From Tessaracoccus massiliensis (GTDB lineage Bacteria > Actinomycetota > Actinomycetes > Propionibacteriales > Propionibacteriaceae): a DNA stretch of 64,000 nt. Both the position numbers and the translations under genes were made by a program. The notes under the pieces are model-generated. The model did not search any database, was not told the DNA's origin, and saw only the letters and a program-made list of their open reading frames with translations. The stretch covers positions 262,926-326,925 of the forward strand of contig NZ_LN623541.1 in NCBI RefSeq assembly GCF_000826065.2. Reading direction: 5' to 3'. Shown here in pieces: positions 1-64,000 of this stretch. Position 1 is the first letter of the stretch. Every line of letters begins with the position of its first letter.

Positions 1-1317
1 GACGCCGTCTACTGCACCAACTCGATCTGCACTCCGTCTCGGGCGACGATCCTGACGGGCACCTACAGCCACATCAACCGGGCCTGCTCGATCTACTCGG
101 AGTTTGATTACCGGGTGCCCACGTTCGCGCAGGTGCTCCAGCAGGCGGGCTACCAGACGGCGTTGTACGGCAAATGGCATCTGGGAGTGACCGAGAAGGC
201 CAACCCCCGGGGCTTCGACGACTGGCTGATCTTTCCCGCGCAGGGCGAGTACAACGATCCGCTGATGTACGGGCCCGAGGGCGAGCGCCGGATCGAGGGC
301 TACGCCACCGACATCATCACGGATCTCAGCCTCGGCTTCCTGGAGCAGGTGGACCGGGACCGCCCGTTCTGCCTGCTGGTCCACCACAAGGCACCGCACC
401 GCCCGTGGGTCCCGCACCCGCGGCACGACGACCTCTATCCCGAGGGCTCCATCCCCGAGCCGGAGACGATGTGGGACACCCACGAGTCGATGAGCCGGGT
501 GGTGCAGGAGGCGCGGATGACGCTCGACGACCTCACGGAGAACGACGTCAAGCAGCCCGTGCCGCAGGAACTGCAGGGAGACGACAAGTGGGAGGAGCGC
601 AGCCGCTGGAAGTACCAGCGCTACATGAGCGACTACCTGCGCACCGTGCAGGCCATCGACGACTCGGTGGGCACCGTCCTCGACTGGCTCGACGACGAGG
701 GCCTGGCCGAGAACACGCTGGTGGTCTACACCTCGGACCAGGGCTTCTTCCTGGGCGACCACGGCTGGTTCGACAAGCGCCTCATGTTCGACGAGTCGCT
801 GACGATGCCCATGTTGGTGCGCTGGCCCGCCGAGATCGATGCGGGCACCCGCGTCGAGGCGATGATCACCAACGTGGATTTCGCCGCCACCTTCCTGGAT
901 GTCTGCGGCGAGGACACCGCGCAACTGCCGCAGCAGCAGGGGCGGAGCTTCCGCGCCCTGCTGCGTGGGGAAGACGTGGAGGGCTGGCCCGAGTCGATGT
1001 ACTACCGCTACTGGGAGCACGACGACCCGGAGCACCACGCGCCCGCCCACTACGGCGTGCGCACCCGGACCCACAAGTTCATCCACTACTACAACGACGG
1101 CCTGGGCACCCCCGGGTCCTCCGGCAGGGTACTGCCCAGCGAGTACGAGTTGTACGACCTGGTGAGTGATCCCACCGAACTCAACAACGTCGCCGACGAT
1201 CCCGCGTACCGTGAGATCCGTGCCGAACTCGAAGCTGAGCTCGCCCGCCTCCAGGATCGCTACGGCGACCGCCCCTACGCCGGGCCGGACACCCCCAGGC
1301 TCGACTGGAGCATCTGA
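1..1317 (+). CDS. Sulfatase, type I (5' end outside window)
   Basis: Hydrolyses sulfate esters, probably on glycans. The frame is open from base 1, so the N-terminus lies upstream; 438 residues are visible. Within the first 14 residues is the signature CTPSR, whose Cys (residue 10 here) is the one converted to formylglycine in the C-type sulfatase family; the next residues match the family pattern. Further on, SDQGFFLGDHGWFDKRLM fits the conserved metal-binding and substrate block, and the tail resembles the C-terminal subdomain of N-acetylglucosamine-6-sulfatase/mucin-desulfating enzymes. It ends 36 nt before the GH20 hexosaminidase on the same strand, so the two are probably co-transcribed and act on the same sulfated amino-sugar glycan. 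Substrate is inferred; family membership is firm. Localisation cannot be judged without the N-terminus. Confidence 0.93.
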   Translation, partial: DAVYCTNSICTPSRATILTGTYSHINRACSIYSEFDYRVPTFAQVLQQAGYQTALYGKWHLGVTEKANPRGFDDWLIFPAQGEYNDPLMYGPEGERRIEGYATDIITDLSLGFLEQVDRDRPFCLLVHHKAPHRPWVPHPRHDDLYPEGSIPEPETMWDTHESMSRVVQEARMTLDDLTENDVKQPVPQELQGDDKWEERSRWKYQRYMSDYLRTVQAIDDSVGTVLDWLDDEGLAENTLVVYTSDQGFFLGDHGWFDKRLMFDESLTMPMLVRWPAEIDAGTRVEAMITNVDFAATFLDVCGEDTAQLPQQQGRSFRALLRGEDVEGWPESMYYRYWEHDDPEHHAPAHYGVRTRTHKFIHYYNDGLGTPGSSGRVLPSEYELYDLVSDPTELNNVADDPAYREIRAELEAELARLQDRYGDRPYAGPDTPRLDWSI

Positions 1318-1353
1318 CGTCACCAACACACTCTCGACTGATTGGACGACACC

Positions 1354-4300
1354 ATGGCCATCACCCGAACTACCAGGAGACGTGGGGTTCGCTTCGCGTC
1401 GGTACTGACCGCCCTGTTACTGCTGACCCCCTTCGTACCGGCACAGACCGCTTCCGCAGAGCCGGTCAACCTCGGGCTGGACCGCCCCGTGCAGTCCTCC
1501 GGACAGGAGGCCGGATTCGCTGCGGAGCGGGCGTTCGACGGCAACATCGGCCCGGAGGATCCCACTCCGCCCGCGGTGCACAACGAGCCCAGCGCATCGC
1601 GCTGGTCGGGCACCGGTGACCCGGCCTGGGTCAGCGTCGATTTCGGCGCGCCCGCCACGCTTGAGAGCGTCCGGATCCGTTGGGGCAACACCTTCGCAAC
1701 CGACTATGCGCTGCTCGGCTCGGTGGACGGTACGACCTTCACGGAGTTGGAGGGCGGCCTGGCAGGCGTGCGCGCCGATTGGACCACCGTCGAGTTGTCC
1801 GAGACCGGCTACCGGCATCTCAAGGTGCAGGTGAACTCCAAGTCGACCCAATGGCCGGTCTCCATCTGGGAGATCCAGGCGCTCGGCACCCTCGACGGCG
1901 AGATCGTCGAGCCGCTGTCGGTCAACGTGATCCCGAAGCCGGCCGTCTCCGTCGCCGGCGACGGGGGCGACCTCACGCTGGACGAGGCCACCGTCGTGGT
2001 GGGCTCCGGTGAAGCTGCGGCCACCGCCGCGCAGTTCGCCGAGGAGGCGCGGCCAGCTACGGGCTTCCCGCTGACCGTTGCCGCCACCGGCACCGCCAAC
2101 GCCATCTCCTTCAAGCTGGACACCAGCCTCGAGCTACCCGGCCTCACCGACGAGCAGTACCGCCTCACGGTGACCTCCGACGGCGTGACCGTCGAGGCCC
2201 CCACCCAGGCCGGCCTGTTCTACGGCGCGCAGACGCTGCTGCAGCTCATGGGCCCGTGGGTCCGCTCGGCTGAGCCCGTCGCCCAGGAATGGACGCTGCC
2301 GGCCGTCGAGATCGAGGACGGCCCCCGCTACCAGTACCGCGGTTTCATGTTCGACGTGTCGCGCAGCTTCGTGCCCGTCGACGAGATCAAGGAAGTGCTC
2401 GACGAGATGTCGGCGCACAAGCTCAACGTGCTGCACTGGCACCTGAGCGACGACCAAGGCTGGCGCATCGCGATCAGCAACGAGGGCAAGGTGGAGGGCG
2501 ACCCCATCGACTACTCGCTGCTGGCGCTGCGCTCCGGCGCCACCGCCGTCGCCACCACGCAGTGGACCGACCTCCCGGGCCGCACCGGCTTCTACGACGC
2601 CGACGAGTTCGCCGAGATCATCGCCTACGCCGACGAGCGGCACATCGCCGTCGTCCCCGAGATCGACGGCCCGGCCCACTCCAACGCGATCCTGCACGCC
2701 ATCCCCGAGCTCAACTCCGAGGGCAGCTACCCGCGCCTGACCGAGGGCCAGACGGTGGCGCCGCCCATCACCAACACCAGCGTGGGCGAGTCCAGCCTGG
2801 ATGCGGGCAACGAACTGACCTACACGTTCATGCGTCACGTGTTCAAGCAGCTCATCGAGGACAACGCCACCCTGGTCAACGGTGAGCGCTACTTCCACAT
2901 CGGCGGCGACGAGTCGCACAACACCTCTGATGCCGCCTACCGCACTTACATGGAGCGCACCACCGGCATCGTTGAAGACTTGGGCGCCATCCCCATGGCG
3001 TGGAACGAGGCGTTCAACCAGGCTCCCGAGCAGATGCCTGACGGTTCGGTCATCCACCACTGGGTGGGCGGCGTGAGCGCCACGGCCCGCACCCTGATCA
3101 ACACCCGCGATATGAAGATCGTCATGTCGCCGGCCGGCAACGCCTACCTGCCTCAGGTCCCCGGCCCCGGCATCCTCGGTCCCGCGTGGGCCTGCGGTGG
3201 CGGCGGCTGCGGCATCAACCAGTTCTACAACTGGAACCCCACTGCGCAGGCCGGCGTCGCCGAGGCCTCGGTGCTGGGTGTTTCCGCCGCCATCTGGCAG
3301 GAGCACATCCGCAGCCTGAACTCGCTGGAGTACCTCATGTACCCCCGCCTGATGGCCACCGCCGAGGTGGGGTGGACTCCCCAGGGAGAGCGCACCATCG
3401 CTGATTTCCGTGAACGTCTCACCACCCTGGGCACCGCCCTGACGGTGGAGGGCCGCAACTTCTTCCCGTCGGACGGCACCTGGGAACTCGACGTCCGCGG
3501 CGCGGTACTTCCCGAGCTGGCCGAGGACGAGGCGCCGGGTGTGGTGGGCTGGGCCTCGCTGCCCAACGCCACCGATGCCGATGTCAGCGCCACCCTCGAG
3601 ATCGGCGGCGAGACCATCACGCTCGACGCCACCGCTGAGCGGATCTACAAGGATGGCGTGGGCGCCAAGTTCGACGACCGTCAGGTCAACTCGATCTTCG
3701 TGCTCACCACCGACGAGGCTCTCCCCGTCGGTGAACACACCGCCACCATCACGGTCACGGGCAAGGGCGCCACCAAGACGGCGCAGCTGCCCATCACGGT
3801 GGCCGCTGCCAATGAGGCTCCCACCCTCGCCACCCTGGGCAACGCCGTCTTCCAGGCGGGTGCCGCTGTCTCGATCCAGGTGGTCGCCACCGATCCCGAC
3901 GGCGACGCCCTCACCTATTCCGCTGACGGCCTGCCCGCTGGGCTGGCCATCGATGGGGCCACCGGCCTGATCTCCGGCACCACCGACGCGGTGGGCGACC
4001 ACACCGTCACCGTGACCGTCGATGACGGCAACGGCGGCACCGCCACCCGCAGCTTCACGCTGACGGTGACGACGAAGCCCACCCCGACGGAACCGACCGA
4101 CGAGCCGACCGCAGACCCCACGGACGACCCCACGCAGCAGCCCACGACGCCTCCTGTGAAGAAGTACGTCCGCACGGCGCCGTACACCCTGGCCGGGCTG
4201 CACCGGAACCTCAACGGTCGTGACTGGAACACCACCTGCGAGCCCTACTCGCAGACCGAGCGGTGCCGCACCGACATCTGGGCCACCATCGTGGTGATCG

Positions 4301-4593
4301 AGAACGGTCAGTTCGTCCGCAAGGACGGCTGGGCGTTTAACAACCTCACCTACCTGCCCTACATGACCCGCGAGGCCTGGGGCGCCAACCCCCTCGCCAA
4401 CACCGGCGAATGGGCCGCCACCACGGACCAGCGCCAGTGGAAGACCGAATGCGACACCGCTCGCACCGGCCGCAACGGCTGCCGCTCCTACACGTTCGTG
4501 ACGGTCTACAAGGCCACCGCGAAGCCCGAGGGCGGCTACGTGTTCTCGCAGAACAACGAGTGGATGTTCAACAACATCGTGATGTTCGAGTAG
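1354..4593 (+). CDS. Secreted GH20 beta-N-acetylhexosaminidase, multidomain
   Basis: Removes terminal beta-linked N-acetylglucosamine/galactosamine from glycans outside the cell. It has 1079 residues from the ATG at 1354; a TTG 12 nt upstream is possible but has no better ribosome site. Order: Sec signal peptide (1-35, cleavage after ASA), F5/8 type C/CBM32-like domain (about 45-175), GH20 N-terminal domain (185-310), GH20 barrel (318-690) with HWHLSDDQGW and the catalytic pair in HIGGDE (D519, E520), two Ig/cadherin-like domains (700-890), a Pro/Thr/Asp linker (900-930) and a C-terminal domain with four Cys (940-1079). That last domain is shared with the secreted protein at 59774-61453. There is no sortase motif and no C-terminal membrane helix. 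A TTA leucine codon lies in the signal peptide at 1417-1419, rare in this GC-rich DNA. It follows the sulfatase closely. Confidence 0.95.
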   Translation: MAITRTTRRRGVRFASVLTALLLLTPFVPAQTASAEPVNLGLDRPVQSSGQEAGFAAERAFDGNIGPEDPTPPAVHNEPSASRWSGTGDPAWVSVDFGAPATLESVRIRWGNTFATDYALLGSVDGTTFTELEGGLAGVRADWTTVELSETGYRHLKVQVNSKSTQWPVSIWEIQALGTLDGEIVEPLSVNVIPKPAVSVAGDGGDLTLDEATVVVGSGEAAATAAQFAEEARPATGFPLTVAATGTANAISFKLDTSLELPGLTDEQYRLTVTSDGVTVEAPTQAGLFYGAQTLLQLMGPWVRSAEPVAQEWTLPAVEIEDGPRYQYRGFMFDVSRSFVPVDEIKEVLDEMSAHKLNVLHWHLSDDQGWRIAISNEGKVEGDPIDYSLLALRSGATAVATTQWTDLPGRTGFYDADEFAEIIAYADERHIAVVPEIDGPAHSNAILHAIPELNSEGSYPRLTEGQTVAPPITNTSVGESSLDAGNELTYTFMRHVFKQLIEDNATLVNGERYFHIGGDESHNTSDAAYRTYMERTTGIVEDLGAIPMAWNEAFNQAPEQMPDGSVIHHWVGGVSATARTLINTRDMKIVMSPAGNAYLPQVPGPGILGPAWACGGGGCGINQFYNWNPTAQAGVAEASVLGVSAAIWQEHIRSLNSLEYLMYPRLMATAEVGWTPQGERTIADFRERLTTLGTALTVEGRNFFPSDGTWELDVRGAVLPELAEDEAPGVVGWASLPNATDADVSATLEIGGETITLDATAERIYKDGVGAKFDDRQVNSIFVLTTDEALPVGEHTATITVTGKGATKTAQLPITVAAANEAPTLATLGNAVFQAGAAVSIQVVATDPDGDALTYSADGLPAGLAIDGATGLISGTTDAVGDHTVTVTVDDGNGGTATRSFTLTVTTKPTPTEPTDEPTADPTDDPTQQPTTPPVKKYVRTAPYTLAGLHRNLNGRDWNTTCEPYSQTERCRTDIWATIVVIENGQFVRKDGWAFNNLTYLPYMTREAWGANPLANTGEWAATTDQRQWKTECDTARTGRNGCRSYTFVTVYKATAKPEGGYVFSQNNEWMFNNIVMFE

Positions 4594-4627
4594 TTGGCCC
4601 CTGAGCGTCGCGCCCCGCGCGGCGACG

Positions 4628-4698
4628 AAGGGCCCCCGCAGCATGACTATGACCTTGACCCCAGGGGTTAGGGTGTCAGATCGGCTGCGGGGGCCCTT
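4628..4698. terminator. Long bidirectional terminator-like hairpin
   Basis: A perfect 15-bp outer stem (4628-4642 with 4684-4698, AAGGGCCCCCGCAGC and its complement) encloses a second stem (4651-4662 with 4664-4677) that pairs with G-U wobbles. The right arm runs into CCCTTTACTT. It lies 34 nt after the GH20 stop codon and faces the convergent permease gene. Confidence 0.65.
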
Positions 4699-4985
4699 TA
4701 CTTCGACCTGTCCGGCGCTTCGCGCTGGGACAGGCTCAGCACAAGCGTCGTCCGCTGGCTCACAAGCTCGCAGGCGAACGCTCAAGGACCAGCGGAACGT
4801 GAAGGAGTGGCCGGGGTCGGGGGTACGCAAGTGCTTCTCCGGCACCGGACCCCACCCAGGTCCCTAGTTGCCCGACAACGCCACGTAACAGCAACGCACC
4901 CCGACACCGGACGCTCCGGCAACCGGGCCAGCAACGGTTTCGGGGTCGAGTTCAGGCCGCGCAGAAGCGCTGAAGCCGAGGGTGG

Positions 4986-5078
4986 GGGATGAAGGACGCG
5001 AGTTTCGAGGCCACGCCGGGACGCGACAGCTGAGCGTCGCCGTCCACGCGTACGGGCAACACTCGCGTCCTTCATCCC
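4986..5078. repeat. Perfect 18-bp inverted repeat
   Basis: The 18 bases at 4986-5003 (GGGATGAAGGACGCGAGT) recur as exact reverse complement at 5061-5078, separated by 57 nt with no obvious gene. It may be a terminator for the minus-strand permease operon or the ends of a miniature element; the sequence alone does not decide. Confidence 0.6.
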
Positions 5079-5169
5079 TCATCCTCGGCGGCGCACACCC
5101 GATATGGTTGAGGTGTCGGATCGGCTTCGGTGCCTTCGTCGCCGCGCGGCGCGCGACGCTCAGAGACCG

Positions 5170-6522
5170 TTACTCGGCGCGGATGGCGGCCAGGGGGCTG
5201 AGCTTCATCGCCCGCTGCGCGGGGATCATCCCGGCCAGGGTGCCGATCAACGTCGCGAAGGCGACGGCGCCCACCATCAACCACAGCGGGATCACCGACA
5301 GTTGCCCGGCACCACCGCCCACGTCGCCCATCGCGGACCCCAGGGTCGCGTTGAGTACCGCGGACACGGCCAGGGAGAGCAGCAGGCCCAGCACGCCGCC
5401 CCAGAAGCCGATGGTGGCCGACTCGATGAGGAACATCTTGCGGATGTCGCCCAGCGCCGCTCCCATCACCTTCATGATGCCGATCTCCTTGGTGCGCTCA
5501 TAGACGCTCATCATCATGGTGTTGGCGATGCCGATGGCCGCCACAAGCAGCGAGATGAAGCCGATGCCGCCGAACACGGCCTGGATCATGACGGCCTGTC
5601 CCTGGGCCTGCCGGATCCACTCCACCTCGGCGGAGGCCTGGATGCCCTGCTCACGCAGGGTATTGAGCATCGCCTCGGCGGCCTCGGGATCCTCCGTGAG
5701 CACGCGGAACTCGCTGTAGATGAACTCCTTACCCAACGGCTTCCCATCGGAGGTGGCCGGCTGGTTGGGCAGCGCCTTCCCGGGCAGCGCCTTCTGCATC
5801 CATGTGATCAAAGCGTCGAGGTCCGCCCACACCATCATCGAGTTGGGCCCCCACTGGTCCTCGTTCTCGTTGTACAGCTCACCGACGATGGGGAGGATGT
5901 GCCGCTTGGCCGGCTTCGGTGGCGCCGAGGGATCATCGCCCTCGCCGCCACCGTCGAGGGGAACGGGCCCGTACTCGCCCCAGCTCGTCAGGGTGCCGAA
6001 TACGGTCTGGGTGCGGAAGTCCACCTCAAGGGGCATGCCGGTGTTCTCGTCCCAGAATTGGGAGGCCAACATGTCGCCGAGCAGCAGGCCGAAGGTGCCT
6101 CTGCGGGGTAGTTCGCCCCACGCCAGGGGCAGGTCCATGTGCGGAAACGCCTCGGCGGGCAGGCCTGTGACGGACATGTTCATGCTGGAGCCGCCGATGC
6201 TGAACTCCATCTCCGCGCTGTAGACGGGCCACACCGCCTGGGCGCCGGGCACCGCCTCCAGGTAGGTCTTGAAGGCGTCGTTCATCTTGGTGGGCATGCC
6301 GGGCGTGGCCTGTTCCGGCGCCGCCGGCCCGTGGACGGAGACCTGCCTCAGGTTGATGTTCTGGAACTGGGAGGTGAAGCTCGACGACAGCCCCACCCCC
6401 AGCGACACCATCACGATGACGGCGGTGGTGCCGATGAGCACCCCGAGCACGGTCAGCGACGTGCGGAACAACCGCTGTCGCAGGCTCGCGAAGCTTGTCG
6501 CGAGAAGGTCGGACCAGCGCAT
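5170..6522 (-). CDS. ABC transporter permease, MacB/FtsX type
   Basis: Membrane component of a MacB-like ABC system, 450 residues, the usual length for the family. Residues 1-45 contain the MacB-type cytoplasmic lead and first membrane helix. An extracytoplasmic MacB_PCD-like domain (about 50-315) follows, then the FtsX domain with three helices (about 320-445) including the ERTKEIGIMKVMGA segment typical of the family. It starts 4 nt after the stop codon of the membrane-anchored CARDB-like gene (7624-6527), which itself overlaps the ATPase gene, so the three form one operon. MacB-like systems use mechanotransmission to move substrates outside the membrane or to signal, rather than classical import. 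The substrate is unknown. Confidence 0.93.
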   Translation of the reverse strand: MRWSDLLATSFASLRQRLFRTSLTVLGVLIGTTAVIVMVSLGVGLSSSFTSQFQNINLRQVSVHGPAAPEQATPGMPTKMNDAFKTYLEAVPGAQAVWPVYSAEMEFSIGGSSMNMSVTGLPAEAFPHMDLPLAWGELPRRGTFGLLLGDMLASQFWDENTGMPLEVDFRTQTVFGTLTSWGEYGPVPLDGGGEGDDPSAPPKPAKRHILPIVGELYNENEDQWGPNSMMVWADLDALITWMQKALPGKALPNQPATSDGKPLGKEFIYSEFRVLTEDPEAAEAMLNTLREQGIQASAEVEWIRQAQGQAVMIQAVFGGIGFISLLVAAIGIANTMMMSVYERTKEIGIMKVMGAALGDIRKMFLIESATIGFWGGVLGLLLSLAVSAVLNATLGSAMGDVGGGAGQLSVIPLWLMVGAVAFATLIGTLAGMIPAQRAMKLSPLAAIRAE

Positions 6523-6526
6523 GGGC

Positions 6527-7620
6527 TCAGCGCGCGTCGGGGCCGATGAGGGGCTCGCCGAGCGCGGCGAGCGACTCCATGTCTTCGGCCTCGGCCCTCC
6601 TGCGGCGGCGACGGCGCACGAGCAGCGCCACGATCAGCAGGAGCAGCAGGCCTGCGCCCACGAGCACGGGCACCAGCGGGAAGGCCGCGCCCGGTTCCTC
6701 CACCGGCCCCTCCTGGTACGCGCCCGGCTCCTCCATGGGCATGGGCGCGTTGACGGCCACCTCGACGGTCTTGTCCATGGTGCTGACATTGCCCTCCACG
6801 TCCTCATAGGACACGGTGACGGTGACCGGGCCGGTGCCCTCCTCCATCGCCTGGATGGTCATGTCCACGGCCCCGGAGGTGCCGGGATCGATGGTGCCGA
6901 TGAACACCTCGGGTGCCGACACCGGCTGGCCCTCGGCGACGGTGGCCTTGGCGTTGTAGAGCTTGGTCTTGCCCTGGTTGAAGATGTTGAAGGTCAGTGA
7001 CGCCTCCTGCCCCGTGGTGAGCTGCTGCGGGTTCAGTTGCGGCACCGAGGCGTCGGCGCGGATGTTGTGCTTGACCTGGATGGCCACCACCTCCTGCGCG
7101 GAGTAGGCGTTGGCGTCGGTGTCCTCGTACTCGATGCTGATGGTCAGCTGATAGGGCCGCTCCTCCAGCGACGGCAGCGAGTGGAAGTTCATGGTGCCGG
7201 TCTCGATCTGATCGGCGCCGATGCGGTTGATGAACATCGACGATGAGCCGTTGGCCGGCAGGAACGCCGCGTCGGAACTGAGCGTCACCTTCATGTTCTG
7301 CACCCGGGTGCGACGCGACGTGTTGTGCAGCGTGAACGTGACCTGGAAGTCCTCCCCTGCCTGCACCTCCGCAGGGTTGCTGGTGAAGCCGGAGAGGATC
7401 ACCCGCGGGGTCGAGACGCCGGGGATGGCCGGGGACGAGCCGGGATCGGCGGCCGCGCCTCCGCTGCCGGGCGCCGCGCCCGGCTCCGCGGCGCCGGGGT
7501 CGGCCGTGCCGTCGCCGAGGACCCCGCCGTCGGTGGCGGGATCGCCGGCCGCGCTGGCCAGCGGGATGAGGCTCAGGCTGAACACCGTCATGAGCACGAT
7601 CATCAGGCGGTGGAGGTTCT

Positions 7621-7624
<4 letters not shown>
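6527..7624 (-). CDS. Membrane-anchored CARDB/COG1361-like protein of the ABC operon
   Basis: 365 residues, secreted and then anchored. Residues 1-26 form a Sec signal peptide (SLIPLASA), followed by an Ala/Gly/Pro/Asp-rich spacer (27-70) and two beta-sandwich segments (about 75-190 and 195-310) resembling CARDB/NEW3-like domains of COG1361 proteins. A single membrane helix (about 330-350, VPVLVGAGLLLLLIVALLV) is followed at once by eight Arg and a short acidic cytoplasmic tail. The start is the ATG at 7624, which overlaps the stop codon of the upstream ATPase by 4 nt (ATGA). COG1361-type proteins are often found beside MacB-like ATPase/permease pairs; here it sits between them and is probably their extracellular partner. 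Function otherwise unknown. Confidence 0.85.
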
Positions 7625-8394
<770 letters not shown>

Positions 8395-8636
8395 GGACAC
8401 CTCCTCGCGGCTCGTGAGCGACTGTCGCTTGCGAGAAAGATAGCCGTCCCGGCTCCCTGCAGGATGGGTGTTCGCCCGGGTCATGAAAGGTATGGACGAA
8501 GGTCGGAGCCGCCATGGTCCCAGGTCTGACGTGGAGGGCGGCTACCCCCGCGACACGCAGTCAACATGACGTGACCCTCTCCGGAGGTTTATCGTGGGAC
8601 CGGCGGCCCAAAGGTCGCTGATGCGGGAGGAACGCC

Positions 8637-9260
8637 ATGCGGCAGACGAACCAGTTGACGGATCTTGAATTTGAATCCAGCAGGGTCAAGGTGAGCGATT
8701 GGGACCTCCGCATTCCCATAGCCCCGAAGGCCGGCCCGTTCTGCCAACTCGAGGTGGAAACCATCCCCGGCGCCACCCCCGGAGTCTTCGCCTGGGTGGT
8801 CACCGACAAGGTGATCTTCGTGGGCCATACCGATGACCTGTCGTTGGTCGCGCACCAGCGCGGCGACTTCACCTCCGTCACCGCCTCCACCACCGACGAG
8901 GGTGCGGCCAAGATCAACAACCTGATGAACGCGGCGTACAAGGCGGAGCACCGCGTCTCCTTCTGGTGGCGGCCCGAGACGTCCGCCGAGGACGCGGCCG
9001 AGGTGGCCGAGCAGCTGATCGCCGAGTTCGACCCGATGGGCAACAAGCTCACCCGCCCCAAGGCCACGCGCGTGGCCGCGGAGCCCGCCGCGCCGTCGGC
9101 CACCGCCCCGAAGACGGCCCCGAAACCCAAACTGGTCAAGCCGCGCACATACGATGCCGAGCGCGTCACTCCGAAGAACCTCATCTGCCCGTCGTGCTTC
9201 ATCCAGGTGCCGCTGGCCTCCGGTTGGTGCGACGACTGCGAGATCAAGGTCGCGGTCTGA
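8637..9260 (+). CDS. Hypothetical protein, possible GIY-YIG-like domain plus zinc ribbon
   Basis: 207 residues, preceded by GGAGG 6 nt before the ATG. Residues 40-70 read GVFAW...IFVGHTDD, spaced like the GIY and YIG elements of GIY-YIG nucleases, and a later ...NAAYKAEHRVSFWWRPE segment resembles the position of the catalytic Glu. The conserved Arg expected after YIG is not evident, so activity is doubtful. Residues 130-165 form an Ala/Pro/Lys-rich linker. The C-terminus has CPSC...CDDC, a likely zinc ribbon. The combination suggests a nucleic-acid-associated protein. The gene stands alone between divergent and co-directional neighbours. The assignment rests on motif spacing only and could be wrong. 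Confidence 0.6.
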   Translation: MRQTNQLTDLEFESSRVKVSDWDLRIPIAPKAGPFCQLEVETIPGATPGVFAWVVTDKVIFVGHTDDLSLVAHQRGDFTSVTASTTDEGAAKINNLMNAAYKAEHRVSFWWRPETSAEDAAEVAEQLIAEFDPMGNKLTRPKATRVAAEPAAPSATAPKTAPKPKLVKPRTYDAERVTPKNLICPSCFIQVPLASGWCDDCEIKVAV

Positions 9261-9316
9261 GGCCAACCTGCAGTTGACAGTGCGTTAGCCTGGGTCCACG
9301 GCGACAGGAGCGGCAC

Positions 9317-9754
9317 ATGGAGATTCTCTTCACCACCAACAACGAGTTCGGGCAGGCCGTCTTCGCCCGCCGGGATGAGGCGCACACGGTGGCGCGCATC
9401 CGCCGCGCGCTGAACAACGCCACCACCTGGGGCGAGTTCAAAGACCTCATGGATCCGTTCGAGTACCAGTACCTCGTGGAGAAGAACCTCGGCCGCACGC
9501 TCGACGAGATCGACCCGGACGAAGCCTTCAACGCCGACGCGATCCCCGGCGTCGCGGACCGCTACTACCCCACCTGGCTGCAGGCGCGGATGCTGGAGTG
9601 GTTCCCCAAGTCGTTGATCCTCAAGTACGACGGCTCCATCACCTCGCTGAAGGGCGACGCGCTGGTGCTGCCCGGCGAGTACGCCGAGGATGTCGCCGAG
9701 GATCTGCGCTCCGAGGGCTACACCGTCGCCAGGACGGACCTGGCCTTCCTCTGA
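9317..9754 (+). CDS. Conserved hypothetical protein, 145 aa
   Basis: Soluble, acidic protein of 145 residues with no signal peptide or membrane helix. The start at 9317 has AGGAG about 6 nt upstream, and a TAGCCT -10-like hexamer lies at 9288-9293, giving a short leader of roughly 15-20 nt. No catalytic motif is recognisable. The sequence is Trp/Tyr/Phe-rich in the middle (RYYPTWLQARMLEWFPK) and ends with a beta-rich segment. It lies 56 nt after the putative GIY-YIG gene on the same strand. I do not recognise the family. Confidence 0.7.
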   Translation: MEILFTTNNEFGQAVFARRDEAHTVARIRRALNNATTWGEFKDLMDPFEYQYLVEKNLGRTLDEIDPDEAFNADAIPGVADRYYPTWLQARMLEWFPKSLILKYDGSITSLKGDALVLPGEYAEDVAEDLRSEGYTVARTDLAFL

Positions 9755-9816
9755 GCCGCCCCGTCAGTGGATCGAGGCGTCTGCGGAAGCCGTCGACCAG
9801 TCGGAGAACGGGTTGG

Positions 9817-9906
9817 TCACCACGCGAGCAGGTCACCGCCTTCCTCGCGCACCGCCGCGGGGATCCTCGTCCAGGTGCCATCGGCCCAGTTCAGGTGGCG
9901 TGTCAT
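9817..9906 (-). pseudogene. Short remnant, possible DUF1349-type N-terminus
   Basis: Directly after the thioredoxin-domain gene (1-nt gap) a 29-codon frame starts with ATG at 9906 and encodes WADGTWTRIPAAVREEGGD before a stop. This resembles the first residues of DUF1349 (concanavalin-like) proteins, which normally run to about 180-200 residues. The rest of such a gene is absent, so it may be a deletion remnant. Very short, hence tentative. Confidence 0.3.
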
Positions 9907-9907
9907 G

Positions 9908-11917
9908 TCAGACCCTGCTCCACAGTGGCGTCTTGAGGTGGTTGTAGTCGTCGACCGGGTCGAAGCAGACCGTGCCGCGACACACGTAGACGAAGCCCTC
10001 GGCGCGCTGCTCGAGGTGCGAACCCCATCCCTCGGCACCCTCCGGTGCGGTGACCACGTAGGAGCCGGCAGGGGCCAGCCGCCAGGACGCGCGTGCCAGT
10101 TCGCTGAACGGGTCCTCGCCCACGACGACGGCGACCGCGGGCTTCAGGCCGCGCCGGGCCTCGTCGGCGATCAGCAGGTCCCCCAGCGCTGCGCCCGCGA
10201 AGCGGGGGTTCTCGGCGACGGTGGCCCAGGTGGTGCGGGCGGCCCGGTCGGCGCACTCGACGAGTTCGGGGCGTTCCGCCAGCGCGCCGACGATCCGCAG
10301 CGCCGCCACCAGTGCGGACGTGCCGCTGGGGGTGACGTTGTCGGTCAGGGAGCGCGGGCGATCGAAGAGGCCGGCGTCCACCGCGTCGTAGAACCCGCCG
10401 TCGGGGTGGCTGAACAGTTCGTCTGCCTTCTCGACGAGCGCCTCGGCCCGGCGCAGCCACTGGGCGTCGCCGGTGGCCCCCGCGAGGAGGGCGAACGCTT
10501 CGGCGACCGCGCCGAAGTCGTCTGCGCCGCCGACGGCCGCGTCCGCCACGCCCTCGCGCGAGGTGCGGCGGAGCCCCCCGTCGAAGACGTGCACCTCGGC
10601 CAGGTGTTCTGCGGCGCGCAGGGCCAGCTCGAGCCATCCCTTCTCGTTGAAGATCAGGGCGCCGGTGACCAGCGAGGAGATCATCCAGCCGTTCCAGGCG
10701 GCCACCACGATGTTGTCCGAGGCCGGACGGAAGCGGGTCTCGCGCTCCGCGAGCAGCGTGGCCGCGACCTCCTCCAGGCGCGCGAAATCCGGTCGTCCGC
10801 GCAGCTGCAGGGTGGAAAGGCCGTCCTCGAAGGTGCCGCCCTTGGTGACGTGGAACACCTCGCCAGCCCAGTCGCCCAGCTCCTCACCCAGCGCGTCGGT
10901 GAGCAGTTCCGGGTTCCACAGGTAGAAGATCCCCTCGTGCACTGCGCCGCGGATGTCGCACGAGTCCGCGTCGAGCGCCGAGATGAAGCCGCCCTGATCG
11001 CTGACCATCTCGCGCTCCAGCCACTCGACGATGCCGTAGGCGGTGCGCTCGAACAGCGCGCGCAGGCCGGCGTCATGATCGGCGGTGCGGCGCCAGCCCC
11101 GCACGTAGGTGCCCAGCAGGAGCGCATTGTCGTAGAGCATCTTCTCGAAGTGCGGCACCACCCAGCCGGCGTCGACAGAGTAACGGTGGAAGCCGCCGCC
11201 CACCTGGTCGTAGATGCCGCCTCGGGCCATGTGTTCCAGCGAGCGATGCGCCAACTCGAGGGAACGGGGATCCCCCTTGACCAGCAGCGCGTCGATGAGC
11301 GTTGGGTTGGGGAACTTCGGCTGCGTGCCGAAGCCGCCGTGGAGGACGTCGAAGGAGTGTTCGACGGCGTCGATCGCCTCGCGCGTGTCGGGCGCGGTGT
11401 CGGCGACCGAGTCGTCGCGGGCGGCGAGCACCTGCGCCAGGTAGTCCGCGGAGCCCCGCATCTTGTCGCGACGGCTGTGCCACCCGTCGGCCATCGCCTG
11501 CAGCACCTGCATGAACGACGGCTGCCCCGGCGAAGCCTGCGGCGGGAAGTAGGTGCCGGTGAAGAACGGCTTGCCCTCCGGGGTGAGGAACGCGGTCATG
11601 GGCCACCCGCCCGCCCCGTTGTTCATGGCCTGCGTGGCCAGCATGTAGACGGCGTCGACATCGGGGCGCTGCTGGCGGTCCACCTTGATGGCCACGAAGT
11701 GCTCGTTGATGAAGGCGGCGACCTCCGAATCATCGAACGATTCGGCGCTCATCACGTGGCACCAGTGGCACGCGGCGTAGCCGACAGACAGAAGGATGGG
11801 GCGGTCGAGTTCACGCGCCGAGGCCAGCGCGTCGTCGGTGAACTCCCACCAGTCGATGAGTTGGTGGGAGTGCTGGCGCAGGTAGTCGCTGGAGGATTCG
11901 GCGAGGCGGTTGACCAT
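9908..11917 (-). CDS. Thioredoxin-domain protein, YyaL/DUF255 family
   Basis: 669 residues starting MVNRLAESSSDYL at 11917, the usual start for this family (bacterial relatives of mammalian SPATA20). The N-terminal thioredoxin-like domain (1-170) carries CHWCHVM with Cys50 and Cys53; the remainder is an (alpha/alpha)6-toroid resembling N-acylglucosamine epimerase/cellobiose-epimerase folds. The biochemical role is not settled for the family; a redox or sugar-handling role is inferred from the two folds. A TACGCT -10-like hexamer lies 8 nt before the start codon on the minus strand (11926-11931), suggesting a very short or absent leader. It is divergent from the rhomboid gene (66 nt between the two starts). 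Length and motifs are intact. Confidence 0.93.
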   Translation of the reverse strand: MVNRLAESSSDYLRQHSHQLIDWWEFTDDALASARELDRPILLSVGYAACHWCHVMSAESFDDSEVAAFINEHFVAIKVDRQQRPDVDAVYMLATQAMNNGAGGWPMTAFLTPEGKPFFTGTYFPPQASPGQPSFMQVLQAMADGWHSRRDKMRGSADYLAQVLAARDDSVADTAPDTREAIDAVEHSFDVLHGGFGTQPKFPNPTLIDALLVKGDPRSLELAHRSLEHMARGGIYDQVGGGFHRYSVDAGWVVPHFEKMLYDNALLLGTYVRGWRRTADHDAGLRALFERTAYGIVEWLEREMVSDQGGFISALDADSCDIRGAVHEGIFYLWNPELLTDALGEELGDWAGEVFHVTKGGTFEDGLSTLQLRGRPDFARLEEVAATLLAERETRFRPASDNIVVAAWNGWMISSLVTGALIFNEKGWLELALRAAEHLAEVHVFDGGLRRTSREGVADAAVGGADDFGAVAEAFALLAGATGDAQWLRRAEALVEKADELFSHPDGGFYDAVDAGLFDRPRSLTDNVTPSGTSALVAALRIVGALAERPELVECADRAARTTWATVAENPRFAGAALGDLLIADEARRGLKPAVAVVVGEDPFSELARASWRLAPAGSYVVTAPEGAEGWGSHLEQRAEGFVYVCRGTVCFDPVDDYNHLKTPLWSRV

Positions 11918-11971
11918 GGTGCCCAAGCGTATCTGGTCCGGTCTGAGGGTTGTCCTGGCCGCCCCATCGGC

Positions 11972-11977
11972 CACAAT
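11972..11977 (+). promoter_or_regulatory. -10-like hexamer of the rhomboid gene
   Basis: CACAAT ending 6 nt before the ATG at 11984; suggests a leaderless mRNA. Confidence 0.5.
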
Positions 11978-11983
11978 GGAAGC

Positions 11984-12568
11984 ATGAGCGAAACCCGCAC
12001 CAGTCGTTCCCCGTTCGCCAGCGCCCTGCTCGTGGTGGGCGGGCTGCTCGCCGTGATGTGGGTGCTCGAGGCCATCGACTCGGTGACGCTCAACTCCCTC
12101 GACGCCTTCGGCATCGAGCCTCGCCAGGCCTCGGATCTGCCCAACATCCTGTGGTCCCCGTTCCTGCACTTCGGGTGGGCCCACCTCATCAGCAACTCGG
12201 TGCCCTTCCTGGTGCTGGGCGTGCTGACCTACCTGTCCGGGGTGGCCCGCTTCGTGGTGACCACCGTGGTAAGCACCGTCGTCTCCGGCCTGACGGCGTG
12301 GCTGCTCGCCGCGCCCGGCACGATCACCGCCGGCGCGTCAGGCGTGGTCTTCGGCTACCTCACCTACCTGCTGGTGCGCGGCATCTTCACGAAGAAGCCG
12401 TCGCAGATCCTGTTGGCCGTGGTGGTCTTCGCCATCTACGGCACCGTGCTGCTCGGGGTGCTGCCGGGGACGCCGGGCGTGAGCTGGCAGGGCCACCTGG
12501 GTGGCGCCGTCGGTGGTGTGCTGGCCGCGTATCTGCTGCACTCGAAGAAGCAGCGCCACGGGGGCTGA
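11984..12568 (+). CDS. Rhomboid family intramembrane serine protease
   Basis: Cleaves transmembrane proteins inside the lipid bilayer. 194 residues from the ATG at 11984, which sits 6 nt after a CACAAT -10-like hexamer. The catalytic Ser is in GASG (Ser119) and the catalytic His in GHLGG (His171); the HFGWAHLISN loop segment (62-71) is also conserved in rhomboids. Six hydrophobic helices can be seen. It is short compared with two-domain rhomboids and has only a small basic C-terminal tail (KKQRH). It converges on mca with a 4-nt gap. Substrate not predictable from sequence. Confidence 0.93.
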   Translation: MSETRTSRSPFASALLVVGGLLAVMWVLEAIDSVTLNSLDAFGIEPRQASDLPNILWSPFLHFGWAHLISNSVPFLVLGVLTYLSGVARFVVTTVVSTVVSGLTAWLLAAPGTITAGASGVVFGYLTYLLVRGIFTKKPSQILLAVVVFAIYGTVLLGVLPGTPGVSWQGHLGGAVGGVLAAYLLHSKKQRHGG

Positions 12569-12572
12569 CCCC

Positions 12573-13469
12573 TCAGATCATGAACTCCGGCACCAGCTTG
12601 TCGGGGCGAAGGCCTGCGAACAGGTCGTCCTCGGGGATCATCGTGGGCACCTTGGAGACCACCAACTGGTAGTCCTCCGTCGGCCACCCCATCTTCTGAA
12701 TCGGCAGCGGTACGGCGAACCACGGGCCGTCCGGATCCACCTGGGTGGCGTGCGCACGCAATGCCTCGTCGCGCACGTGGAAGTAGTCTGCGCACGGGAC
12801 GAAGGTGGTGAGGCGGCCGTAGGAGTACGGGTCGTTGTCGCGGGTGGGCACCTGGTACTCCAGGCCGTGCTCGTGCATCGCGGCCTCGAGTTGCTCGTAG
12901 CGACGGCGGTGGAAGCTCATGTGGTAGTACAGCTTGGCGGCCTGCCAGGGCGTGCCGTGCTCCGGCCACTGGTAGGAATCGGCTGCCGCCTTGAACGCCT
13001 CGAGCGTGATGTGGTGGCACTGGATGTGATCCGGGTGGGGGTAGCCGCCCTGCTCGTCGTAGGTGGTGATGACGTGGGGGCGGAAGTCGCGGATGACCTT
13101 CACCAGCCGTCCGGCCGCCTCCTTGACGTCCTCCAGCGCGAAACAGCCTCTGGGCAGCGGCGGGAGGGGGTCGCCCTCCGGCAGCCCGGAGTCGACGTAG
13201 CCCAGCCACACCTGCTCGATGCCGAGGATGTCGCGGGCGCGGGCCATCTCGTCGCGGCGGATCTCGGCGATGTTGCGCTCAATCTCGGGATCGCCGGCCA
13301 ACTTGGGGTTGAGCACCGAGCCGCGCTCTCCCCCGGTGCAGGTGGCCACCATCACCTTGACACCCTCGGCGACATACTTCGCCGTGGTCGCCGCGCCCTT
13401 GCTCGACTCGTCGTCGGGATGGGCGTGGACGTGCAGCAACCGCAACTGGGGGGCTCCGGAGTCAGGCAT
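12573..13469 (-). CDS. mca: Mycothiol S-conjugate amidase
   Basis: Cleaves mycothiol S-conjugates to a mercapturic acid, a cytoplasmic detoxification step limited to Actinomycetota. 298 residues, the usual length for Mca. The zinc site HAHPDDE is at residues 15-21, and YPHPDH supplies the third ligand; the block GGERGSVLNPKLAGDPEI is typical of Mca as opposed to the deacetylase MshB. The start has a CACAAT -10-like hexamer 7 nt upstream on the minus strand (13477-13482). It is divergent from the DUF4307 gene, and mca-DUF4307-greA is a gene order known from many actinobacteria, which supports the assignment. Confidence 0.96.
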   Translation of the reverse strand: MPDSGAPQLRLLHVHAHPDDESSKGAATTAKYVAEGVKVMVATCTGGERGSVLNPKLAGDPEIERNIAEIRRDEMARARDILGIEQVWLGYVDSGLPEGDPLPPLPRGCFALEDVKEAAGRLVKVIRDFRPHVITTYDEQGGYPHPDHIQCHHITLEAFKAAADSYQWPEHGTPWQAAKLYYHMSFHRRRYEQLEAAMHEHGLEYQVPTRDNDPYSYGRLTTFVPCADYFHVRDEALRAHATQVDPDGPWFAVPLPIQKMGWPTEDYQLVVSKVPTMIPEDDLFAGLRPDKLVPEFMI

Positions 13470-13476
13470 GATCTGT

Positions 13477-13482
13477 ATTGTG
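13477..13482 (-). promoter_or_regulatory. -10-like hexamer of mca
   Basis: CACAAT on the minus strand, 7 nt before the start at 13469. Confidence 0.45.
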
Positions 13483-13518
13483 CCGTGCCCCAGCCGATAG
13501 CCAAGTGGTCATCTCAGG

Positions 13519-13524
13519 CACAAT
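13519..13524 (+). promoter_or_regulatory. -10-like hexamer deciding the DUF4307 start
   Basis: CACAAT, 7 nt before GTG 13532; overlaps the alternative ATG at 13523, making that ATG unlikely. Confidence 0.5.
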
Positions 13525-13531
13525 GGGGTCC

Positions 13532-13930
13532 GTGACCACCGACGAAGCCCGCATCAAGGCCCGCTACCCCAAGGCCAGCCCCGCCGATTACCTCCTCGGC
13601 GGGCTCGCCGCAGTGGCGGTGCTGACCGCGATCGTGCTGGTGATCATCTCGGGCCTGCGCAACTCCAACCCGGATGTGGTGGCGATGATCCGCGGGTTCG
13701 AGGTGCCGTCGGCCACGGAGATCACCGCTGAGCTTGTCGTGCAGCGCAAGGACCCGACGCAGGCCGCCGAGTGCCGGATGTACGCGCAGGCCGAGAGCTA
13801 CGAGACAGTCGCCGAGCGCATCGTCGAGGTCCCTCCCGGCACCGAGGAACTCACCACCATGGACGTGAGCCTGAAGACGACGAAGGAAGCCACGGCGATC
13901 CGAATCGACGGTTGCCGCTTGGCCGGCTGA
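13532..13930 (+). CDS. DUF4307 membrane protein
   Basis: 132-residue protein with a cytoplasmic N-terminus, one membrane helix (about residues 15-38, LLGGLAAVAVLTAIVLVIISG) and an extracytoplasmic beta-rich domain, the organisation of DUF4307. The GTG at 13532 is preferred to the ATG at 13523 because CACAAT (13519-13524) overlaps that ATG and lies 7 nt before the GTG, the spacing seen at other starts in this window; family members also begin close to TTDEARIKARYP. It sits between mca and greA, a conserved actinobacterial neighbourhood. Function unknown. Confidence 0.85.
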   Translation: MTTDEARIKARYPKASPADYLLGGLAAVAVLTAIVLVIISGLRNSNPDVVAMIRGFEVPSATEITAELVVQRKDPTQAAECRMYAQAESYETVAERIVEVPPGTEELTTMDVSLKTTKEATAIRIDGCRLAG

Positions 13931-13936
13931 TAGGCT
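13931..13936 (+). promoter_or_regulatory. -10-like hexamer of greA
   Basis: TAGGCT, 6 nt before the ATG at 13943. Confidence 0.5.
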
Positions 13937-13942
13937 GGTTCA

Positions 13943-14446
13943 ATGTCCGAAACAGCTACTGAAGTGGTGTGGCTCACCCAGGAGGCCTACGACAACCTCG
14001 AGGCCGAGTTGAACGAGCTCAGGACCGTGGGCCGCGAAGAAGTGAGCGCACGGATCGCTGCTGCCCGCGAAGAGGGCGACCTGTCCGAGAACGGCGGCTA
14101 CCACGCCGCGCGCGAGGAACAGGGACAGATGGAAGGCCGCATCCGCCAACTGGAGGATCTGCTGCGCCGCGCCCAGGTTGGCGAACCGGAGGGCGACAAG
14201 GACGAGGTCGTGCCCGGCAAGCTCATCACGGTCGCCTACGACGGCGACGATGACGACACCGACACGTTCCTCCTCGGCTCCCGCGAGGTGCTCGGCACAG
14301 ACGATTCGGTGGAGCACACCGTCTTCTCGCCGCAGTCGCCCATGGGCTCGGCCATCACCGGCGCCAAGGTCGGCGACGAGGTGCGCTACACCACACCCAA
14401 CGGCAAGGAACTGATGGTCGTGATCAAGAAGGTCGAAACCCTCTGA
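13943..14446 (+). CDS. greA: Transcription elongation factor GreA
   Basis: Binds RNA polymerase through the secondary channel and stimulates cleavage of backtracked RNA. 167 residues, normal length. The N-terminal coiled coil (about 10-80) contains the acidic tip segment EEGDLSENGGYHAAREEQ characteristic of GreA; the C-terminal FKBP-like domain follows. TAGGCT at 13931-13936 is 6 nt before the ATG, so the mRNA is probably leaderless. It ends before a very strong hairpin terminator (14488-14524). Confidence 0.96.
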   Translation: MSETATEVVWLTQEAYDNLEAELNELRTVGREEVSARIAAAREEGDLSENGGYHAAREEQGQMEGRIRQLEDLLRRAQVGEPEGDKDEVVPGKLITVAYDGDDDDTDTFLLGSREVLGTDDSVEHTVFSPQSPMGSAITGAKVGDEVRYTTPNGKELMVVIKKVETL

Positions 14447-14487
14447 CCTATCCACCTGTGGGGCCCCGCCCCTGGACACCGTTTGTT

Positions 14488-14524
14488 GCAGACGCCCGGC
14501 TGGAGTTTCCAGCCGGGCGTCTGC
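14488..14524. terminator. Strong hairpin terminator after greA
   Basis: A perfect 17-bp stem (14488-14504 with 14508-14524) and a GTT loop, about 40 nt after the greA stop and ahead of the convergent DUF2089 gene. No long U tract follows, as is common in actinobacteria. Confidence 0.85.
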
Positions 14525-14605
14525 GTTACGGTTTCGGCAGCAACGCCAGGCAGCCCGGCGGAGCATCCCGGTGACTCACGCATCGGACATGCTCAGGGTG
14601 CAGGG

Positions 14606-15067
14606 TCAGGAGTCGGACAGCAGTTGGGCGGCCAGTTCGGGGCTGAGCTCGCCGCGGGCGACCCGGGCGAGGATCTGGTCCTCAGGGGAGCCCTTGTCCT
14701 CCGGCACCGCGTCGCCGTACTCCGATTGGGCGGCGGTGCCGTCGTCGTCGCCCTCCGCGTGCGTGGCGGTGGGCTGCGCCGAGGGATCGGCAGGGTCGAG
14801 GCCGAGTTTGGCGAGCACCGCGTCCAGGCGGGCGCGGGCCGTGGGGTACGACACCTGAAGGTGCTTCTCCACCTCGCGCAGGTTGCCGCGGGAGGCGAGG
14901 AACACCTTCAGCAGAGTGAGGTCCGCCTCCCCCAGCGAGCAGAACTCGCAGCTTGCGAACTCGCCGGCGATCTCGGTGCCGCAATGCAGGCAGCCCTTGC
15001 GGGTGGTGATGAGCTGATCGCCGCACACGGGGCAGTCAGCGGGTGCGTGGTAGACGGGCTTTGCCAT
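14606..15067 (-). CDS. DUF2089 domain protein (zinc ribbon plus HTH)
   Basis: 153 residues. Residues 10-45 contain three CxxC pairs (CPVC, CLHC, CEFC), a zinc-ribbon-like N-terminus. Residues 48-90 form a helix-turn-helix-like segment (TLLKVFLASRGNLREVEKHL) typical of DUF2089. The rest is a low-complexity Asp/Glu/Ala tail ending in a short helix. It is 3 nt downstream of the DUF4097-like gene, so they are co-transcribed; the pair probably forms a small regulator/effector unit. Family members are thought to be DNA-binding regulators; the target is not known. Confidence 0.88.
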   Translation of the reverse strand: MAKPVYHAPADCPVCGDQLITTRKGCLHCGTEIAGEFASCEFCSLGEADLTLLKVFLASRGNLREVEKHLQVSYPTARARLDAVLAKLGLDPADPSAQPTATHAEGDDDGTAAQSEYGDAVPEDKGSPEDQILARVARGELSPELAAQLLSDS

Positions 15068-15070
15068 GTC

Positions 15071-15874
15071 TCACTCCTCGTTCTTGATGGTGGCCATGCC
15101 CATGACGACGGCGACGTCGAGGCGGGCCGAACCGTTGCCCACGATGTACTCGTCAACCTTGTCGTTGCCGTCCGGCCAGCTGATCCGGCCCAGCTTGGCC
15201 TCGCCGCGGATGGTGACGTTGGCGCCCTCCGAGAGGGTGACGGTGAGCGTGCCGGATTCCACCTTGAGCCGCGAGCGGCCCAGGCTGATGGGGCCCTCGA
15301 CAGTGACACCGCCGGCTTGGCTGAGGAGGTCTTCGATCTCCTCCACATCCTCCAGGGTGGAGCCGCCGGCGGTGACGCGGATGCGGCCCAGCCGGGGCAC
15401 GCCGACCGTGCGGAGGCCGCCGGTGGTGACCTCGGCGTCGACAATGAGCTTGGGGTTGACGCGCACGACGAGTTCCTTGCCCAGCGAGATGTCGCGCAGG
15501 TCGTCGAGGTTCCGTGGGGGACGGATCAACGAGAAGCCCTGGAAGTTGGGGCCGATCTCGCCGGTGGAGCTGACCTCCATGACGGTGCCTACCCGGCGCA
15601 GCACGTGCGGCCCGTCGATCGTCAACGTGCTGACGGAGGAATCCCCCTCGATGCGGACGCGGCGGCCCACCGCGGTGACGGAGACGCGCGCGAGGCCGCC
15701 CGCTTTCGGGCCACCCTTCGAGGCCGTGTCCTGCGGAGCGTCGGTGTGCACAGTGGCATCGTCTCCGCCCGCGGCCGCCTTCTTGACGGCGTCGATACGT
15801 CGGCTGGCTTCGGCGGCGTCGATGCGCCCGGCGGCCAGGTCGTCCAGAATCGGACCCAGATCAGCATTACTCAT
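15071..15874 (-). CDS. DUF4097-like beta-repeat protein
   Basis: 267 residues, no signal peptide. Residues 1-30 form an amphipathic helix pair (LGPILDDLAAGRIDAAEASRRI) like the SHOCT-type modules that precede DUF4097. After a linker, residues 70-267 show the alternating hydrophobic/Gly pattern of right-handed beta-helix (toastrack) domains. It lies immediately upstream of the DUF2089 regulator in one transcription unit. Function unknown; in related loci such proteins are thought to be envelope-stress or scaffold components. Assignment based on pattern, not a specific motif. Confidence 0.72.
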   Translation of the reverse strand: MSNADLGPILDDLAAGRIDAAEASRRIDAVKKAAAGGDDATVHTDAPQDTASKGGPKAGGLARVSVTAVGRRVRIEGDSSVSTLTIDGPHVLRRVGTVMEVSSTGEIGPNFQGFSLIRPPRNLDDLRDISLGKELVVRVNPKLIVDAEVTTGGLRTVGVPRLGRIRVTAGGSTLEDVEEIEDLLSQAGGVTVEGPISLGRSRLKVESGTLTVTLSEGANVTIRGEAKLGRISWPDGNDKVDEYIVGNGSARLDVAVVMGMATIKNEE

Positions 15875-16057
15875 GCAGAAACTCTACCCCTCCTTTCCAT
15901 TCTGGGAATCGGATCTTTCACTTGTCTGAACCCTGGCCCTCCCCCGTGGTTACCCTGAGCGCCCGAATCTAGATTTGGGGCCTCTCCCCCGGGCCGGTTG
16001 TGCACAGGCAGGAGCAGATCGACGACGCGGGGACAGGCCTTGTGCCAGAGTTGGGGC

Positions 16058-16798
16058 ATGCCGAAGCCGCTGTCAGAACTTGTGGCCCCTGAGTGGGCTG
16101 AAGCCCTCGCGCCGGTGGAAGAGAACATCACGGCGATGGGCGGTTTCCTCCGCGAGGAGATCGCGGCGGGACACAGCTACCTGCCCGCGGGCGAGCACAT
16201 CCTGCGCGCCTTCACCCAGCCGATGGCCGACGCGCGGGTGCTCATCCTCGGCCAGGACCCGTACCCCACCCCCGGCCACGCGATGGGCCTGTCCTTCTCC
16301 GTCAACCCGGATGTGCGCCCCATCCCCGGCAGCCTGCGCAACATCTACCGGGAGTTGGAGTCGGACCTCGGCATCCCGCAGGCCATCCATGGCGACCTGT
16401 CCGCCTGGTTCCAGCAGGGTGTGCTCCTTCTCAACAGGGTGCTCACAGTCCGTCCGGGCGCGCCCGCCTCCCACCGCGGGAAGGGCTGGGAGGAGGTTAC
16501 CGCCTGCGCCGTCCAGGCCCTCGCCCGACGAGGGGGCCCGCTCGTCGCGATCCTCTGGGGCCGGGATGCCCAATCGGCCAAGCCCATGCTGGGTGAGACT
16601 CCTGTGATCGCCAGCGCCCACCCGTCGCCGTTGTCGGCACGCAACGGCTTCTACGGCTCCCGCCCGTTCAGCACCGCGAACAGGCTGCTCGAGGAGCAGG
16701 GCGGCGAGCCGATCGACTGGGGCGCACATCAGCGGGCAGACGGACCACATGAGTCATCATCCCGTCCCGCCCGAGGAACCGGCGCCAGAGGAGCCTGA
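16058..16798 (+). CDS. ung: Uracil-DNA glycosylase, family 1
   Basis: Excises uracil from DNA, the first step of base-excision repair. 246 residues from the ATG at 16058. The catalytic water-activating motif GQDPYP has Asp67, and HPSPLS near the C-terminus holds the catalytic His; both are characteristic of family 1. The frame continues about 25 residues beyond the usual end ([10 protein letters not shown]), giving a basic low-complexity tail that overlaps the next small gene by 50 nt. A CAGAGT hexamer lies 6 nt before the start. Confidence 0.95.
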
Positions 16799-16937
16799 TG
16801 CCCAGCCGGCCGGCAGGCGCAGCGCCGAGATCACGCCCGGGCGTCGGGCGCTGTGGGCCGTTGGTGGCGTGGTGGGCGGCTACATGATCGTCCGCGGCCT
16901 CTACGGCATCTTCAACGAGGACGATGAGCAGCCGTAG
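16749..16937 (+). CDS. Small single-pass membrane protein, 62 aa
   Basis: 62 residues: a Pro/Glu-rich N-terminus (1-25), a basic stretch, one membrane helix (about 34-53, [20 protein letters not shown]) and an acidic tail. It overlaps the 3' end of ung by 50 nt in another frame. A coding function is supported by the clean membrane protein composition, but no family is recognised. Confidence 0.55.
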
Positions 16938-16959
16938 CCCCGCCGTTGCCACACGCGGG

Positions 16960-16965
16960 TAGCCT
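16960..16965 (+). promoter_or_regulatory. -10-like hexamer of msrA
   Basis: TAGCCT, 6 nt before the ATG at 16972. Confidence 0.5.
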
Positions 16966-16971
16966 GGGGGG

Positions 16972-17637
16972 ATGGAGATCGACGTTCTCGCCTGGCTCAA
17001 CGCCCGCATGTCCCAGCCGCAGATGGTCACCGAGGAGGAGGCCCTCGACGGCCGCGACACGCCCGTCCTCGACCCCCTGCCCGTGCACGAGGTACTCGGC
17101 CTGCCACTCGATGAAGTGCCCGAGGGCGCCGAGGTGGCCTACTTCGCGATGGGCTGCTTCTGGGGCGAGGAGCGCATGTTCTGGCAGACGCCCGGCGTGC
17201 TCAACACCGCCGTCGGCTACATGGGCGGCTTCACCCCCAACCCCACGTACAAGGAGACCTGCACCGGCCAGACGGGCCACGCGGAGACGGTGAAGGTGGT
17301 CTACGACCCCGCTCAGGTCAGCTACGACGATCTGCTCACCCTCTTCTGGGAGAACCACGACCCCACGCAGGTCTACCGGCAGGGCAACGACCTGGGCACG
17401 CAGTACCGTTCCTCGATCTTCCCCGTCGACGAGGCCCAGCGCGAGGCTGCCGAGCGCAGCCGCGACGCGTTCCAGCAGCGCCTTACCGAGCAGGAGTACG
17501 GCCCCATCTCCACCGACATCACGATGGACCAGCTGTTCTACTACGCGGAGCTTGAGCACCAGCAGTACCTGCACAAGAACCCGGACGGCTACTGCCCCAA
17601 CCACGCCACCGGCGTGAAGTGCGGCCCGGCGGATTGA
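16972..17637 (+). CDS. msrA: Peptide-methionine (S)-S-oxide reductase
   Basis: Reduces methionine-S-sulfoxide in proteins. 221 residues. The catalytic motif GCFWGEE has Cys62, and GYMGGFTPNPTYKETCTGQTGHAE is interrupted in no way. C-terminal Cys residues (CPNHATGVKC) are likely the recycling cysteines. An N-terminal extension of about 50 residues is normal for actinobacterial MsrA. TAGCCT at 16960-16965 is 6 nt before the ATG, suggesting a leaderless mRNA. Monocistronic by context. Confidence 0.95.
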   Translation: MEIDVLAWLNARMSQPQMVTEEEALDGRDTPVLDPLPVHEVLGLPLDEVPEGAEVAYFAMGCFWGEERMFWQTPGVLNTAVGYMGGFTPNPTYKETCTGQTGHAETVKVVYDPAQVSYDDLLTLFWENHDPTQVYRQGNDLGTQYRSSIFPVDEAQREAAERSRDAFQQRLTEQEYGPISTDITMDQLFYYAELEHQQYLHKNPDGYCPNHATGVKCGPAD

Positions 17638-17800
17638 GTCGTTCCATTGTGGCTATCTGGAGGCCCGGGGGCCTGGGGCCTGAACCAGCCGTTGGCTACT
17701 CGAGGCCCTCACGAGCACGCTCCAGGCCCCGGCGACAATCTCAGAAGAACGTCTTCTGTGGATAACTCTGGATCCGTCCGGTTTTGTCAGAGTGGCCGTT

Positions 17801-17806
17801 TAATAT
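17801..17806 (+). promoter_or_regulatory. -10-like hexamer of the HNH gene
   Basis: TAATAT, 7 nt before the ATG at 17814; a near-consensus -10. Confidence 0.6.
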
Positions 17807-17813
17807 CGGTTGT

Positions 17814-19214
17814 ATGAACGAGACGCGGGATCTGACACAGCGGTACATCGCCGCGCTGTGGGACACCGCGCGCTCACTGGGAACCGACGAAACCGCTCAC
17901 CAGGCCCTGGCCGGGCTGGTCGATTCGCTGGCCGAAGCTGAGGCTCAACTGGCCGGGCTGAAGCTGCACCTGCTCCACGCAGCCCGCCTCTCTGGCGCCG
18001 ACGCCGTGGTGGCCGGGGTGCGGGAATCGGTGCGCACCACCACAGCGCAGGCCACCTCCACGTTGAAACTATCCGTCGAACTCGGGGAACGGTTCGAGGT
18101 GATCGGGTCCGCGTTGAACGACGGCACCATCTCACTGGCGCAGGCCGAGGCGATCATCGCCGGGCTACGGAAACTCCCCTCCCGGCTCACCGGCTCAGAG
18201 TTGGTCCGGTGTCAGGAAACGATCCTGGAGTACACCGACACCTTCGGCCCCAGTGAACTGCGCATCCTTGCGTCGCGGTTGCTGGAGATCATCGACCCGG
18301 AGCAGGCCGAGATGGAGGAATCAAAGCGCCTCGCAACCGAGGAACGCGCGGCGCGGCGGGGCCGGTTCCTGCACCTCTCCCCTGACTTTCATGGCTCCAT
18401 GCGCATCACCGGACAACTGCCTGTGGCTGATGCCGCGCAGCTGTCTGCCCAGTTGGATGCGTTGATGCCGTCGATCTCGTCCTATGCAGAGACCGGTGAG
18501 GTCCCGGGGCCGGATGTGCGGCGTGCTGATGCGCTGGTGTTGTTGTGTCAGGCAGTGGCTAACGCCGGTGAGTTGCCGGCCCATGGTGGGGACCGTCCCA
18601 CGGTGCATATCACGATGGACTTCGACACGCTCGTCTCCGGGCTGGGCAGCATTGACCTGCTCGGCCATGATTCCGTGGACGGGATCTCCGCCGGTGAAGC
18701 ACGGCGCCTGGCCTGTAACGCGAACATCATCCCCGTCGTGCTCGACGGAACGTCACGTCCGCTGGACGTGGGCCGCGAGAAGCGGTTGTTCACCCCGGCG
18801 ATGATCGCCGCGCTGGCTGAACGGGACAAGGGCTGTGCTTTCCCCAACTGCCACGTCCCACCGGCGTCGTGTCACGCGCACCACATCGTGCCCTGGTGGG
18901 CATGGGGCCCCACTTGCGTCTCGAACGGGGTGTTGTTGTGTCCCCACCACCACAGGCTGGTCGAACCAGACCCGAACCAACCGCCAGAATCGCAATGGCA
19001 GGTCCACCTCGACGAGGTCACCGGGTTGCCGTGGTTCACCCCACCCAGACACATCGATCCCAGGCGAAGGCCCCGGCAGAACGCCAGATTCATCCTCCAC
19101 CACATCAAACTCGAACCCGCCGCTGGGGCACCACCATGCCCACCCGAGAGCAGAGAGCTCATCCTCAAGGACCTGCTCCAACACGCCTCACCAGCCTGGG
19201 CCGACAGCGGCTAG
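17814..19214 (+). CDS. DUF222 HNH endonuclease (13E12 repeat family)
   Basis: 466 residues. N-terminal DUF222 region (about 20-330), helical, followed by an HNH nuclease domain (about 340-400) with HAHHIVPWWAWG...LCPHHHRLV, carrying the His-Asn-His metal and catalytic residues. Known in mycobacteria as the REP13E12 family and often present in many copies per genome, probably spread by gene conversion or mobile elements. Function is not established. The ATG at 17814 follows TAATAT (17801-17806) by 7 nt, an unusually AT-rich -10 for this DNA. No flanking repeats or attachment sites were seen. Confidence 0.93.
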   Translation: MNETRDLTQRYIAALWDTARSLGTDETAHQALAGLVDSLAEAEAQLAGLKLHLLHAARLSGADAVVAGVRESVRTTTAQATSTLKLSVELGERFEVIGSALNDGTISLAQAEAIIAGLRKLPSRLTGSELVRCQETILEYTDTFGPSELRILASRLLEIIDPEQAEMEESKRLATEERAARRGRFLHLSPDFHGSMRITGQLPVADAAQLSAQLDALMPSISSYAETGEVPGPDVRRADALVLLCQAVANAGELPAHGGDRPTVHITMDFDTLVSGLGSIDLLGHDSVDGISAGEARRLACNANIIPVVLDGTSRPLDVGREKRLFTPAMIAALAERDKGCAFPNCHVPPASCHAHHIVPWWAWGPTCVSNGVLLCPHHHRLVEPDPNQPPESQWQVHLDEVTGLPWFTPPRHIDPRRRPRQNARFILHHIKLEPAAGAPPCPPESRELILKDLLQHASPAWADSG

Positions 19215-19256
19215 GCACCGATGCGTTAACCCGCATCCCGTGCTCCGTGCGGCCAC

Positions 19257-19262
19257 TACGCT
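19257..19262 (+). promoter_or_regulatory. -10-like hexamer of the GNAT gene
   Basis: TACGCT, 7 nt before the ATG at 19270. Confidence 0.5.
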
Positions 19263-19269
19263 CGGTGCC

Positions 19270-19734
19270 ATGCCTCTCTTCCGCGTCACCACCGCAGCCG
19301 ACCCCGCAGCCGCCGAACTGCTCAACGCCTACTTCGCCGAGCGCATCGCCCAGTGGGGTGACCCCAACACGTCCTACCAGCCCAAGCCCGCTGATTTCAG
19401 CCGCGGCGTGCTGCTGGTGGCCGAAGGCGACGACGGGGTGGCTCTCGGCGTCGGCGGGATCCGCCCCGTCGAGGGTCAGGGCATGGAGGTCAAGCACCTC
19501 TATGTGGCACCCGCCGGCCGCGGTCAGGGGATTGGTCGCGCCCTGCTCCGGGAGCTGGAGAGCCACGCAGCTTCCATGGGCGCGACCCGGATGGTGCTCG
19601 ACACCAACGCAGACCTTGCCTCGGCCAACCGCCTGTACCAGGCTGAGGGCTACGTCGCCGTCGAGCCCTTCAACGACAACCCGAACGCGACCAGCTGGTT
19701 CGCCAAGGAACTGACTCAGGCGGCGCAGGGCTGA
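19270..19734 (+). CDS. GNAT family N-acetyltransferase
   Basis: 154 residues with the acetyl-CoA binding motif APAGRGQGIGRALL in the middle and a C-terminal LDTNADLASANRLYQAEGY segment, both standard for GNAT enzymes. TACGCT at 19257-19262 lies 7 nt before the ATG at 19270. Its 3' end overlaps the convergent MATE gene by 19 nt, so the two transcripts would be antisense at the ends. The substrate cannot be predicted. Confidence 0.9.
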   Translation: MPLFRVTTAADPAAAELLNAYFAERIAQWGDPNTSYQPKPADFSRGVLLVAEGDDGVALGVGGIRPVEGQGMEVKHLYVAPAGRGQGIGRALLRELESHAASMGATRMVLDTNADLASANRLYQAEGYVAVEPFNDNPNATSWFAKELTQAAQG

Positions 19735-21119
19735 AGGCGCCCCTCCCCCGGGTGGGCGAGCTCCGCGACCGCTGCGGCGTCAGCCGCCTCGGAGGCCACG
19801 AGGCGACGGTGGTGGAAGCGCCACGCGATCAGCAGCGGGATCAGCGCAGCCACCCAGGCGGCCGGTGCGGCCAGGATGACTCCGATGAAGCCCACGTGCT
19901 GGATGACGAACAGCCCGATGATGCCGCGCACGACCAGTTCCAGCACGCCCGCCATCGTCGGCGCGAGCGTGGAGCCCAGGCCCTGGATGGTGCTGCGCAC
20001 CAGGAACAGGATGGACAGCACGGCGTACAGCCCGCCATTGATCAGCAGGTACTGGTGCGCCATCGCCACCACGTGTTCCTGGCCGGAGCCGACGAACGCG
20101 CGCACGAGTTCGGTGCCGAACGCGACGATCAGCAGCCCCAGCGCCAGTGACATGCCGACGGTCAGCATCGCGGCCCGGCGCACCCCTGTGCGGATGCGGG
20201 CCCATTCCCTGGCCCCCGCGTTCTGCGCAATGTAGGTGGTCATCGCCACGCCGACGGTGGCCAGCGGGATCACAGCCACCTGATCGACGCGCATCGCGGC
20301 CGTGAAGGCTGCCACCGCATCCGTGCCCAGGGAGTTGATACCGAACTGCAGCAGCGCAGCGCCCAGGGCGATGATCGACATCTGGAAGCCCAGGGTGAGG
20401 CCTAGCTTCGAGGATTCACGGGCACCGCTGAGCCGGATCCGCCAGTCGGCACGGCTGAGGTGCAGATCCGGCATCCGCCGCCAGATGAGCGCCAGGCACA
20501 GCAGCACCGAGACCAATTGCGAGAGCACCGTCGCCAGGGCTGCGCCGCCCACGCCCATGCCGAGGCCGCCGATGAAAGTGATTACGAGTACAACGTTGAG
20601 CACGCACGCCAGGATCAGGAACAGCAGTGGGGTGCGGCTGTCGCCCAGCGCCCGGATCACCGAACTGAGGTAGTTGAACGCGACGGTTGCCAGCGCGCCG
20701 CTGAACAGCACACCGAGGAAGGTGGCTGACTGCCCCATCAGCTCGGCCGGCGTCCCCAGCCAGCCCAGCAGCGTCGTCGCCCCCAGGGTGCCGATGACCG
20801 TGATGCCGAGGGCGACCAGCGCGCTGATGACGGCGCCGGTGGCCACCGCACGTCGCATGGCCGGCAGGTCCCCGGCGCCGAACGCGCGTGACACGGGGAT
20901 GGCCAGGCCGGTGGAACAGCCCATCGCGAAGCCGAACAGCAGGAACTGCAGGCTGCCGGAGGCCCCGACGGCGGCGAGCGCATCGACGCCGAGCATGCGG
21001 CCCACGACGATCGCGTCGGTCACGGCATAAGCCTGCTGGAACAGGTTGCCGATGAGCAGTGGCAGCGTGAAGACGACAATCAGCTTGAGCGGCGATCCGA
21101 CGGTGAGGTTCTTGGCCAT
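19716..21119 (-). CDS. MATE family efflux transporter
   Basis: Inner membrane multidrug/metabolite:cation antiporter, 467 residues, family-typical length, with 12 predicted helices in two homologous halves. The start at 21119 (MAKNLTVGSPLKLI) matches the family N-terminus; the sequence LIGNLFQQAYAVTDAIVVGR is the typical helix 1-2 signature, and GRSRAFGAGD-like elements follow. Intact. Upstream lies about 230 bp without genes, then remnants of an amino-acid transporter. Confidence 0.93.
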   Translation of the reverse strand: MAKNLTVGSPLKLIVVFTLPLLIGNLFQQAYAVTDAIVVGRMLGVDALAAVGASGSLQFLLFGFAMGCSTGLAIPVSRAFGAGDLPAMRRAVATGAVISALVALGITVIGTLGATTLLGWLGTPAELMGQSATFLGVLFSGALATVAFNYLSSVIRALGDSRTPLLFLILACVLNVVLVITFIGGLGMGVGGAALATVLSQLVSVLLCLALIWRRMPDLHLSRADWRIRLSGARESSKLGLTLGFQMSIIALGAALLQFGINSLGTDAVAAFTAAMRVDQVAVIPLATVGVAMTTYIAQNAGAREWARIRTGVRRAAMLTVGMSLALGLLIVAFGTELVRAFVGSGQEHVVAMAHQYLLINGGLYAVLSILFLVRSTIQGLGSTLAPTMAGVLELVVRGIIGLFVIQHVGFIGVILAAPAAWVAALIPLLIAWRFHHRRLVASEAADAAAVAELAHPGEGRLQPCAA

Positions 21120-21350
21120 GCAGGGTCTCTTCCGAGAAGTGGGCGGTCCGGACGCGGTCCGGGAGGGGTCAGCGCGCACCGTCGATCCCGACCCGTTGGG
21201 TAGGGTCCGGCGTCAGTGCGTGGAGGTGGCCGTCGTGGCGCATCGGGGCGGGTGGTCCGCGGCCCGGTGGTCGGCGATCAGCCTGGCGATTGTATTGCAG
21301 CGGGGCAAAAGAGACAAACGTATTGCACACGGACGCGAACCGTCACGTCC

Positions 21351-21482
21351 GTGATCTTCCTCGCCCTTAACAGCCTGCTGCTCACCGCATGCAGTGCGAG
21401 CGGTGACCAGGATCAGGAGATCAACCCGGCCTCATCAACGAAGGCCAACTGGTGGTGGCCATGAGCGGGGAGTACCGGCCGT
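21351..21482 (+). pseudogene. Amino-acid ABC substrate-binding lipoprotein, 5' remnant
   Basis: From a GTG at 21351 comes a lipoprotein signal VIFLALNSLLLTAC followed by a short stretch. After a frame change near 21420, LINEGQLVVAMSGEYRPF matches the first beta strand of family 3 amino-acid binding proteins. The homology then stops, and the DNA continues directly into the last part of a permease gene. About 240 residues of binding protein are missing, and the remaining part is already frameshifted. Non-functional. Confidence 0.7.
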
Positions 21483-21693
21483 TTTCGCGGTGAAGGATTC
21501 GTCACTGGTGGCCTTCATCGGCATGGGCGAACTGTTGCGCACCGCGCAGAACATGGCCGCAGCCGAGTATTCGCCGCTCAACGCCTACCTGACGGTGTCG
21601 GTCTCCTACCTGATCATCGTGCTCGTGCTCACCGGTTTGGTCACGCTGCTCGAACGCACGATGAACCCCGATAAGAAGGGAGCCCACGCCTGA
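21483..21693 (+). pseudogene. Amino-acid ABC permease, 3' remnant
   Basis: About 68 codons encode the last part of a HisM/GlnP-type permease: VKDSSLVAFIGMGELLRTAQ, then one membrane helix and the basic end TMNPDKKGAHA with a stop. The whole front of the gene is absent; the reading frame enters from the fused binding-protein remnant. The stop overlaps the start region of the following ATPase remnant, as in the original operon. Confidence 0.78.
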
Positions 21694-22093
21694 GCGAGAC
21701 CCAGCTTGAACAGGACTTTTTCGACGCCTCAGATCACGACGCCAACGTCGTCGAGATGCGCAAGGTCACCAAGAAGTTCGGCGAGATCCTCGTCTTCGAG
21801 GACATCGACCTCGACGTCAGCAAGAGCGAAGTGGTCGTGCTCGTCGGCCCGTCCGGCGCGGGCAAGTCCACGCTGCTGCGCTGCGTCAACGGCCTCGAGC
21901 AGATCACCAGCGGCACTATCACCGTCGCCGGCGACGAACTGAGCTATGACCAGGCGCACCTCAACCGGATCCGCTCGCGGGTGGACATGGTGTTCCAGCA
22001 GTTCAACCTGTTCCCCCACATGAAGGTGCTCGACAACATCACGGTCGCCCAGCAGGAAGTGCTGAACCGCTCGCGCGACGAGGCTCTGCGGGC
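21690..22093 (+). pseudogene. Amino-acid ABC ATPase (GlnQ-type), 3'-truncated
   Basis: The N-terminal half of a polar amino-acid transporter ATPase is clear: Walker A GPSGAGKST, the Q-loop region VFQQFNLFPHM, then NITVAQQEVLNRSRDEAL. At about 22093 the homology stops; the signature, Walker B and H-loop (about 120 residues) are missing, and the sequence becomes the 3' end of an opposite-strand gene. The first codon in line with the family is CTG at 21690, overlapping the permease stop (CTGA where ATGA is expected), or the ATG at 21756 within the sequence. Confidence 0.85.
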
Positions 22094-22794
22094 GGGCCAT
22101 AGCTTGCCAACGCCGCGTGTTCGACGGCGCGGCTGCGCAGCAGCCAGGCGATGCTGAAGGCGAACAGCGCCATGGTCTCCAGGATCATGATGGGCTTGTA
22201 GTGCCCGAGCATGAAGTAGATGTCCACCGGCAGGAACGTCCACAGCACCATGAGCAGGACCGCCACGACGATGGTGGTGCCGCAGATGCCGTAGATCACC
22301 AGCCTGCGCCCCATCCCGTCCCCGGGGATGCCCGTCATGGGGAACAGGACCAGGCAGAACGTGGCCAGCGACAACATGAAGACGACGGCCGCGGCGTGGT
22401 GGATCCATTCGGTGGGGTACGGGCCGAGCACGCACTGGAGCAGCGAGCACTGATCCGTCCCGCGCGGCCGCAGAGGAGCGATCGCCACCAGCGCTGCCGA
22501 CACCGAGGCGACCTTGGCCACCACCCGGTCCGCGCGGAGTTCCGGGTTGTACGGGTGATAGCCGCGGTAGGACCACATGAACAGCGCCAGCGCGCAGAGC
22601 GTCCCGACGAAGACGTCGCGCACCGGGGTGTAGTAGTACTCCGAGATGCTGCCGCGGATGCCCTGGCCGCTGAGCAGGCTCCACCCGACGAGAACGACGG
22701 GCAACACGAACGCCAGCGAGCTGATGACGCGTTGCTGGGTGATGAACGTGCGGCCGAGTTGTCCATGGCTGGTGGTCGCCGGCTGGTTATCCAT
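22039..22794 (-). CDS. Multi-pass membrane protein, DUF998-like; 3' end possibly altered
   Basis: 251 residues from the ATG at 22794. About six or seven hydrophobic helices; the segment SISEYYYTPVRDVFVGT between helices 1 and 2 is reminiscent of DUF998-type membrane proteins. Function unknown. Its last about 20 codons read through into the truncated ABC ATPase from the opposite strand, so the natural C-terminus has probably been replaced at the deletion junction near 22093. Whether the protein still works cannot be judged. The start was preferred over an upstream in-frame ATG since that would add a Cys/Trp-rich leader with no support. Confidence 0.7.
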   Translation of the reverse strand: MDNQPATTSHGQLGRTFITQQRVISSLAFVLPVVLVGWSLLSGQGIRGSISEYYYTPVRDVFVGTLCALALFMWSYRGYHPYNPELRADRVVAKVASVSAALVAIAPLRPRGTDQCSLLQCVLGPYPTEWIHHAAAVVFMLSLATFCLVLFPMTGIPGDGMGRRLVIYGICGTTIVVAVLLMVLWTFLPVDIYFMLGHYKPIMILETMALFAFSIAWLLRSRAVEHAALASYGPPAEPRRASGSALPAGRP

Positions 22795-22921
22795 GGGCGG
22801 GGCGGCTCCTTCGTCAAGATGGCCCCACCAACATACGCTGCACCCGCCAACGCTCACAGCTGATGCGGCTCTCCCCTCCTCGCCAATGTTCGATGCTGCT
22901 GATCCGGCGACGGGGCCCGGC

Positions 22922-22927
22922 TACGCT
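22922..22927 (+). promoter_or_regulatory. -10-like hexamer deciding the YbaK start
   Basis: TACGCT, 6 nt before GTG 22934 and inside the longer alternative frame. Confidence 0.5.
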
Positions 22928-22933
22928 GAAGCG

Positions 22934-23398
22934 GTGACGAACCCTGCCCTCGAAGCGCTCACGGCCTCCGGCCTCGAACACACCGTCACCCGGCACGGCC
23001 GGGTCCGCTCCCTCGCCGAAGCCGCCGAGGCGCGCGGCGTCGAGCACCGCGACCTGATCAAGACCATGGTGGTGCGCCGCGCCGAGAACGACCATCTCCT
23101 CGCCCTGGTGCCCGGGGACCGCACCATCTCCTGGCCCAAGCTGCGGAAACTGCTGGGCGTCTCACGGCTCTCCATGCCAGATGCCCGGGCGGCCTTCGAG
23201 GTCACCGGCTTCGAGCGCGGCACCATCACCCCGTTCGGCACGAAACAACCGCTGCCCGTGGTGGCGGATGAGCTCATCCGGGGCCGCACCGTCTCGATCG
23301 GCGCGGGCGAGCACGGCGTGGCCGCGACCCTCGATGGCGACGCGCTGCTGGCCCACCTCGGCGCCACCGTCGCCGACATCACCGAGCCCGGCGCCTGA
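22934..23398 (+). CDS. YbaK/EbsC family aminoacyl-tRNA deacylase
   Basis: Small editing-domain protein that likely hydrolyses mischarged aminoacyl-tRNA (YbaK/ProX type). 154 residues from the GTG at 22934, which is 6 nt after TACGCT (22922-22927); an in-frame ATG at 22886 lies upstream of that promoter-like hexamer and is less likely. The conserved Lys in DLIKTMVVR and the GTITPFGTKQPLPVVAD segment fit the family. Free-standing gene. Confidence 0.9.
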   Translation: MTNPALEALTASGLEHTVTRHGRVRSLAEAAEARGVEHRDLIKTMVVRRAENDHLLALVPGDRTISWPKLRKLLGVSRLSMPDARAAFEVTGFERGTITPFGTKQPLPVVADELIRGRTVSIGAGEHGVAATLDGDALLAHLGATVADITEPGA

Positions 23399-23638
23399 GC
23401 TACTCCCCCTTGCGGCGGACCATCTCCCCGATCCAGGTGGGGGCGTACGGCGAGGTGCAGTTGGGTGGCGTGGGGTAGTCCTTGAGGACTTCCAGACGCT
23501 CCCCGATGGCGACGGCGCGGCCACGGACACTTCGTCTGCAAGACTGGAGCGATGCCTGATCCGCTGATCTACGCACACCCGCTGCTCGACCTGGGAGCCA
23601 GCAGGCGCGCCGATCCCCACCCGTGGCATGATGCCCCC

Positions 23639-25446
23639 GTGGGTTGGCAATTGTGGGACGGACAAGCGCGTTTCCGTCGATCTCTCGAGCAGGTCGCCGA
23701 CGATGTGCTCGACGCCGCCGGCGTCGACCTGGACCCTCGCGCCTTCGTCGTCGCGCTGCCCGTGGAATCCGACGGCGACGTCCTCGTCGAGCCCCAGCGC
23801 GGCCACTTCGACAGGGCAGTCCTCAAGCAGGCCAGCACGCTGGCCACCCGCCGCTTCAACAAGCTGGTGCGCGACAACGGCTTCGACGAGGACAGCGACG
23901 CGCACCTCGCCGCTTTGGAGGCCCGCACCCGCCGTCGGGCAGTGGCCGACAAGCTCGACGCCGCAGCCCGCGCCTCGGGACGGATCCACTTCGTGGGCCT
24001 CGGCGTGCGCATCGGGGACCACATCGCGTTCCCCGTCCTGGCACTCCAGGCAGATCCCTGGCAAGAACTGCCGCAACTTCCCGATGACGCCGAGGACGCA
24101 TTCCTCACCGCCCGCTCCTTCCAGGAGGCCGTGGTCACCACCGTCCTCGACGTGGCCTCCCGCGAACTGGACCGTCAGGTGCCCGGCAGCATCGTGCGCG
24201 CAGACACCGAGAACGTGCTGCGCGCCGCCGCCGATTCGTTCGTCTCCGCCGTCGTTGCCCGCACCGGTCAGGACTACGCGTTCGGGGCGATGCAGGCGTT
24301 CGACGCCGTCGCCGCCACCCGCTACGAGGGGCGCGCCGGCAAGGGCACGCTGGCCCTCGTGCCCGCGGACGACGAGAGCGCCACCCGCATCATCACGCTC
24401 GAGCATCCAGTGCCCATCGGCCGCACCCGCGGGCTGCGCAAGATCCTCGAACTCTCCGGGCCGGGCCTCCACCTGCTGTGCGACGGCCGCGAGGTCTACG
24501 GCCTGGGCACCGTCGACGCGGAAGCCCGCGAGCACACCTATGAGGTGCGCATCTCCGGGGACGGCTCGTGGGAGTTGTGGGACAACGAGGATCCGTTCCT
24601 CCGCGTGGACAACGGCATCCCCGCCATGCCGCGCGACCTCCTCGACGAGGACGAGTTCTCCGTCACCGTCGAGCGCGTCTTCCCCAACGTCTCGGCCCGC
24701 AACGCCCGCATCCTGTGGCGCGTGGCGGTGGCCTGCTCGCAGCAGGCGCACGGCACCATGCTGGTGGTGCACCCCGAGGCAGGCGAGGAGGCGGCGCGCC
24801 TCCTCCCCCAGGGCTACGCCATCACCCCCACCCGCCTGTCGGATCGTGCGCTGGAGGCCGCCACCAGCATCGAGGAGGCGGCGCGCCTCCTCCCCAGGGC
24901 TACGCCATCACCCCCACCCGCCTGTCGGATCGTGCGCTGGAGGCCGCCACCAGCATCGACGGCGCGGTGTTGGTCTCCCCCGACGGCCGGTGCCACGCCG
25001 TCGGCGTCATCCTCGACGGGCTGGCCACCGGCACCGGGGACCCTGCCCGCGGCGCCCGCTTCGGCTCCGCCATCCGCTACCTCGCCGGCGCAGGCAAGGG
25101 CGCGATGGTGATCATCGTCTCCGAGGACGGCCGCATCGATCTGCTGCCCAAATCCAAGCGGCGCGTGCGCCGCGCGACGGTGCAGCGCGCCGTCGACCGC
25201 CTGGTCGCCGCCTCCGCCGAGGGGGAGGATCCGGAGGCGTTCACACGGGCCGACCGCGCCGTCGAGAAGATCGAGTTCTACCTCAACCAGGACCAGTGCG
25301 ACGCCGTCAACGAGGCGCGCGACGTGGTCGAGTCACGCGAGTGGGGCGAGGCGCGGGTGCGCCGCCAGTACATCCCGATCGCGCCGGATCCGGCGATGGA
25401 CGACTCGTACTTCGTCGACCGCGCCGGGGTCGCCGAGGAGGAGTAG
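23639..25446 (+). pseudogene. DisA_N/diadenylate-cyclase-like sensor protein, broken by tandem duplication plus frameshift
   Basis: N-terminal region of about 390 residues, then a DisA_N-like nucleotide-binding domain with HGTMLVVHPEA, a DGAVLVSPDG block and GARFGSAIRYL where canonical cyclases have GTRHR; this variant is typical of DAC-related sensor proteins (DACN families) and may not make c-di-AMP. The GTG at 23639 is 6 nt after CATGAT; an ATG at 23552 would also be in frame. Inside the domain, 87 bp (24785-24871) are followed by an 86-bp copy (24872-24957) lacking one C of a five-C run. The exact 87-bp copy would add 29 codons in frame; the lost C shifts the frame and truncates the protein. 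The remainder (24958-25446) is intact in the new frame up to the stop. Confidence 0.75.
24785..24957 (+). repeat. Tandem 87/86-bp duplication within the DAC-like gene
   Basis: Unit 1 is 24785-24871 and unit 2 is 24872-24957. They are identical except that CCTCCCCCAGGG in unit 1 is CCTCCCCAGGG in unit 2 (five versus four C). The identity shows that the event is recent. Confidence 0.95.
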
Positions 25447-25461
25447 CGCACCCTGCGCGCC

Positions 25462-25467
25462 TACACT
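25462..25467 (+). promoter_or_regulatory. -10-like hexamer of the lipoprotein gene
   Basis: TACACT, 6 nt before GTG 25474. Confidence 0.55.
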
Positions 25468-25473
25468 GTCCGG

Positions 25474-26469
25474 GTGAAGAAGAAGACGACCGTGGCCGCC
25501 GCCTTGGCTGCCGTCGTCCTCTCGGGCTGTACACCCCTGTCCCCCGGCGCCCCGGACCCGGTGCCACCTCCGGCTGGCGTCAGCGGGTCGCCGACCACTT
25601 GGGAGGCCTCGCCCGGTGCAAGCCCCATCCCCGACGACCAACTGCCGTTGGCCTTCCCCATCCCGGGTCAACTGATCGACTCCGCCGAGGCCGTCGTCGA
25701 GGAACTGCATCGGGTCGCCGGCGGGCTGCCCGTCCTCAAGGTCGACGTCACCGTCGACCAGGCCACCCTGACCGCCCTGCTGCCGGACAGGGGCGTGCTG
25801 AGCTACCGGTGGAGCGGGGATGAGATCGCCAGGGTCGATTCAGACATCCAGTACCTGGATCAGGCCACGTTCGACCCGTCGGACTTCCCGCTGGCCTCGA
25901 CCACCCGCATGTTCGACATCGCGGACCTCCGCGGCGTGCGCGGGCAACTGGTGCTGCAGATCGTCGACTACCGTGAGAGACAGGTGCTGATGACGGTCAC
26001 GTCCAGGCCGGAGTCGACGACGGTCTTCTTCCGGCCTGACGGCACCGCGGTCGCCGAGTTGGGCTACACCGGGGTCGCGGACCTGGCCGACGGCCTGGCC
26101 GAGGTGATCGGCGACGACACCGAGGCCTTCGCCGTGGGCTTCAACGCGACCCAGGGCTACTGGGCGGAACTCCCCGACGACGAGCCCGGCGTACTCGTCA
26201 GCCGCAACCGCATGGGCGGGCTGCCCGTCTTCGAGACCCGACGCAGCGAGACCCCCGCCGTCGAGACGTTCGACCCGCGGGCGATCCAGCCGGCAACGCT
26301 GGCCATGGTGATCGCCCGCTTCCAGCCGGACCCGGCGGTGCCGTGCGACGTGCGCATCGACCGTTCGACGCGGCGCAGCGCCGCCGTCGTCCGGGTCGAC
26401 TGCGAGGGTGAGGTGCACTTCGCCGACCTCGAGGGTCGCGACATGACGGCCCTGGTCAACGCTGGCTGA
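25474..26469 (+). CDS. Lipoprotein of unknown function, 331 aa
   Basis: Starts with GTG at 25474, 6 nt after TACACT (25462-25467). The signal peptide KKKTTVAAALAAVVLSGC ends in a lipobox with the lipidated Cys near residue 19. A Pro-rich spacer is followed by a mixed alpha/beta domain with two segments (roughly 60-200 and 200-331) without known motif. Probably anchored on the outer face of the membrane. The 3' end faces the metallopeptidase gene across a palindromic repeat. Family not recognised. Confidence 0.85.
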   Translation: MKKKTTVAAALAAVVLSGCTPLSPGAPDPVPPPAGVSGSPTTWEASPGASPIPDDQLPLAFPIPGQLIDSAEAVVEELHRVAGGLPVLKVDVTVDQATLTALLPDRGVLSYRWSGDEIARVDSDIQYLDQATFDPSDFPLASTTRMFDIADLRGVRGQLVLQIVDYRERQVLMTVTSRPESTTVFFRPDGTAVAELGYTGVADLADGLAEVIGDDTEAFAVGFNATQGYWAELPDDEPGVLVSRNRMGGLPVFETRRSETPAVETFDPRAIQPATLAMVIARFQPDPAVPCDVRIDRSTRRSAAVVRVDCEGEVHFADLEGRDMTALVNAG

Positions 26470-26477
26470 GGCCGGTT

Positions 26478-26533
26478 CCTGAGCGTCCGCTCGCGAGCTT
26501 GCGAGCCAGCGGACGACGAAGGGCACGCTCAGG
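26478..26533. terminator. Nested palindrome between convergent genes (repeat family member)
   Basis: Outer arms CCTGAGCGT (26478-26486) and ACGCTCAGG (26525-26533) enclose a second stem (GTCCGCT with AGCGGAC). It is related to 34391-34441 and, reversed, 4745-4783. Placed between the ends of the lipoprotein and metallopeptidase genes, where it could stop transcription from both sides. Confidence 0.65.
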
Positions 26534-26543
26534 GAGCGGGATA

Positions 26544-27449
26544 TTACTCGCCGAGGTCGTCGGTGTTGAAGGTGTCGCAGGCGTTCGGGTCGCCGCTCTG
26601 GAATCCCTTCGCCACCCAGTACTGCCTCATCTTCGACGAGCCGTGCGTCCAGCTCTCGGGCACCACGCGGCCCCCCTGCTGCTGCTGGATGTGGTCGTCA
26701 CCGACGGCGCGGGCGGCGTCGACGATGCGGTTGAGATCGTCCTGCGTGACCTTCTCGATGGGCGACTCGGGGTCTTCGGTGGTGTTCTTGAAGAACACGC
26801 CGGCGTAGCAGTCGGCCTGCAGTTCGAGGCGGACGGCGCCGGACCGGGGGCCGGTGTCGTTGCCACCGGAGCGGGCCTTCTGCATGTCGCCGGTGAGGTA
26901 CGAGATGTGGTGGCCGTACTCGTGGCCGGTGATGTAGAGCTCTGCGGCGTCGCTGCGGGTGGTGCCCAACTGCTCGAGGAGCTTGCCCATGAAGGCGTCG
27001 TCGATGTAGATGCCCTGGTCACCCGGGCAGTAGAACGGCCCCATCTCGGACTGGCCGGTGCCGCAGGCGGTCTGGATCTGGCCGGAGTAGAGGTTCAGTG
27101 CGGAGATGGGCTGGAAGCCCTCGGTGAATGCGGAGGACCAGTACCGTTCCAGCGCCACGTCGTAGGCGTCCCAGCGGCAGTCGCGGTTCTCCTCGATGTC
27201 CGCGGCGGTACGGCACTGCGTGTTCTGATCGCCCCGGGGCTGCTGCTGCTCGGGCTGCGTCTGCGGCGCGCCGAACAGGTCGCCCAGGCTGCCGCCGCCG
27301 AAGATCATCATCAGCACGACGAGGATCAGACCGCCGATGCCGCCGCCGACGGCGATGGGGCCACCGCGGCGACCGCCGCCCATACCGCCTCCACCACCGC
27401 GGCGGCGTACGCGGGAACCGCTGATATCTGAACCACCGCGAAATTCCAT
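26544..27449 (-). CDS. Neutral zinc metallopeptidase, YpfJ family, membrane-anchored
   Basis: 301 residues starting MEFRGG at 27449; GGAGGG lies just upstream, inside the codons of an alternative ATG at 27461. A Gly/Arg-rich cytoplasmic N-terminus (1-35) and one membrane helix (37-50) are followed by a Gln/Pro-rich linker and the extracellular protease domain. The zinc motif HEYGH is at 176-180 and the third ligand is likely in LELQADCYAGV. Paired Cys residues suggest disulfides. The family is predicted to be peptidases, but substrates are not known. Intact. Confidence 0.92.
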   Translation of the reverse strand: MEFRGGSDISGSRVRRRGGGGGMGGGRRGGPIAVGGGIGGLILVVLMMIFGGGSLGDLFGAPQTQPEQQQPRGDQNTQCRTAADIEENRDCRWDAYDVALERYWSSAFTEGFQPISALNLYSGQIQTACGTGQSEMGPFYCPGDQGIYIDDAFMGKLLEQLGTTRSDAAELYITGHEYGHHISYLTGDMQKARSGGNDTGPRSGAVRLELQADCYAGVFFKNTTEDPESPIEKVTQDDLNRIVDAARAVGDDHIQQQQGGRVVPESWTHGSSKMRQYWVAKGFQSGDPNACDTFNTDDLGE

Positions 27450-27614
27450 GGAACCCTCCATCGGCTGCGCCCCGGACGGCCCGGGGTCCTAGTCAGCGAA
27501 AACAATATCCCCATTTCAGCGTAGGCGGGGCAGCCGTGACAAGCGCCGGGGGCGTTCTGCCGCCGAAACGCCACCGCGCGCCCCTGAGCCCTCGGGAGCT
27601 GAAAGGGCCCCGAC

Positions 27615-27620
27615 TACACT
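27615..27620 (+). promoter_or_regulatory. -10-like hexamer of the NUDIX gene
   Basis: TACACT, 6 nt before ATG 27627. Confidence 0.55.
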
Positions 27621-27626
27621 GGCGCA

Positions 27627-28322
27627 ATGCGCGTCGTCGGTGTCACCAGTCCCCTGCGGGCGCCTGTCGCGAGTTTCCAGGTGGGCCACGGTGAGCACCC
27701 GCGGGTGACGATGTTCGACCACGGTTTTGTGCCGCTCCGCCCGCTCGCTGCGGCCATGATCGACGGTGAGATCGTGTTCACGTGGCTGGTACGCGAGGTG
27801 CACGAGGCGGACCATCGTCCACCGGAGCGGCACACGGTCTACGTCAATTCGCCGTCGGAGACCCCCGCCAGATACCAGCGCATCGGCGCCTACGCCCTCG
27901 TGGTCTCCGATCGCGGCATCCTCGGCACCGTCAACTCGACGGCGACCCCTGCGCCGGGCACCTGGTCGCTCCCGGGTGGCGGTGTCCACGAGGTCGAGTC
28001 ACCGTCGGATGCGGTGTTGCGGGAGGTGTACGAGGAGACGGGGCAGGAGGTCGTCATCGACCGGGTGCTCAGCCTCGAATCGGAGCATTGGGTGGGCCGC
28101 TCCATGTCCGGGCGGCTGGAGGATTTCCACGCGCTGCGCGTGGTCTACGGGGCGACATGCAAAGCACCCAGCGACCCTGTCGTCCACGATGTTGGTGGTT
28201 CGACGATGGAGGCCGGCTGGGTGCCTACCCGCTCGTGGCGGTCTCTGCATTGGACCAACAGCTCGCGGACGTTGCTGAGTCAGTACGCCCGCAAGCTGTC
28301 GATGGGTCAGTCCCTGAAGTAG
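27627..28322 (+). CDS. NUDIX hydrolase
   Basis: 231 residues with the complete Nudix box GGGVHEVESPSDAVLREVYEETGQE split here for reading as GGGVHEVESPSDAVLR and EVYEETGQE, matching GX5EX7REUXEEXGU. Hydrolyses a nucleoside diphosphate linked to another moiety, substrate unknown. TACACT at 27615-27620 is 6 nt before the ATG. The 3' end overlaps the convergent BI-1 gene by 16 nt. Confidence 0.92.
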   Translation: MRVVGVTSPLRAPVASFQVGHGEHPRVTMFDHGFVPLRPLAAAMIDGEIVFTWLVREVHEADHRPPERHTVYVNSPSETPARYQRIGAYALVVSDRGILGTVNSTATPAPGTWSLPGGGVHEVESPSDAVLREVYEETGQEVVIDRVLSLESEHWVGRSMSGRLEDFHALRVVYGATCKAPSDPVVHDVGGSTMEAGWVPTRSWRSLHWTNSSRTLLSQYARKLSMGQSLK

Positions 28323-29170
28323 CTCAGGATGCGCAGGATCTCGATGTACAGCCACACCATGGTGACGGTGATACCGAGGGCCGCGCGCCACGACTCCTGA
28401 GCCGGGGCCTTGGCGGCGATGCCGCGCTCGACGGAATCGAAATCCGTGACGAGGTTGAGCACAGCGAGGATGACGGCGAGGATCGAGATGCCGATGGAGA
28501 TCCAACCCGCGCCCGAGCCGACTTCGCGGATGGGCGTAGCCACACCCATGAGAGCCAGCACGAAGTTGACCAGCAGCACGCCGGCCATGGCGGCCGTGCC
28601 GATGAACACCATTTTGCGGAACTTGGGCGTCACGCGGATGTTGAAGAACTTGTACGCCGCGAGGGTGACACCGGCGGTGACGAAGGTGGCCATGACGGCC
28701 GCGGTCACGATGCCGGGGAACATGGCCTCGAACAGCGTGGAGAATGCACCTACGAAGATGCCTTCGATGGCGGCGTAGAACAGCACGCCACCGACGGGCA
28801 GCTTGCGGCGGCCGGCGACGAACAGGACGGTCACGAAGCCGACCAGCGCAGAGACGATGACCGCGGGGGTCAGCAGGGTGGTAGGGATGATGCCGTTCCA
28901 GAAGCCCAGGAACACGGCGATCGCGGTGACCGCCACCACGCCGAGCGTGATCGCGGTCTTGGCGAGCACGTCGTCGAGGGTCATGACGCCGCCGGCCTGC
29001 GGGGCGTCGTGCTGCGGCGGGGCGTAGGGTTCCTGGCGCTGCTGGCCGAACTGCTGCTGGTTGTACTGGGGCGGCGCGTAGCCTTCCGGTCCTCCGTAGC
29101 CCGTGTAGCCGCGCTGCTGCGGGGCGTTCTTGGTGAAGGCGTCGGGCCGGCCGATGATCGGGTTAGCCAT
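28307..29170 (-). CDS. Bax inhibitor-1/YccA family membrane protein
   Basis: 287 residues from ATG at 29170. The first about 65 residues are Gln/Pro/Tyr-rich and cytoplasmic; seven hydrophobic helices follow, arranged as in the actinobacterial BI-1-like (YccA) proteins, ending with SYFRD. BI-1 proteins are proton-sensitive calcium leak channels in characterised members; the bacterial role is unclear. Convergent overlap with the NUDIX gene. Confidence 0.93.
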   Translation of the reverse strand: MANPIIGRPDAFTKNAPQQRGYTGYGGPEGYAPPQYNQQQFGQQRQEPYAPPQHDAPQAGGVMTLDDVLAKTAITLGVVAVTAIAVFLGFWNGIIPTTLLTPAVIVSALVGFVTVLFVAGRRKLPVGGVLFYAAIEGIFVGAFSTLFEAMFPGIVTAAVMATFVTAGVTLAAYKFFNIRVTPKFRKMVFIGTAAMAGVLLVNFVLALMGVATPIREVGSGAGWISIGISILAVILAVLNLVTDFDSVERGIAAKAPAQESWRAALGITVTMVWLYIEILRILSYFRD

Positions 29171-29346
29171 ATCGTTGCTCTTTCTGGTTCGTAGGTCCCC
29201 TGAGGGATCGTCGCGCTCCATGGTACGTGACGGATCTGTCAATCCCCTGTGTCTCGCCGCGAGTCCAGGGGCCCGGGCCCGCTGCTGGCGCCCCCGAGTC
29301 CGCAGAAGTGCCGCCGAGCGGCCCCGCCCCGTGCCACCATCGGGTG

Positions 29347-30774
29347 ATGAGCACTCCCCAGAAGGCGACCCTGACGTTCCTCGGCGCGGCTGGCACCGTG
29401 ACCGGCTCGAAGTACCTCCTGACCCTCGACGACCGGCGCGTCCTCGTCGACGCCGGCATGTTCCAGGGCGAGAAGCAGTGGCGGTTGAAGAACCGCGACG
29501 AGTTCCCCGTGGACCCGGCATCGATCTCCGACGTGCTGCTCACCCACGCGCACACCGATCACGTGGCCTACCTCCCCGCGCTGGTCAAACACGGCTTCCG
29601 CGGCCCCATCTGGGCCACCGAGGCCAGCATCCGGCTGGCCGAGATCGTGCTGCGCGACTCCGGCAAGCTGCAGGAACAGTCCGTGGGCGACGCGGTGCGC
29701 GGCGGTTTCTCGAAGCATGAGAACCCCGAGGCGATCTACACCATGGAGGACGTGGAGGCCACGCTCCCGCTGTTCCGCGCCGTCGAGTGGGACACCAACA
29801 TCGACATCGACGGCATCTGGGCGCGCTGGACCCGCTCGGCGCACATCCTGGGCTCCGCCTCGATCCACGTGGAGTTCGGTAGCCGCTCGGTGTTGTTCTC
29901 CGGAGACCTGGGCCGCCACGACCACCCCATCCTGAAGAGCCGCGACACTCCCCCGGGCGCAGACATCGTGCTGATCGAATCAACCTACGGTGACCGCGAA
30001 CACCCCGAGCCGGAGGTCCCGCACGAGGACTTCGCCGACGTGATCCGCCGCACCGTCGAGCGCGGCGGCTCCGTGGTGGTGCCGGCGTTCGCGATCGACC
30101 GCACCGAGACCGTGTTGCACGCGCTGGTGCAGATGCGGCGCGAGGGCTGCATCCCCGAGGTGCCCGTGGTGGTGGACGGACCGATGTCGCTGCGGGCGAT
30201 GGAGGTCTACGTCGACGAGTCGCTGGGCGAGCTCCGCGACGGCATCTCGGTGGCGGACTTCACTGATCTGGATCTCACCGCGGCCCGCAGTTCCAGGGAC
30301 TCGAAGGCGCTCAACAAGCGCACCGATTCGATGATCATCATCTCCAGCTCCGGCATGGCCGAGGGTGGCCGGGTGCTCTACCACCTGCAGCGGCTCCTGC
30401 CGGACCCGAACAACGCCGTCGTGCTGACCGGCTACCAGGCCGAGGGCACCCGCGGCCGCGCCCTGGAGGACGGCGCCCGCCAGGTCAAGATCAACGGCCG
30501 GTACGTGAAGGTGCGCGCCGAGATCGTCCGCGACCGCGAGTTCTCCGTGCACGGCGACGCCTCGGATCTGATGGACTGGCTCAAGGCCCTCGACAAGGAA
30601 CCGGAGGAGGTGTTCGTCACCCACGGCGAGCCCGCCGTCGCCGAGCTCTTCGCGGATCGGATCTCCGACGAGCTGGGCTGGGTCGCCGTGGCGCCGAAGT
30701 ACGGCGAGGTCGTCACGCTGCTGGCCGACGACCTGGAGCCGCGGGACCTCGACCCTGACAGCCCGGAGCTCTGA
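29347..30774 (+). CDS. MBL-fold/beta-CASP ribonuclease-like protein
   Basis: 475 residues. Metallo-beta-lactamase motif THAHTDH (His67, His69, Asp71, His72), then a beta-CASP domain and an RNA-specificity domain (Zn-dependent RMMBL) near the C-terminus (VHGDASDLMDWL). This is the organisation of CPSF73-like bacterial exonucleases; RNA is the likely substrate. The start at ATG 29347 is 6 nt after CACCAT (29335-29340). Upstream, a divergent gene starts 176 nt away. Intact. Confidence 0.92.
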   Translation: MSTPQKATLTFLGAAGTVTGSKYLLTLDDRRVLVDAGMFQGEKQWRLKNRDEFPVDPASISDVLLTHAHTDHVAYLPALVKHGFRGPIWATEASIRLAEIVLRDSGKLQEQSVGDAVRGGFSKHENPEAIYTMEDVEATLPLFRAVEWDTNIDIDGIWARWTRSAHILGSASIHVEFGSRSVLFSGDLGRHDHPILKSRDTPPGADIVLIESTYGDREHPEPEVPHEDFADVIRRTVERGGSVVVPAFAIDRTETVLHALVQMRREGCIPEVPVVVDGPMSLRAMEVYVDESLGELRDGISVADFTDLDLTAARSSRDSKALNKRTDSMIIISSSGMAEGGRVLYHLQRLLPDPNNAVVLTGYQAEGTRGRALEDGARQVKINGRYVKVRAEIVRDREFSVHGDASDLMDWLKALDKEPEEVFVTHGEPAVAELFADRISDELGWVAVAPKYGEVVTLLADDLEPRDLDPDSPEL

Positions 30775-31086
30775 GCCTCGGGCCCGAGCTCAGGGACCAG
30801 CGAAAGTTCAAGGAGTGGCCGGGGCAACCCTGCACTGACGCCCAGCAATCAAGCAGTCTCTGATGGGGGCCTGAGCAGGTGGGTCGGGCGTTGCAGAAGA
30901 CGGTCACCCCCACCAGCACCGAGCAGCACCACAGAGTGACCGCCTTCTGCATGGTCGGCGAAGGCCCCCATCAGAGACAGCGGAAACCAGCTGTGGCACA
31001 GGTGACGGACACTCTTCAAGGGTTTCGACACCGCTCGTAGAACTCGCGGGCTCAACCAGCGGCGGGGCGCGACGCTCAGGGGCCGA
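30775..31086. repeat. Gene-free stretch with nested inverted repeats
   Basis: No gene is seen in these 312 bp between convergent MBL and cobT genes. Contents: 30789-30824, related to 4781-4816; a double inverted repeat at 30856-30978; a reversed unit at 31061-31082 of the CTGAGCGTCGCG family next to the cobT stop. Probably terminators and/or a miniature element. Confidence 0.65.
30856..30978. repeat. Double inverted repeat, possible miniature element or structured RNA
   Basis: Outer arms of 17 bp are perfect (30856-30872, GTCTCTGATGGGGGCCT, with 30962-30978). Inner arms of 15 bp (30893-30907 with 30936-30950) match with one mismatch. Between them lies a C/A-rich apex. Total 123 nt, symmetric, no start codon with support. 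Confidence 0.6.
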
Positions 31087-32139
31087 TCAACCGCGGGCAA
31101 CTCCGGCGTCGTCGAACGTGGCCATCTCCCCCAACACCCGAGCGCCGGCCTGGACGATGGGCAGCGCCATCGCGGCGCCGCTACCCTCGCCGAGCCGGAG
31201 ATCCAGGTCGAGCAGGGGGCGCAGCCCCAGCGCGGAGACGGCCTCGGTGATGCCGGGCTCCATGCCGGCGTGGCCGGAGATGAGGTAGCCGGCGGCGTTC
31301 GGGGCGAGGGCCACGGCGACGAGTGCGGCCGACGCGGCGATCACGCCGTCGACGATCACGGGCACCCCACGTGCGGCGCCGCCCAGGATGAAGCCCGCCA
31401 GAGCGGCGTGCTCCAGTCCGCCGACGGCGGCGAGCAGGCCGAGCGGATCGCTGCGGTCCACGCCGTGCAGGGCGATGGCCTGCTCGATGACGGCCACCTT
31501 GTGGGCCAGCATCGCGTCGTCCGCTCCTGCGCCGCGGCCGGTGACGGCGTCGATGGAGGCGCCCGTGAGCACGGCGATCAGCGCCGAGGCCGGGGTGGTG
31601 TTGCCGATGCCCATCTCGCCGGTCAGCAGGCAGTCGGCTCCGCCGTCGACGGCCTCATTGGCGGTCGCAATGCCCACCTCGAGCGCGGCCACCGCCTCCT
31701 CGCGCGTCATGGCTGGCTCCACCGAGAAGTCGCGCGTGCCGCGGCGCACCAGCTTCTGGCGGATGCCGGGGTGCTCCGGCACGTCGCTCGCGATGCCGAC
31801 GTTGGTCACCCACACCTGCGCCCCCAGCTGGCGGCCCAGCACGCTGATGGCGGCGCCACCCGAGGCGATGTTGAGCGCCATCTGCACCGTGACCTCCTGC
31901 GGCCACGGGCTGACTCCCTGCGCCCAGACGCCGTGGTCCCCGGCGAACAACCCGATCAGGGGCTTGGCCGGCACCGGCGGGGGGCACGTGCCGGCGATGG
32001 CGCACAGCTTGTTGCCCACCACCTCGAGCTGGCCCAGCGAGCCGGGCGGCTTCGTGAGGCTGTTCTGGCGTTCCTCCGCGGCGTCCAGTGCCTCACCTGA
32101 GATGATGGCGATCGCGTCGATCGTGGCGTCGAGGGTCAT
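31087..32139 (-). CDS. cobT: Nicotinate-nucleotide--dimethylbenzimidazole phosphoribosyltransferase
   Basis: Makes alpha-ribazole phosphate for the lower ligand of cobalamin. 350 residues, standard length. Conserved blocks visible are KPPGSLGQLE (N-terminus), LTGEMGIGNTTPA and DLRLGEGSGA, the last containing the catalytic Glu. AAAGGA precedes the ATG at 32139. It stands 26 nt after a tRNA gene on the same strand, so tRNA processing and cobT expression may be linked. No other cob gene is in view. Confidence 0.96.
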   Translation of the reverse strand: MTLDATIDAIAIISGEALDAAEERQNSLTKPPGSLGQLEVVGNKLCAIAGTCPPPVPAKPLIGLFAGDHGVWAQGVSPWPQEVTVQMALNIASGGAAISVLGRQLGAQVWVTNVGIASDVPEHPGIRQKLVRRGTRDFSVEPAMTREEAVAALEVGIATANEAVDGGADCLLTGEMGIGNTTPASALIAVLTGASIDAVTGRGAGADDAMLAHKVAVIEQAIALHGVDRSDPLGLLAAVGGLEHAALAGFILGGAARGVPVIVDGVIAASAALVAVALAPNAAGYLISGHAGMEPGITEAVSALGLRPLLDLDLRLGEGSGAAMALPIVQAGARVLGEMATFDDAGVARG

Positions 32140-32165
32140 GGATGGATTCCTTTCGATGGCATGGG

Positions 32166-32239
32166 TGCCCCCGACGGGATTCGAACCCGTACTCGGGCGG
32201 GTTTAAGCCGCCTGCCTCTGCCAGTTGGGCTACGAGGGC
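32166..32239 (-). tRNA. tRNA with anticodon UAA (Leu codon UUA), short variable loop
   Basis: A 74-nt cloverleaf on the minus strand. Acceptor GCCCTCG pairs with CGGGGGC (one G-U), the discriminator is A, the anticodon stem is GGCGG/CCGCC with loop CTTAAAC (U33, anticodon UAA), and the T arm is ACGGG TTCGAAT CCCGT. The variable loop is only 5 nt (CGAGT). Leucine tRNAs normally have a long variable arm (class II), so this class I shape with a Leu anticodon is unusual. CCA is not encoded. It lies just upstream of cobT. Confidence 0.9.
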
Positions 32240-32329
32240 CTGCGCCTGAGTCTAGTGGGACCGCAGTCTGACGGCGGTGGACCACTACCCCCGGTAAACT
32301 TGACTGGACCACTGGAGAAGGGGGCCATC

Positions 32330-32848
32330 TTGACCACGTTTCTGATCATCGGAGGCGTGGGCATCGCATTGGTTCTCGTGTCGCTGCTGCTGGGGGATCT
32401 TGTCGACGGGCTGTTCGACCTCAACACCCTCGGCGGCGACCTGTTCTCCGTCTCCTCCATCTCCGCCTTCGTCGGCGCGTTCGGCTTCGGCGGCGCGCTG
32501 GGCCTGGCAGCGTTCGACAACACGATCATCGCCGTCATCATCGGCCTGGTCGTCGGTGCCCTCGCCGCGTGGGGAGCGCTGCGCCTCACCCGCGCGTTGA
32601 AGAGCGGTGAGAGCGCCGCCAGCTTCCGCTCGGATTCGATGATCGGCCACCCCGCCCGCGTCATCACCGCCATCCCCGAGGGCGGCTACGGCGAGATCAG
32701 CATCAGCGTGGGCGGCCACGTGCGCAAGATCTCCGCCAAGTCTGAACTTCCCGTCGCCTACGGCGACGAGGTGTGGGTCTCAGCCATCCTGTCCCCCACC
32801 GCCGTCGAGGTCATGCCCACCGCTGCCCCCGACGAACTCACCCCCTAG
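32330..32848 (+). CDS. NfeD-like membrane protein
   Basis: 172 residues from a TTG at 32330, with GGAG and a G-rich run 8-16 nt upstream and a TAAACT -10-like hexamer at 32295-32300. Two or three membrane helices (residues 1-75) and a C-terminal OB-fold-like domain (about 105-165: IGHPARVITAIPEGGYGEI). NfeD-type proteins are partners of flotillin/stomatin membrane scaffolds, and the flotillin gene follows 32 nt later, which supports the call. Other in-frame starts are possible. Confidence 0.82.
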   Translation: MTTFLIIGGVGIALVLVSLLLGDLVDGLFDLNTLGGDLFSVSSISAFVGAFGFGGALGLAAFDNTIIAVIIGLVVGALAAWGALRLTRALKSGESAASFRSDSMIGHPARVITAIPEGGYGEISISVGGHVRKISAKSELPVAYGDEVWVSAILSPTAVEVMPTAAPDELTP

Positions 32849-32880
32849 TTCCCCTCCAGCACACCAACCGAAAGGCGCCC

Positions 32881-34389
32881 ATGCCAAGTCCAGTCGTCAT
32901 CGCCATCCTGGGCCTCATCGCCCTGCTGGTGTTGATCGGGCTCCTCATCGCCAGCCGCTACAAGGTGGCCAAGCCGAACGAGGCGTTCATCATCACCGGC
33001 CGCAAGGGCAAGGAGGTCCGCAACCCCGAAACCGGCCTCGTCTCCACTGATCTCAGCGGCCAGAAGGTCGTCATGGGCGGCGGCGTGTTCGTCATCCCGT
33101 TCATCCAGAAGCTGCACGTGCTCGACCTGTCGTCGCGCCGCATCATGGTCACCATCCGCAACGCCGTCTCCGGTCAGGGCATCAAGCTCAACGTCGACGG
33201 CGTGGCCATCGTCAAGGTGGGCGGCAACGAGGATTCCATCCGGGCCGCCGCCCAGCGGTTCCTCTCCCAGCAGGACGAGATCGAGACCTTCACTCAGGAG
33301 ACTCTCGCCGGCTCGCTGCGCGCCATCGTCGGCTCGCTGACCGTGGAGCAGATCATCCGTGACCGCGCCGCGTTCGCACAGCGGGTCACCGACGAGTCCG
33401 AATCCTCACTCACCGGCCAGGGCCTGGTGCTCGACACCTTCCAGATCCAGGACATCACCGACGACGGCACGTACCTGTCCGACCTCGGTCGCCCCGAGTC
33501 GGCCAAACTGGGACGCCTGGCCGCCGTCGCCGAGGCCGAGGCGCGCCGCGAGGCCGAACAGGCGCAGATCGCCGCCGAGCAGGAGATCGCCATCTCGCAG
33601 CGGGCGCTGGTGCTGAAGCAGGCCGAGATCCAGTCCGAGACCGACGCCGCCCGCGCCACCGCGGCCGCCTCGGGCCCGCTGGCCCAGGCCGACCGCGACC
33701 AGGTGATCCTGCAGGAGCAGGAGAAGGTCGCCGTCGCGCAGGCAGCGCTGAAGGAACGCCAGCTCGACACCGAGGTGCGCCGCCCGGCGGACGCCGAGCG
33801 GTACCGCGTCGAGACCGAGGCAGAGGCCAAGCGCAACGCCGCAATCTTCGACGCCGAGGCCCGCAAGGCCGCCTCGATCGCCGATGCCGAGGCGCAGGCC
33901 GAGCGTGACCGCCTCACCGGTGTCGGTGAGCAGTCCCGCCGTGCCGCGCTCGCGGAGGCGGAGGCCATCGAGGGCGCCAAGCGCGGTGAGGCTGAGAAGG
34001 CCCGCCGTATCGCCGAGGCCGACGCCGTCCGGGCCGAGGGTGAGGCCAAGGCCGCCGCGGTGCTGGCCGTGGGCCAGGCCGAGGCTGAGGCGATGGACAA
34101 GCGAGCCGAGGCGTTCGCACACTACAACGAGGCCGCCGTCCTGCAGATGCTCATCGAGATCCTGCCGGACATGGCCGAGAAGGTGGCAGCTCCGATGGGC
34201 AACATCGACAACCTGACCATCGTGTCGTCCGAGGGCGCCTCCGCGCTCCCCAAGACGGTGACCAACAACATGATGCAGACCATGCAGATGGTCAAGGACG
34301 CCACCGGCTACGACCTCACCCAGGTCCTCGACCGGATGGCGGGCAAGAAGGACGCTCCGCTGCAAGACGCCACTCCCAGCGCGGAGTGA
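32881..34389 (+). CDS. Flotillin/SPFH-domain membrane scaffold protein
   Basis: 502 residues from the ATG at 32881, preceded by GAAAGG. One N-terminal membrane helix (5-25), an SPFH/band 7 domain (about 30-200) and a long Ala/Glu-rich coiled coil (about 215-430), then a C-terminal domain, the order of flotillins. Organises membrane microdomains, probably together with the adjacent NfeD-like protein. It ends at an inverted repeat (34391-34441). Confidence 0.94.
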   Translation: MPSPVVIAILGLIALLVLIGLLIASRYKVAKPNEAFIITGRKGKEVRNPETGLVSTDLSGQKVVMGGGVFVIPFIQKLHVLDLSSRRIMVTIRNAVSGQGIKLNVDGVAIVKVGGNEDSIRAAAQRFLSQQDEIETFTQETLAGSLRAIVGSLTVEQIIRDRAAFAQRVTDESESSLTGQGLVLDTFQIQDITDDGTYLSDLGRPESAKLGRLAAVAEAEARREAEQAQIAAEQEIAISQRALVLKQAEIQSETDAARATAAASGPLAQADRDQVILQEQEKVAVAQAALKERQLDTEVRRPADAERYRVETEAEAKRNAAIFDAEARKAASIADAEAQAERDRLTGVGEQSRRAALAEAEAIEGAKRGEAEKARRIAEADAVRAEGEAKAAAVLAVGQAEAEAMDKRAEAFAHYNEAAVLQMLIEILPDMAEKVAAPMGNIDNLTIVSSEGASALPKTVTNNMMQTMQMVKDATGYDLTQVLDRMAGKKDAPLQDATPSAE

Positions 34390-34390
34390 C

Positions 34391-34441
34391 CGCTCCCTGA
34401 GCGTGCCCCGCGACGAAGGAGCCGGGCACGCTCAGGGAGCG
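34391..34441. terminator. Perfect 18-bp inverted repeat, bidirectional terminator
   Basis: 34391-34408 (CGCTCCCTGAGCGTGCCC) pairs exactly with 34424-34441; the loop is 15 nt. It begins 1 nt after the flotillin stop, and the right arm overlaps the stop codon of the convergent nitronate monooxygenase gene. The right arm GGGCACGCTCAGGGAGCG recurs at 26521-26538. Confidence 0.75.
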
Positions 34442-35430
34442 AGTGCGGCCACAATGTCTGCCGCCGGCGCAGCCATCAGCGCGTGGCTGTTGGTGCCGCA
34501 CCAGAGCGGGGTGAAGTCTGTGCGGCCCACCGCCTCCGCCGCGGCGCGCAGCGGGGCGAGCGGGCCTGCCGCCAGCGGGAACTCCGGCACGGCCTCCGGG
34601 AACTCGCCGAGGTCGAGGATGAGGCGGTTGGGGATCCCGCGGGCGGGCCGACCCGTCAGCGCGGTGGTCACCACCGTCTCGTGCGGTTGTCGCAGCGCGG
34701 CGCGGTGCAGCGGCGAGGTGAGGGCCTCGTCGGCCAGCAGGAAGGCCGTGCCCACCTGCACCGAGCGGGCCCCGGCGTCGAGGGCGGCACGAAGATCCGC
34801 GGCGGTGACGATGCCGCCGGCCGCGACCACAGGCACGTCGACGGCCGAACGGATGGCCCGCACCAGGTCCAACGTGGGAAGGTGCAGCGAGAGGTCGGGC
34901 GACAGGAAGTGGCCGCGATGGCCGCCAGCCTCCCAGCCCTGCGCAACCACTGCATCTGCACCGTGTTCCGCCAGCCATTTCGCCTCATCGACGGTGGTGG
35001 CGGTGCTCATGACCACCGCGCCCCAGGCCTTGACCCGGCGGAGCAGCCCCTCCTCGGGCAGGCCGAAGTGGAAGCTCACCGTGGGCGGGGCGAAGGGCTC
35101 GATGACGTCGCAGATCTGGGTGTCGAAGGGTCGGCGCGGCGCGCCGCCGAGGGTCTCCGCCACGCCGTATTCGGCGCGGTAGGGCGCCAGAGCGGCTACC
35201 CAGGCGTCCTCGCGGGCGGCGTCCGGCGCCGGCGGACGGTGGGCGAAGAAGTTCACGTTGTAGGGCACGTCCGCCGCCGCGAGGAGGGCGATCTCCGCGG
35301 CGAGCTTGTCGTCGCTCAGCATCGCGGCGGGCAGCGACCCGAGCGCCCCTGTGCGCCCCACGGCCAGGGCCAGTACGCTCCCCTGCACACCGGCCATGGG
35401 CCCTTGGATGATGGGGAGGGTGGGCAGCAT
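34432..35430 (-). CDS. Nitronate monooxygenase (2-nitropropane dioxygenase family)
   Basis: FMN-dependent oxidation of alkyl nitronates, or enoyl reductase-like activity in relatives. 332 residues from the ATG at 35430 (MLPTLPIIQGPMAG). FMN-binding motifs AQGWEAGGHRG and VAAGGIVTAADLRAALDAGA are clear. The start codon overlaps the stop of ppx by one base (TGATG), so they are translationally coupled. Intact. Confidence 0.92.
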   Translation of the reverse strand: MLPTLPIIQGPMAGVQGSVLALAVGRTGALGSLPAAMLSDDKLAAEIALLAAADVPYNVNFFAHRPPAPDAAREDAWVAALAPYRAEYGVAETLGGAPRRPFDTQICDVIEPFAPPTVSFHFGLPEEGLLRRVKAWGAVVMSTATTVDEAKWLAEHGADAVVAQGWEAGGHRGHFLSPDLSLHLPTLDLVRAIRSAVDVPVVAAGGIVTAADLRAALDAGARSVQVGTAFLLADEALTSPLHRAALRQPHETVVTTALTGRPARGIPNRLILDLGEFPEAVPEFPLAAGPLAPLRAAAEAVGRTDFTPLWCGTNSHALMAAPAADIVAALAP

Positions 35431-36347
35431 CAGCGCTCCAGCAGGCCGAGTGCGATGCCGTCGAGGATGTCGGTCTCGCTGACCACCACGGTGCCGTCGG
35501 GCACGCGCAGCGAGATCTCGTCGAGGATGAGCCCGCCCGCCCCGATCACCGCGGCGCGCAGCGGGTGCATGCACGGCTCCTCCGCCGTGACGAAGGCGGG
35601 CTGCGTCAGCCACCGGGTGAGGTGGCGGGTGATGTCCTCCCTGGTGAGGGTGGTCTCGTGCACCGCCTGGCGCACGTAGGTCTGCAGCCCCAACTCTGCC
35701 GCGGCGAAGCTGGTCACCGTGCCGGCGACGCCCACGGCGCTGGCGAGCGTCGCGAAGTCGACGCCGGCGCCGTCCAACTGTTCGCCGATGTAGGCCCTGG
35801 CGGCGGCGACCTCATGGTCCGCCGGCGGGTCTCCCGGCAGGAAGCGCTCGTTCATCCGCACCGCGCCGATGTCCAGGCTGATAGCCGACACAATCTCCGC
35901 ACCCTCGCCGACGACGATCAGCTCGGTGGAGCCGCCGCCGATGTCGAAGACCAGGCAGGGGGTGGGGGCGTCCACGCCGCTGAGCACGCCGAGGGTGGAG
36001 AGATAGGCCTCCTCGGCGCCGGGGATGACGTCGACCTCGATGCCCATCCGTTCGCGCACGTTGGCCTCGAACACCGCCCGGTTGCTGACATCGCGCGCGG
36101 CGGAGGTGGCGACGAACCGCTGCCGGTCAGCGCCGTGGGAGGCGATGATGGCCGCGTACTCCTCAAAGATCCGGTTGGCGCGCTCCAAGGCGTCCGGATG
36201 GAACTCGCCGGTGGCGTCGACGCCCTGCCCCAACCTGGCCAGGCGCGTCTCGCGGGCGAGCTCCGTGAGTGCCCCGTCGGCCTCGCGACGCACGACGAGC
36301 AGGCGGATGGAGTTGGTGCCGCAGTCAACGGCGGCGACGGTGGTCAT
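35430..36347 (-). CDS. Ppx/GppA family phosphatase
   Basis: Exopolyphosphatase/guanosine pentaphosphate phosphatase family, 305 residues, the short form without the HD domain. ATP-binding motifs of the actin-like fold: CGTNSIRLL (residues 8-16), DIGGGSTEL and a later GVAGTVTSF loop. The start ATG at 36347 overlaps the DUF501 stop by 4 nt (ATGA). Lies in an operon order FtsB-like, DUF501, Ppx that is well known in actinobacteria. Confidence 0.94.
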   Translation of the reverse strand: MTTVAAVDCGTNSIRLLVVRREADGALTELARETRLARLGQGVDATGEFHPDALERANRIFEEYAAIIASHGADRQRFVATSAARDVSNRAVFEANVRERMGIEVDVIPGAEEAYLSTLGVLSGVDAPTPCLVFDIGGGSTELIVVGEGAEIVSAISLDIGAVRMNERFLPGDPPADHEVAAARAYIGEQLDGAGVDFATLASAVGVAGTVTSFAAAELGLQTYVRQAVHETTLTREDITRHLTRWLTQPAFVTAEEPCMHPLRAAVIGAGGLILDEISLRVPDGTVVVSETDILDGIALGLLER

Positions 36348-36835
36348 TCGTCCTCCAGGCATGGGGTGGACCAGAACTCGCCGAGCTTCTCGACGGCCTC
36401 ATCGCCCAACGGGTTGACGCCGGGTCCCTTCGCCAGGGAATGGCCGACGAGCACGTGCAGGCACTTGACGCGGGTGGGCATGCCGCCGGCGGTGATCCCG
36501 TCGATCTCCTCCACGTGGCCCAGCGCCTCGCGGTCTGCGAGGTAGGACTCGTGGGCGCGCTGGTAGGCGGCGGCGAGTTCGTCGTCGGTCTTCAGCCGTT
36601 CGCTCATCTCCGCCATCAGGCCCGAAGCCTCCAGGGTGGAGGTTGCGGACGTGGCGCGCGGGCAGGTCAGGTAGTAGGTGGTGGGGAACGGGGTGCCGTT
36701 CGGCAGCCGCGGTTCGGTCTTGACCACGCCGGGCTTCCCGCAGGGGCAGCGCCACGCCACCTCGACGACGCCACGGGGCTGCCGGCCGAGTTGCAGCTCG
36801 ACGGCGGCCAGGTCTTCTGCGGTGGGTTCGCTCAC
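36344..36835 (-). CDS. DUF501 protein
   Basis: 163 residues, soluble. Contains two Cys-rich points (CPCGKPG and CPRATS) that may bind zinc or a cluster, and a conserved GGMPTRVKCLHVLVGHSLAKG segment diagnostic of DUF501. Stops 4 nt inside the start of ppx and starts 4 nt inside the end of the FtsB-like gene, so co-translation is likely. Function unknown. Confidence 0.93.
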   Translation of the reverse strand: MSEPTAEDLAAVELQLGRQPRGVVEVAWRCPCGKPGVVKTEPRLPNGTPFPTTYYLTCPRATSATSTLEASGLMAEMSERLKTDDELAAAYQRAHESYLADREALGHVEEIDGITAGGMPTRVKCLHVLVGHSLAKGPGVNPLGDEAVEKLGEFWSTPCLEDE

Positions 36836-37407
36836 CCCTGCTCCTCATCCTCGACGGGGGAATCAGCGAGCCGCACAGAGGTCCACATCTTCTCGTACCA
36901 CTCCCCCTTCATCTCCGGCTCCGGATCCTCCATGGTGGCGCCTTCGAGGGGGTTACCGTCGGCATCGATCACGCGGTAGCCGACCTCCCCGGGCATGACC
37001 CAGCCCAGCCTCACGCGGGCGATGGAGCGCACATACTCCGGGTCCTGCCAGCGCTCGAGTTGATCCTCCATGTCGGCGATCCGCTCGCGCTCAGCGGCGA
37101 TCTCGCTGCGCACAGCCGCGATCTCCTGCGCCTGCGCGAAGTACACGCGCAGCGAGGTGGCCAGCACCAGGCAGATGCCCGCGATGACCACGAGGAACAC
37201 GGTGAGCCGCCAGGTGGCGGTCATCGCGCGGTTGGCCCGCGGCTGCGGCTCCGGCTTCCGGCTCATCGCTTTGGGGACGTCCTGTTCCGGCAGCGGTTCG
37301 ACGTGCGGCTTGCGGCTGCGCTCCCCTGGGCGCGCGCTGGTACGGGACCGCGGGGTACCGCGGCCGGGGCCCGGATTGGCCTGCCTGGATCGAGGGGTCT
37401 GCGCCAC
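36832..37407 (-). CDS. FtsB/DivIC-like septum formation initiator
   Basis: 191 residues from a GTG at 37407. That start is preferred because CACACT (37414-37419) lies 6 nt upstream; an in-frame ATG at 37425 precedes that hexamer. A long basic, Pro-rich cytoplasmic N-terminus (1-65) is followed by one membrane helix (about 68-90) and a coiled coil (about 92-118), then the conserved DPEYVRSIARVRLGWVMPGE segment. Division protein at the septum, partner of FtsL-type proteins. Overlaps DUF501 by 4 nt. Confidence 0.9.
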   Translation of the reverse strand: MAQTPRSRQANPGPGRGTPRSRTSARPGERSRKPHVEPLPEQDVPKAMSRKPEPQPRANRAMTATWRLTVFLVVIAGICLVLATSLRVYFAQAQEIAAVRSEIAAERERIADMEDQLERWQDPEYVRSIARVRLGWVMPGEVGYRVIDADGNPLEGATMEDPEPEMKGEWYEKMWTSVRLADSPVEDEEQG

Positions 37408-37413
37408 CTGACC

Positions 37414-37419
37414 AGTGTG
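37414..37419 (-). promoter_or_regulatory. -10-like hexamer deciding the FtsB-like start
   Basis: CACACT on the minus strand, 6 nt before GTG 37407. Confidence 0.5.
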
Positions 37420-37462
37420 CCCCATCCCGCCAAGATGCCCGGATTCCGCCACGCGGTTCCGG

Positions 37463-37496
37463 CCCCTGAGCATCGCGCCCCGCGCGGCAACGAAGG
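37463..37496. repeat. Member of the CTGAGCGTCGCG...ACGAAGG repeat family
   Basis: CCCCTGAGCATCGCGCCCCG followed by CGCGGCAACGAAGG; nearly the same as 4598-4632, with three differences. It lies between the start of the FtsB-like gene and the enolase terminator. Confidence 0.6.
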
Positions 37497-37509
37497 ATCA
37501 GGAAACGCA

Positions 37510-37545
37510 CTCAGGGCCTTGACCCGTGAAGGTCAAGGCCCTGAG
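37510..37545. terminator. Hairpin terminator after enolase
   Basis: Perfect 15-bp stem (37510-37524 with 37531-37545, CTCAGGGCCTTGACC) and a six-base loop CGTGAA, 61 nt beyond the enolase stop codon on the minus strand. Confidence 0.8.
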
Positions 37546-37606
37546 AATCCATTGGCCCCTTCGACCAGCCTGGCTCGCAAGCTCGACGGGCTGGCTCAGA
37601 GACCGG

Positions 37607-39595
<1,989 letters not shown>

Positions 39596-39599
<4 letters not shown>

Positions 39600-40093
39600 T
39601 GCTCGACGGCTACCGGCTCGGACAGCGAGCCGGACATGTCGATCAACTCCGGCGAGGTGGGCTCCCACTTCCCGTAGCGGGGGTTGAGCTGCACGTCGAG
39701 GCCGTTGGCGCCGTCGAACAGGAACTGCTGGTCGAGCTGGCCGAGCATCTTCACCTTGACGTCGGCGAGCGCCAGCGGCCGGCACTCGTCCACCGTGAAG
39801 AGCTGCTCAGACTCGGGCCCCTGCTGGGCGCCGAGCTCCTGGAGCTGGTCGTCGGTGATGTCTGCCCCGAAGCTGTCGAACAGGCCACCCAGCAGCAGCG
39901 TGCCAACGATGCCGCGGCGGTTCATCTGCTCCGCCGAGATGTTCATCGCCTCCGCGCAGGCCTCGCTGATCTGCGTGATCTGGTTCTCGGAGTAGCGGGT
40001 GCCGTCCACCACCAGCGCGGTGCCGGGAGTGGGGCTGCAGCCTGCCAGCAGCACGACGGCGGCTGCTGCGGATACGAGACGCGTGAGCTTCAT
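39596..40093 (-). CDS. Lipoprotein with SurA-N-like region
   Basis: 165 residues from ATG at 40093 with GAGAGGA upstream. Signal peptide KLTRLVSAAAAVVLLAGC ends in a lipobox (Cys19). The mature part begins ALVVDGTRYSENQI, which matches the first strand-helix of SurA/PrsA-type chaperone N-terminal domains; no parvulin isomerase domain follows. Located between mfd and mazG, as in related genomes. A membrane-anchored chaperone-like role is inferred. Confidence 0.82.
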
Positions 40094-40164
40094 CTGGGTC
40101 CTCTCGAACTGGGGGTGCGCGGGCACCGGGGCCAGCCTACCGCAGCAGGATCCGGCGCCCTCTG

Positions 40165-43100
40165 TCAGGCGAACAGCTGGGTGAGCAGCGTGGTGGTCCA
40201 GGTGAGATAGTCGTCCGTGGCCGGCTTGGGGATCAGCACCTGGTCGTTGGCTGACTTGATGACCGAGCCGGGGTAGAGCCTGTTGAGGCGCAACTGCTTC
40301 GAATCCGGCAGCACCAGCGGCGAGAAGCGCACCACCTTGCCCTGCGGCACGATCTCCTGGATGCCGTGCTCGCGGGCCAGATTCCGCAATGCGGCCACGC
40401 CCAGCAACTGCTCGACGGGGGGCGGCAGCTCGCCGTAGCGGTCGAGGAGTTCGGCGCGCACGCCGTCGATGTCGGCCTCCGTGCGGATCTCGGCGATCTG
40501 CTTGTACATCTCCAGCCGCAGCCGCTCGGAGGTGATGTAGTCGTCCGGCAGGTGCGCGTCGACGGGGATCTCCACCCGCATGGTGGGCTCGGGCTCGGTA
40601 TCCTCACCGCGCCAGTTGGCCACGGCCTCGCCGACCATCCGCAGGTACATGTCGAAGCCGACGCCCTCGATGTGGCCGGACTGGTCCTCGCCCAGGAGGT
40701 TGCCGGCGCCGCGGAGCTCCAGGTCGCGCATGGCGATGGCCATGCCCGAGCCCAGGTCCGTGTTGGCCGCCATGGTGGCGAGGCGCTCGTGCGACGCCTC
40801 GGTGAGCGTCTTGTCCGCGGGGTACAGGAAGTAGGCGTAGCCGCGCTCGCGCGAGCGGCCGACGCGGCCTCGCAACTGGTGGAGCTGCGAGAGGCCCATC
40901 TTGTCCGCGCTGTCGATGATCAGCGTGTTGGCGCTCTGGATGTTGAGGCCGGATTCGACGATGGTGGTGCACACCAGCACGTCTGCCCGCCGCTCCCAGA
41001 AGTCCTGCATCACCTGCTCGAGCCGCTTCTCCCCCATCTGTCCGTGGGCGGTGACGATGCGCGCCTCGGGGACCAGTTCGCGCAGGTGCGCGGCGGTCTT
41101 CTCGATGGTGCCCACGCGGTTGTGCACGAAGAATGCCTGCCCCTCTCGGGCCAGTTCGCGGCGGATGGCGGCCTTGACCTGCCCGTCGTCGTAGGGGCCG
41201 GCGAAGGTGAGCACGGGGTGGCGCTCCTCCGGCGGGGTGGCGATGACGCTCATCTCGCGGATGCCGGTGATGGCGGTTTCGAGCGTGCGCGGAATGGGCG
41301 TGGCCGACATCGACAGGACGTCGACGTTGACCCGCATGGCCTTGAGCCGCTCCTTGTGCTCGACGCCGAAGCGCTGCTCCTCGTCGATGACGACGAGGCC
41401 GAGGTCCTTGAACTGGATCTCCTTGCTGAGGAGGCGGTGGGTGCCGATGACCACGTCGATGCGGCCGGTGGCCAGCCCGTCGACGATCTTCTTCGCCTCG
41501 GCGTCGGTCTGGAAGCGCGACAGCTGCGCCAGCTGCACGGGGAACCCGGCGAACCGCGACGCGAACGTCTGGTAGTGCTGCGTGACCAACAGGGTGGTGG
41601 GCACGAGCACCGCCACCTGCTTGCCGTCCTGCACCGCCTTGAACGCGGCGCGCACCGCGATCTCGGTCTTGCCGAAGCCCACGTCCCCGCAGATCAGGCG
41701 GTCCATGGGCACCACCTGCTCCATGTCCTGCTTGACCTCGGTGATGGCGGAGAGCTGATCGTTGGTCTCGACGTAGCTGAAGGCGTCCTCCAACTCCCGC
41801 TGCCACACGGTGTCGGGGCCGAAGGCGTGCCCCTTGGTGGCCTGGCGGGCGGCGTAGAGCTTGATGAGCTCGTTGGAGATCTCGCGCACCGCCTTGCGGG
41901 CCTTGGACTTGCGTTTGGTCCAGTCCGCGCCGCCCATCTTGTCCAGGGTGGGAGACTCCGCGCCGACGTAGCGGCTGAGCTGGTCGAGCTGGTCCATCGG
42001 CACGAACAGCCGGTCTCCGGGGTGGCCGCGCTTGCTGGGCGCGTACTCGATGACCAGGTAGTCGCGGGTGTTGCCCTGCACGGTGCGCTGCAGCAGTTCC
42101 ACGAATCTGCCCACGCCGTGCTGCTCGTGCACGACGGGGTCCCCAGCCTTGAGTTCGAGCGGCTGGATGGTGGCCTTGCGGCGGCGGGGCAGCTTTCGCT
42201 CGGAGCGGTCCAACTCCACCTGGCCGGTGAGTTCGCCGGCGGTGATGACCTCCAGCTTGGGGCCCTCGGCGCGCCAACCGTGCCGCAGCGTGGACAGCAC
42301 GACGGCGACCCTGCCCGGCTCGGGTGGCGCGGCGAGGTCGTCGAGCACGGCGTCGATCCCTGCCTCGCCCAGCAGCTCCACCATGCGGTTGGCCAGGCCC
42401 TGACCCTCCACGGTGAGCACCACGCGCCAGCCGTCGGCCAGGCGTTGCCGGATGTGCACGACGGCGGCGTCGGTGTCGCCGCGGAACGTCTCGCTGGCGC
42501 TCACGTCGAGCGAACGGGAGTGCACGGCGTCGGCCTCCGGGATGGCCGGGCCTTCGTCCGCCACGTCCTCGGGCGCGGCCATGAACGGGGACAGCGACCA
42601 CCAGCGGTGCCCGATCTCCAGCGCGTGCTGGCGCACGTCGCCCAGCGCCCAGTAGGCGGAGGCCCCCAGGTCGATGGGCGAGCTGCCTCCGCCTGCGGCG
42701 GCGGCCCAGGAGGCCTCGAGGAACTCCTGGCTGGTGGCCACGAGCTCGGCGGCGCGGGTTCGGATCAGCTCGGGTGAGGCGGCCAGGATGAGTGATCCCC
42801 TGGGCAACACGTCGACGAGCAGCTCGATGCCGTCGACCAGCACGGGGATGAGCGCCTCCATACCCTCGACGGCCTGGCCTTCGCCCACACGGGTGAGCAT
42901 GTCTGCCAGCTCGGGGTGCGCCGCGGCGAGCTTCTTGGCACGGTTGCGCACCATCGGGGTCAGGAGCAGTTCACGGCAGGGCGGCGCGACGATGGATTCC
43001 GCCGTGTCGCCGGTGGAGCGCTGGTCCCCGACGGTGAAGTAGCGGATCTCGTCGACCTCGTCGCCGAAAAAGTCGATGCGCACCGGTAGCTCCGCGGTGG

Positions 43101-43671
43101 GGGGGAACACGTCGACGATGCCGCCGCGCACAGCGAACTCGCCGCGTCGCTCCACCATGTCGACACGGTTGTAGGCCGCATCCGAGAGGTCCTGCAGCAG
43201 GGTGCCCAGTTCGTAGGTCTCCCCCACCGAGATGCGCACGGGCACCATGTCGGCCAGGCCCTTGACCTGCGGCTGGAGGATGGATCGCACTGGCGCGACG
43301 ACCACGCTGGGCACCGGCCGCTCGGAGTTGCCCGCGAGGCGGCGCAGCACCGAGAGCCGGCGTCCGACGGTGTCGGCGCGGGGCGAGAGCCGCTCGTGGG
43401 GCAGGGTCTCCCAGGCCGGGTAGTAGGCCACGGCGTCGTCGCCCAGCAACCCGCCGATCTCGCTGGTGAGTTGCTCGGCCTCGCGGTAGGTGGAGGTCAC
43501 GAGCAGGACGGTGCGGCCGCCCTCCTCCGCGATCAGCGCGGTCAGCAGCGGGAAGAACGAGCCGACGGTGGTGACGTCTAGGGTGGTCACGCCGGGGCGG
43601 CGCGCGTCGGCGAGTGTGTACTGGAGCCCCTCGGATGCTTCGAGAGCCCGCAGGAGGCCTGGATACTTCAC
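40165..43671 (-). CDS. mfd: Transcription-repair coupling factor Mfd
   Basis: DNA translocase that removes stalled RNA polymerase and recruits UvrA. 1168 residues from a GTG at 43671. UvrB-like N-terminal module, RNA polymerase interaction domain (near LKAGDPVVHEQHGVGRF), helicase domain with Walker A GDVGFGKTEIA, DEEQ box (VVIDEEQRFGVEHKE), GRVGRSRERGYAYFL and C-terminal TRCF/D7 domain. Complete with no lesion across 3.5 kb. An inverted repeat lies just upstream. Confidence 0.97.
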   Translation of the reverse strand: MKYPGLLRALEASEGLQYTLADARRPGVTTLDVTTVGSFFPLLTALIAEEGGRTVLLVTSTYREAEQLTSEIGGLLGDDAVAYYPAWETLPHERLSPRADTVGRRLSVLRRLAGNSERPVPSVVVAPVRSILQPQVKGLADMVPVRISVGETYELGTLLQDLSDAAYNRVDMVERRGEFAVRGGIVDVFPPTAELPVRIDFFGDEVDEIRYFTVGDQRSTGDTAESIVAPPCRELLLTPMVRNRAKKLAAAHPELADMLTRVGEGQAVEGMEALIPVLVDGIELLVDVLPRGSLILAASPELIRTRAAELVATSQEFLEASWAAAAGGGSSPIDLGASAYWALGDVRQHALEIGHRWWSLSPFMAAPEDVADEGPAIPEADAVHSRSLDVSASETFRGDTDAAVVHIRQRLADGWRVVLTVEGQGLANRMVELLGEAGIDAVLDDLAAPPEPGRVAVVLSTLRHGWRAEGPKLEVITAGELTGQVELDRSERKLPRRRKATIQPLELKAGDPVVHEQHGVGRFVELLQRTVQGNTRDYLVIEYAPSKRGHPGDRLFVPMDQLDQLSRYVGAESPTLDKMGGADWTKRKSKARKAVREISNELIKLYAARQATKGHAFGPDTVWQRELEDAFSYVETNDQLSAITEVKQDMEQVVPMDRLICGDVGFGKTEIAVRAAFKAVQDGKQVAVLVPTTLLVTQHYQTFASRFAGFPVQLAQLSRFQTDAEAKKIVDGLATGRIDVVIGTHRLLSKEIQFKDLGLVVIDEEQRFGVEHKERLKAMRVNVDVLSMSATPIPRTLETAITGIREMSVIATPPEERHPVLTFAGPYDDGQVKAAIRRELAREGQAFFVHNRVGTIEKTAAHLRELVPEARIVTAHGQMGEKRLEQVMQDFWERRADVLVCTTIVESGLNIQSANTLIIDSADKMGLSQLHQLRGRVGRSRERGYAYFLYPADKTLTEASHERLATMAANTDLGSGMAIAMRDLELRGAGNLLGEDQSGHIEGVGFDMYLRMVGEAVANWRGEDTEPEPTMRVEIPVDAHLPDDYITSERLRLEMYKQIAEIRTEADIDGVRAELLDRYGELPPPVEQLLGVAALRNLAREHGIQEIVPQGKVVRFSPLVLPDSKQLRLNRLYPGSVIKSANDQVLIPKPATDDYLTWTTTLLTQLFA

Positions 43672-43700
43672 GCGCTCAATCCTGCCACGCTTCCGGCCGC

Positions 43701-43792
43701 CCCTCCGTGAGCAATTGGATAGGGTCACGGCGCGACACGCCGGGAAAAACGCCCTCAGCGGACCGTGACCCTATCCAATTGCTCACGGAGGG
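43701..43792. repeat. 30-bp perfect inverted repeat between pth and mfd
   Basis: 43701-43730 (begins CCCTCCGTGAGCAATTGGAT) pairs without mismatch with 43763-43792; the spacer is 32 nt. Its core AATTGGATAGGG is much more AT-rich than the surroundings. It lies 15 nt after the pth stop and 29 nt before the mfd start on the minus strand. It could be a terminator or attenuator for pth, a protein-binding site, or an insertion-like element. Confidence 0.8.
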
Positions 43793-43807
43793 TGGGCGGC
43801 GAGGGGG

Positions 43808-44392
43808 TCAGGAGTTGAACATGTTCTGGGTGGCGACGAGGCCCTCGCGCACCAGTGACTCGACGGCGTCGGCGGCCACCGCCGCGTCGACGAGCATGAG
43901 GTCGAAATCCTTGGGCCGCATCTTGGCCAGCACGTAATCCGCGGCCGCCTGGCGGCCCGGCGGGCGACCGATGCCGACCCGCACGCGGTAGAAGTCTCCC
44001 GTGCCGAGGTGCTGACGCATCGATTTGAGGCCGTTGTGCCCGTTGTCTCCCCCGCCCAGCTTGACGCGCAGGCGCGTGGGCTCGAGGTCGAGTTCGTCGT
44101 GGATCGCGATGACGTGGTCCGGCTCGATCTTGTGGAACGACGCGATGGCTTTGACCGCGACCCCTGAGAGGTTCATGAACGTGGTGGGCCTGGCCAGCAC
44201 CAGCTTCACGGGCTCCGGCCCGGGCAGGGTCACCGTGGCGACCTCCGCCTTCTGGCGTGAGTTCAAGGAAAAGGAGGAACCGTGGCGGTCTGCAAGATCC
44301 GCCACGGCCCAGAACCCGACGTTGTGCCGGGTGACCTCGTAGGCCGGGCCCGGATTCCCGAGCCCGACCACGAGGTAGGTAGAGTTGGTCAC
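43808..44392 (-). CDS. pth: Peptidyl-tRNA hydrolase
   Basis: Releases tRNA from peptidyl-tRNA. 194 residues from a GTG at 44392 that overlaps the rplY stop by 4 nt (GTGA). The N-terminal GLGNPGPAYEVTRHNVGF contains the catalytic His of the TRHNVGF motif; GGGDNGHNGLKS further on is also conserved. Co-transcribed with rplY, a common bacterial arrangement. Confidence 0.97.
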   Translation of the reverse strand: MTNSTYLVVGLGNPGPAYEVTRHNVGFWAVADLADRHGSSFSLNSRQKAEVATVTLPGPEPVKLVLARPTTFMNLSGVAVKAIASFHKIEPDHVIAIHDELDLEPTRLRVKLGGGDNGHNGLKSMRQHLGTGDFYRVRVGIGRPPGRQAAADYVLAKMRPKDFDLMLVDAAVAADAVESLVREGLVATQNMFNS

Positions 44393-45024
44393 TCTTCGGA
44401 GTCGTCGCCCTCGGCGTCGGAGGAGCCTTCGCCCTCGGCGCCCTCTTCACCCTCGGCGGCCTCGTCGGTCTCCTCTTCAACGATCGGGGCGTTGATGGAG
44501 ACGATGAGGGTCTCGGGCTCGACCATCGACTCGACGCCCTCGGGGAGCTTGACGTCGGAGACGAGCACCTGCGCACCGATCTCCAGGCCCTCGACGGAGA
44601 CCTCGAACTCGGTGGGGATGTCGGTGGCGGGGGCCATGACGGTGAGGGTCTGGAGGTCCTGGTTGAGCAGCGAGCCGCGCTCGGCCTCGCCCACGACGAC
44701 CAGCGAGACCTCGACCTGGACCTTCTCGCCCTCGCGGACGAGGAGGAGGTCGACGTGCTCGATGACGGGGCGGATGGGGTTCCGCTGAACCTGCTTCACC
44801 AGGGCCAGGACCGGCTTCTTCTCGCCCTCCACGTTGATCTCCAGGAGCGCGTTGGTGGTGCGCAGCGCGAGGAAGGTCTCCTGCGCGGGCAGCGCGAGGT
44901 GCACGGGCTCGGCGCCGTGGCCGTACAGGACGGCGGGGGTGGCACCGTCGCGGCGGAGGCGACGCGAAGCGCCCTTGCCGAACTCGGTGCGGGTCTGGGC
45001 GGACAGTTGTGCGTCAGCAGCCAT
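44389..45024 (-). CDS. rplY: 50S ribosomal protein L25/general stress protein Ctc
   Basis: Binds 5S rRNA. 211 residues from the ATG at 45024 with GAGGAGA upstream. N-terminal L25 domain (RTEFGKGASRRLRRDG...VLYGHG), C-terminal TL5/CTC domain and an acidic Glu/Asp/Gly/Ser tail, as in the long (CTC) form. Overlaps pth. Confidence 0.96.
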   Translation of the reverse strand: MAADAQLSAQTRTEFGKGASRRLRRDGATPAVLYGHGAEPVHLALPAQETFLALRTTNALLEINVEGEKKPVLALVKQVQRNPIRPVIEHVDLLLVREGEKVQVEVSLVVVGEAERGSLLNQDLQTLTVMAPATDIPTEFEVSVEGLEIGAQVLVSDVKLPEGVESMVEPETLIVSINAPIVEEETDEAAEGEEGAEGEGSSDAEGDDSEE

Positions 45025-45140
45025 GTGAAATCTCCTCAAGCTCTTCAAACGTTGTGCGCATGCAGGCGCCGAGCGAGAAGCGTAGCTCGTCGATCACGGA
45101 CCGCTGGGGGTCCCTCGCCAGGCAGCTTGGCAAGCTTACC

Positions 45141-46402
45141 TCAGTCCCGCGGAGAGGTGAAACCCGGCGGCCTCTGCAAGCCTGGGAGTTCTTCGATGAC
45201 GAACCTGGCGACAGCAGCCGCCCCGTCCTCACCCTGCGCATCTTTCGCAGCCTGAGCCGCGGCTGCCCGGACGGACGGGTCGTGGAGCACCTGCTCGACC
45301 GCCCGGCTGAACCGCGCCCCACCCACGTCGCGCCGTGACAGTGCGACGGCGTTGCCCGCCGTGCGCAGACGTCCACGTTCCACACCTGTTCGGGTTGCAA
45401 GCCGATCCCGACGAACGGCACGCCGGTGGCACAGGCGGTCTGGACCGTGCCCTGCCCGCCGTGCAGGACTGCCGCGTCGACCATGTCGCCGATCAGGTGA
45501 GCAGGGATCAGATCCACCAGATGCACGTTGGGCGGCACCTCGTCGTCGGGGCGCATGAAGTGCCTGAGCGGCGCCACCACATTGACATCCATGTCGCCGA
45601 GGGCCTGAGCTGCCGCAAGGGCGAGGCTCCTGTTGCCGGAAGACCCCAGGGCGAGATAGATCAGCGGCTCAGGCGCGGCGGCCAACTGCCGTACGACGGC
45701 GGGGACCTCACCGTCGAGCTTGGCGAAGATGGGCCCCGCCCGCCGGTAGTTCTCCGGCAGCGAGATCCCGTCGAGTTCCTCCGGCAGGACGGTCAGCAGG
45801 TTCCAGTCCGCCGCGAACAGATCGGCCATGGTCCTGATGGGCTCCACGCCGTTCTCGCGAGCCACCGTGCTGAAGGCCCGGGGCGCCAGTGAGAGACGCG
45901 CATAGATGAGCCTGAGGATTCCCGATGCGACGCGGTCCGCAGCCCTGGCCACCGGAGACTTTCCGCGGATGAGTCCGAGCCTCTTCACCTGTTCGACGTG
46001 GGGGCGGGTCAGCGCGAACGGCACCGGGTAGACGATCGGCACTCCTTCCGCCCGAGCGGAGATGAGCGATTTCACGTTGGTGAAGTGGACCACCGCATCG
46101 GCCTTCACGTCGCGGATGAGCTGCCGCTCCGCCGCGACCCGCCGACGGACGAAATCCCTGGTGAACGGATGGCGGAACCCGCGCCCCTGATCCAGGGCCA
46201 GTGCCTGAGCGCGCTCCTTGGGCGACATCACCGGAGCCAGCTGCCGCACCTCGAAACCGGCCTCGTGGATGAGGTGGACATACTCAGGTTCGTAGGCCAG
46301 GAAGACGATGCGGTGATCCGCGCCCAGGGCCCGCGCCACCACGATGCCGCGCGTCGTCTCTGCGAGATTGAACGTGACAGGGGCGATCACAATGCAGGCC
46401 AT
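45141..46402 (-). pseudogene. UGT/MGT-type glycosyltransferase with one frameshift
   Basis: GT-B fold glycosyltransferase of the UDP-glucosyltransferase type: N-terminal domain from MACIVIAPVTFNLAETTRG, C-terminal donor-binding loop VLHGGQGTVQTACATGVP and GIGLQPEQVWNVD. At about 45370 the frame is lost; after inserting one base the protein continues RLRTAGNAVALSRRD and ends naturally at 45141. The acceptor and donor are unknown. A ribosome site AAGGACGG precedes the ATG. Either a recent pseudogene or a sequencing error; the lesion is a missing C in a GACGTC context. Confidence 0.78.
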
Positions 46403-46485
46403 CGGGCGATTCCGTCCTTTGAACGCAGCCTACGCTAGGTTCCGAGCGGTGGGCTGGGTCCAGCTACACCAAGTTTGCCGACACC

Positions 46486-47095
46486 TACCTGGTGGGCATG
46501 GAGCTGCCCGAGCCCGTGCTCAGCGACGAGTCGCGCCGCCTGAACGTGACCAACGAGGGCGGCGTCGACGCGACGGTGCGCTACCTCAAGAACATCATGG
46601 GGCTCTGGATCCTCTCCGAGGCCATCCGCACGTGGGAGGCCGAGGGCAAGCACCACTCCGCCCCGGAGTTGGCGCAAGCCGCGAAGGACGTCCGGGACGC
46701 CCCCACCTTCGACGCCACCCACGGACATGCCGGCCCGGGTCAAGGCGCTCGTGGGCGGCGACGAGCGGCTCGACGACCCCGTGTTCTTCACCCGCTCCGT
46801 GCTGGAATCGCTGGCCATCGGCTACCGCGACACCATCGCCGAGCTCGCCCAGCTGACTGGCCGCGCCCCCCCGTCGGATCGTGATCGTGGGCGGTGGCTC
46901 CGCCAACGCGCTGCTCAGCCAACTGGCGGCCGATCGCACCGGCCTGCCCGTCACCGCCGGCCCCGTCGAGGCCACCGCCATCGGCAACTCCCTCATCCAG
47001 GCCCGCGCCGTCGGCCTCGTCCACGGCTCGCTGGCAGACCTCCGAAGGATCGTGATGCAGTCCACCGACCTGACCTCCTACTCCCCCACCCTCCA
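46486..47095 (+). pseudogene. Rhamnulokinase-like gene, 5'-truncated and frameshifted
   Basis: Only the C-terminal part (about 200 residues) of a RhaB-type sugar kinase remains: LVGMELPEPV, NEGGVDATVRYLKNIMGLW in the first frame; DMPARVKALVGGDERLDDPV...SVLESLAIGYRDT in the second; VIVGGGSANALLSQLAAD and GLPVTAGPVEATAIGN in the third. The frame changes near 46720 and again at the seven-C run 46866-46872. The natural stop is missing: the frame runs directly into the aldolase. Non-functional. Rhamnose breakdown was the likely role. Confidence 0.8.
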
Positions 47096-48183
47096 CCGGC
47101 CCGAGGAACAACTGCGCGAGATCGTGGCCCTCTCCAACGAGTTCGGCGCCGACCCCGCGTTCACGCGCGCCGGCGGCGGCAACTCGTCGGCCAAGGCGGA
47201 CGGCGTGCTGTGGATCAAGCCCAGCGGCGTGTCGATGGCCACCCTGTCCGCCGAGGACCTGGTGCCGCTCGACGTCCAGGTCCTCAAGGACGCCCTCGAC
47301 GCCCCCGATCCGGATCCCAGCCACGGCGACCCGGTCAACTTCCTCGCTAGGCAGGCCAGACGCGACGATGGCCCCCGCCGACCGTCCGTCGAGATCCTGT
47401 TCCACGCCCTCATCGACGACACCTACGTCCTGCACACCCACCCCCTGCTGATCAACGCCGTGACCTGCAACGCCGACGGGGTGGCACTGACCGAGGAACT
47501 CTTCGGCGACGACGTGCTGTGGGTGCCCTACGTGGACCCGGGCCTGCCGCTGGCCAGGGAGATCGCCGCCTGCCGCAGCGCCTACACCGAGCGCACCGGC
47601 AACCCGGCCCCCGAAGATCACCTTCCTGATGAACCACGGCTTGATCGTCTCCGGCGATGATCCAGCCCAAATCCGAGTGGACAGCTACCGTGTGATGCGT
47701 ACCATCCGGAGGGCGGTAGACGTGGCACAGGGTGGTCTCCCCGCGTTCGCCGAGGCATTCCGCGAGGCTGTGGGAGCCAAGCACGCCGCCTATGACGATA
47801 GCGTGGTCGCCACCGAGTTCCCTGCAACGGAGGCCGGTGCGCGCTTCCTCGTAGACGGCCCACTCATCCCTGACCAAATCGTCTATGCGGGCTCCTTCCC
47901 CGCTGTGGTTCCCGAGGGTGCCGATGTGGCGGAGGCCGTTGAGGCCCACCGAGAGCGCCGAGGCAGCGACCCGATCATCGCGGTAGTCCCCGGCATCGGC
48001 GTCGTGGCCGTCGGCGCGGATCAGAAACAGGCGACCACCGCGCTCGAGGTCTACGTTGACGCCCTCACCGTGGGTCAGGCCGCCAACGTCCTCGGCCGCG
48101 TCCGAGCCCTCGACGAGCGCGAGCGCCGTTTCATCGAGACCTGGGAGGCCGAGGCCTACCGCAAGAAAGTCGCGGCCGGGTAG
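47096..48183 (+). pseudogene. Class II aldolase (rhamnulose/fuculose-phosphate type), frameshifted
   Basis: Complete family-typical length if repaired. The N-terminal AGGGNSSAKADG, HTHPLLINAV (zinc ligands) in frame one, then one extra base at about 47612-47616 (GGCCCCCGAAGATC), then FLMNHGLIVSGDD and the rest up to the stop in a second frame. The original start codon was lost in the fusion with the kinase remnant. Together with the kinase this would have been a rhamnose-type catabolic pair. Confirm on reads before calling dead. Confidence 0.8.
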
Positions 48184-48186
48184 CAC

Positions 48187-48921
48187 TCATTCGGCGGCCA
48201 GCGCCTCCGTCGGCGGGGCGCTGGCCGCCGACAGGCCGGGCAGCAGCGACGCCAGCACCGCGGCCACCAGACACACCCCGATCAGGCCTGCGGTGTAGAG
48301 CACGTCGATGGAGAAGTGCAGCTGCATGTTCTCCCCCGGCATCATCAACAGCGCCGACGACACCCCGAGCCAGCCGAAGAACATGCCGGCCGCCACCCCG
48401 ACGACCACCAGCGCGATCGCCTCGATCAGCAGCATCCACCGCAGCCCCGAGCGCGGCATACCGAGCGCCCGGAGCAGGGCGGACTCGCGTTGCCGCTCGA
48501 TCACCGACAGGCCCAGCGTGTTACTCACGCCCACCAGGGCGATGACCACCGCCACACCCAGCCGCCCGGTGAGCACTATGAGCATCACGTCGAGCACCTG
48601 GTTGAGCACCAGGATGGCGCCCGCGTCTGATGCACTGAAATCCGCCGTGGGCACCGACTCCAGGACCTGCACCACCTGGTCGATGCTCGTGACATCCCCG
48701 CGATCCTCCAGCGTGATCTCCAGCGCCGGCGCGTCACCCTCGGTGGTGGGTCGTACGTCGTCGACGCTGTCGATCGCCTCCAGCCGCTCCACCAGATCTG
48801 CGTGCACCCCCTGCTCGTGAAAGGAGACCGTGAAATCCACCGGGTAGGAGGCGAAGATGGACTCCGTGCCGGAGGTGCGGGCGGTGGCCAGCGCCACCTG
48901 CAGCGCCTCGAGCGGCTTCAC
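48187..48921 (-). pseudogene. FtsX-like ABC permease, N-terminally truncated
   Basis: 245 residues that correspond to the last half of a large FtsX-type permease: an extracytoplasmic stretch, then three helices with VIERQRESALLRALGM, the family hallmark, and the C-terminal helix. There is no real start: the frame stays open upstream (IAASRVKPLEALQ, a segment that in full-length homologs ends the first permease half) until about 48935, where the DNA becomes the dmsB remnant. A deletion fused the two opposite-strand genes. Converges on the aldolase with a 3-nt gap. Confidence 0.75.
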
Positions 48922-48940
48922 CCGCGAGGCGGCGATCGAC

Positions 48941-49237
48941 GGCCCCTACACCGCGCCGCAGTTCAACCCCGACACGGGCGTGATGACGAAGTGCGACCTC
49001 TGCCGCGACCGCCTGGCCGTCGGCGAGAAGCCCGCCTGCGTGGCTTCATGCCCGTCGCGCGCGCTGGACTTCGGCGAGATCGAGGATCTGCGTGCCCGGT
49101 ACGGCGCCGAGGCCGGTATCGAGCCGCTGCCCGATCCCCGCATCACGCAGCCCAACCTGGTGATCACACCCCACCCGGACGCCCAGACCTCCGGGCAGGG
49201 CACGGGCCGTATCGAATCCATGACGAAGGTGGTCTGA
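48941..49237 (+). pseudogene. DMSO reductase iron-sulfur subunit (DmsB-like), 5'-truncated
   Basis: About 98 codons of the C-terminal part of a DmsB-type electron-transfer subunit: PYTAPQFNPDTGVMTKCDLC with further cluster cysteines in CVASCPSRALDFG, then a tail of unknown fold. The first two to three cluster-binding segments (about 90-100 residues) are missing. Its stop codon is 1 nt before the dmsC start, so the original operon order is kept. The catalytic subunit gene is not in the window. Confidence 0.82.
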
Positions 49238-49238
49238 G

Positions 49239-50063
49239 ATGTTGCATGAACTGCCCCTGGTGATCTTCACGATCTGCGCGCAGATGTCCGTGGGATCCTT
49301 CGTCACTCTGGGCATCATCCAGTTGCTCGGCAGCCGGCTGCCTCCCGCCACCATGGGGAAGGTCACCCGCCCGGCGCTGTACGCCATCGGTCCCCTGCTC
49401 GTCCTCGGGCTCGCCGCGTCGACGTTGCACCTCGGCTCTCCCCTGCGCGCCCCCAACGCCATCCTGCACTGGCAGGAGAGTTGGCTGAGCCGGGAGATCC
49501 TCCTGGGGATGGCCTTCCCCGGCCTGTTCCTCGTCTACGCCATCTCGCAGGTGTACTCGCTTCGGACGGTGCCAGCCTGGTCCGCCCCGTACACCGCGGT
49601 GCGCTTCTTCACCACGGCGTTCCTCCTGGGTGGCCTGGCCGTCGGAGCAGCCCTGGTGGTCGCCGCCTTCTACCGCGCCCGCAAGGGGGAGCATGACCAT
49701 GACGCCATGCCGCTGCTGACCAACTCGGTGCGCGGCATCGCGTTGGGCTCCCTGGTCCTGATGGGCATCAAGGCCATCGGCCTGCCCTTCTACACCAGCT
49801 ACCTGGCCCGCCACCCCGAGCCGGCCGTTCAGGAATCCATCCGGATCCTGAGCGAGCAGTACGGCGGCTGGTCCCTGGCCCAGGCCATCCTCGTCTTCCT
49901 CTGCGTGGCGCTGCTCGGCTACCTCCTGTTCCGCCTCTCCGGTGGCGCCGCGGGCCGCAGGCTGCTGCCCAGGATCGCCCTCATCTCATTCTTCCTGGTC
50001 CTGACCGGTGAGGTCATCGGCCGCATGCTGTTCTATGCCAGCATGGTCCGCATCGGAATCTAG
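49239..50063 (+). CDS. DMSO reductase membrane anchor subunit (DmsC-like)
   Basis: 274 residues, eight predicted helices, starting MLHELPLVIFTICAQMSVGS. Anchors DmsAB and oxidises menaquinol in the family. The frame is intact, but its partner subunits are truncated or absent here, so it is likely orphaned. Followed 10 nt later by a DUF6457 gene often linked to molybdoenzymes. Confidence 0.88.
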   Translation: MLHELPLVIFTICAQMSVGSFVTLGIIQLLGSRLPPATMGKVTRPALYAIGPLLVLGLAASTLHLGSPLRAPNAILHWQESWLSREILLGMAFPGLFLVYAISQVYSLRTVPAWSAPYTAVRFFTTAFLLGGLAVGAALVVAAFYRARKGEHDHDAMPLLTNSVRGIALGSLVLMGIKAIGLPFYTSYLARHPEPAVQESIRILSEQYGGWSLAQAILVFLCVALLGYLLFRLSGGAAGRRLLPRIALISFFLVLTGEVIGRMLFYASMVRIGI

Positions 50064-50073
50064 GGAGGCTCAC

Positions 50074-50328
50074 ATGGCACGACCCACCGATGATCGCGAA
50101 CTGTGGCTCCGCTGGCTGACCGACGCCGCCGCTGAGGTAGGCGTCAACGTCGAGGACATCCCCATCGACGAGTTACTCGACCTGGCGTCCGCCGTCGCCT
50201 ACGACCTGGCGCGGCCGATGGCACCTGTGACGGCCTTCGTCGCCGGGCTGGCCGCGGGAAAGTGCGCCAACGGGGCCGATTCAGCCAAGGCCCTGACCGG
50301 GTTGGCGAAGACGTGGAAGGACACCTGA
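50074..50328 (+). CDS. DUF6457 protein, 84 aa
   Basis: Small helical protein, GGGAGG 7 nt before the ATG. It begins MARPTDDRELWLRWLTDAA and contains LASAVAYDLARPMAPVTAF, the pattern of DUF6457, seen next to molybdopterin and molybdoenzyme genes. It follows dmsC directly, supporting a link with the lost DMSO reductase. A TTA codon (50173-50175) is present, rare here. Confidence 0.8.
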   Translation: MARPTDDRELWLRWLTDAAAEVGVNVEDIPIDELLDLASAVAYDLARPMAPVTAFVAGLAAGKCANGADSAKALTGLAKTWKDT

Positions 50329-50382
50329 TGATCCACGTTAGAAAGTTTCACAACTGCTACCGTTAACAACCGACGACGTGCA

Positions 50383-50396
50383 TTGAGCGTTATCAG
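50383..50396. promoter_or_regulatory. Possible FNR/CRP-like operator
   Basis: TTGAGCGTTATCAG resembles the FNR consensus TTGAT-N4-ATCAA with one mismatch in each half. It sits 74 nt before the hypothetical gene in the DMSO reductase locus. Weak evidence; the context of anaerobic respiration adds some weight. Confidence 0.25.
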
Positions 50397-50469
50397 CAAC
50401 CTGGTGCGCTTCGACAACCGTTTCCCGGAATGCCCGCTATGGTTCGTGGCCATAGGCAAGGAGTTTCGG

Positions 50470-50898
50470 ATGTCAGACGTACACCACGCAGCCGTCCTGC
50501 AGTGGCTCGCCACCGCAGGCCTGTGCGACGTGACCCTCAGCTGCCAAGAGTCGCCGCTTGACGGCGCCATCGTGCTCGACCGCTGCTTGAAGGACGTTCC
50601 CCTCGCGTGGCTGGTGGAGCTGGCTGAGCACTCGACGCTACACATCGCCGTCGACCACTGCGAGCACGCCGCTGAGACCCGCCACCGGTTCCACAACCTC
50701 GCCAGCATCACCGAGCGCATACTGCTCGACGGTGACGCGACGCAGGGCACCCAGGTGCGCTACAGCGCACCACCCCCGCGCGAGGCCGGCGTCGCCCCGC
50801 TCGGCGGCTCGATGGCCGGGCCGCGCGGCACACACGCGGAGCGGCTCGCCGTCGCGTTGGCGGCGCTCAGGCCACGGGAGAGGACGCCCACGGTCTGA
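50470..50898 (+). CDS. Hypothetical protein, 142 aa
   Basis: Starts with ATG at 50470, AAGGAG 6 nt upstream. Soluble, His/Cys-rich in parts (HIAVDHCEHAAETRHRFHN), with a Pro/Gly-rich tail. It follows the DMSO reductase remnants and may have belonged to that locus, but I do not recognise the family. A C-terminal portion could be missing. A possible regulator site lies at 50383-50396. Confidence 0.6.
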   Translation: MSDVHHAAVLQWLATAGLCDVTLSCQESPLDGAIVLDRCLKDVPLAWLVELAEHSTLHIAVDHCEHAAETRHRFHNLASITERILLDGDATQGTQVRYSAPPPREAGVAPLGGSMAGPRGTHAERLAVALAALRPRERTPTV

Positions 50899-50918
50899 CC
50901 CCTGAATTCAGGCGAGGA

Positions 50919-51896
50919 TCAGGCCTGGCCGCCGAACAGCGAGGTGACCGACCCGTCGAGGAAGACGGCGTCGATGGCCTTGGCGATCAGCGGGGCGATG
51001 GACAGCACCGTGAGGTTCTGCACCGGCTCCGGCGTGCGGATGGGCAGCGTGTTCGTCACGATGATCTCATCCATGCCGGAGGCGTTGAGGCGCTGCGCGG
51101 CAGGGCCGGAGAAGACCGCATGCGTGGCCGCCGCGATGACCCGCTTCGCGCCGCGCTCACGCAGGGCGTGCGCCGCCTGGGCGATGGTGCCGGCGGTGTC
51201 GATCATGTCGTCGATCAGTAGGCAGGTTTTGCCCTCCACTTCGCCGACCACCTCGTGCACCTCTATCTGGTTGGCGGTGTTGGGGTCGCGGCGTTTGTGG
51301 ATGATGGCCAGCGGGCAGCCGAGGTAATCAGTCCAGAGGTCCGCCAGCCGCACGCGGCCGGCATCGGGCGAGACGATCGTCATCTCGGAGGGGTCGTACT
51401 TCTCCTTGACGTACTCGCTGAGCACCGGCAGGCCCCACAGGTGGTCCACCGGGCCGTCGAAGAAGCCCTGGATCTGCGCGGCGTGCAGGTCGACCGACAT
51501 GATCCGATCGGCACCGGCGGCCTTGTACAGGTCCGCCACGAGGCGGGCGGAGATGGGTTCGCGGCCGAGGTGCTTCTTGTCCTGGCGCGCGTAGGGGTAG
51601 AAGGGCGCCACGACGGTGATCCGCTTGGCGGAGGCGCGCTTGAGCGCGTCGACCATGATCAGCTGCTCCATGATCCACTCGTTGACCGGGGCGGTGTGGG
51701 ACTGGATGACGAAGGCGTCGCAGCCACGCACGGACTCCTCGAATCGCACGTAGATCTCGGAGTTGGCGTAGGTCAGCGCACGGGTGGGCACCAGCGGCAC
51801 ATCCATCAGGCTCGCCACCTCCTGCGCGAGCTCCGGATAGGCGCGCCCGCTGAAAAGCATCAGGTGCTTGTTGTTGTTGGCGATCTGTTGGGACAT
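50919..51896 (-). CDS. prs: Ribose-phosphate pyrophosphokinase
   Basis: Makes PRPP from ribose 5-phosphate and ATP. 325 residues from ATG at 51896. PRPP-binding loop LLIDDMIDTAGTIAQAA, flexible loop segment FYPYARQDKKHLGREPIS and the PRPP motif VDLHAAQIQGFFD are intact. Five nucleotides after the glmU stop, so they form one operon, as usual in actinobacteria. Confidence 0.97.
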   Translation of the reverse strand: MSQQIANNNKHLMLFSGRAYPELAQEVASLMDVPLVPTRALTYANSEIYVRFEESVRGCDAFVIQSHTAPVNEWIMEQLIMVDALKRASAKRITVVAPFYPYARQDKKHLGREPISARLVADLYKAAGADRIMSVDLHAAQIQGFFDGPVDHLWGLPVLSEYVKEKYDPSEMTIVSPDAGRVRLADLWTDYLGCPLAIIHKRRDPNTANQIEVHEVVGEVEGKTCLLIDDMIDTAGTIAQAAHALRERGAKRVIAAATHAVFSGPAAQRLNASGMDEIIVTNTLPIRTPEPVQNLTVLSIAPLIAKAIDAVFLDGSVTSLFGGQA

Positions 51897-51901
51897 GCGG
51901 C

Positions 51902-53380
51902 TCAGGCCTTCTTCTCTCGGGACTCGATCACTGCCGGGTGGACGGTGCCGTCGCTTTCGGCCGCTGCAGCGGCCTGCTTGGAATCCGGACGGCCACGGGC
52001 CATCCAGCCCTCCACGTTGCGCTGCCTCCCCCGGGCCACGCCCAACGCGCCCGCAGGCACATCGTCCGTGATCGTAGACCCAGCGGCGACGAGTGCGCCA
52101 GCGCCGATGTCAACCGGCGCCACCAGAACGGAGTTGGAACCGACGAAGGCTGCCTTGCCGACGTGGGTCTTGGACTTGTGCACGCCGTCGTAGTTGGCGA
52201 AGATCGTGCCGGCGCCGATGTTGGCGCCCTCGTCGACGATCGCGTCGCCCACGTAGGACAGGTGCGGCACCTTGGTGTCGGCGCCGATCTGGGCGTTCTT
52301 CGTCTCCACGAAACTGCCGATCTTCCCGTCGCGTCCGAGGATGGTGCCGGGCCGCAGGTACGCGAAGGGGCCGACGACGGCACCCTCGCCGATGACCGCG
52401 AACGAGCCATGGGTGCGCACCACCTCTGCGCCGGGGCCCACCTCCACGTCCATCAGGGTGGTGCTGGGGCCGATCACGGCACCCTCGCCGATGGTGGTGG
52501 CGCCCTGGAGGATGACGCCGGGGTGGAGCAGCACGTCGGGGGCCAGATCCACGTCGACGTCGATGAACGTGGAGCCGGGATCGATCATGGTGACGCCCTT
52601 GATCATCCACGAGTCGCGGATGCGGCGCTGCATCTCCTGGTTGACGCGGGCCAGCTGGATGCGGTCATTGACGCCCTCGGTCTGCCACACGTCGTCAACG
52701 AGGTGGGCGCCCACGCGCTGCGAGCGCTCGTGGCAGAACCTGACCACGTCGGTGAGGTACATCTCGCCCTGGTCGTTGTCGGTGGTCAGCGTGGCCAGGC
52801 CCTCGCGGAGGGTGCCGGCGTCGAAGACGTAGATGCCGGAGTTGATCTCGTCGATCTGGCGCTGCTCGTCGGTGGCGTCCCGGTCTTCGACGATGCCGGT
52901 GACCGCATCCTTCTCGCGGAGGATACGGCCGTATCCCGTGGGATCCGCGACGCGGGAGGTCATGACCGTGACGCAGTTGTGGCGGCCCCGGTGCACGGCG
53001 ACCAGTTGCCGCAGCGTGTCGCCGGCGAGCATGGGCACGTCGGCGTAGGTGACCACCACGTCGCCTTCGAGATCCGCCAACTCCTCCAGCGCGCAGGCGA
53101 CGGCGTGGCCGGTGCCCAACTGCTCGTCCTGGACTGCGGTGGTGACCTGCTCCGAGAGGCGCTCGAGGTGCGCGACGACCTGCTCGCGCTGGTGCCCGAC
53201 CACCACGACGAGGCGTTCCGGATCGAGAGCCGCGGCCGCGGAGACGGCGTAGCTGAGCATGGGCTTGCCCGCCACCTCGTGGAGCAGCTTGGAGGTCTTG
53301 GACTTCATGCGCGTCCCGCCGCCTGCGGCGAGGACGACCACCGCCGCGACCTGCGCGAGATCATTGTCAGTGTCGGACAC
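51902..53380 (-). CDS. glmU: Bifunctional UDP-N-acetylglucosamine pyrophosphorylase/glucosamine-1-P acetyltransferase
   Basis: Makes UDP-GlcNAc for peptidoglycan. 492 residues from a GTG at 53380 with GGGAAG upstream. N-terminal uridylyltransferase domain with LAAGGGTRMKS, left-handed beta-helix acetyltransferase domain with hexapeptide repeats (about 265-460) and the catalytic region GDAIVDEGANIGAGTIFANY. Complete. A basic/acidic tail is longer than the E. coli protein, common in actinobacteria. Confidence 0.97.
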   Translation of the reverse strand: MSDTDNDLAQVAAVVVLAAGGGTRMKSKTSKLLHEVAGKPMLSYAVSAAAALDPERLVVVVGHQREQVVAHLERLSEQVTTAVQDEQLGTGHAVACALEELADLEGDVVVTYADVPMLAGDTLRQLVAVHRGRHNCVTVMTSRVADPTGYGRILREKDAVTGIVEDRDATDEQRQIDEINSGIYVFDAGTLREGLATLTTDNDQGEMYLTDVVRFCHERSQRVGAHLVDDVWQTEGVNDRIQLARVNQEMQRRIRDSWMIKGVTMIDPGSTFIDVDVDLAPDVLLHPGVILQGATTIGEGAVIGPSTTLMDVEVGPGAEVVRTHGSFAVIGEGAVVGPFAYLRPGTILGRDGKIGSFVETKNAQIGADTKVPHLSYVGDAIVDEGANIGAGTIFANYDGVHKSKTHVGKAAFVGSNSVLVAPVDIGAGALVAAGSTITDDVPAGALGVARGRQRNVEGWMARGRPDSKQAAAAAESDGTVHPAVIESREKKA

Positions 53381-53490
53381 GAGATCTTCCCTTCGACGAC
53401 GCCGGGGTGGGCTCACAGACACGAAACTACCAGCACCCACGGCGGCAGCGGGGCCGATCCGCCGCTGACCGCCGAAGCCGCGTTTCGCCC

Positions 53491-53496
53491 TACGAT
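53491..53496 (+). promoter_or_regulatory. -10-like hexamer of the large DUF2207 gene
   Basis: TACGAT, 6 nt before ATG 53503; the same hexamer and context recur before the second copy. Confidence 0.6.
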
Positions 53497-53502
53497 GGGC
53501 GG

Positions 53503-55941
53503 ATGCGTCGCGCCCCCGGATCCCTGGCAGCAGCCGTCCTTGTCAGCCTGCTCATTCTGCTCGGCTCGGCTGCCCCGGCCCGGGCCGATGAGGAGTCGAT
53601 CAGACACCTCGACGTCACGTTCGCCATCCAGGCCGACGGCACCGTCGACGTGCGCTACGAGCTGGACTGGCACTTCGCGGAGAAGGGCCAGCGAGGTATC
53701 AACTTCGGCATCGCCACCCGTGAGCCGTGGGAACCGGACCCGTCGCAGGACGTCGTCTACACCGTCGACGACATCAAGGTGAGCAGCCCCTCCGGAGCGC
53801 CCGCGCAGTTCACCGCCACGGAGGAGGGGTCATCGTCGACCGGCTCGGTCAACCTGCGCATCGGAGACCCGGATGTGACCCTCGACACGCAGGACGCCAC
53901 CTACGTCATCGAATACACCCTGGGCGGCGCTCTGCGCACCTTCGACGAGGGACCGGAGTTCTACTGGGACGTGACCAGCCCCGACTACCCGCCGATCGAG
54001 CGGTTCACCGCGCGCGTGACCGCCCCGGACGGCATCGACCGGGCGCGCTGCCTGGTGGGGCAGGGCGAGTGCACGTCATCGGTCGACGGCGGCGAGGCCG
54101 CCTACTCCGCAACCCGCGTGGGCGGGGTGCTGACGGTGGTGGCCGGGTTCCCCGCCGGCTCCGTTGCGAACGCGGAGCCAGCGCTGGAACGGCGGAGGCT
54201 GTCAGCACCCGAACTGACCGGCTACAGCAGCGACATCACCGTGGCGGCCGACGGTTCGGCCGAGGTGGCGCAGAAGTTGAGCTACGAGGTGCCCGCGGAC
54301 GAGGACTCCGTGTACCTGCATTTCACGGCCACCAGCCGCGTGCCGTGGAGCGAGGACCGGGACCAGGCCTACGAGTTCCGCGACGTGGAGGTGCGCGACG
54401 AAGAGGGCAACCGCCTGCCCCATTCCATGAGCGCACCACACCCCGAGGACGAGAGCTTCCAGGTGCGGCGGTTCACCTTCGACGCCCCCGCCACGGACTC
54501 CTTCGAGCGGACGTTCACCGTGACCTACCGGTTGGAGGGTGCCGCCGTGGTCGACGACGGCGTGGCCAGGCTGCGCGTCCAGCCGGCGCCGCCGCCGCTG
54601 CACACGGTGGCGGACCCCATGCTGCGGATCCACCTCCCCACGAAGCCCACCGCCGTCGGCTGCCTGGGCTCGCAACTCAACCGCTACCGCGACACCTGCG
54701 AGTTCGGTCCCCACCTGGTGGACGACCAGACGATCACGGTCGCCGGTGAGTCGCTCAAGGACCTCGACGGTGACGGCACGGTCACCGACATCACCTTCCC
54801 GGCCTCTGCCCTTCCCGGAGCGGGCGAGACGCTGGTGGCCAGCCTCGACGGCCGCCAGAAGGCCCTCGGCCGGTGGGGGATCGCCGGCGGCGTCGCCACC
54901 GCCGCCGGGCTGGCGGCCGCCGGCATCGGCGTGGCCCGCACGGGCCGCCGACGCGACCAGCGCTACGGAGATGTGGCGCCCGGGCTGGTGGGGTCACCCA
55001 CCGCGATCCGCACGAACCGCCGCGCCGACAAGCCACCGGTGAGCTTCACTCCCCCGGACCTGCTGCCGCTCGAGGCGGGCGCCCTGCGGCACGGTGGCTA
55101 TCGCGACAGCCACCTGGCCGCGACGCTGGTGCACCTTGCGGTGCAGGGCGCGGTGAAGCTGGGCACCGACCCGCTGAAGGTGCTGCACACCTCCAGCTCG
55201 GTGTCAGTACACCCCTACGAGGCGGAGGTGCGCCGCTCCGCCACCAAGCGCGACATCGAATTGCCCGTCTCCAGCGCCCGGCGCATGCGCAGCGCGCTGC
55301 AGAAGCGGGCGAACCTGATCCAGGAGGACGAGAAGTGGTTCCTCCCCCGGCAGAGCCGCACAACCCAGTTGTGGGGCCTGGCCGCGCTCGTCGTGCTCCC
55401 GTGGGTGGTGTTCTTCGCCGGCGGCACCGCGCTGGAGGACGCGCTGGGACCATTCCACTTCCCGCTGTTCTTCGGCTCGATCGTGGGTGGGTTCGCGGGC
55501 GCCTTCTTCGGGTTGTTCGCGTTCCCCCGACGGGCCCGCACGGCAGATGCAACGGCACTCGTGGACCAGATCGAGGGCTTCGAGCAGTACCTGGCGACCG
55601 CCGAGGCGAACCAGCTCAACTTCGAGGCGGACCGCGACATCTTCCGCCGCTACCTGCCGTGGGCGGTGCTGTTCGACCTCACTGACCGGTGGACCGAGGT
55701 CTGCGGGGAGTTGGCTGCCCAGGGGAAGGTCGACTTGGACACCTCGTTCCTGGTGGGCTCCATGTCGCTGGGCGACCTGTCCAGCGGCCTGTCGACGTTC
55801 TCCTCGGAGGTCTCCCGAGCCGCCTCCCCGCCGTCATCGTCATCGTCGTCGAGCAGCGGCGGATCGGGCGGGTCGTCGGGCTTCTCCAGCTCGTCCTCGG
55901 GTGGCGGCGGTGGCGGCGGCACCAGCGCCAGCAGTTGGTGA
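53503..55941 (+). CDS. DUF2207 membrane protein, large paralog
   Basis: 812 residues, ATG 6 nt after TACGAT (53491-53496). Sec signal peptide (1-28), a first beta-sandwich domain (30-210; HLDVTFAIQADGTVDVRYEL), a second sandwich (about 235-440) absent from the shorter neighbour, one helix around 460, a cytoplasmic DUF2207 region, two more helices (about 627-675), and a Ser/Gly tail with up to seven Ser in a row. DUF2207 proteins have no known biochemical role. The second copy follows 31 nt downstream and shares its first sandwich, the later domain and the tail. Confidence 0.88.
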   Translation: MRRAPGSLAAAVLVSLLILLGSAAPARADEESIRHLDVTFAIQADGTVDVRYELDWHFAEKGQRGINFGIATREPWEPDPSQDVVYTVDDIKVSSPSGAPAQFTATEEGSSSTGSVNLRIGDPDVTLDTQDATYVIEYTLGGALRTFDEGPEFYWDVTSPDYPPIERFTARVTAPDGIDRARCLVGQGECTSSVDGGEAAYSATRVGGVLTVVAGFPAGSVANAEPALERRRLSAPELTGYSSDITVAADGSAEVAQKLSYEVPADEDSVYLHFTATSRVPWSEDRDQAYEFRDVEVRDEEGNRLPHSMSAPHPEDESFQVRRFTFDAPATDSFERTFTVTYRLEGAAVVDDGVARLRVQPAPPPLHTVADPMLRIHLPTKPTAVGCLGSQLNRYRDTCEFGPHLVDDQTITVAGESLKDLDGDGTVTDITFPASALPGAGETLVASLDGRQKALGRWGIAGGVATAAGLAAAGIGVARTGRRRDQRYGDVAPGLVGSPTAIRTNRRADKPPVSFTPPDLLPLEAGALRHGGYRDSHLAATLVHLAVQGAVKLGTDPLKVLHTSSSVSVHPYEAEVRRSATKRDIELPVSSARRMRSALQKRANLIQEDEKWFLPRQSRTTQLWGLAALVVLPWVVFFAGGTALEDALGPFHFPLFFGSIVGGFAGAFFGLFAFPRRARTADATALVDQIEGFEQYLATAEANQLNFEADRDIFRRYLPWAVLFDLTDRWTEVCGELAAQGKVDLDTSFLVGSMSLGDLSSGLSTFSSEVSRAASPPSSSSSSSSGGSGGSSGFSSSSSGGGGGGGTSASSW

Positions 55942-55960
55942 GCCTGAACGCACCTCGCCC

Positions 55961-55966
55961 TACGAT
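55961..55966 (+). promoter_or_regulatory. -10-like hexamer of the small DUF2207 gene
   Basis: TACGAT, 6 nt before ATG 55973, with identical preceding bases (CGCCC) to the first copy. Confidence 0.6.
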
Positions 55967-55972
55967 GGCACC

Positions 55973-57724
55973 ATGACAGGCCTACCCCGCACTGTGGCAG
56001 CCGCAGTCCTCATCAGCCTGCTGTTGCTCTTCGCGGCGGCAGCTCCGGCCCGGGCGGATGAGGATTCGGTCAGGCATCTCGACGTCACGTTCGCCATCCA
56101 GGCCGACGGCAGCGTCGACGTGCGCTACGAGCTGCAGTGGCGCTTCGCCGACGTTGGGCAGCGCGGCATCACCTTCGGCATCGCCACCCGCGAGCCGTGG
56201 GACGCGGGCCCGTCGCAGGACGTGGTCTACGAGATCGACGACATCCGCGTGAGCAGCCCGTCGGGCGCCCCGGTCGACGTCGAGCAGACCACCCGGGGCA
56301 GTGGTTCCAACGAGGACGTCATGTTGCGGATCGGGGATCCTGACACCACGTTGGACACCCAGGACGCCACCTACGTCATCGAGTACACGCTGCGCGGCGC
56401 CCTGCGCACCTTCGACGGGCGGCCCGAGTTCTACTGGGACGTGACCAGCTACGATTACCCGCCCATCCAGCGCTTCACGGCCACAGTGACCGCGCCCGAG
56501 GGGGTCACCGAGGCCCGCTGCCTGATGGGCTCCAGCACGTGCTCGGCCACCACCGCGGGCGGTGAGGCGCAGTACTCCGCCTCGGCGGTGGGCGGCGTCG
56601 TCTCGGTGGTGGCCGCGCTGCCGGCCGGCTCGGTGGCCGGCGCCGAGCCCGTCCTCGAACCCCGCCGGGAGACCGGCCGCGGGAGTTCGGCCCGGGGCAG
56701 CGGGTGGGGGCCGCTGGGCGCCATCGGGATCGCGCTCGGCATCCCCGCCCTCATCGCGGCGATCGGGTTGGCTCTGCGCCCCCGGGACGAGCGCTACACG
56801 GATGCTCCTCCCGGGGCCATCGGCAGTGCGACGACGCGGGGGCGGCTCCCCAAGCCGCCGGTACGCTTCGAGCCTCCCGACGTGGAGCTGTTCGGGGCCG
56901 GAGCGCTGCGCGGTCGCGCCTACCACCCCGCGCACCTGGCAGCCACGCTGGTCGACCTCGCTGCGCGGGGCGCGCTGCGCGTCGGGTCCTCGCCTCTCAC
57001 GGTGCAGCAGGTGGGCCCCGTGACCGGCCTGGCCGGGTTCGAGGCGCAGCTGGTGGGCGCGGCGCCCAGGGAGCCCCGCCCGCTCACCGCTCCGGAGGCC
57101 GAGCAGTTGCGGCTGATCGTGCAGACGCAGAGCGAGCTCTTCGCGCGCCGGTCCGGCACGTTGCACCGCAAGGGATTCACGGCGCTGACGGCGGGTCTTC
57201 TTCTGCTGTGCCTGGCCGTGTTGGCGGTGGCCGCCTACCAGTACTTCCAGGGCGCCAGCCTCTGGACGGTGGGTGGGCTGGGCTTCGCGGGGCTGGGCGG
57301 CCTCGTCGTGGTCCCCATGCTGCCGAACCAGCCGTTGACGGCGCGTGGCAGCGCGCTGCTCGACCAGGTGGAGGGCTTCGAGCAGTACCTCGCCACCGCG
57401 GAGGCCCACCAGCTCAACTTCGAGGCGGAGCACGACATCTTCCGTCGCTACCTACCGTGGGCGGTGCTGTACGGCCTCACGGACCGGTGGACGAGAGTCT
57501 GTGGCGAGCTGGCGTCCCAGGGCAGGATCGCGATGGACACCTCGTTCCTCCTCGGGCCCGCCTCGGCGGCCACCCTGCCCGGCACCCTGTCAGGTTTCTC
57601 GACTGAACTGGCGGCGCTGAGCACGCCGGCGTCGGCGAGCGGCGGCTCGGGCGGGTCGTCGGGCTTCTCCAGCTCGTCGTCGGGTGGCGGCGGAGGCGGC
57701 GGCACCAGCGCCGGCAGTTGGTGA
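55973..57724 (+). CDS. DUF2207 membrane protein, small paralog
   Basis: 583 residues; ATG at 55973 is 6 nt after TACGAT (55961-55966). Same plan as the upstream copy: signal peptide (1-28), one sandwich domain, one helix, cytoplasmic DUF2207 region, two helices, poly-Ser/Gly tail. It lacks the second sandwich of the larger copy. The promoter-like motif in front of each gene suggests separate transcription. Tandem duplication followed by domain loss or gain is inferred. Confidence 0.88.
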   Translation: MTGLPRTVAAAVLISLLLLFAAAAPARADEDSVRHLDVTFAIQADGSVDVRYELQWRFADVGQRGITFGIATREPWDAGPSQDVVYEIDDIRVSSPSGAPVDVEQTTRGSGSNEDVMLRIGDPDTTLDTQDATYVIEYTLRGALRTFDGRPEFYWDVTSYDYPPIQRFTATVTAPEGVTEARCLMGSSTCSATTAGGEAQYSASAVGGVVSVVAALPAGSVAGAEPVLEPRRETGRGSSARGSGWGPLGAIGIALGIPALIAAIGLALRPRDERYTDAPPGAIGSATTRGRLPKPPVRFEPPDVELFGAGALRGRAYHPAHLAATLVDLAARGALRVGSSPLTVQQVGPVTGLAGFEAQLVGAAPREPRPLTAPEAEQLRLIVQTQSELFARRSGTLHRKGFTALTAGLLLLCLAVLAVAAYQYFQGASLWTVGGLGFAGLGGLVVVPMLPNQPLTARGSALLDQVEGFEQYLATAEAHQLNFEAEHDIFRRYLPWAVLYGLTDRWTRVCGELASQGRIAMDTSFLLGPASAATLPGTLSGFSTELAALSTPASASGGSGGSSGFSSSSSGGGGGGGTSAGSW

Positions 57725-57730
57725 CGGGCC

Positions 57731-57865
57731 TCAGCTCGTCGTGTCGCCCTCCGCTGGGTCGGCGCCGCTCTCCCCGCAGATCAGGTCCACCACCATCGCC
57801 GCCCAGCCCGTCTGATGCGCGGCGCCGAGGCCCGAGCCATCGTCGCCGTTGAAGTTGGGCGGTGC
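57731..57865 (-). pseudogene. Glycoside hydrolase (GH63-like) 3' remnant
   Basis: About 45 codons on the minus strand: FNGDDGSGLGAAHQTGWAA followed by a hydrophobic helix-like end and an acidic tail with a stop at 57731. That segment matches the C-terminal end of GH63/glucosidase-type (alpha/alpha)6 barrel enzymes (GDDG-GLGA-HQTGW). Nothing else of the several-hundred-residue enzyme is present; upstream is the start region of another gene. Deletion remnant. Confidence 0.55.
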
Positions 57866-57904
57866 CGGAATCCGGGCCGAAGACGCGTTCACTGCGCACA
57901 CAGG

Positions 57905-57910
57905 TAAAGT
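57905..57910 (+). promoter_or_regulatory. -10-like hexamer of the frameshifted membrane gene
   Basis: TAAAGT, 7 nt before ATG 57918. Confidence 0.5.
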
Positions 57911-57917
57911 TCGCGGG

Positions 57918-58972
57918 ATGAAGCCCACCACATCCACCCTTGTCGGCGCGTTGAAGCACCCGGCCGTGTGGATCTCCGTGGCCTTTCTCGGCCTCGTGGT
58001 CATGGGAGCTTACTTCTGGGTTGCCGACCGCACGACGATCCCCGTGGGCATCACCGGCTCCGTCCTGTACCCCGTCCTGCTCGCCGCGCTGGCCTACGTG
58101 CTCGTGTTCCATCGACGGATCATTACCGCAACTTCAAGGCGTTCGTCACAGCATGCTGCTTCGGGGTGGGCGTGGTCACGCTGTTCCTCCTGAGCAGGAG
58201 ACCCATGCTCTTTGATGCGATGTCGAACGAGGACGGGTTCGTCGAAACCCTGTCCGCAGCCGCCCTGTTCGTCGGGGCGGCCGCCTTCGTGGCGGTGATG
58301 GTGGGGCAGTTGCGGCGCAGGAGGGTGTTGGTGGCCGTGGTCTCGGGCCTCTTCGCAGTGGTGCTGTTCGTCATCGGCATGGAGGAGATCTCCTGGATGC
58401 AGCGCATCCTGGGCTTCGAGACCACCGACTATTTCATCGAGCGCAACATCCAGAACGAGATCAATCTCCACAACTTCAACACAGGCGTCTCGGAGAAGAT
58501 CTTCTACTTCGGCGGCTTCATCGCGCTGATCCTGCTCCCCTACTTCCAGAAGCCGCTCATCGCGTTCCTCGCGAAGCTGAAGCAGGAGGAGTTGGCCACG
58601 CTGCTGCCCGCGCAGTGGCTGCTGCTGCCGTCCTCGGTGATGGTGGGCTACGTCGGCACCAGCGTGACGAAGGACCCCACCGCGGGCATCGCCGCTCTGG
58701 TGACGGCCTTCATCCTGTTCAGGCTCGCCGTCGGCAGCTTGGATGCGGGCCACTTCCCCAAGTTCATGGTCTACGGCGCGTTCCTGGTGCTGGTGGGCGT
58801 GATGGTCTACTACTTCACCACCTATAACTACGCGTCGGTGGAGGGGCTGCGTTCCTGGGCCCGCAAGGAGTACCTCGAGTTGATCATCGCCGTCGGGTTG
58901 ATGGGCTACGCGGTCTCGACGCTGCAGCAGTCGAAGGCCCTCGACGCCGCCCGCGAGACGGCCAGGGCCTGA
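57918..58972 (+). pseudogene. Membrane protein of unknown function, one frameshift
   Basis: Multi-pass membrane protein, about 351 residues if repaired. ATG at 57918 follows TAAAGT (57905-57910) by 7 nt. The first 66 codons (two helices) end in LVFHRR; the frame is lost near 58117 and resumes as HYRNFKAFVTACCFG after inserting one base, continuing to a stop at 58972. The segment GMEEISWMQRILGFETTDYF is a distinctive conserved-looking block. Family not recognised. Confidence 0.75.
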
Positions 58973-59010
58973 ACAATCCCCGGCACTGCCGACCTTCCCA
59001 TGGCAGGCAG

Positions 59011-59048
59011 GTGCAAGTTGTGCATCAACTCCGCTGCACAACTCGCAC
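59011..59048. terminator. Hairpin after the membrane protein gene
   Basis: 14-bp stem with one mismatch (59011-59024 with 59035-59048), loop TCAACTCCGC, about 40 nt beyond the stop at 58972. Possible terminator. Confidence 0.5.
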
Positions 59049-59107
59049 ATGCTTATCGCCGGTGATCTTCGTCAGATCAGAGGTGCGACGCGTGCGACGA
59101 TGGGTCC

Positions 59108-59629
59108 ATGGGATTCGGGGAAGAGCTGTGGCATGAGATCGGGATCACCCGGGCGCAGGCGACGGCGGTGGTCATCGCCTCCTGCGTGCTCTATCTGACC
59201 TTCACCACGGTGCTGAGGCTGTGGGGGCAGAGGCTGTTCGCCAACCGCTCCGGCACCGGGCTGGCCGTCGTGCTCGTGCTGGGCGCGATCGTGGGGCGGT
59301 CGATGCTGGGCCCCAACGTCACCCTGCTGGCAGGGCTCCTGTGCCTCGCGACGTTGCTGTGCCTCGAGGCCTTCTTCGGCTCCGGCCGCCGCGCCGGGCT
59401 GATCGGCCACCGGCGCGCGGTGATGCTGTACCGCGACGGGCACTTCGTCGAGCGTGAACTGCGCCGCTACCACGTCGATGAGCGGCTCGTCTGGGCTAAG
59501 CTGCGCCAGTCCGGCGTCACGCACCTCGACCAGGTGCAACTGCTCATCCTGGAGACCGACGGCTCGCTGACCGTGGTGCGTTCCGGCACGGAGCTGGACC
59601 CGCGGCTGTTGGCCAACGTGAAGATCTGA
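59108..59629 (+). CDS. DUF421/YetF family membrane protein
   Basis: 173 residues, start at ATG 59108, 6 nt after GACGAT (59096-59101). Two to three N-terminal helices and a cytoplasmic domain with RRYHVDERLVWAKLRQSGV, typical of YetF-like DUF421 proteins. Role unknown; in Bacillus linked to envelope or spore properties. Intact. Confidence 0.88.
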   Translation: MGFGEELWHEIGITRAQATAVVIASCVLYLTFTTVLRLWGQRLFANRSGTGLAVVLVLGAIVGRSMLGPNVTLLAGLLCLATLLCLEAFFGSGRRAGLIGHRRAVMLYRDGHFVERELRRYHVDERLVWAKLRQSGVTHLDQVQLLILETDGSLTVVRSGTELDPRLLANVKI

Positions 59630-59723
59630 GCGACCGGGCAGCTCCGAGCCCTTAGCTGAAGGCTTTGATACCGAAGTCGGTTCCGAACCCCTCACTTAAG
59701 AGGCGGCAGGGGTGGGAGGCACG

Positions 59724-59762
59724 CGGAAGGCCCCGCGGCGCTGGGCGCCGCGGGGCCTTCCG
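59724..59762. terminator. Very strong terminator hairpin
   Basis: Perfect 18-bp stem 59724-59741 with 59745-59762, TGG loop, 12 nt beyond the stop of the minus-strand secreted protein. No U tract. Confidence 0.85.
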
Positions 59763-59773
59763 AGAGTGGGGGG

Positions 59774-61453
59774 TCAGGCCTTGAACATCACAATGTTGTT
59801 GAAGACCCACTCGTTCTTCTGGCTGAACTCGTAGCCGCCCCCGGTTGCGGGCGTGGCGGAGTACACCGTCGTCATGGTGTAGCTGCGGCAGCCGTTGCGA
59901 CCCGTGGCTGCGGTATCGCACTCCGTGCGCCACTGCCGGCCGCCCGCCGCGGTCCAGGCTCCGGTCTCGCCGAGCGGGTTGCCCTTCCACTCGTCACGCT
60001 CCATGAAGGGCAGGTAGGTGAGGTTGTTGAAGGCCCACCCCTGCTTCACGGTGAACTGTCCGTTCTCCAGGAGCACGACGGTGGCCCAGATCTCCGTGCG
60101 GCAGCGCTCGGTCTGCGAGTACTTCTCACAGGTGGTGACCCACTGGCGGGCGTTGAGGTCGTGGGTTCCGGCCAACGTGTAAGGAGCCGTCCGCTGGAAT
60201 TCCGGGCGGGGGCTCTTCGTCGCCGTGGGCTTCTCGGTCGGGTCCGGCTTCTGCGTCGGGTCCGGCTTGTCCGTCGGATCGGGCGAATCGGTGGGATCGG
60301 GATCCTGAGTCGGGTCTGGCGTCTCCGTCGGGTCCGGAGTGACAGTCGGGTCCGGCGTCTCCGTCGGGTCCGGGGTGACAGTCGGATCAGGCGTCTCCGT
60401 GGGATCGGGCGTCTCTGTCGGATCAGGCGTCGGTTCCACGGCTGCGTCGGCGATGGTCATGTCGAAGATCCTCATGCTTGCAGACTGCGGCAGGAGTACA
60501 GACTCCACGGTCTTGGCCGGGTCAAGGTCGATCGTGGCCACGTAGATGCCGTACTTGATGTCGGCATTGGCATACCCGGAGGGGGTGTTGCGGCCGTCCG
60601 TGGCGTAGGCGACTTTCTCGTCGAACGAGGGCGTGGCGGAGAACCAGTTGCCGAATCCGATGGTGCCGGTGGAGGTGGTGCCGTCGGTGTAGTTGATGAC
60701 GAACTCGCCGGAAGCTCCGGCGCGGCCCAGGCCGCTGCCGAGCACCGCGAGCTGTGCACCGCTGCCCTCCAGAGCGATGAGCTGGCCGCGGCTGGCGACG
60801 GCGTCAGGCTGGCCGGCTTCCACGTCCGGCCAGGTGAAGGTGGCGCCCTCAAACTCGAGGGTGGCTCCCGGCGTCACGCCGAGTTCCTCGAGCCGCTCCC
60901 GCGAGAACGAGTTGCCCTCACCGTCGTAGTTGCCGTGGGCGACGGTGTCGACGGTGGTGGTGGCGACGATGCTGCGGGACTCAGCCAGCGTCTGCGGCGT
61001 CACGTCCTGGTTCTGCTGGATGCGCGTTCCCGTGGCGACCTCGCGGACACCGGCCTCGGTGACGTAGCTGACGGTCGCCTTGAAGGTGCGCGTGGTGGGG
61101 GTCGTCGGGTTGGTGGGAACGAAGATTTCCGACGTCACCATGGTCGACCCGCCGGCGGCGAGTTCCCCGTCGAGCGTGTGGGTCTCGGGGTAGAGCGTCC
61201 AGTTGATGGGGCCGCTGACCTCGACGGTGATGTCGCTGACCGCTGCGTCGCTGATGTTGGCGATGGTGATGTCGATATCGGAGACGGCAGGGCCGTCGAG
61301 GTCCACCGGGGCGATGGAGACGGTCACCGCGCGGTCCTCGCCGCTGGCCAGCGAGGTGCTGACCATGAAGACGCCGAAGATGGTCAGCAGGGTTGCGGTG
61401 AGCAGCGCGATGCCGCGCTTCGTCCTACTCGTGGTACTGATGGTGGTTGTCAT
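59774..61453 (-). CDS. Secreted NEW3-like glycan-binding protein with shared Cys C-terminal domain
   Basis: 559 residues, no catalytic domain seen. Signal peptide (1-37), NEW3/alpha-galactosidase-associated-like beta domain (45-135), a second domain (165-335: HGNYDGEGNSFS...LEFEGATFTWPDVEAG) of the type found next to actinobacterial glycosidases, a PDPTET-type linker (345-415) and the C-terminal domain (421-559) shared with the GH20 enzyme, with four conserved Cys. The start is 3 nt after the GH109 stop, so translation is coupled with that enzyme and the protein probably acts with it. It binds but does not cut; ligand unknown. Confidence 0.85.
   Translation of the reverse strand: MTTTISTTSRTKRGIALLTATLLTIFGVFMVSTSLASGEDRAVTVSIAPVDLDGPAVSDIDITIANISDAAVSDITVEVSGPINWTLYPETHTLDGELAAGGSTMVTSEIFVPTNPTTPTTRTFKATVSYVTEAGVREVATGTRIQQNQDVTPQTLAESRSIVATTTVDTVAHGNYDGEGNSFSRERLEELGVTPGATLEFEGATFTWPDVEAGQPDAVASRGQLIALEGSGAQLAVLGSGLGRAGASGEFVINYTDGTTSTGTIGFGNWFSATPSFDEKVAYATDGRNTPSGYANADIKYGIYVATIDLDPAKTVESVLLPQSASMRIFDMTIADAAVEPTPDPTETPDPTETPDPTVTPDPTETPDPTVTPDPTETPDPTQDPDPTDSPDPTDKPDPTQKPDPTEKPTATKSPRPEFQRTAPYTLAGTHDLNARQWVTTCEKYSQTERCRTEIWATVVLLENGQFTVKQGWAFNNLTYLPFMERDEWKGNPLGETGAWTAAGGRQWRTECDTAATGRNGCRSYTMTTVYSATPATGGGYEFSQKNEWVFNNIVMFKA
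60222..60437 (-). repeat. PDPTET-coding tandem repeat (linker)
   Basis: About twelve copies of an 18-bp unit coding for PDPTxT with variations, positioned between domains of the secreted protein at 59774-61453. Typical low-complexity linker of cell-surface proteins; prone to length change. Confidence 0.85.
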
Positions 61454-61456
61454 TGG

Positions 61457-62884
61457 TCAGACCTCCGGCATCGTGCTGGGTCGGGAGTCGAGGCCCATAC
61501 GGGGCCGCTTCCACTCGCCGCGGGTGAAATCGGGCACGTCGACCGGCTGACCGCCGAGCGCGAGCGACGCTGCACTCAACGGCACCGGTGAGCACCAGGC
61601 CGCCGAATCGTAGACGTCGATGTCCGGCAGACCGCCGGTACGCATCAACTGGATGGTGCGCCACTGCATGAGGCCGTCCATGCCGCCATGTCCGCCCTGG
61701 CCGCCGACGTCGGTCCACAGCCAGTGATCGTACTGGGGGCGGAAGCCGCTGAAGTCGCGCCAGGCGTGGTCCGTGTGATCGGGCTCCATGTAGACCCGCG
61801 CTCCGGTGGATCCGCCGACGTAGTCCTCGAAGATGCCCCGGCTGCCCGCCAGGCTGTTGATCCGGCTGTAGGGCCTGGGGGTGGACACGTCGTGCTCGGC
61901 GCGCACGATGCGGCCCTTGTCTGTGGTCATCATGCAGGTGATCAGATCGCCGTTGATGTAGGTCTCGTTCCAGGAGCGGTGGCTGCGTGGCACGTGACGC
62001 TCCCGGTAATCGGCGAGGCCCTTGGCCGGCGTTGCGGTCGCGGAGAGTTTGGTAAACACGTCGCCGCGGTTGATGTCCATGGCCGCCGCGATGGGGGCCA
62101 ACCCGTGCATCGGGTAGAAGCTGGACGTGCTCCGCGTGTGCCAGAGGCGGCGCCAGTCGTCGGTGTAGTAGCCGTCGGCGAACAGGAGGTCGCGGAGATC
62201 GTGCAGGTAGCCGCCGTGTCCGTTGTGCACGTCCCCGAAGACGCCCTCGTGGGCCATCTTCAGCATCGCGAGTTCGTTGCGGCCGTAGCAGCAGTTCTCG
62301 GCCAGCATCAGATGCCTGCGGGTCTCCTCGGAGGTGTCGACGAGGCTCCACAGCTCGTCGAGTTCCATCGCTATCGGTAGTTCCACCATGACGTGGGCCC
62401 CGGCCAGCAGAGCGTCGCGGCCCTGTTCGTAGTGGAACTCCCACGGTGAGGCGATGAACACCAGGTCGAGGTCCATGTCGGCGTACATCGACTTGTAGGA
62501 ATCCGCCGAGCCCCCGTACGTCTCGGGTCTGGTACCGGTGGCTGCCGCCACGCTGTCAGCGGTGCGCCGGGCGCGTTCCTCGCGGATGTCGCATACGGCG
62601 ACCACCTGCGCGCCGGGCACGGACACCCAGCCAGGCGTCATGCTGTGGCCGCGGTTGCCGAGGCCGACGACGCCGACCCGGACGGTGTCGTACCGGTTGA
62701 ACGGCACGCCCACCATGGAGGTGCGTCCGGCCGGGCGGGGCCCGCCCCCGGTGTTGCTGATCTTGCTGTCCTGGTTTCTCAGGTCCGCCTGTGCGAACCC
62801 TCCGGCGCCGGTGGCTGCGAGCACGCTGGCTCCGACGCCCCCTGCCAGGAATCCGCGCCGTGAGGCTCTGGATGGGTGGGTCAC
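61457..62884 (-). CDS. GH109-type glycosidase (Gfo/Idh/MocA fold), TAT-exported
   Basis: NAD-dependent alpha-N-acetylgalactosaminidase family; releases GalNAc from glycans. 475 residues from a GTG at 62884 with AGGAG upstream. TAT signal SRRGFLAGG (residues 8-16), Rossmann motif VGVVGLGNRGHSM, catalytic-type block in the conserved GGHGGMD, and TATPAKGLADYRERHVP as in other GH109 proteins. It is first in the operon with the secreted binding protein. Export with a folded cofactor explains the TAT route. Confidence 0.92.
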   Translation of the reverse strand: MTHPSRASRRGFLAGGVGASVLAATGAGGFAQADLRNQDSKISNTGGGPRPAGRTSMVGVPFNRYDTVRVGVVGLGNRGHSMTPGWVSVPGAQVVAVCDIREERARRTADSVAAATGTRPETYGGSADSYKSMYADMDLDLVFIASPWEFHYEQGRDALLAGAHVMVELPIAMELDELWSLVDTSEETRRHLMLAENCCYGRNELAMLKMAHEGVFGDVHNGHGGYLHDLRDLLFADGYYTDDWRRLWHTRSTSSFYPMHGLAPIAAAMDINRGDVFTKLSATATPAKGLADYRERHVPRSHRSWNETYINGDLITCMMTTDKGRIVRAEHDVSTPRPYSRINSLAGSRGIFEDYVGGSTGARVYMEPDHTDHAWRDFSGFRPQYDHWLWTDVGGQGGHGGMDGLMQWRTIQLMRTGGLPDIDVYDSAAWCSPVPLSAASLALGGQPVDVPDFTRGEWKRPRMGLDSRPSTMPEV

Positions 62885-63069
62885 TGAAGTCTCCTGTGTG
62901 TCGAATTTCGAGCGGCAGACCACTGCGTCTGCCGCTGTGAGAACGCTTCGGCACTCACACGTTGTTCACCTGAACCTAGCGATAACAGGATTCAGCTACG
63001 TCTGATGAAGCCATTCACTCACTCGGACTGCGCAGAAGTTACACAAACCCTGAGCCCCAGTGGGCGGTA

Positions 63070-63855
63070 CTACGCGCCGTAGCCGCGAACGAGCTCGTGC
63101 ACGCCGTCGAGGACCTCCACGGGGCGGAACGGGAACACGCTGATGTTCTCGCGTGTGGCGATCCCGGTGAGCACCAGCACTGTGTGGAGCCCCGCCTCCA
63201 TGCCGGCGATGATGTCGGTGTCCATGCGGTCGCCGATCATCCCGGTCTCCTCGGAGTGGGCGCCGATCTTGTTCAATGCGGAGCGGAACATCATCGGATT
63301 GGGCTTGCCCACGACGTAGGGCTCGAGCCCGGTGGCCTTGGTCATCAGGGCAGCGATGGCGCCGGTGGCGGGGATGATGCCGTCGGCGCTGGGCCCTGTC
63401 GCGTCGGGGTTGGTCGCGACGAAGCGGGCTCCCGCCGCGATCAGCCGGATGGCGGTGGTCACCTGCTCGAAGGAATAGGTGCGGGTCTCACCCACCACGA
63501 CGAAGTCCGGGTCCCGGTCCGTCATGATGAAGCCCTTTTCATGGAGCGCGGTGATGATGCCTGCTTCGCCGATCACGTAGGCCGAGCCGCCGGGCTTCTG
63601 CTGGGCGACGAACTCCGCCGTCGCCAGCGCGGACGTCCAGATCCGCTCTTCGGGCACGTCGAGGCCGGAGGCGCGCAGGCGTGCGGCCAGGTCCCGCGGG
63701 GTGAAGATCGAGTTGTTGGTGAGCACGAGGAACTCGGTTCCGTCGCTCTTCCACTGCTCGATCAGTTCCGGGGCGCCGGGAAGGGCGACGTTCTCGTGGA
63801 CGAGCACGCCGTCCATATCGGTCAGCCAGCTCTTGATGTCGTTGCGCTCACGCAT
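63070..63855 (-). CDS. HAD-IIA family phosphatase, NagD-like
   Basis: 261 residues. Nucleophile motif DMDGV (residues 13-17), motif II LTNN, GKPNPMMF and the metal-binding GDRMDTDI at the C-terminus are intact. NagD-type enzymes dephosphorylate small sugar and nucleotide phosphates and are often linked with amino-sugar metabolism; here it follows the GH109 locus. TAATGT lies 6 nt before the start on the minus strand (63862-63867). Confidence 0.92.
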   Translation of the reverse strand: MRERNDIKSWLTDMDGVLVHENVALPGAPELIEQWKSDGTEFLVLTNNSIFTPRDLAARLRASGLDVPEERIWTSALATAEFVAQQKPGGSAYVIGEAGIITALHEKGFIMTDRDPDFVVVGETRTYSFEQVTTAIRLIAAGARFVATNPDATGPSADGIIPATGAIAALMTKATGLEPYVVGKPNPMMFRSALNKIGAHSEETGMIGDRMDTDIIAGMEAGLHTVLVLTGIATRENISVFPFRPVEVLDGVHELVRGYGA

Positions 63856-63861
63856 GCACGA

Positions 63862-63867
63862 ACATTA
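63862..63867 (-). promoter_or_regulatory. -10-like hexamer of the NagD-like gene
   Basis: TAATGT on the minus strand, 6 nt before the ATG at 63855. Confidence 0.55.
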
Positions 63868-63884
63868 GCCCACCGCCCTCAGCC

Positions 63885-64000
63885 TCAGCCGAGATCGACG
63901 ACCTCGTAGCTCCACACCTCGGCGCTCGTACCCACCGGCCGACGGTGCCCCTCGCCCTGCTGGACGTCGCCCTTGCCGTGGGCGGCCTTGAAGTCGCGGG
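63885..64000 (-). CDS. Unknown protein, C-terminal fragment (continues beyond the window)
   Basis: The last 38 codons of a minus-strand gene: DFKAAHGKGDVQQGEGHRR then VGTSAEVWSYEVVDLG and TGA at 63885. The beginning is outside the window. Hydrophilic, family not recognised. It lies 29 nt upstream of the NagD-like gene start, which carries its own -10-like hexamer. Confidence 0.5.
   Translation of the reverse strand, partial: RDFKAAHGKGDVQQGEGHRRPVGTSAEVWSYEVVDLG

Follow-up and report, generated by a model that had tools for sequence, protein, structure and literature searches.

A four-cysteine domain of exported Tessaracoccus proteins as a putative non-covalent cell-wall-binding module

The window, a stretch of 64,000 nucleotides of Tessaracoccus massiliensis (contig NZ_LN623541.1, positions 262,926 to 326,925), contained two genes for exported proteins, a GH20 enzyme and a protein of 559 residues, sharing a domain of about 140 residues that belongs to an unnamed family and is called here the four-Cys domain. 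The two copies were 72% identical. The features of the window were as follows (basis of each in brackets):

1354..4593, + strand: exported GH20 enzyme, 1079 aa, with signal peptide, F5/8-C, GH20b, GH20, Ig-like domain, Pro/Thr/Asp linker and four-Cys domain (Pfam, sequence)
2329..3381, + strand: GH20 catalytic domain, residues 326-676 (Pfam PF00728, E 3e-68)
4072..4170, + strand: Pro/Thr/Asp linker, about residues 907-939 (sequence; DNA blocks in common with other genes start inside it)
4171..4590, + strand: four-Cys domain copy 1, residues 940-1079 (genome search, alignment, AlphaFold)
4195..4353, + strand: lobe 1, model strands 12-17, 20-29, 32-47 and 50-64, Cys 962 and 971 (AlphaFold/DSSP; invariant Cys)
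4405..4584, + strand: lobe 2, model strands 82-85, 92-97, 106-120 and 126-141, Cys 1033 and 1043 (AlphaFold/DSSP; lobe-lobe similarity)
59774..61453, - strand: second exported protein, 559 aa, with signal peptide, NEW3-like N-terminal part, long Pro/Thr/Asp linker and four-Cys domain (Pfam, sequence)
59780..60193, - strand: four-Cys domain copy 2, residues 421-558 (genome search, alignment)
60194..60440, - strand: PDPTETPDPT linker, approximate limits (sequence)

Both copies lay where an earlier sequence-only reading had placed them (residues 940-1079 of the 1079-aa GH20 protein and 421-558 of the 559-aa protein), were preceded by a Pro/Thr/Asp-rich linker and closed their proteins, as it had also described. 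The NEW3-like part of the 559-aa protein scored 21.9 bits with PF10633, below the cut-off of 24.4. Read by eye, a sulfatase-like ORF (1-1317, + strand) adjoined copy 1, and a gene for a Gfo/Idh-like protein whose start is twin-arginine-like (61457-62923, - strand) adjoined copy 2; the neighbourhoods of both copies look like those of glycan breakdown genes.

With copy 1 as query, the own genome (17 contigs, 3.21 Mb in all) gave 60 matches, fragments counted, a number far above chance. ORFs from 36 stretches of this genome provided 54 near-complete copies (match longer than 100 of the 140 query residues; shorter or broken matches excluded), and the four cysteines were kept in all 54. There were exactly four cysteines in every row of alignments A1 (52/52) and A2 (80/80), and four in each of the 32 members of set A4, which includes a second family (f31). 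Protein-level counts for the own genome refer to 51 proteins (set A3), obtained from the 54 by dropping one without a start, one truncated and a deacetylase protein that was scanned separately. Pfam, NCBIfam and PDB sequences gave no convincing relative of the domain, and Pfam matches were weak and scattered; the best, DUF6147, reached E 0.0042 in a single one of 32 members.

The two halves of the domain, with cysteines at domain positions 23/32 and 94/104, were clearly related to each other: HHalign of lobe 1 against lobe 2 gave a probability of 98.9, an E-value of 2.8e-17 and a score of 81.9, while 200 column-shuffled controls reached at most 19.9, none of them equalling the real score. The two-fold internal repeat reported earlier is therefore real, its spacing being about 71 residues and not 65. 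The AlphaFold model, a confident one (pLDDT 94.8), showed four beta strands followed by four more, a strand order agreeing with the two similar lobes that had been predicted, and judging from the spacing of the cysteines there is probably one disulfide per lobe. A single fold comparison of the model gave no clear counterpart.

The domain was not always C-terminal, as had been supposed. It ended at most 21 residues from the end in 40 of the 51 own-genome proteins, one of these being a signal peptide and the domain with little else; in the other 11 it lay at most 70 residues from the start and was followed by more than 21 residues. The same positions were conserved in the N-terminal and C-terminal forms. 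Signal-peptide-like starts, scored by a crude hydrophobicity rule, were found in 49 of 51 domain proteins vs. 112 of 294 other long ORFs from the same stretches, and neither LPxTG nor a membrane-like stretch was present in the last 60 residues of any of the 51. The carriers look exported, differ widely in their catalytic domains and lack a sortase motif or membrane-like stretch at their ends; their earlier description as a glycan-active set was too narrow, peptidases, phosphatases and LRR proteins being clients as well.

Peptidoglycan-type enzymes recurred as clients in the own genome and in two low-copy genomes. A Pfam scan of 10 chosen own-genome proteins (two without a match, one C5-epimerase) revealed M23, NlpC/P60, YkuD (L,D-transpeptidase), RPF-type transglycosylase, polysaccharide deacetylase, CAP and M14 domains. 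A tally over the 51 proteins, together with scans of some of them one by one, added seven GH20, two GH101, GH35, GH92, GH3, two subtilases, metallophosphatases and a 5'-nucleotidase, together with LRR and BNR-repeat proteins. In G022 (11 copies, 10 scanned) the clients were M23, DPBB lytic transglycosylase, YkuD and M15, so that clear peptidoglycan-type enzymes were only 4 of the 10, plus C5-epimerase, LRR and GHL10, with three lacking a match. In G030 (10 chosen of 16 copies) they were M23, NlpC/P60, YkuD, transglycosylase, deacetylase, two CAP, C5-epimerase and LRR, with one lacking a match.

The linker and domain were copied as a DNA cassette. Forty-four gene pairs had 400 nt or more of DNA in common, 80-97% identical, across linker, domain and stop; in 38 of the 44 the common block started 6-146 nt upstream of the domain, and its end fell between 17 nt short of the last codon and 171 nt beyond it. 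Seven of the best 45 rows in the shared-DNA list were not cassette-like (overlapping neighbours or other stretches). The window GH20 gene and a GH35 gene, which differ in their catalytic parts, shared a stretch of 500 nt at 89.2% identity that set in 78 nt upstream of the domain. A tree of 130 domain copies, built from few columns and with many open forks, placed 25 own-genome copies and three from close MAGs in one clade (SH-aLRT 96); T. bendigoensis (89) and T. rhinocerotis (88) each had a group of seven. The domains of orthologous nucleotidases were not clearly more diverged than their enzymes, so domain replacement within one orthologue is not established. Broken short pieces of the domain were also seen in the own genome (C13:116856, C12:45773, C16:702591 and C16:123790; L037, L033, L054 and L047, respectively), and are perhaps relics of cassette exchange.

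Among 60 genomes (the own, 35 of the genus and 24 of the order), 15 carried the domain, all in the genus. Copy numbers in the 36 genus genomes were 59 here by this screen, 11-66 in 13 others, 1 in G019 and 0 in 21. The screens of the class and the phylum, with at most 10 candidates scored per genome, gave six matches in 394 genomes (the own genome, four of family f31 and one contig-end fragment) and the own genome only in 396, respectively. The best 80 of 294 matching stretches came from Tessaracoccus species and from Arachnia, Propionibacterium or Propionibacteriaceae MAGs. Searches for phage, plasmid or viral relatives found none. Carriers, 12 in number, were scattered among non-carriers in an rpoB tree covering 31 genomes (seven changes, at least five of them forced; 26 of 500 shuffles were as low). 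Three pairs of sister genomes in this tree (G020/G029, G022/G023 and G019/G031) had 39, 11 or 1 copies in one member and none in the other, contrasts that would mean wholesale gain or loss of the domain.

In four of the five genomes of family f31, the copies numbered exactly three and lay in one cluster. Its domains were 23-29% identical to copy 1 and kept all four cysteines. In G103, the f31 genome that was scanned, the cluster (L199, 7086-12051, - strand) encoded three apparent peptidoglycan enzymes, an Amidase_2 protein, a SpoIID protein and a third protein with an M15-like motif but no such Pfam match; the domain lay towards the C-terminus in all three. These clients suggest a wall ligand, and we take them, with the recurrent peptidoglycan-type clients described above, as a sign that the domain originally acted at the wall.

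Orthologous enzymes carried, in the same position after a linker, either the domain or an LPxTG-like tail. A 5'-nucleotidase match was present in 34 of 39 genus genomes, and at 30 orthologous loci the enzyme ended in the domain in 12 cases, in [LP]PxTG followed by one to four residues in 16, in neither in two and in both in none; the shares and the association with carrier genomes depend partly on how a carrier is defined, but the exclusion within one enzyme does not. Similarly, the GH20 orthologue of G011 (61% identical) ended in the domain like that of the own genome (G000), that of G009 (58% identical), a genome in which no domain was found, ended in a Pro-rich linker and PGLPKTGC-stop, and the GH20 of G001 (44% identical) ended in PGLPQTGR-stop. 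The pattern PGLPxTGx-stop occurred 165 times across the 39 genus genomes (in 32 of them), vs. twice for a reversed control pattern. It sat behind mostly Pro-rich linkers and was not followed by a hydrophobic tail (e.g. L292, the GH20 end of G009; L329-L332 in the own genome; L336-L340 in G009). A hydrophobic tail is thought necessary for sortase substrates, and the PGLPxTG tail may be a new sorting signal. The domain profile matched none of 54 distinct PGLPxTGx-stop ORFs, many of them incomplete at the front. Sortases were encoded in all 39 genus genomes, domain carriers and non-carriers alike, so the domain is not a simple replacement of sortase; the short tail was still used in domain-carrying genomes (G022, G015), and its genus-wide counts showed no significant difference when carriers were compared with non-carriers (P 0.10).

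Several known surface modules resemble the domain in part. According to a review (PMC5817068), the WxL domain (PF13731) binds peptidoglycan non-covalently and has two W-x-L motifs, the distal one within YXXX(L/I/V)TWXLXXXP; it is similar in size, lies near the C-terminus of exported proteins and has its tryptophan motif twice. The four-Cys domain differs in repeating W-x-T-x-C in both lobes, in its four invariant cysteines and in having N-terminal copies. The review describes CWB2 and SLH as non-covalent wall modules common to whole groups of exported proteins, enzymes among them (e.g. the C. difficile Cwp proteins; PMC5817068), a plan that the four-Cys domain would share. It departs from them in its four-Cys beta lobes and in that a protein has, as a rule, a single domain, which is in turn a two-fold repeat. 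The two window copies and the 32 A4 members gave no Pfam match at E up to 1 to WxL, CWB2, SLH, LysM, SH3 or PG_binding, and the domain has W-x-T-x-C instead of the W-x-L motifs. LPXTG sortase substrates, which have LPxTG, a hydrophobic stretch and a charged tail at the C-terminus, correspond in the position of the tail, whereas the four-Cys domain is a folded unit of 140 residues that may be N-terminal, and neither LPxTG nor a membrane-like stretch stands at any of the 51 protein ends. LysM and SH3b modules occur on peptidoglycan hydrolases, and the four-Cys domain is likewise found on peptidoglycan-type enzymes.

Non-covalent wall retention, as for the WxL, CWB2 or SLH modules, is the best-supported function for a domain that by sequence is none of these, and the four-Cys domain is probably a cell-wall-binding module of this kind. 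The surface retention suggested by the sequence-only reading is favoured by the exported-looking and varied enzymes, the recurrent peptidoglycan-type clients, the absence of another anchor at the protein ends and the exchange with the LPxTG-like tail; its generality as a C-terminal tag of glycan-active proteins did not stand. The very many copies per genome, and their nearly all-or-none occurrence in the genus (0 in 21 genomes, 11-66 in 14 and 1 in one), would also fit a protein lattice that is kept or lost, with the domain docking by protein-protein contact onto an S-layer-like lattice or some other surface protein and not onto wall glycan. This is unlikely, given that the distant f31 genomes have only three copies in one cluster, borne in G103 by the amidase, SpoIID and M15-like proteins.

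A carbohydrate-binding module targeting enzymes to external substrates such as mucin, host or plant glycans would account for the many GH20, GH35, GH92, GH101, BNR-repeat and mucin-binding clients, and presence on glycoside hydrolases would indeed be expected of a substrate-binding module. There is no reason to expect that L,D-transpeptidase, NlpC/P60, M23 or nucleotidase clients need a substrate of this kind, however, and the module swaps places with an LPxTG-like tail; this reading is improbable. Least likely of all, with only a very slight chance, is a sorting or secretion signal removed en route, like the type 9 secretion C-terminal domain: the many copies per genome and the mostly C-terminal position (40/51) recall that system, but it is confined to the C-terminus, whereas in 11 of 51 proteins the four-Cys domain lies near the start and more than 21 residues follow it, both forms keep the conserved positions, and one protein is little besides the domain.

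Under the preferred reading, wall binding, a signal peptide would export the client protein and the module would fold into two beta lobes, probably with a single disulfide closing each, holding the protein on the wall via peptidoglycan or a glycan attached to peptidoglycan while the flexible linker presents the catalytic part. The original clients would probably have been peptidoglycan-remodelling enzymes, on which the module would work near the N-terminus too; in some lineages the linker-domain cassette would then have been copied by recombination onto dozens of exported enzymes (GH20, GH35, GH92, GH101, nucleotidase, subtilases). Of this scheme, we infer the disulfides, the order of client gain, the wall location and the ligand.

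Tentatively, and with somewhat more doubt than confidence, the genus may possess two interchangeable surface-retention tags, the four-Cys wall-binding domain spread as a linker-domain-stop cassette and the tail-less PGLPxTG, between which whole lineages switch. If so, the way in which much of the secretome is anchored would be an evolving trait. The unnamed domain probably explains how some fifty exported proteins encoded in a 3.2 Mb genome stay at the surface; it would provide the Propionibacteriaceae with a second, non-covalent route beside sortase, for which the same enzyme with either tag is a natural experiment, and it is a candidate tool for surface display.
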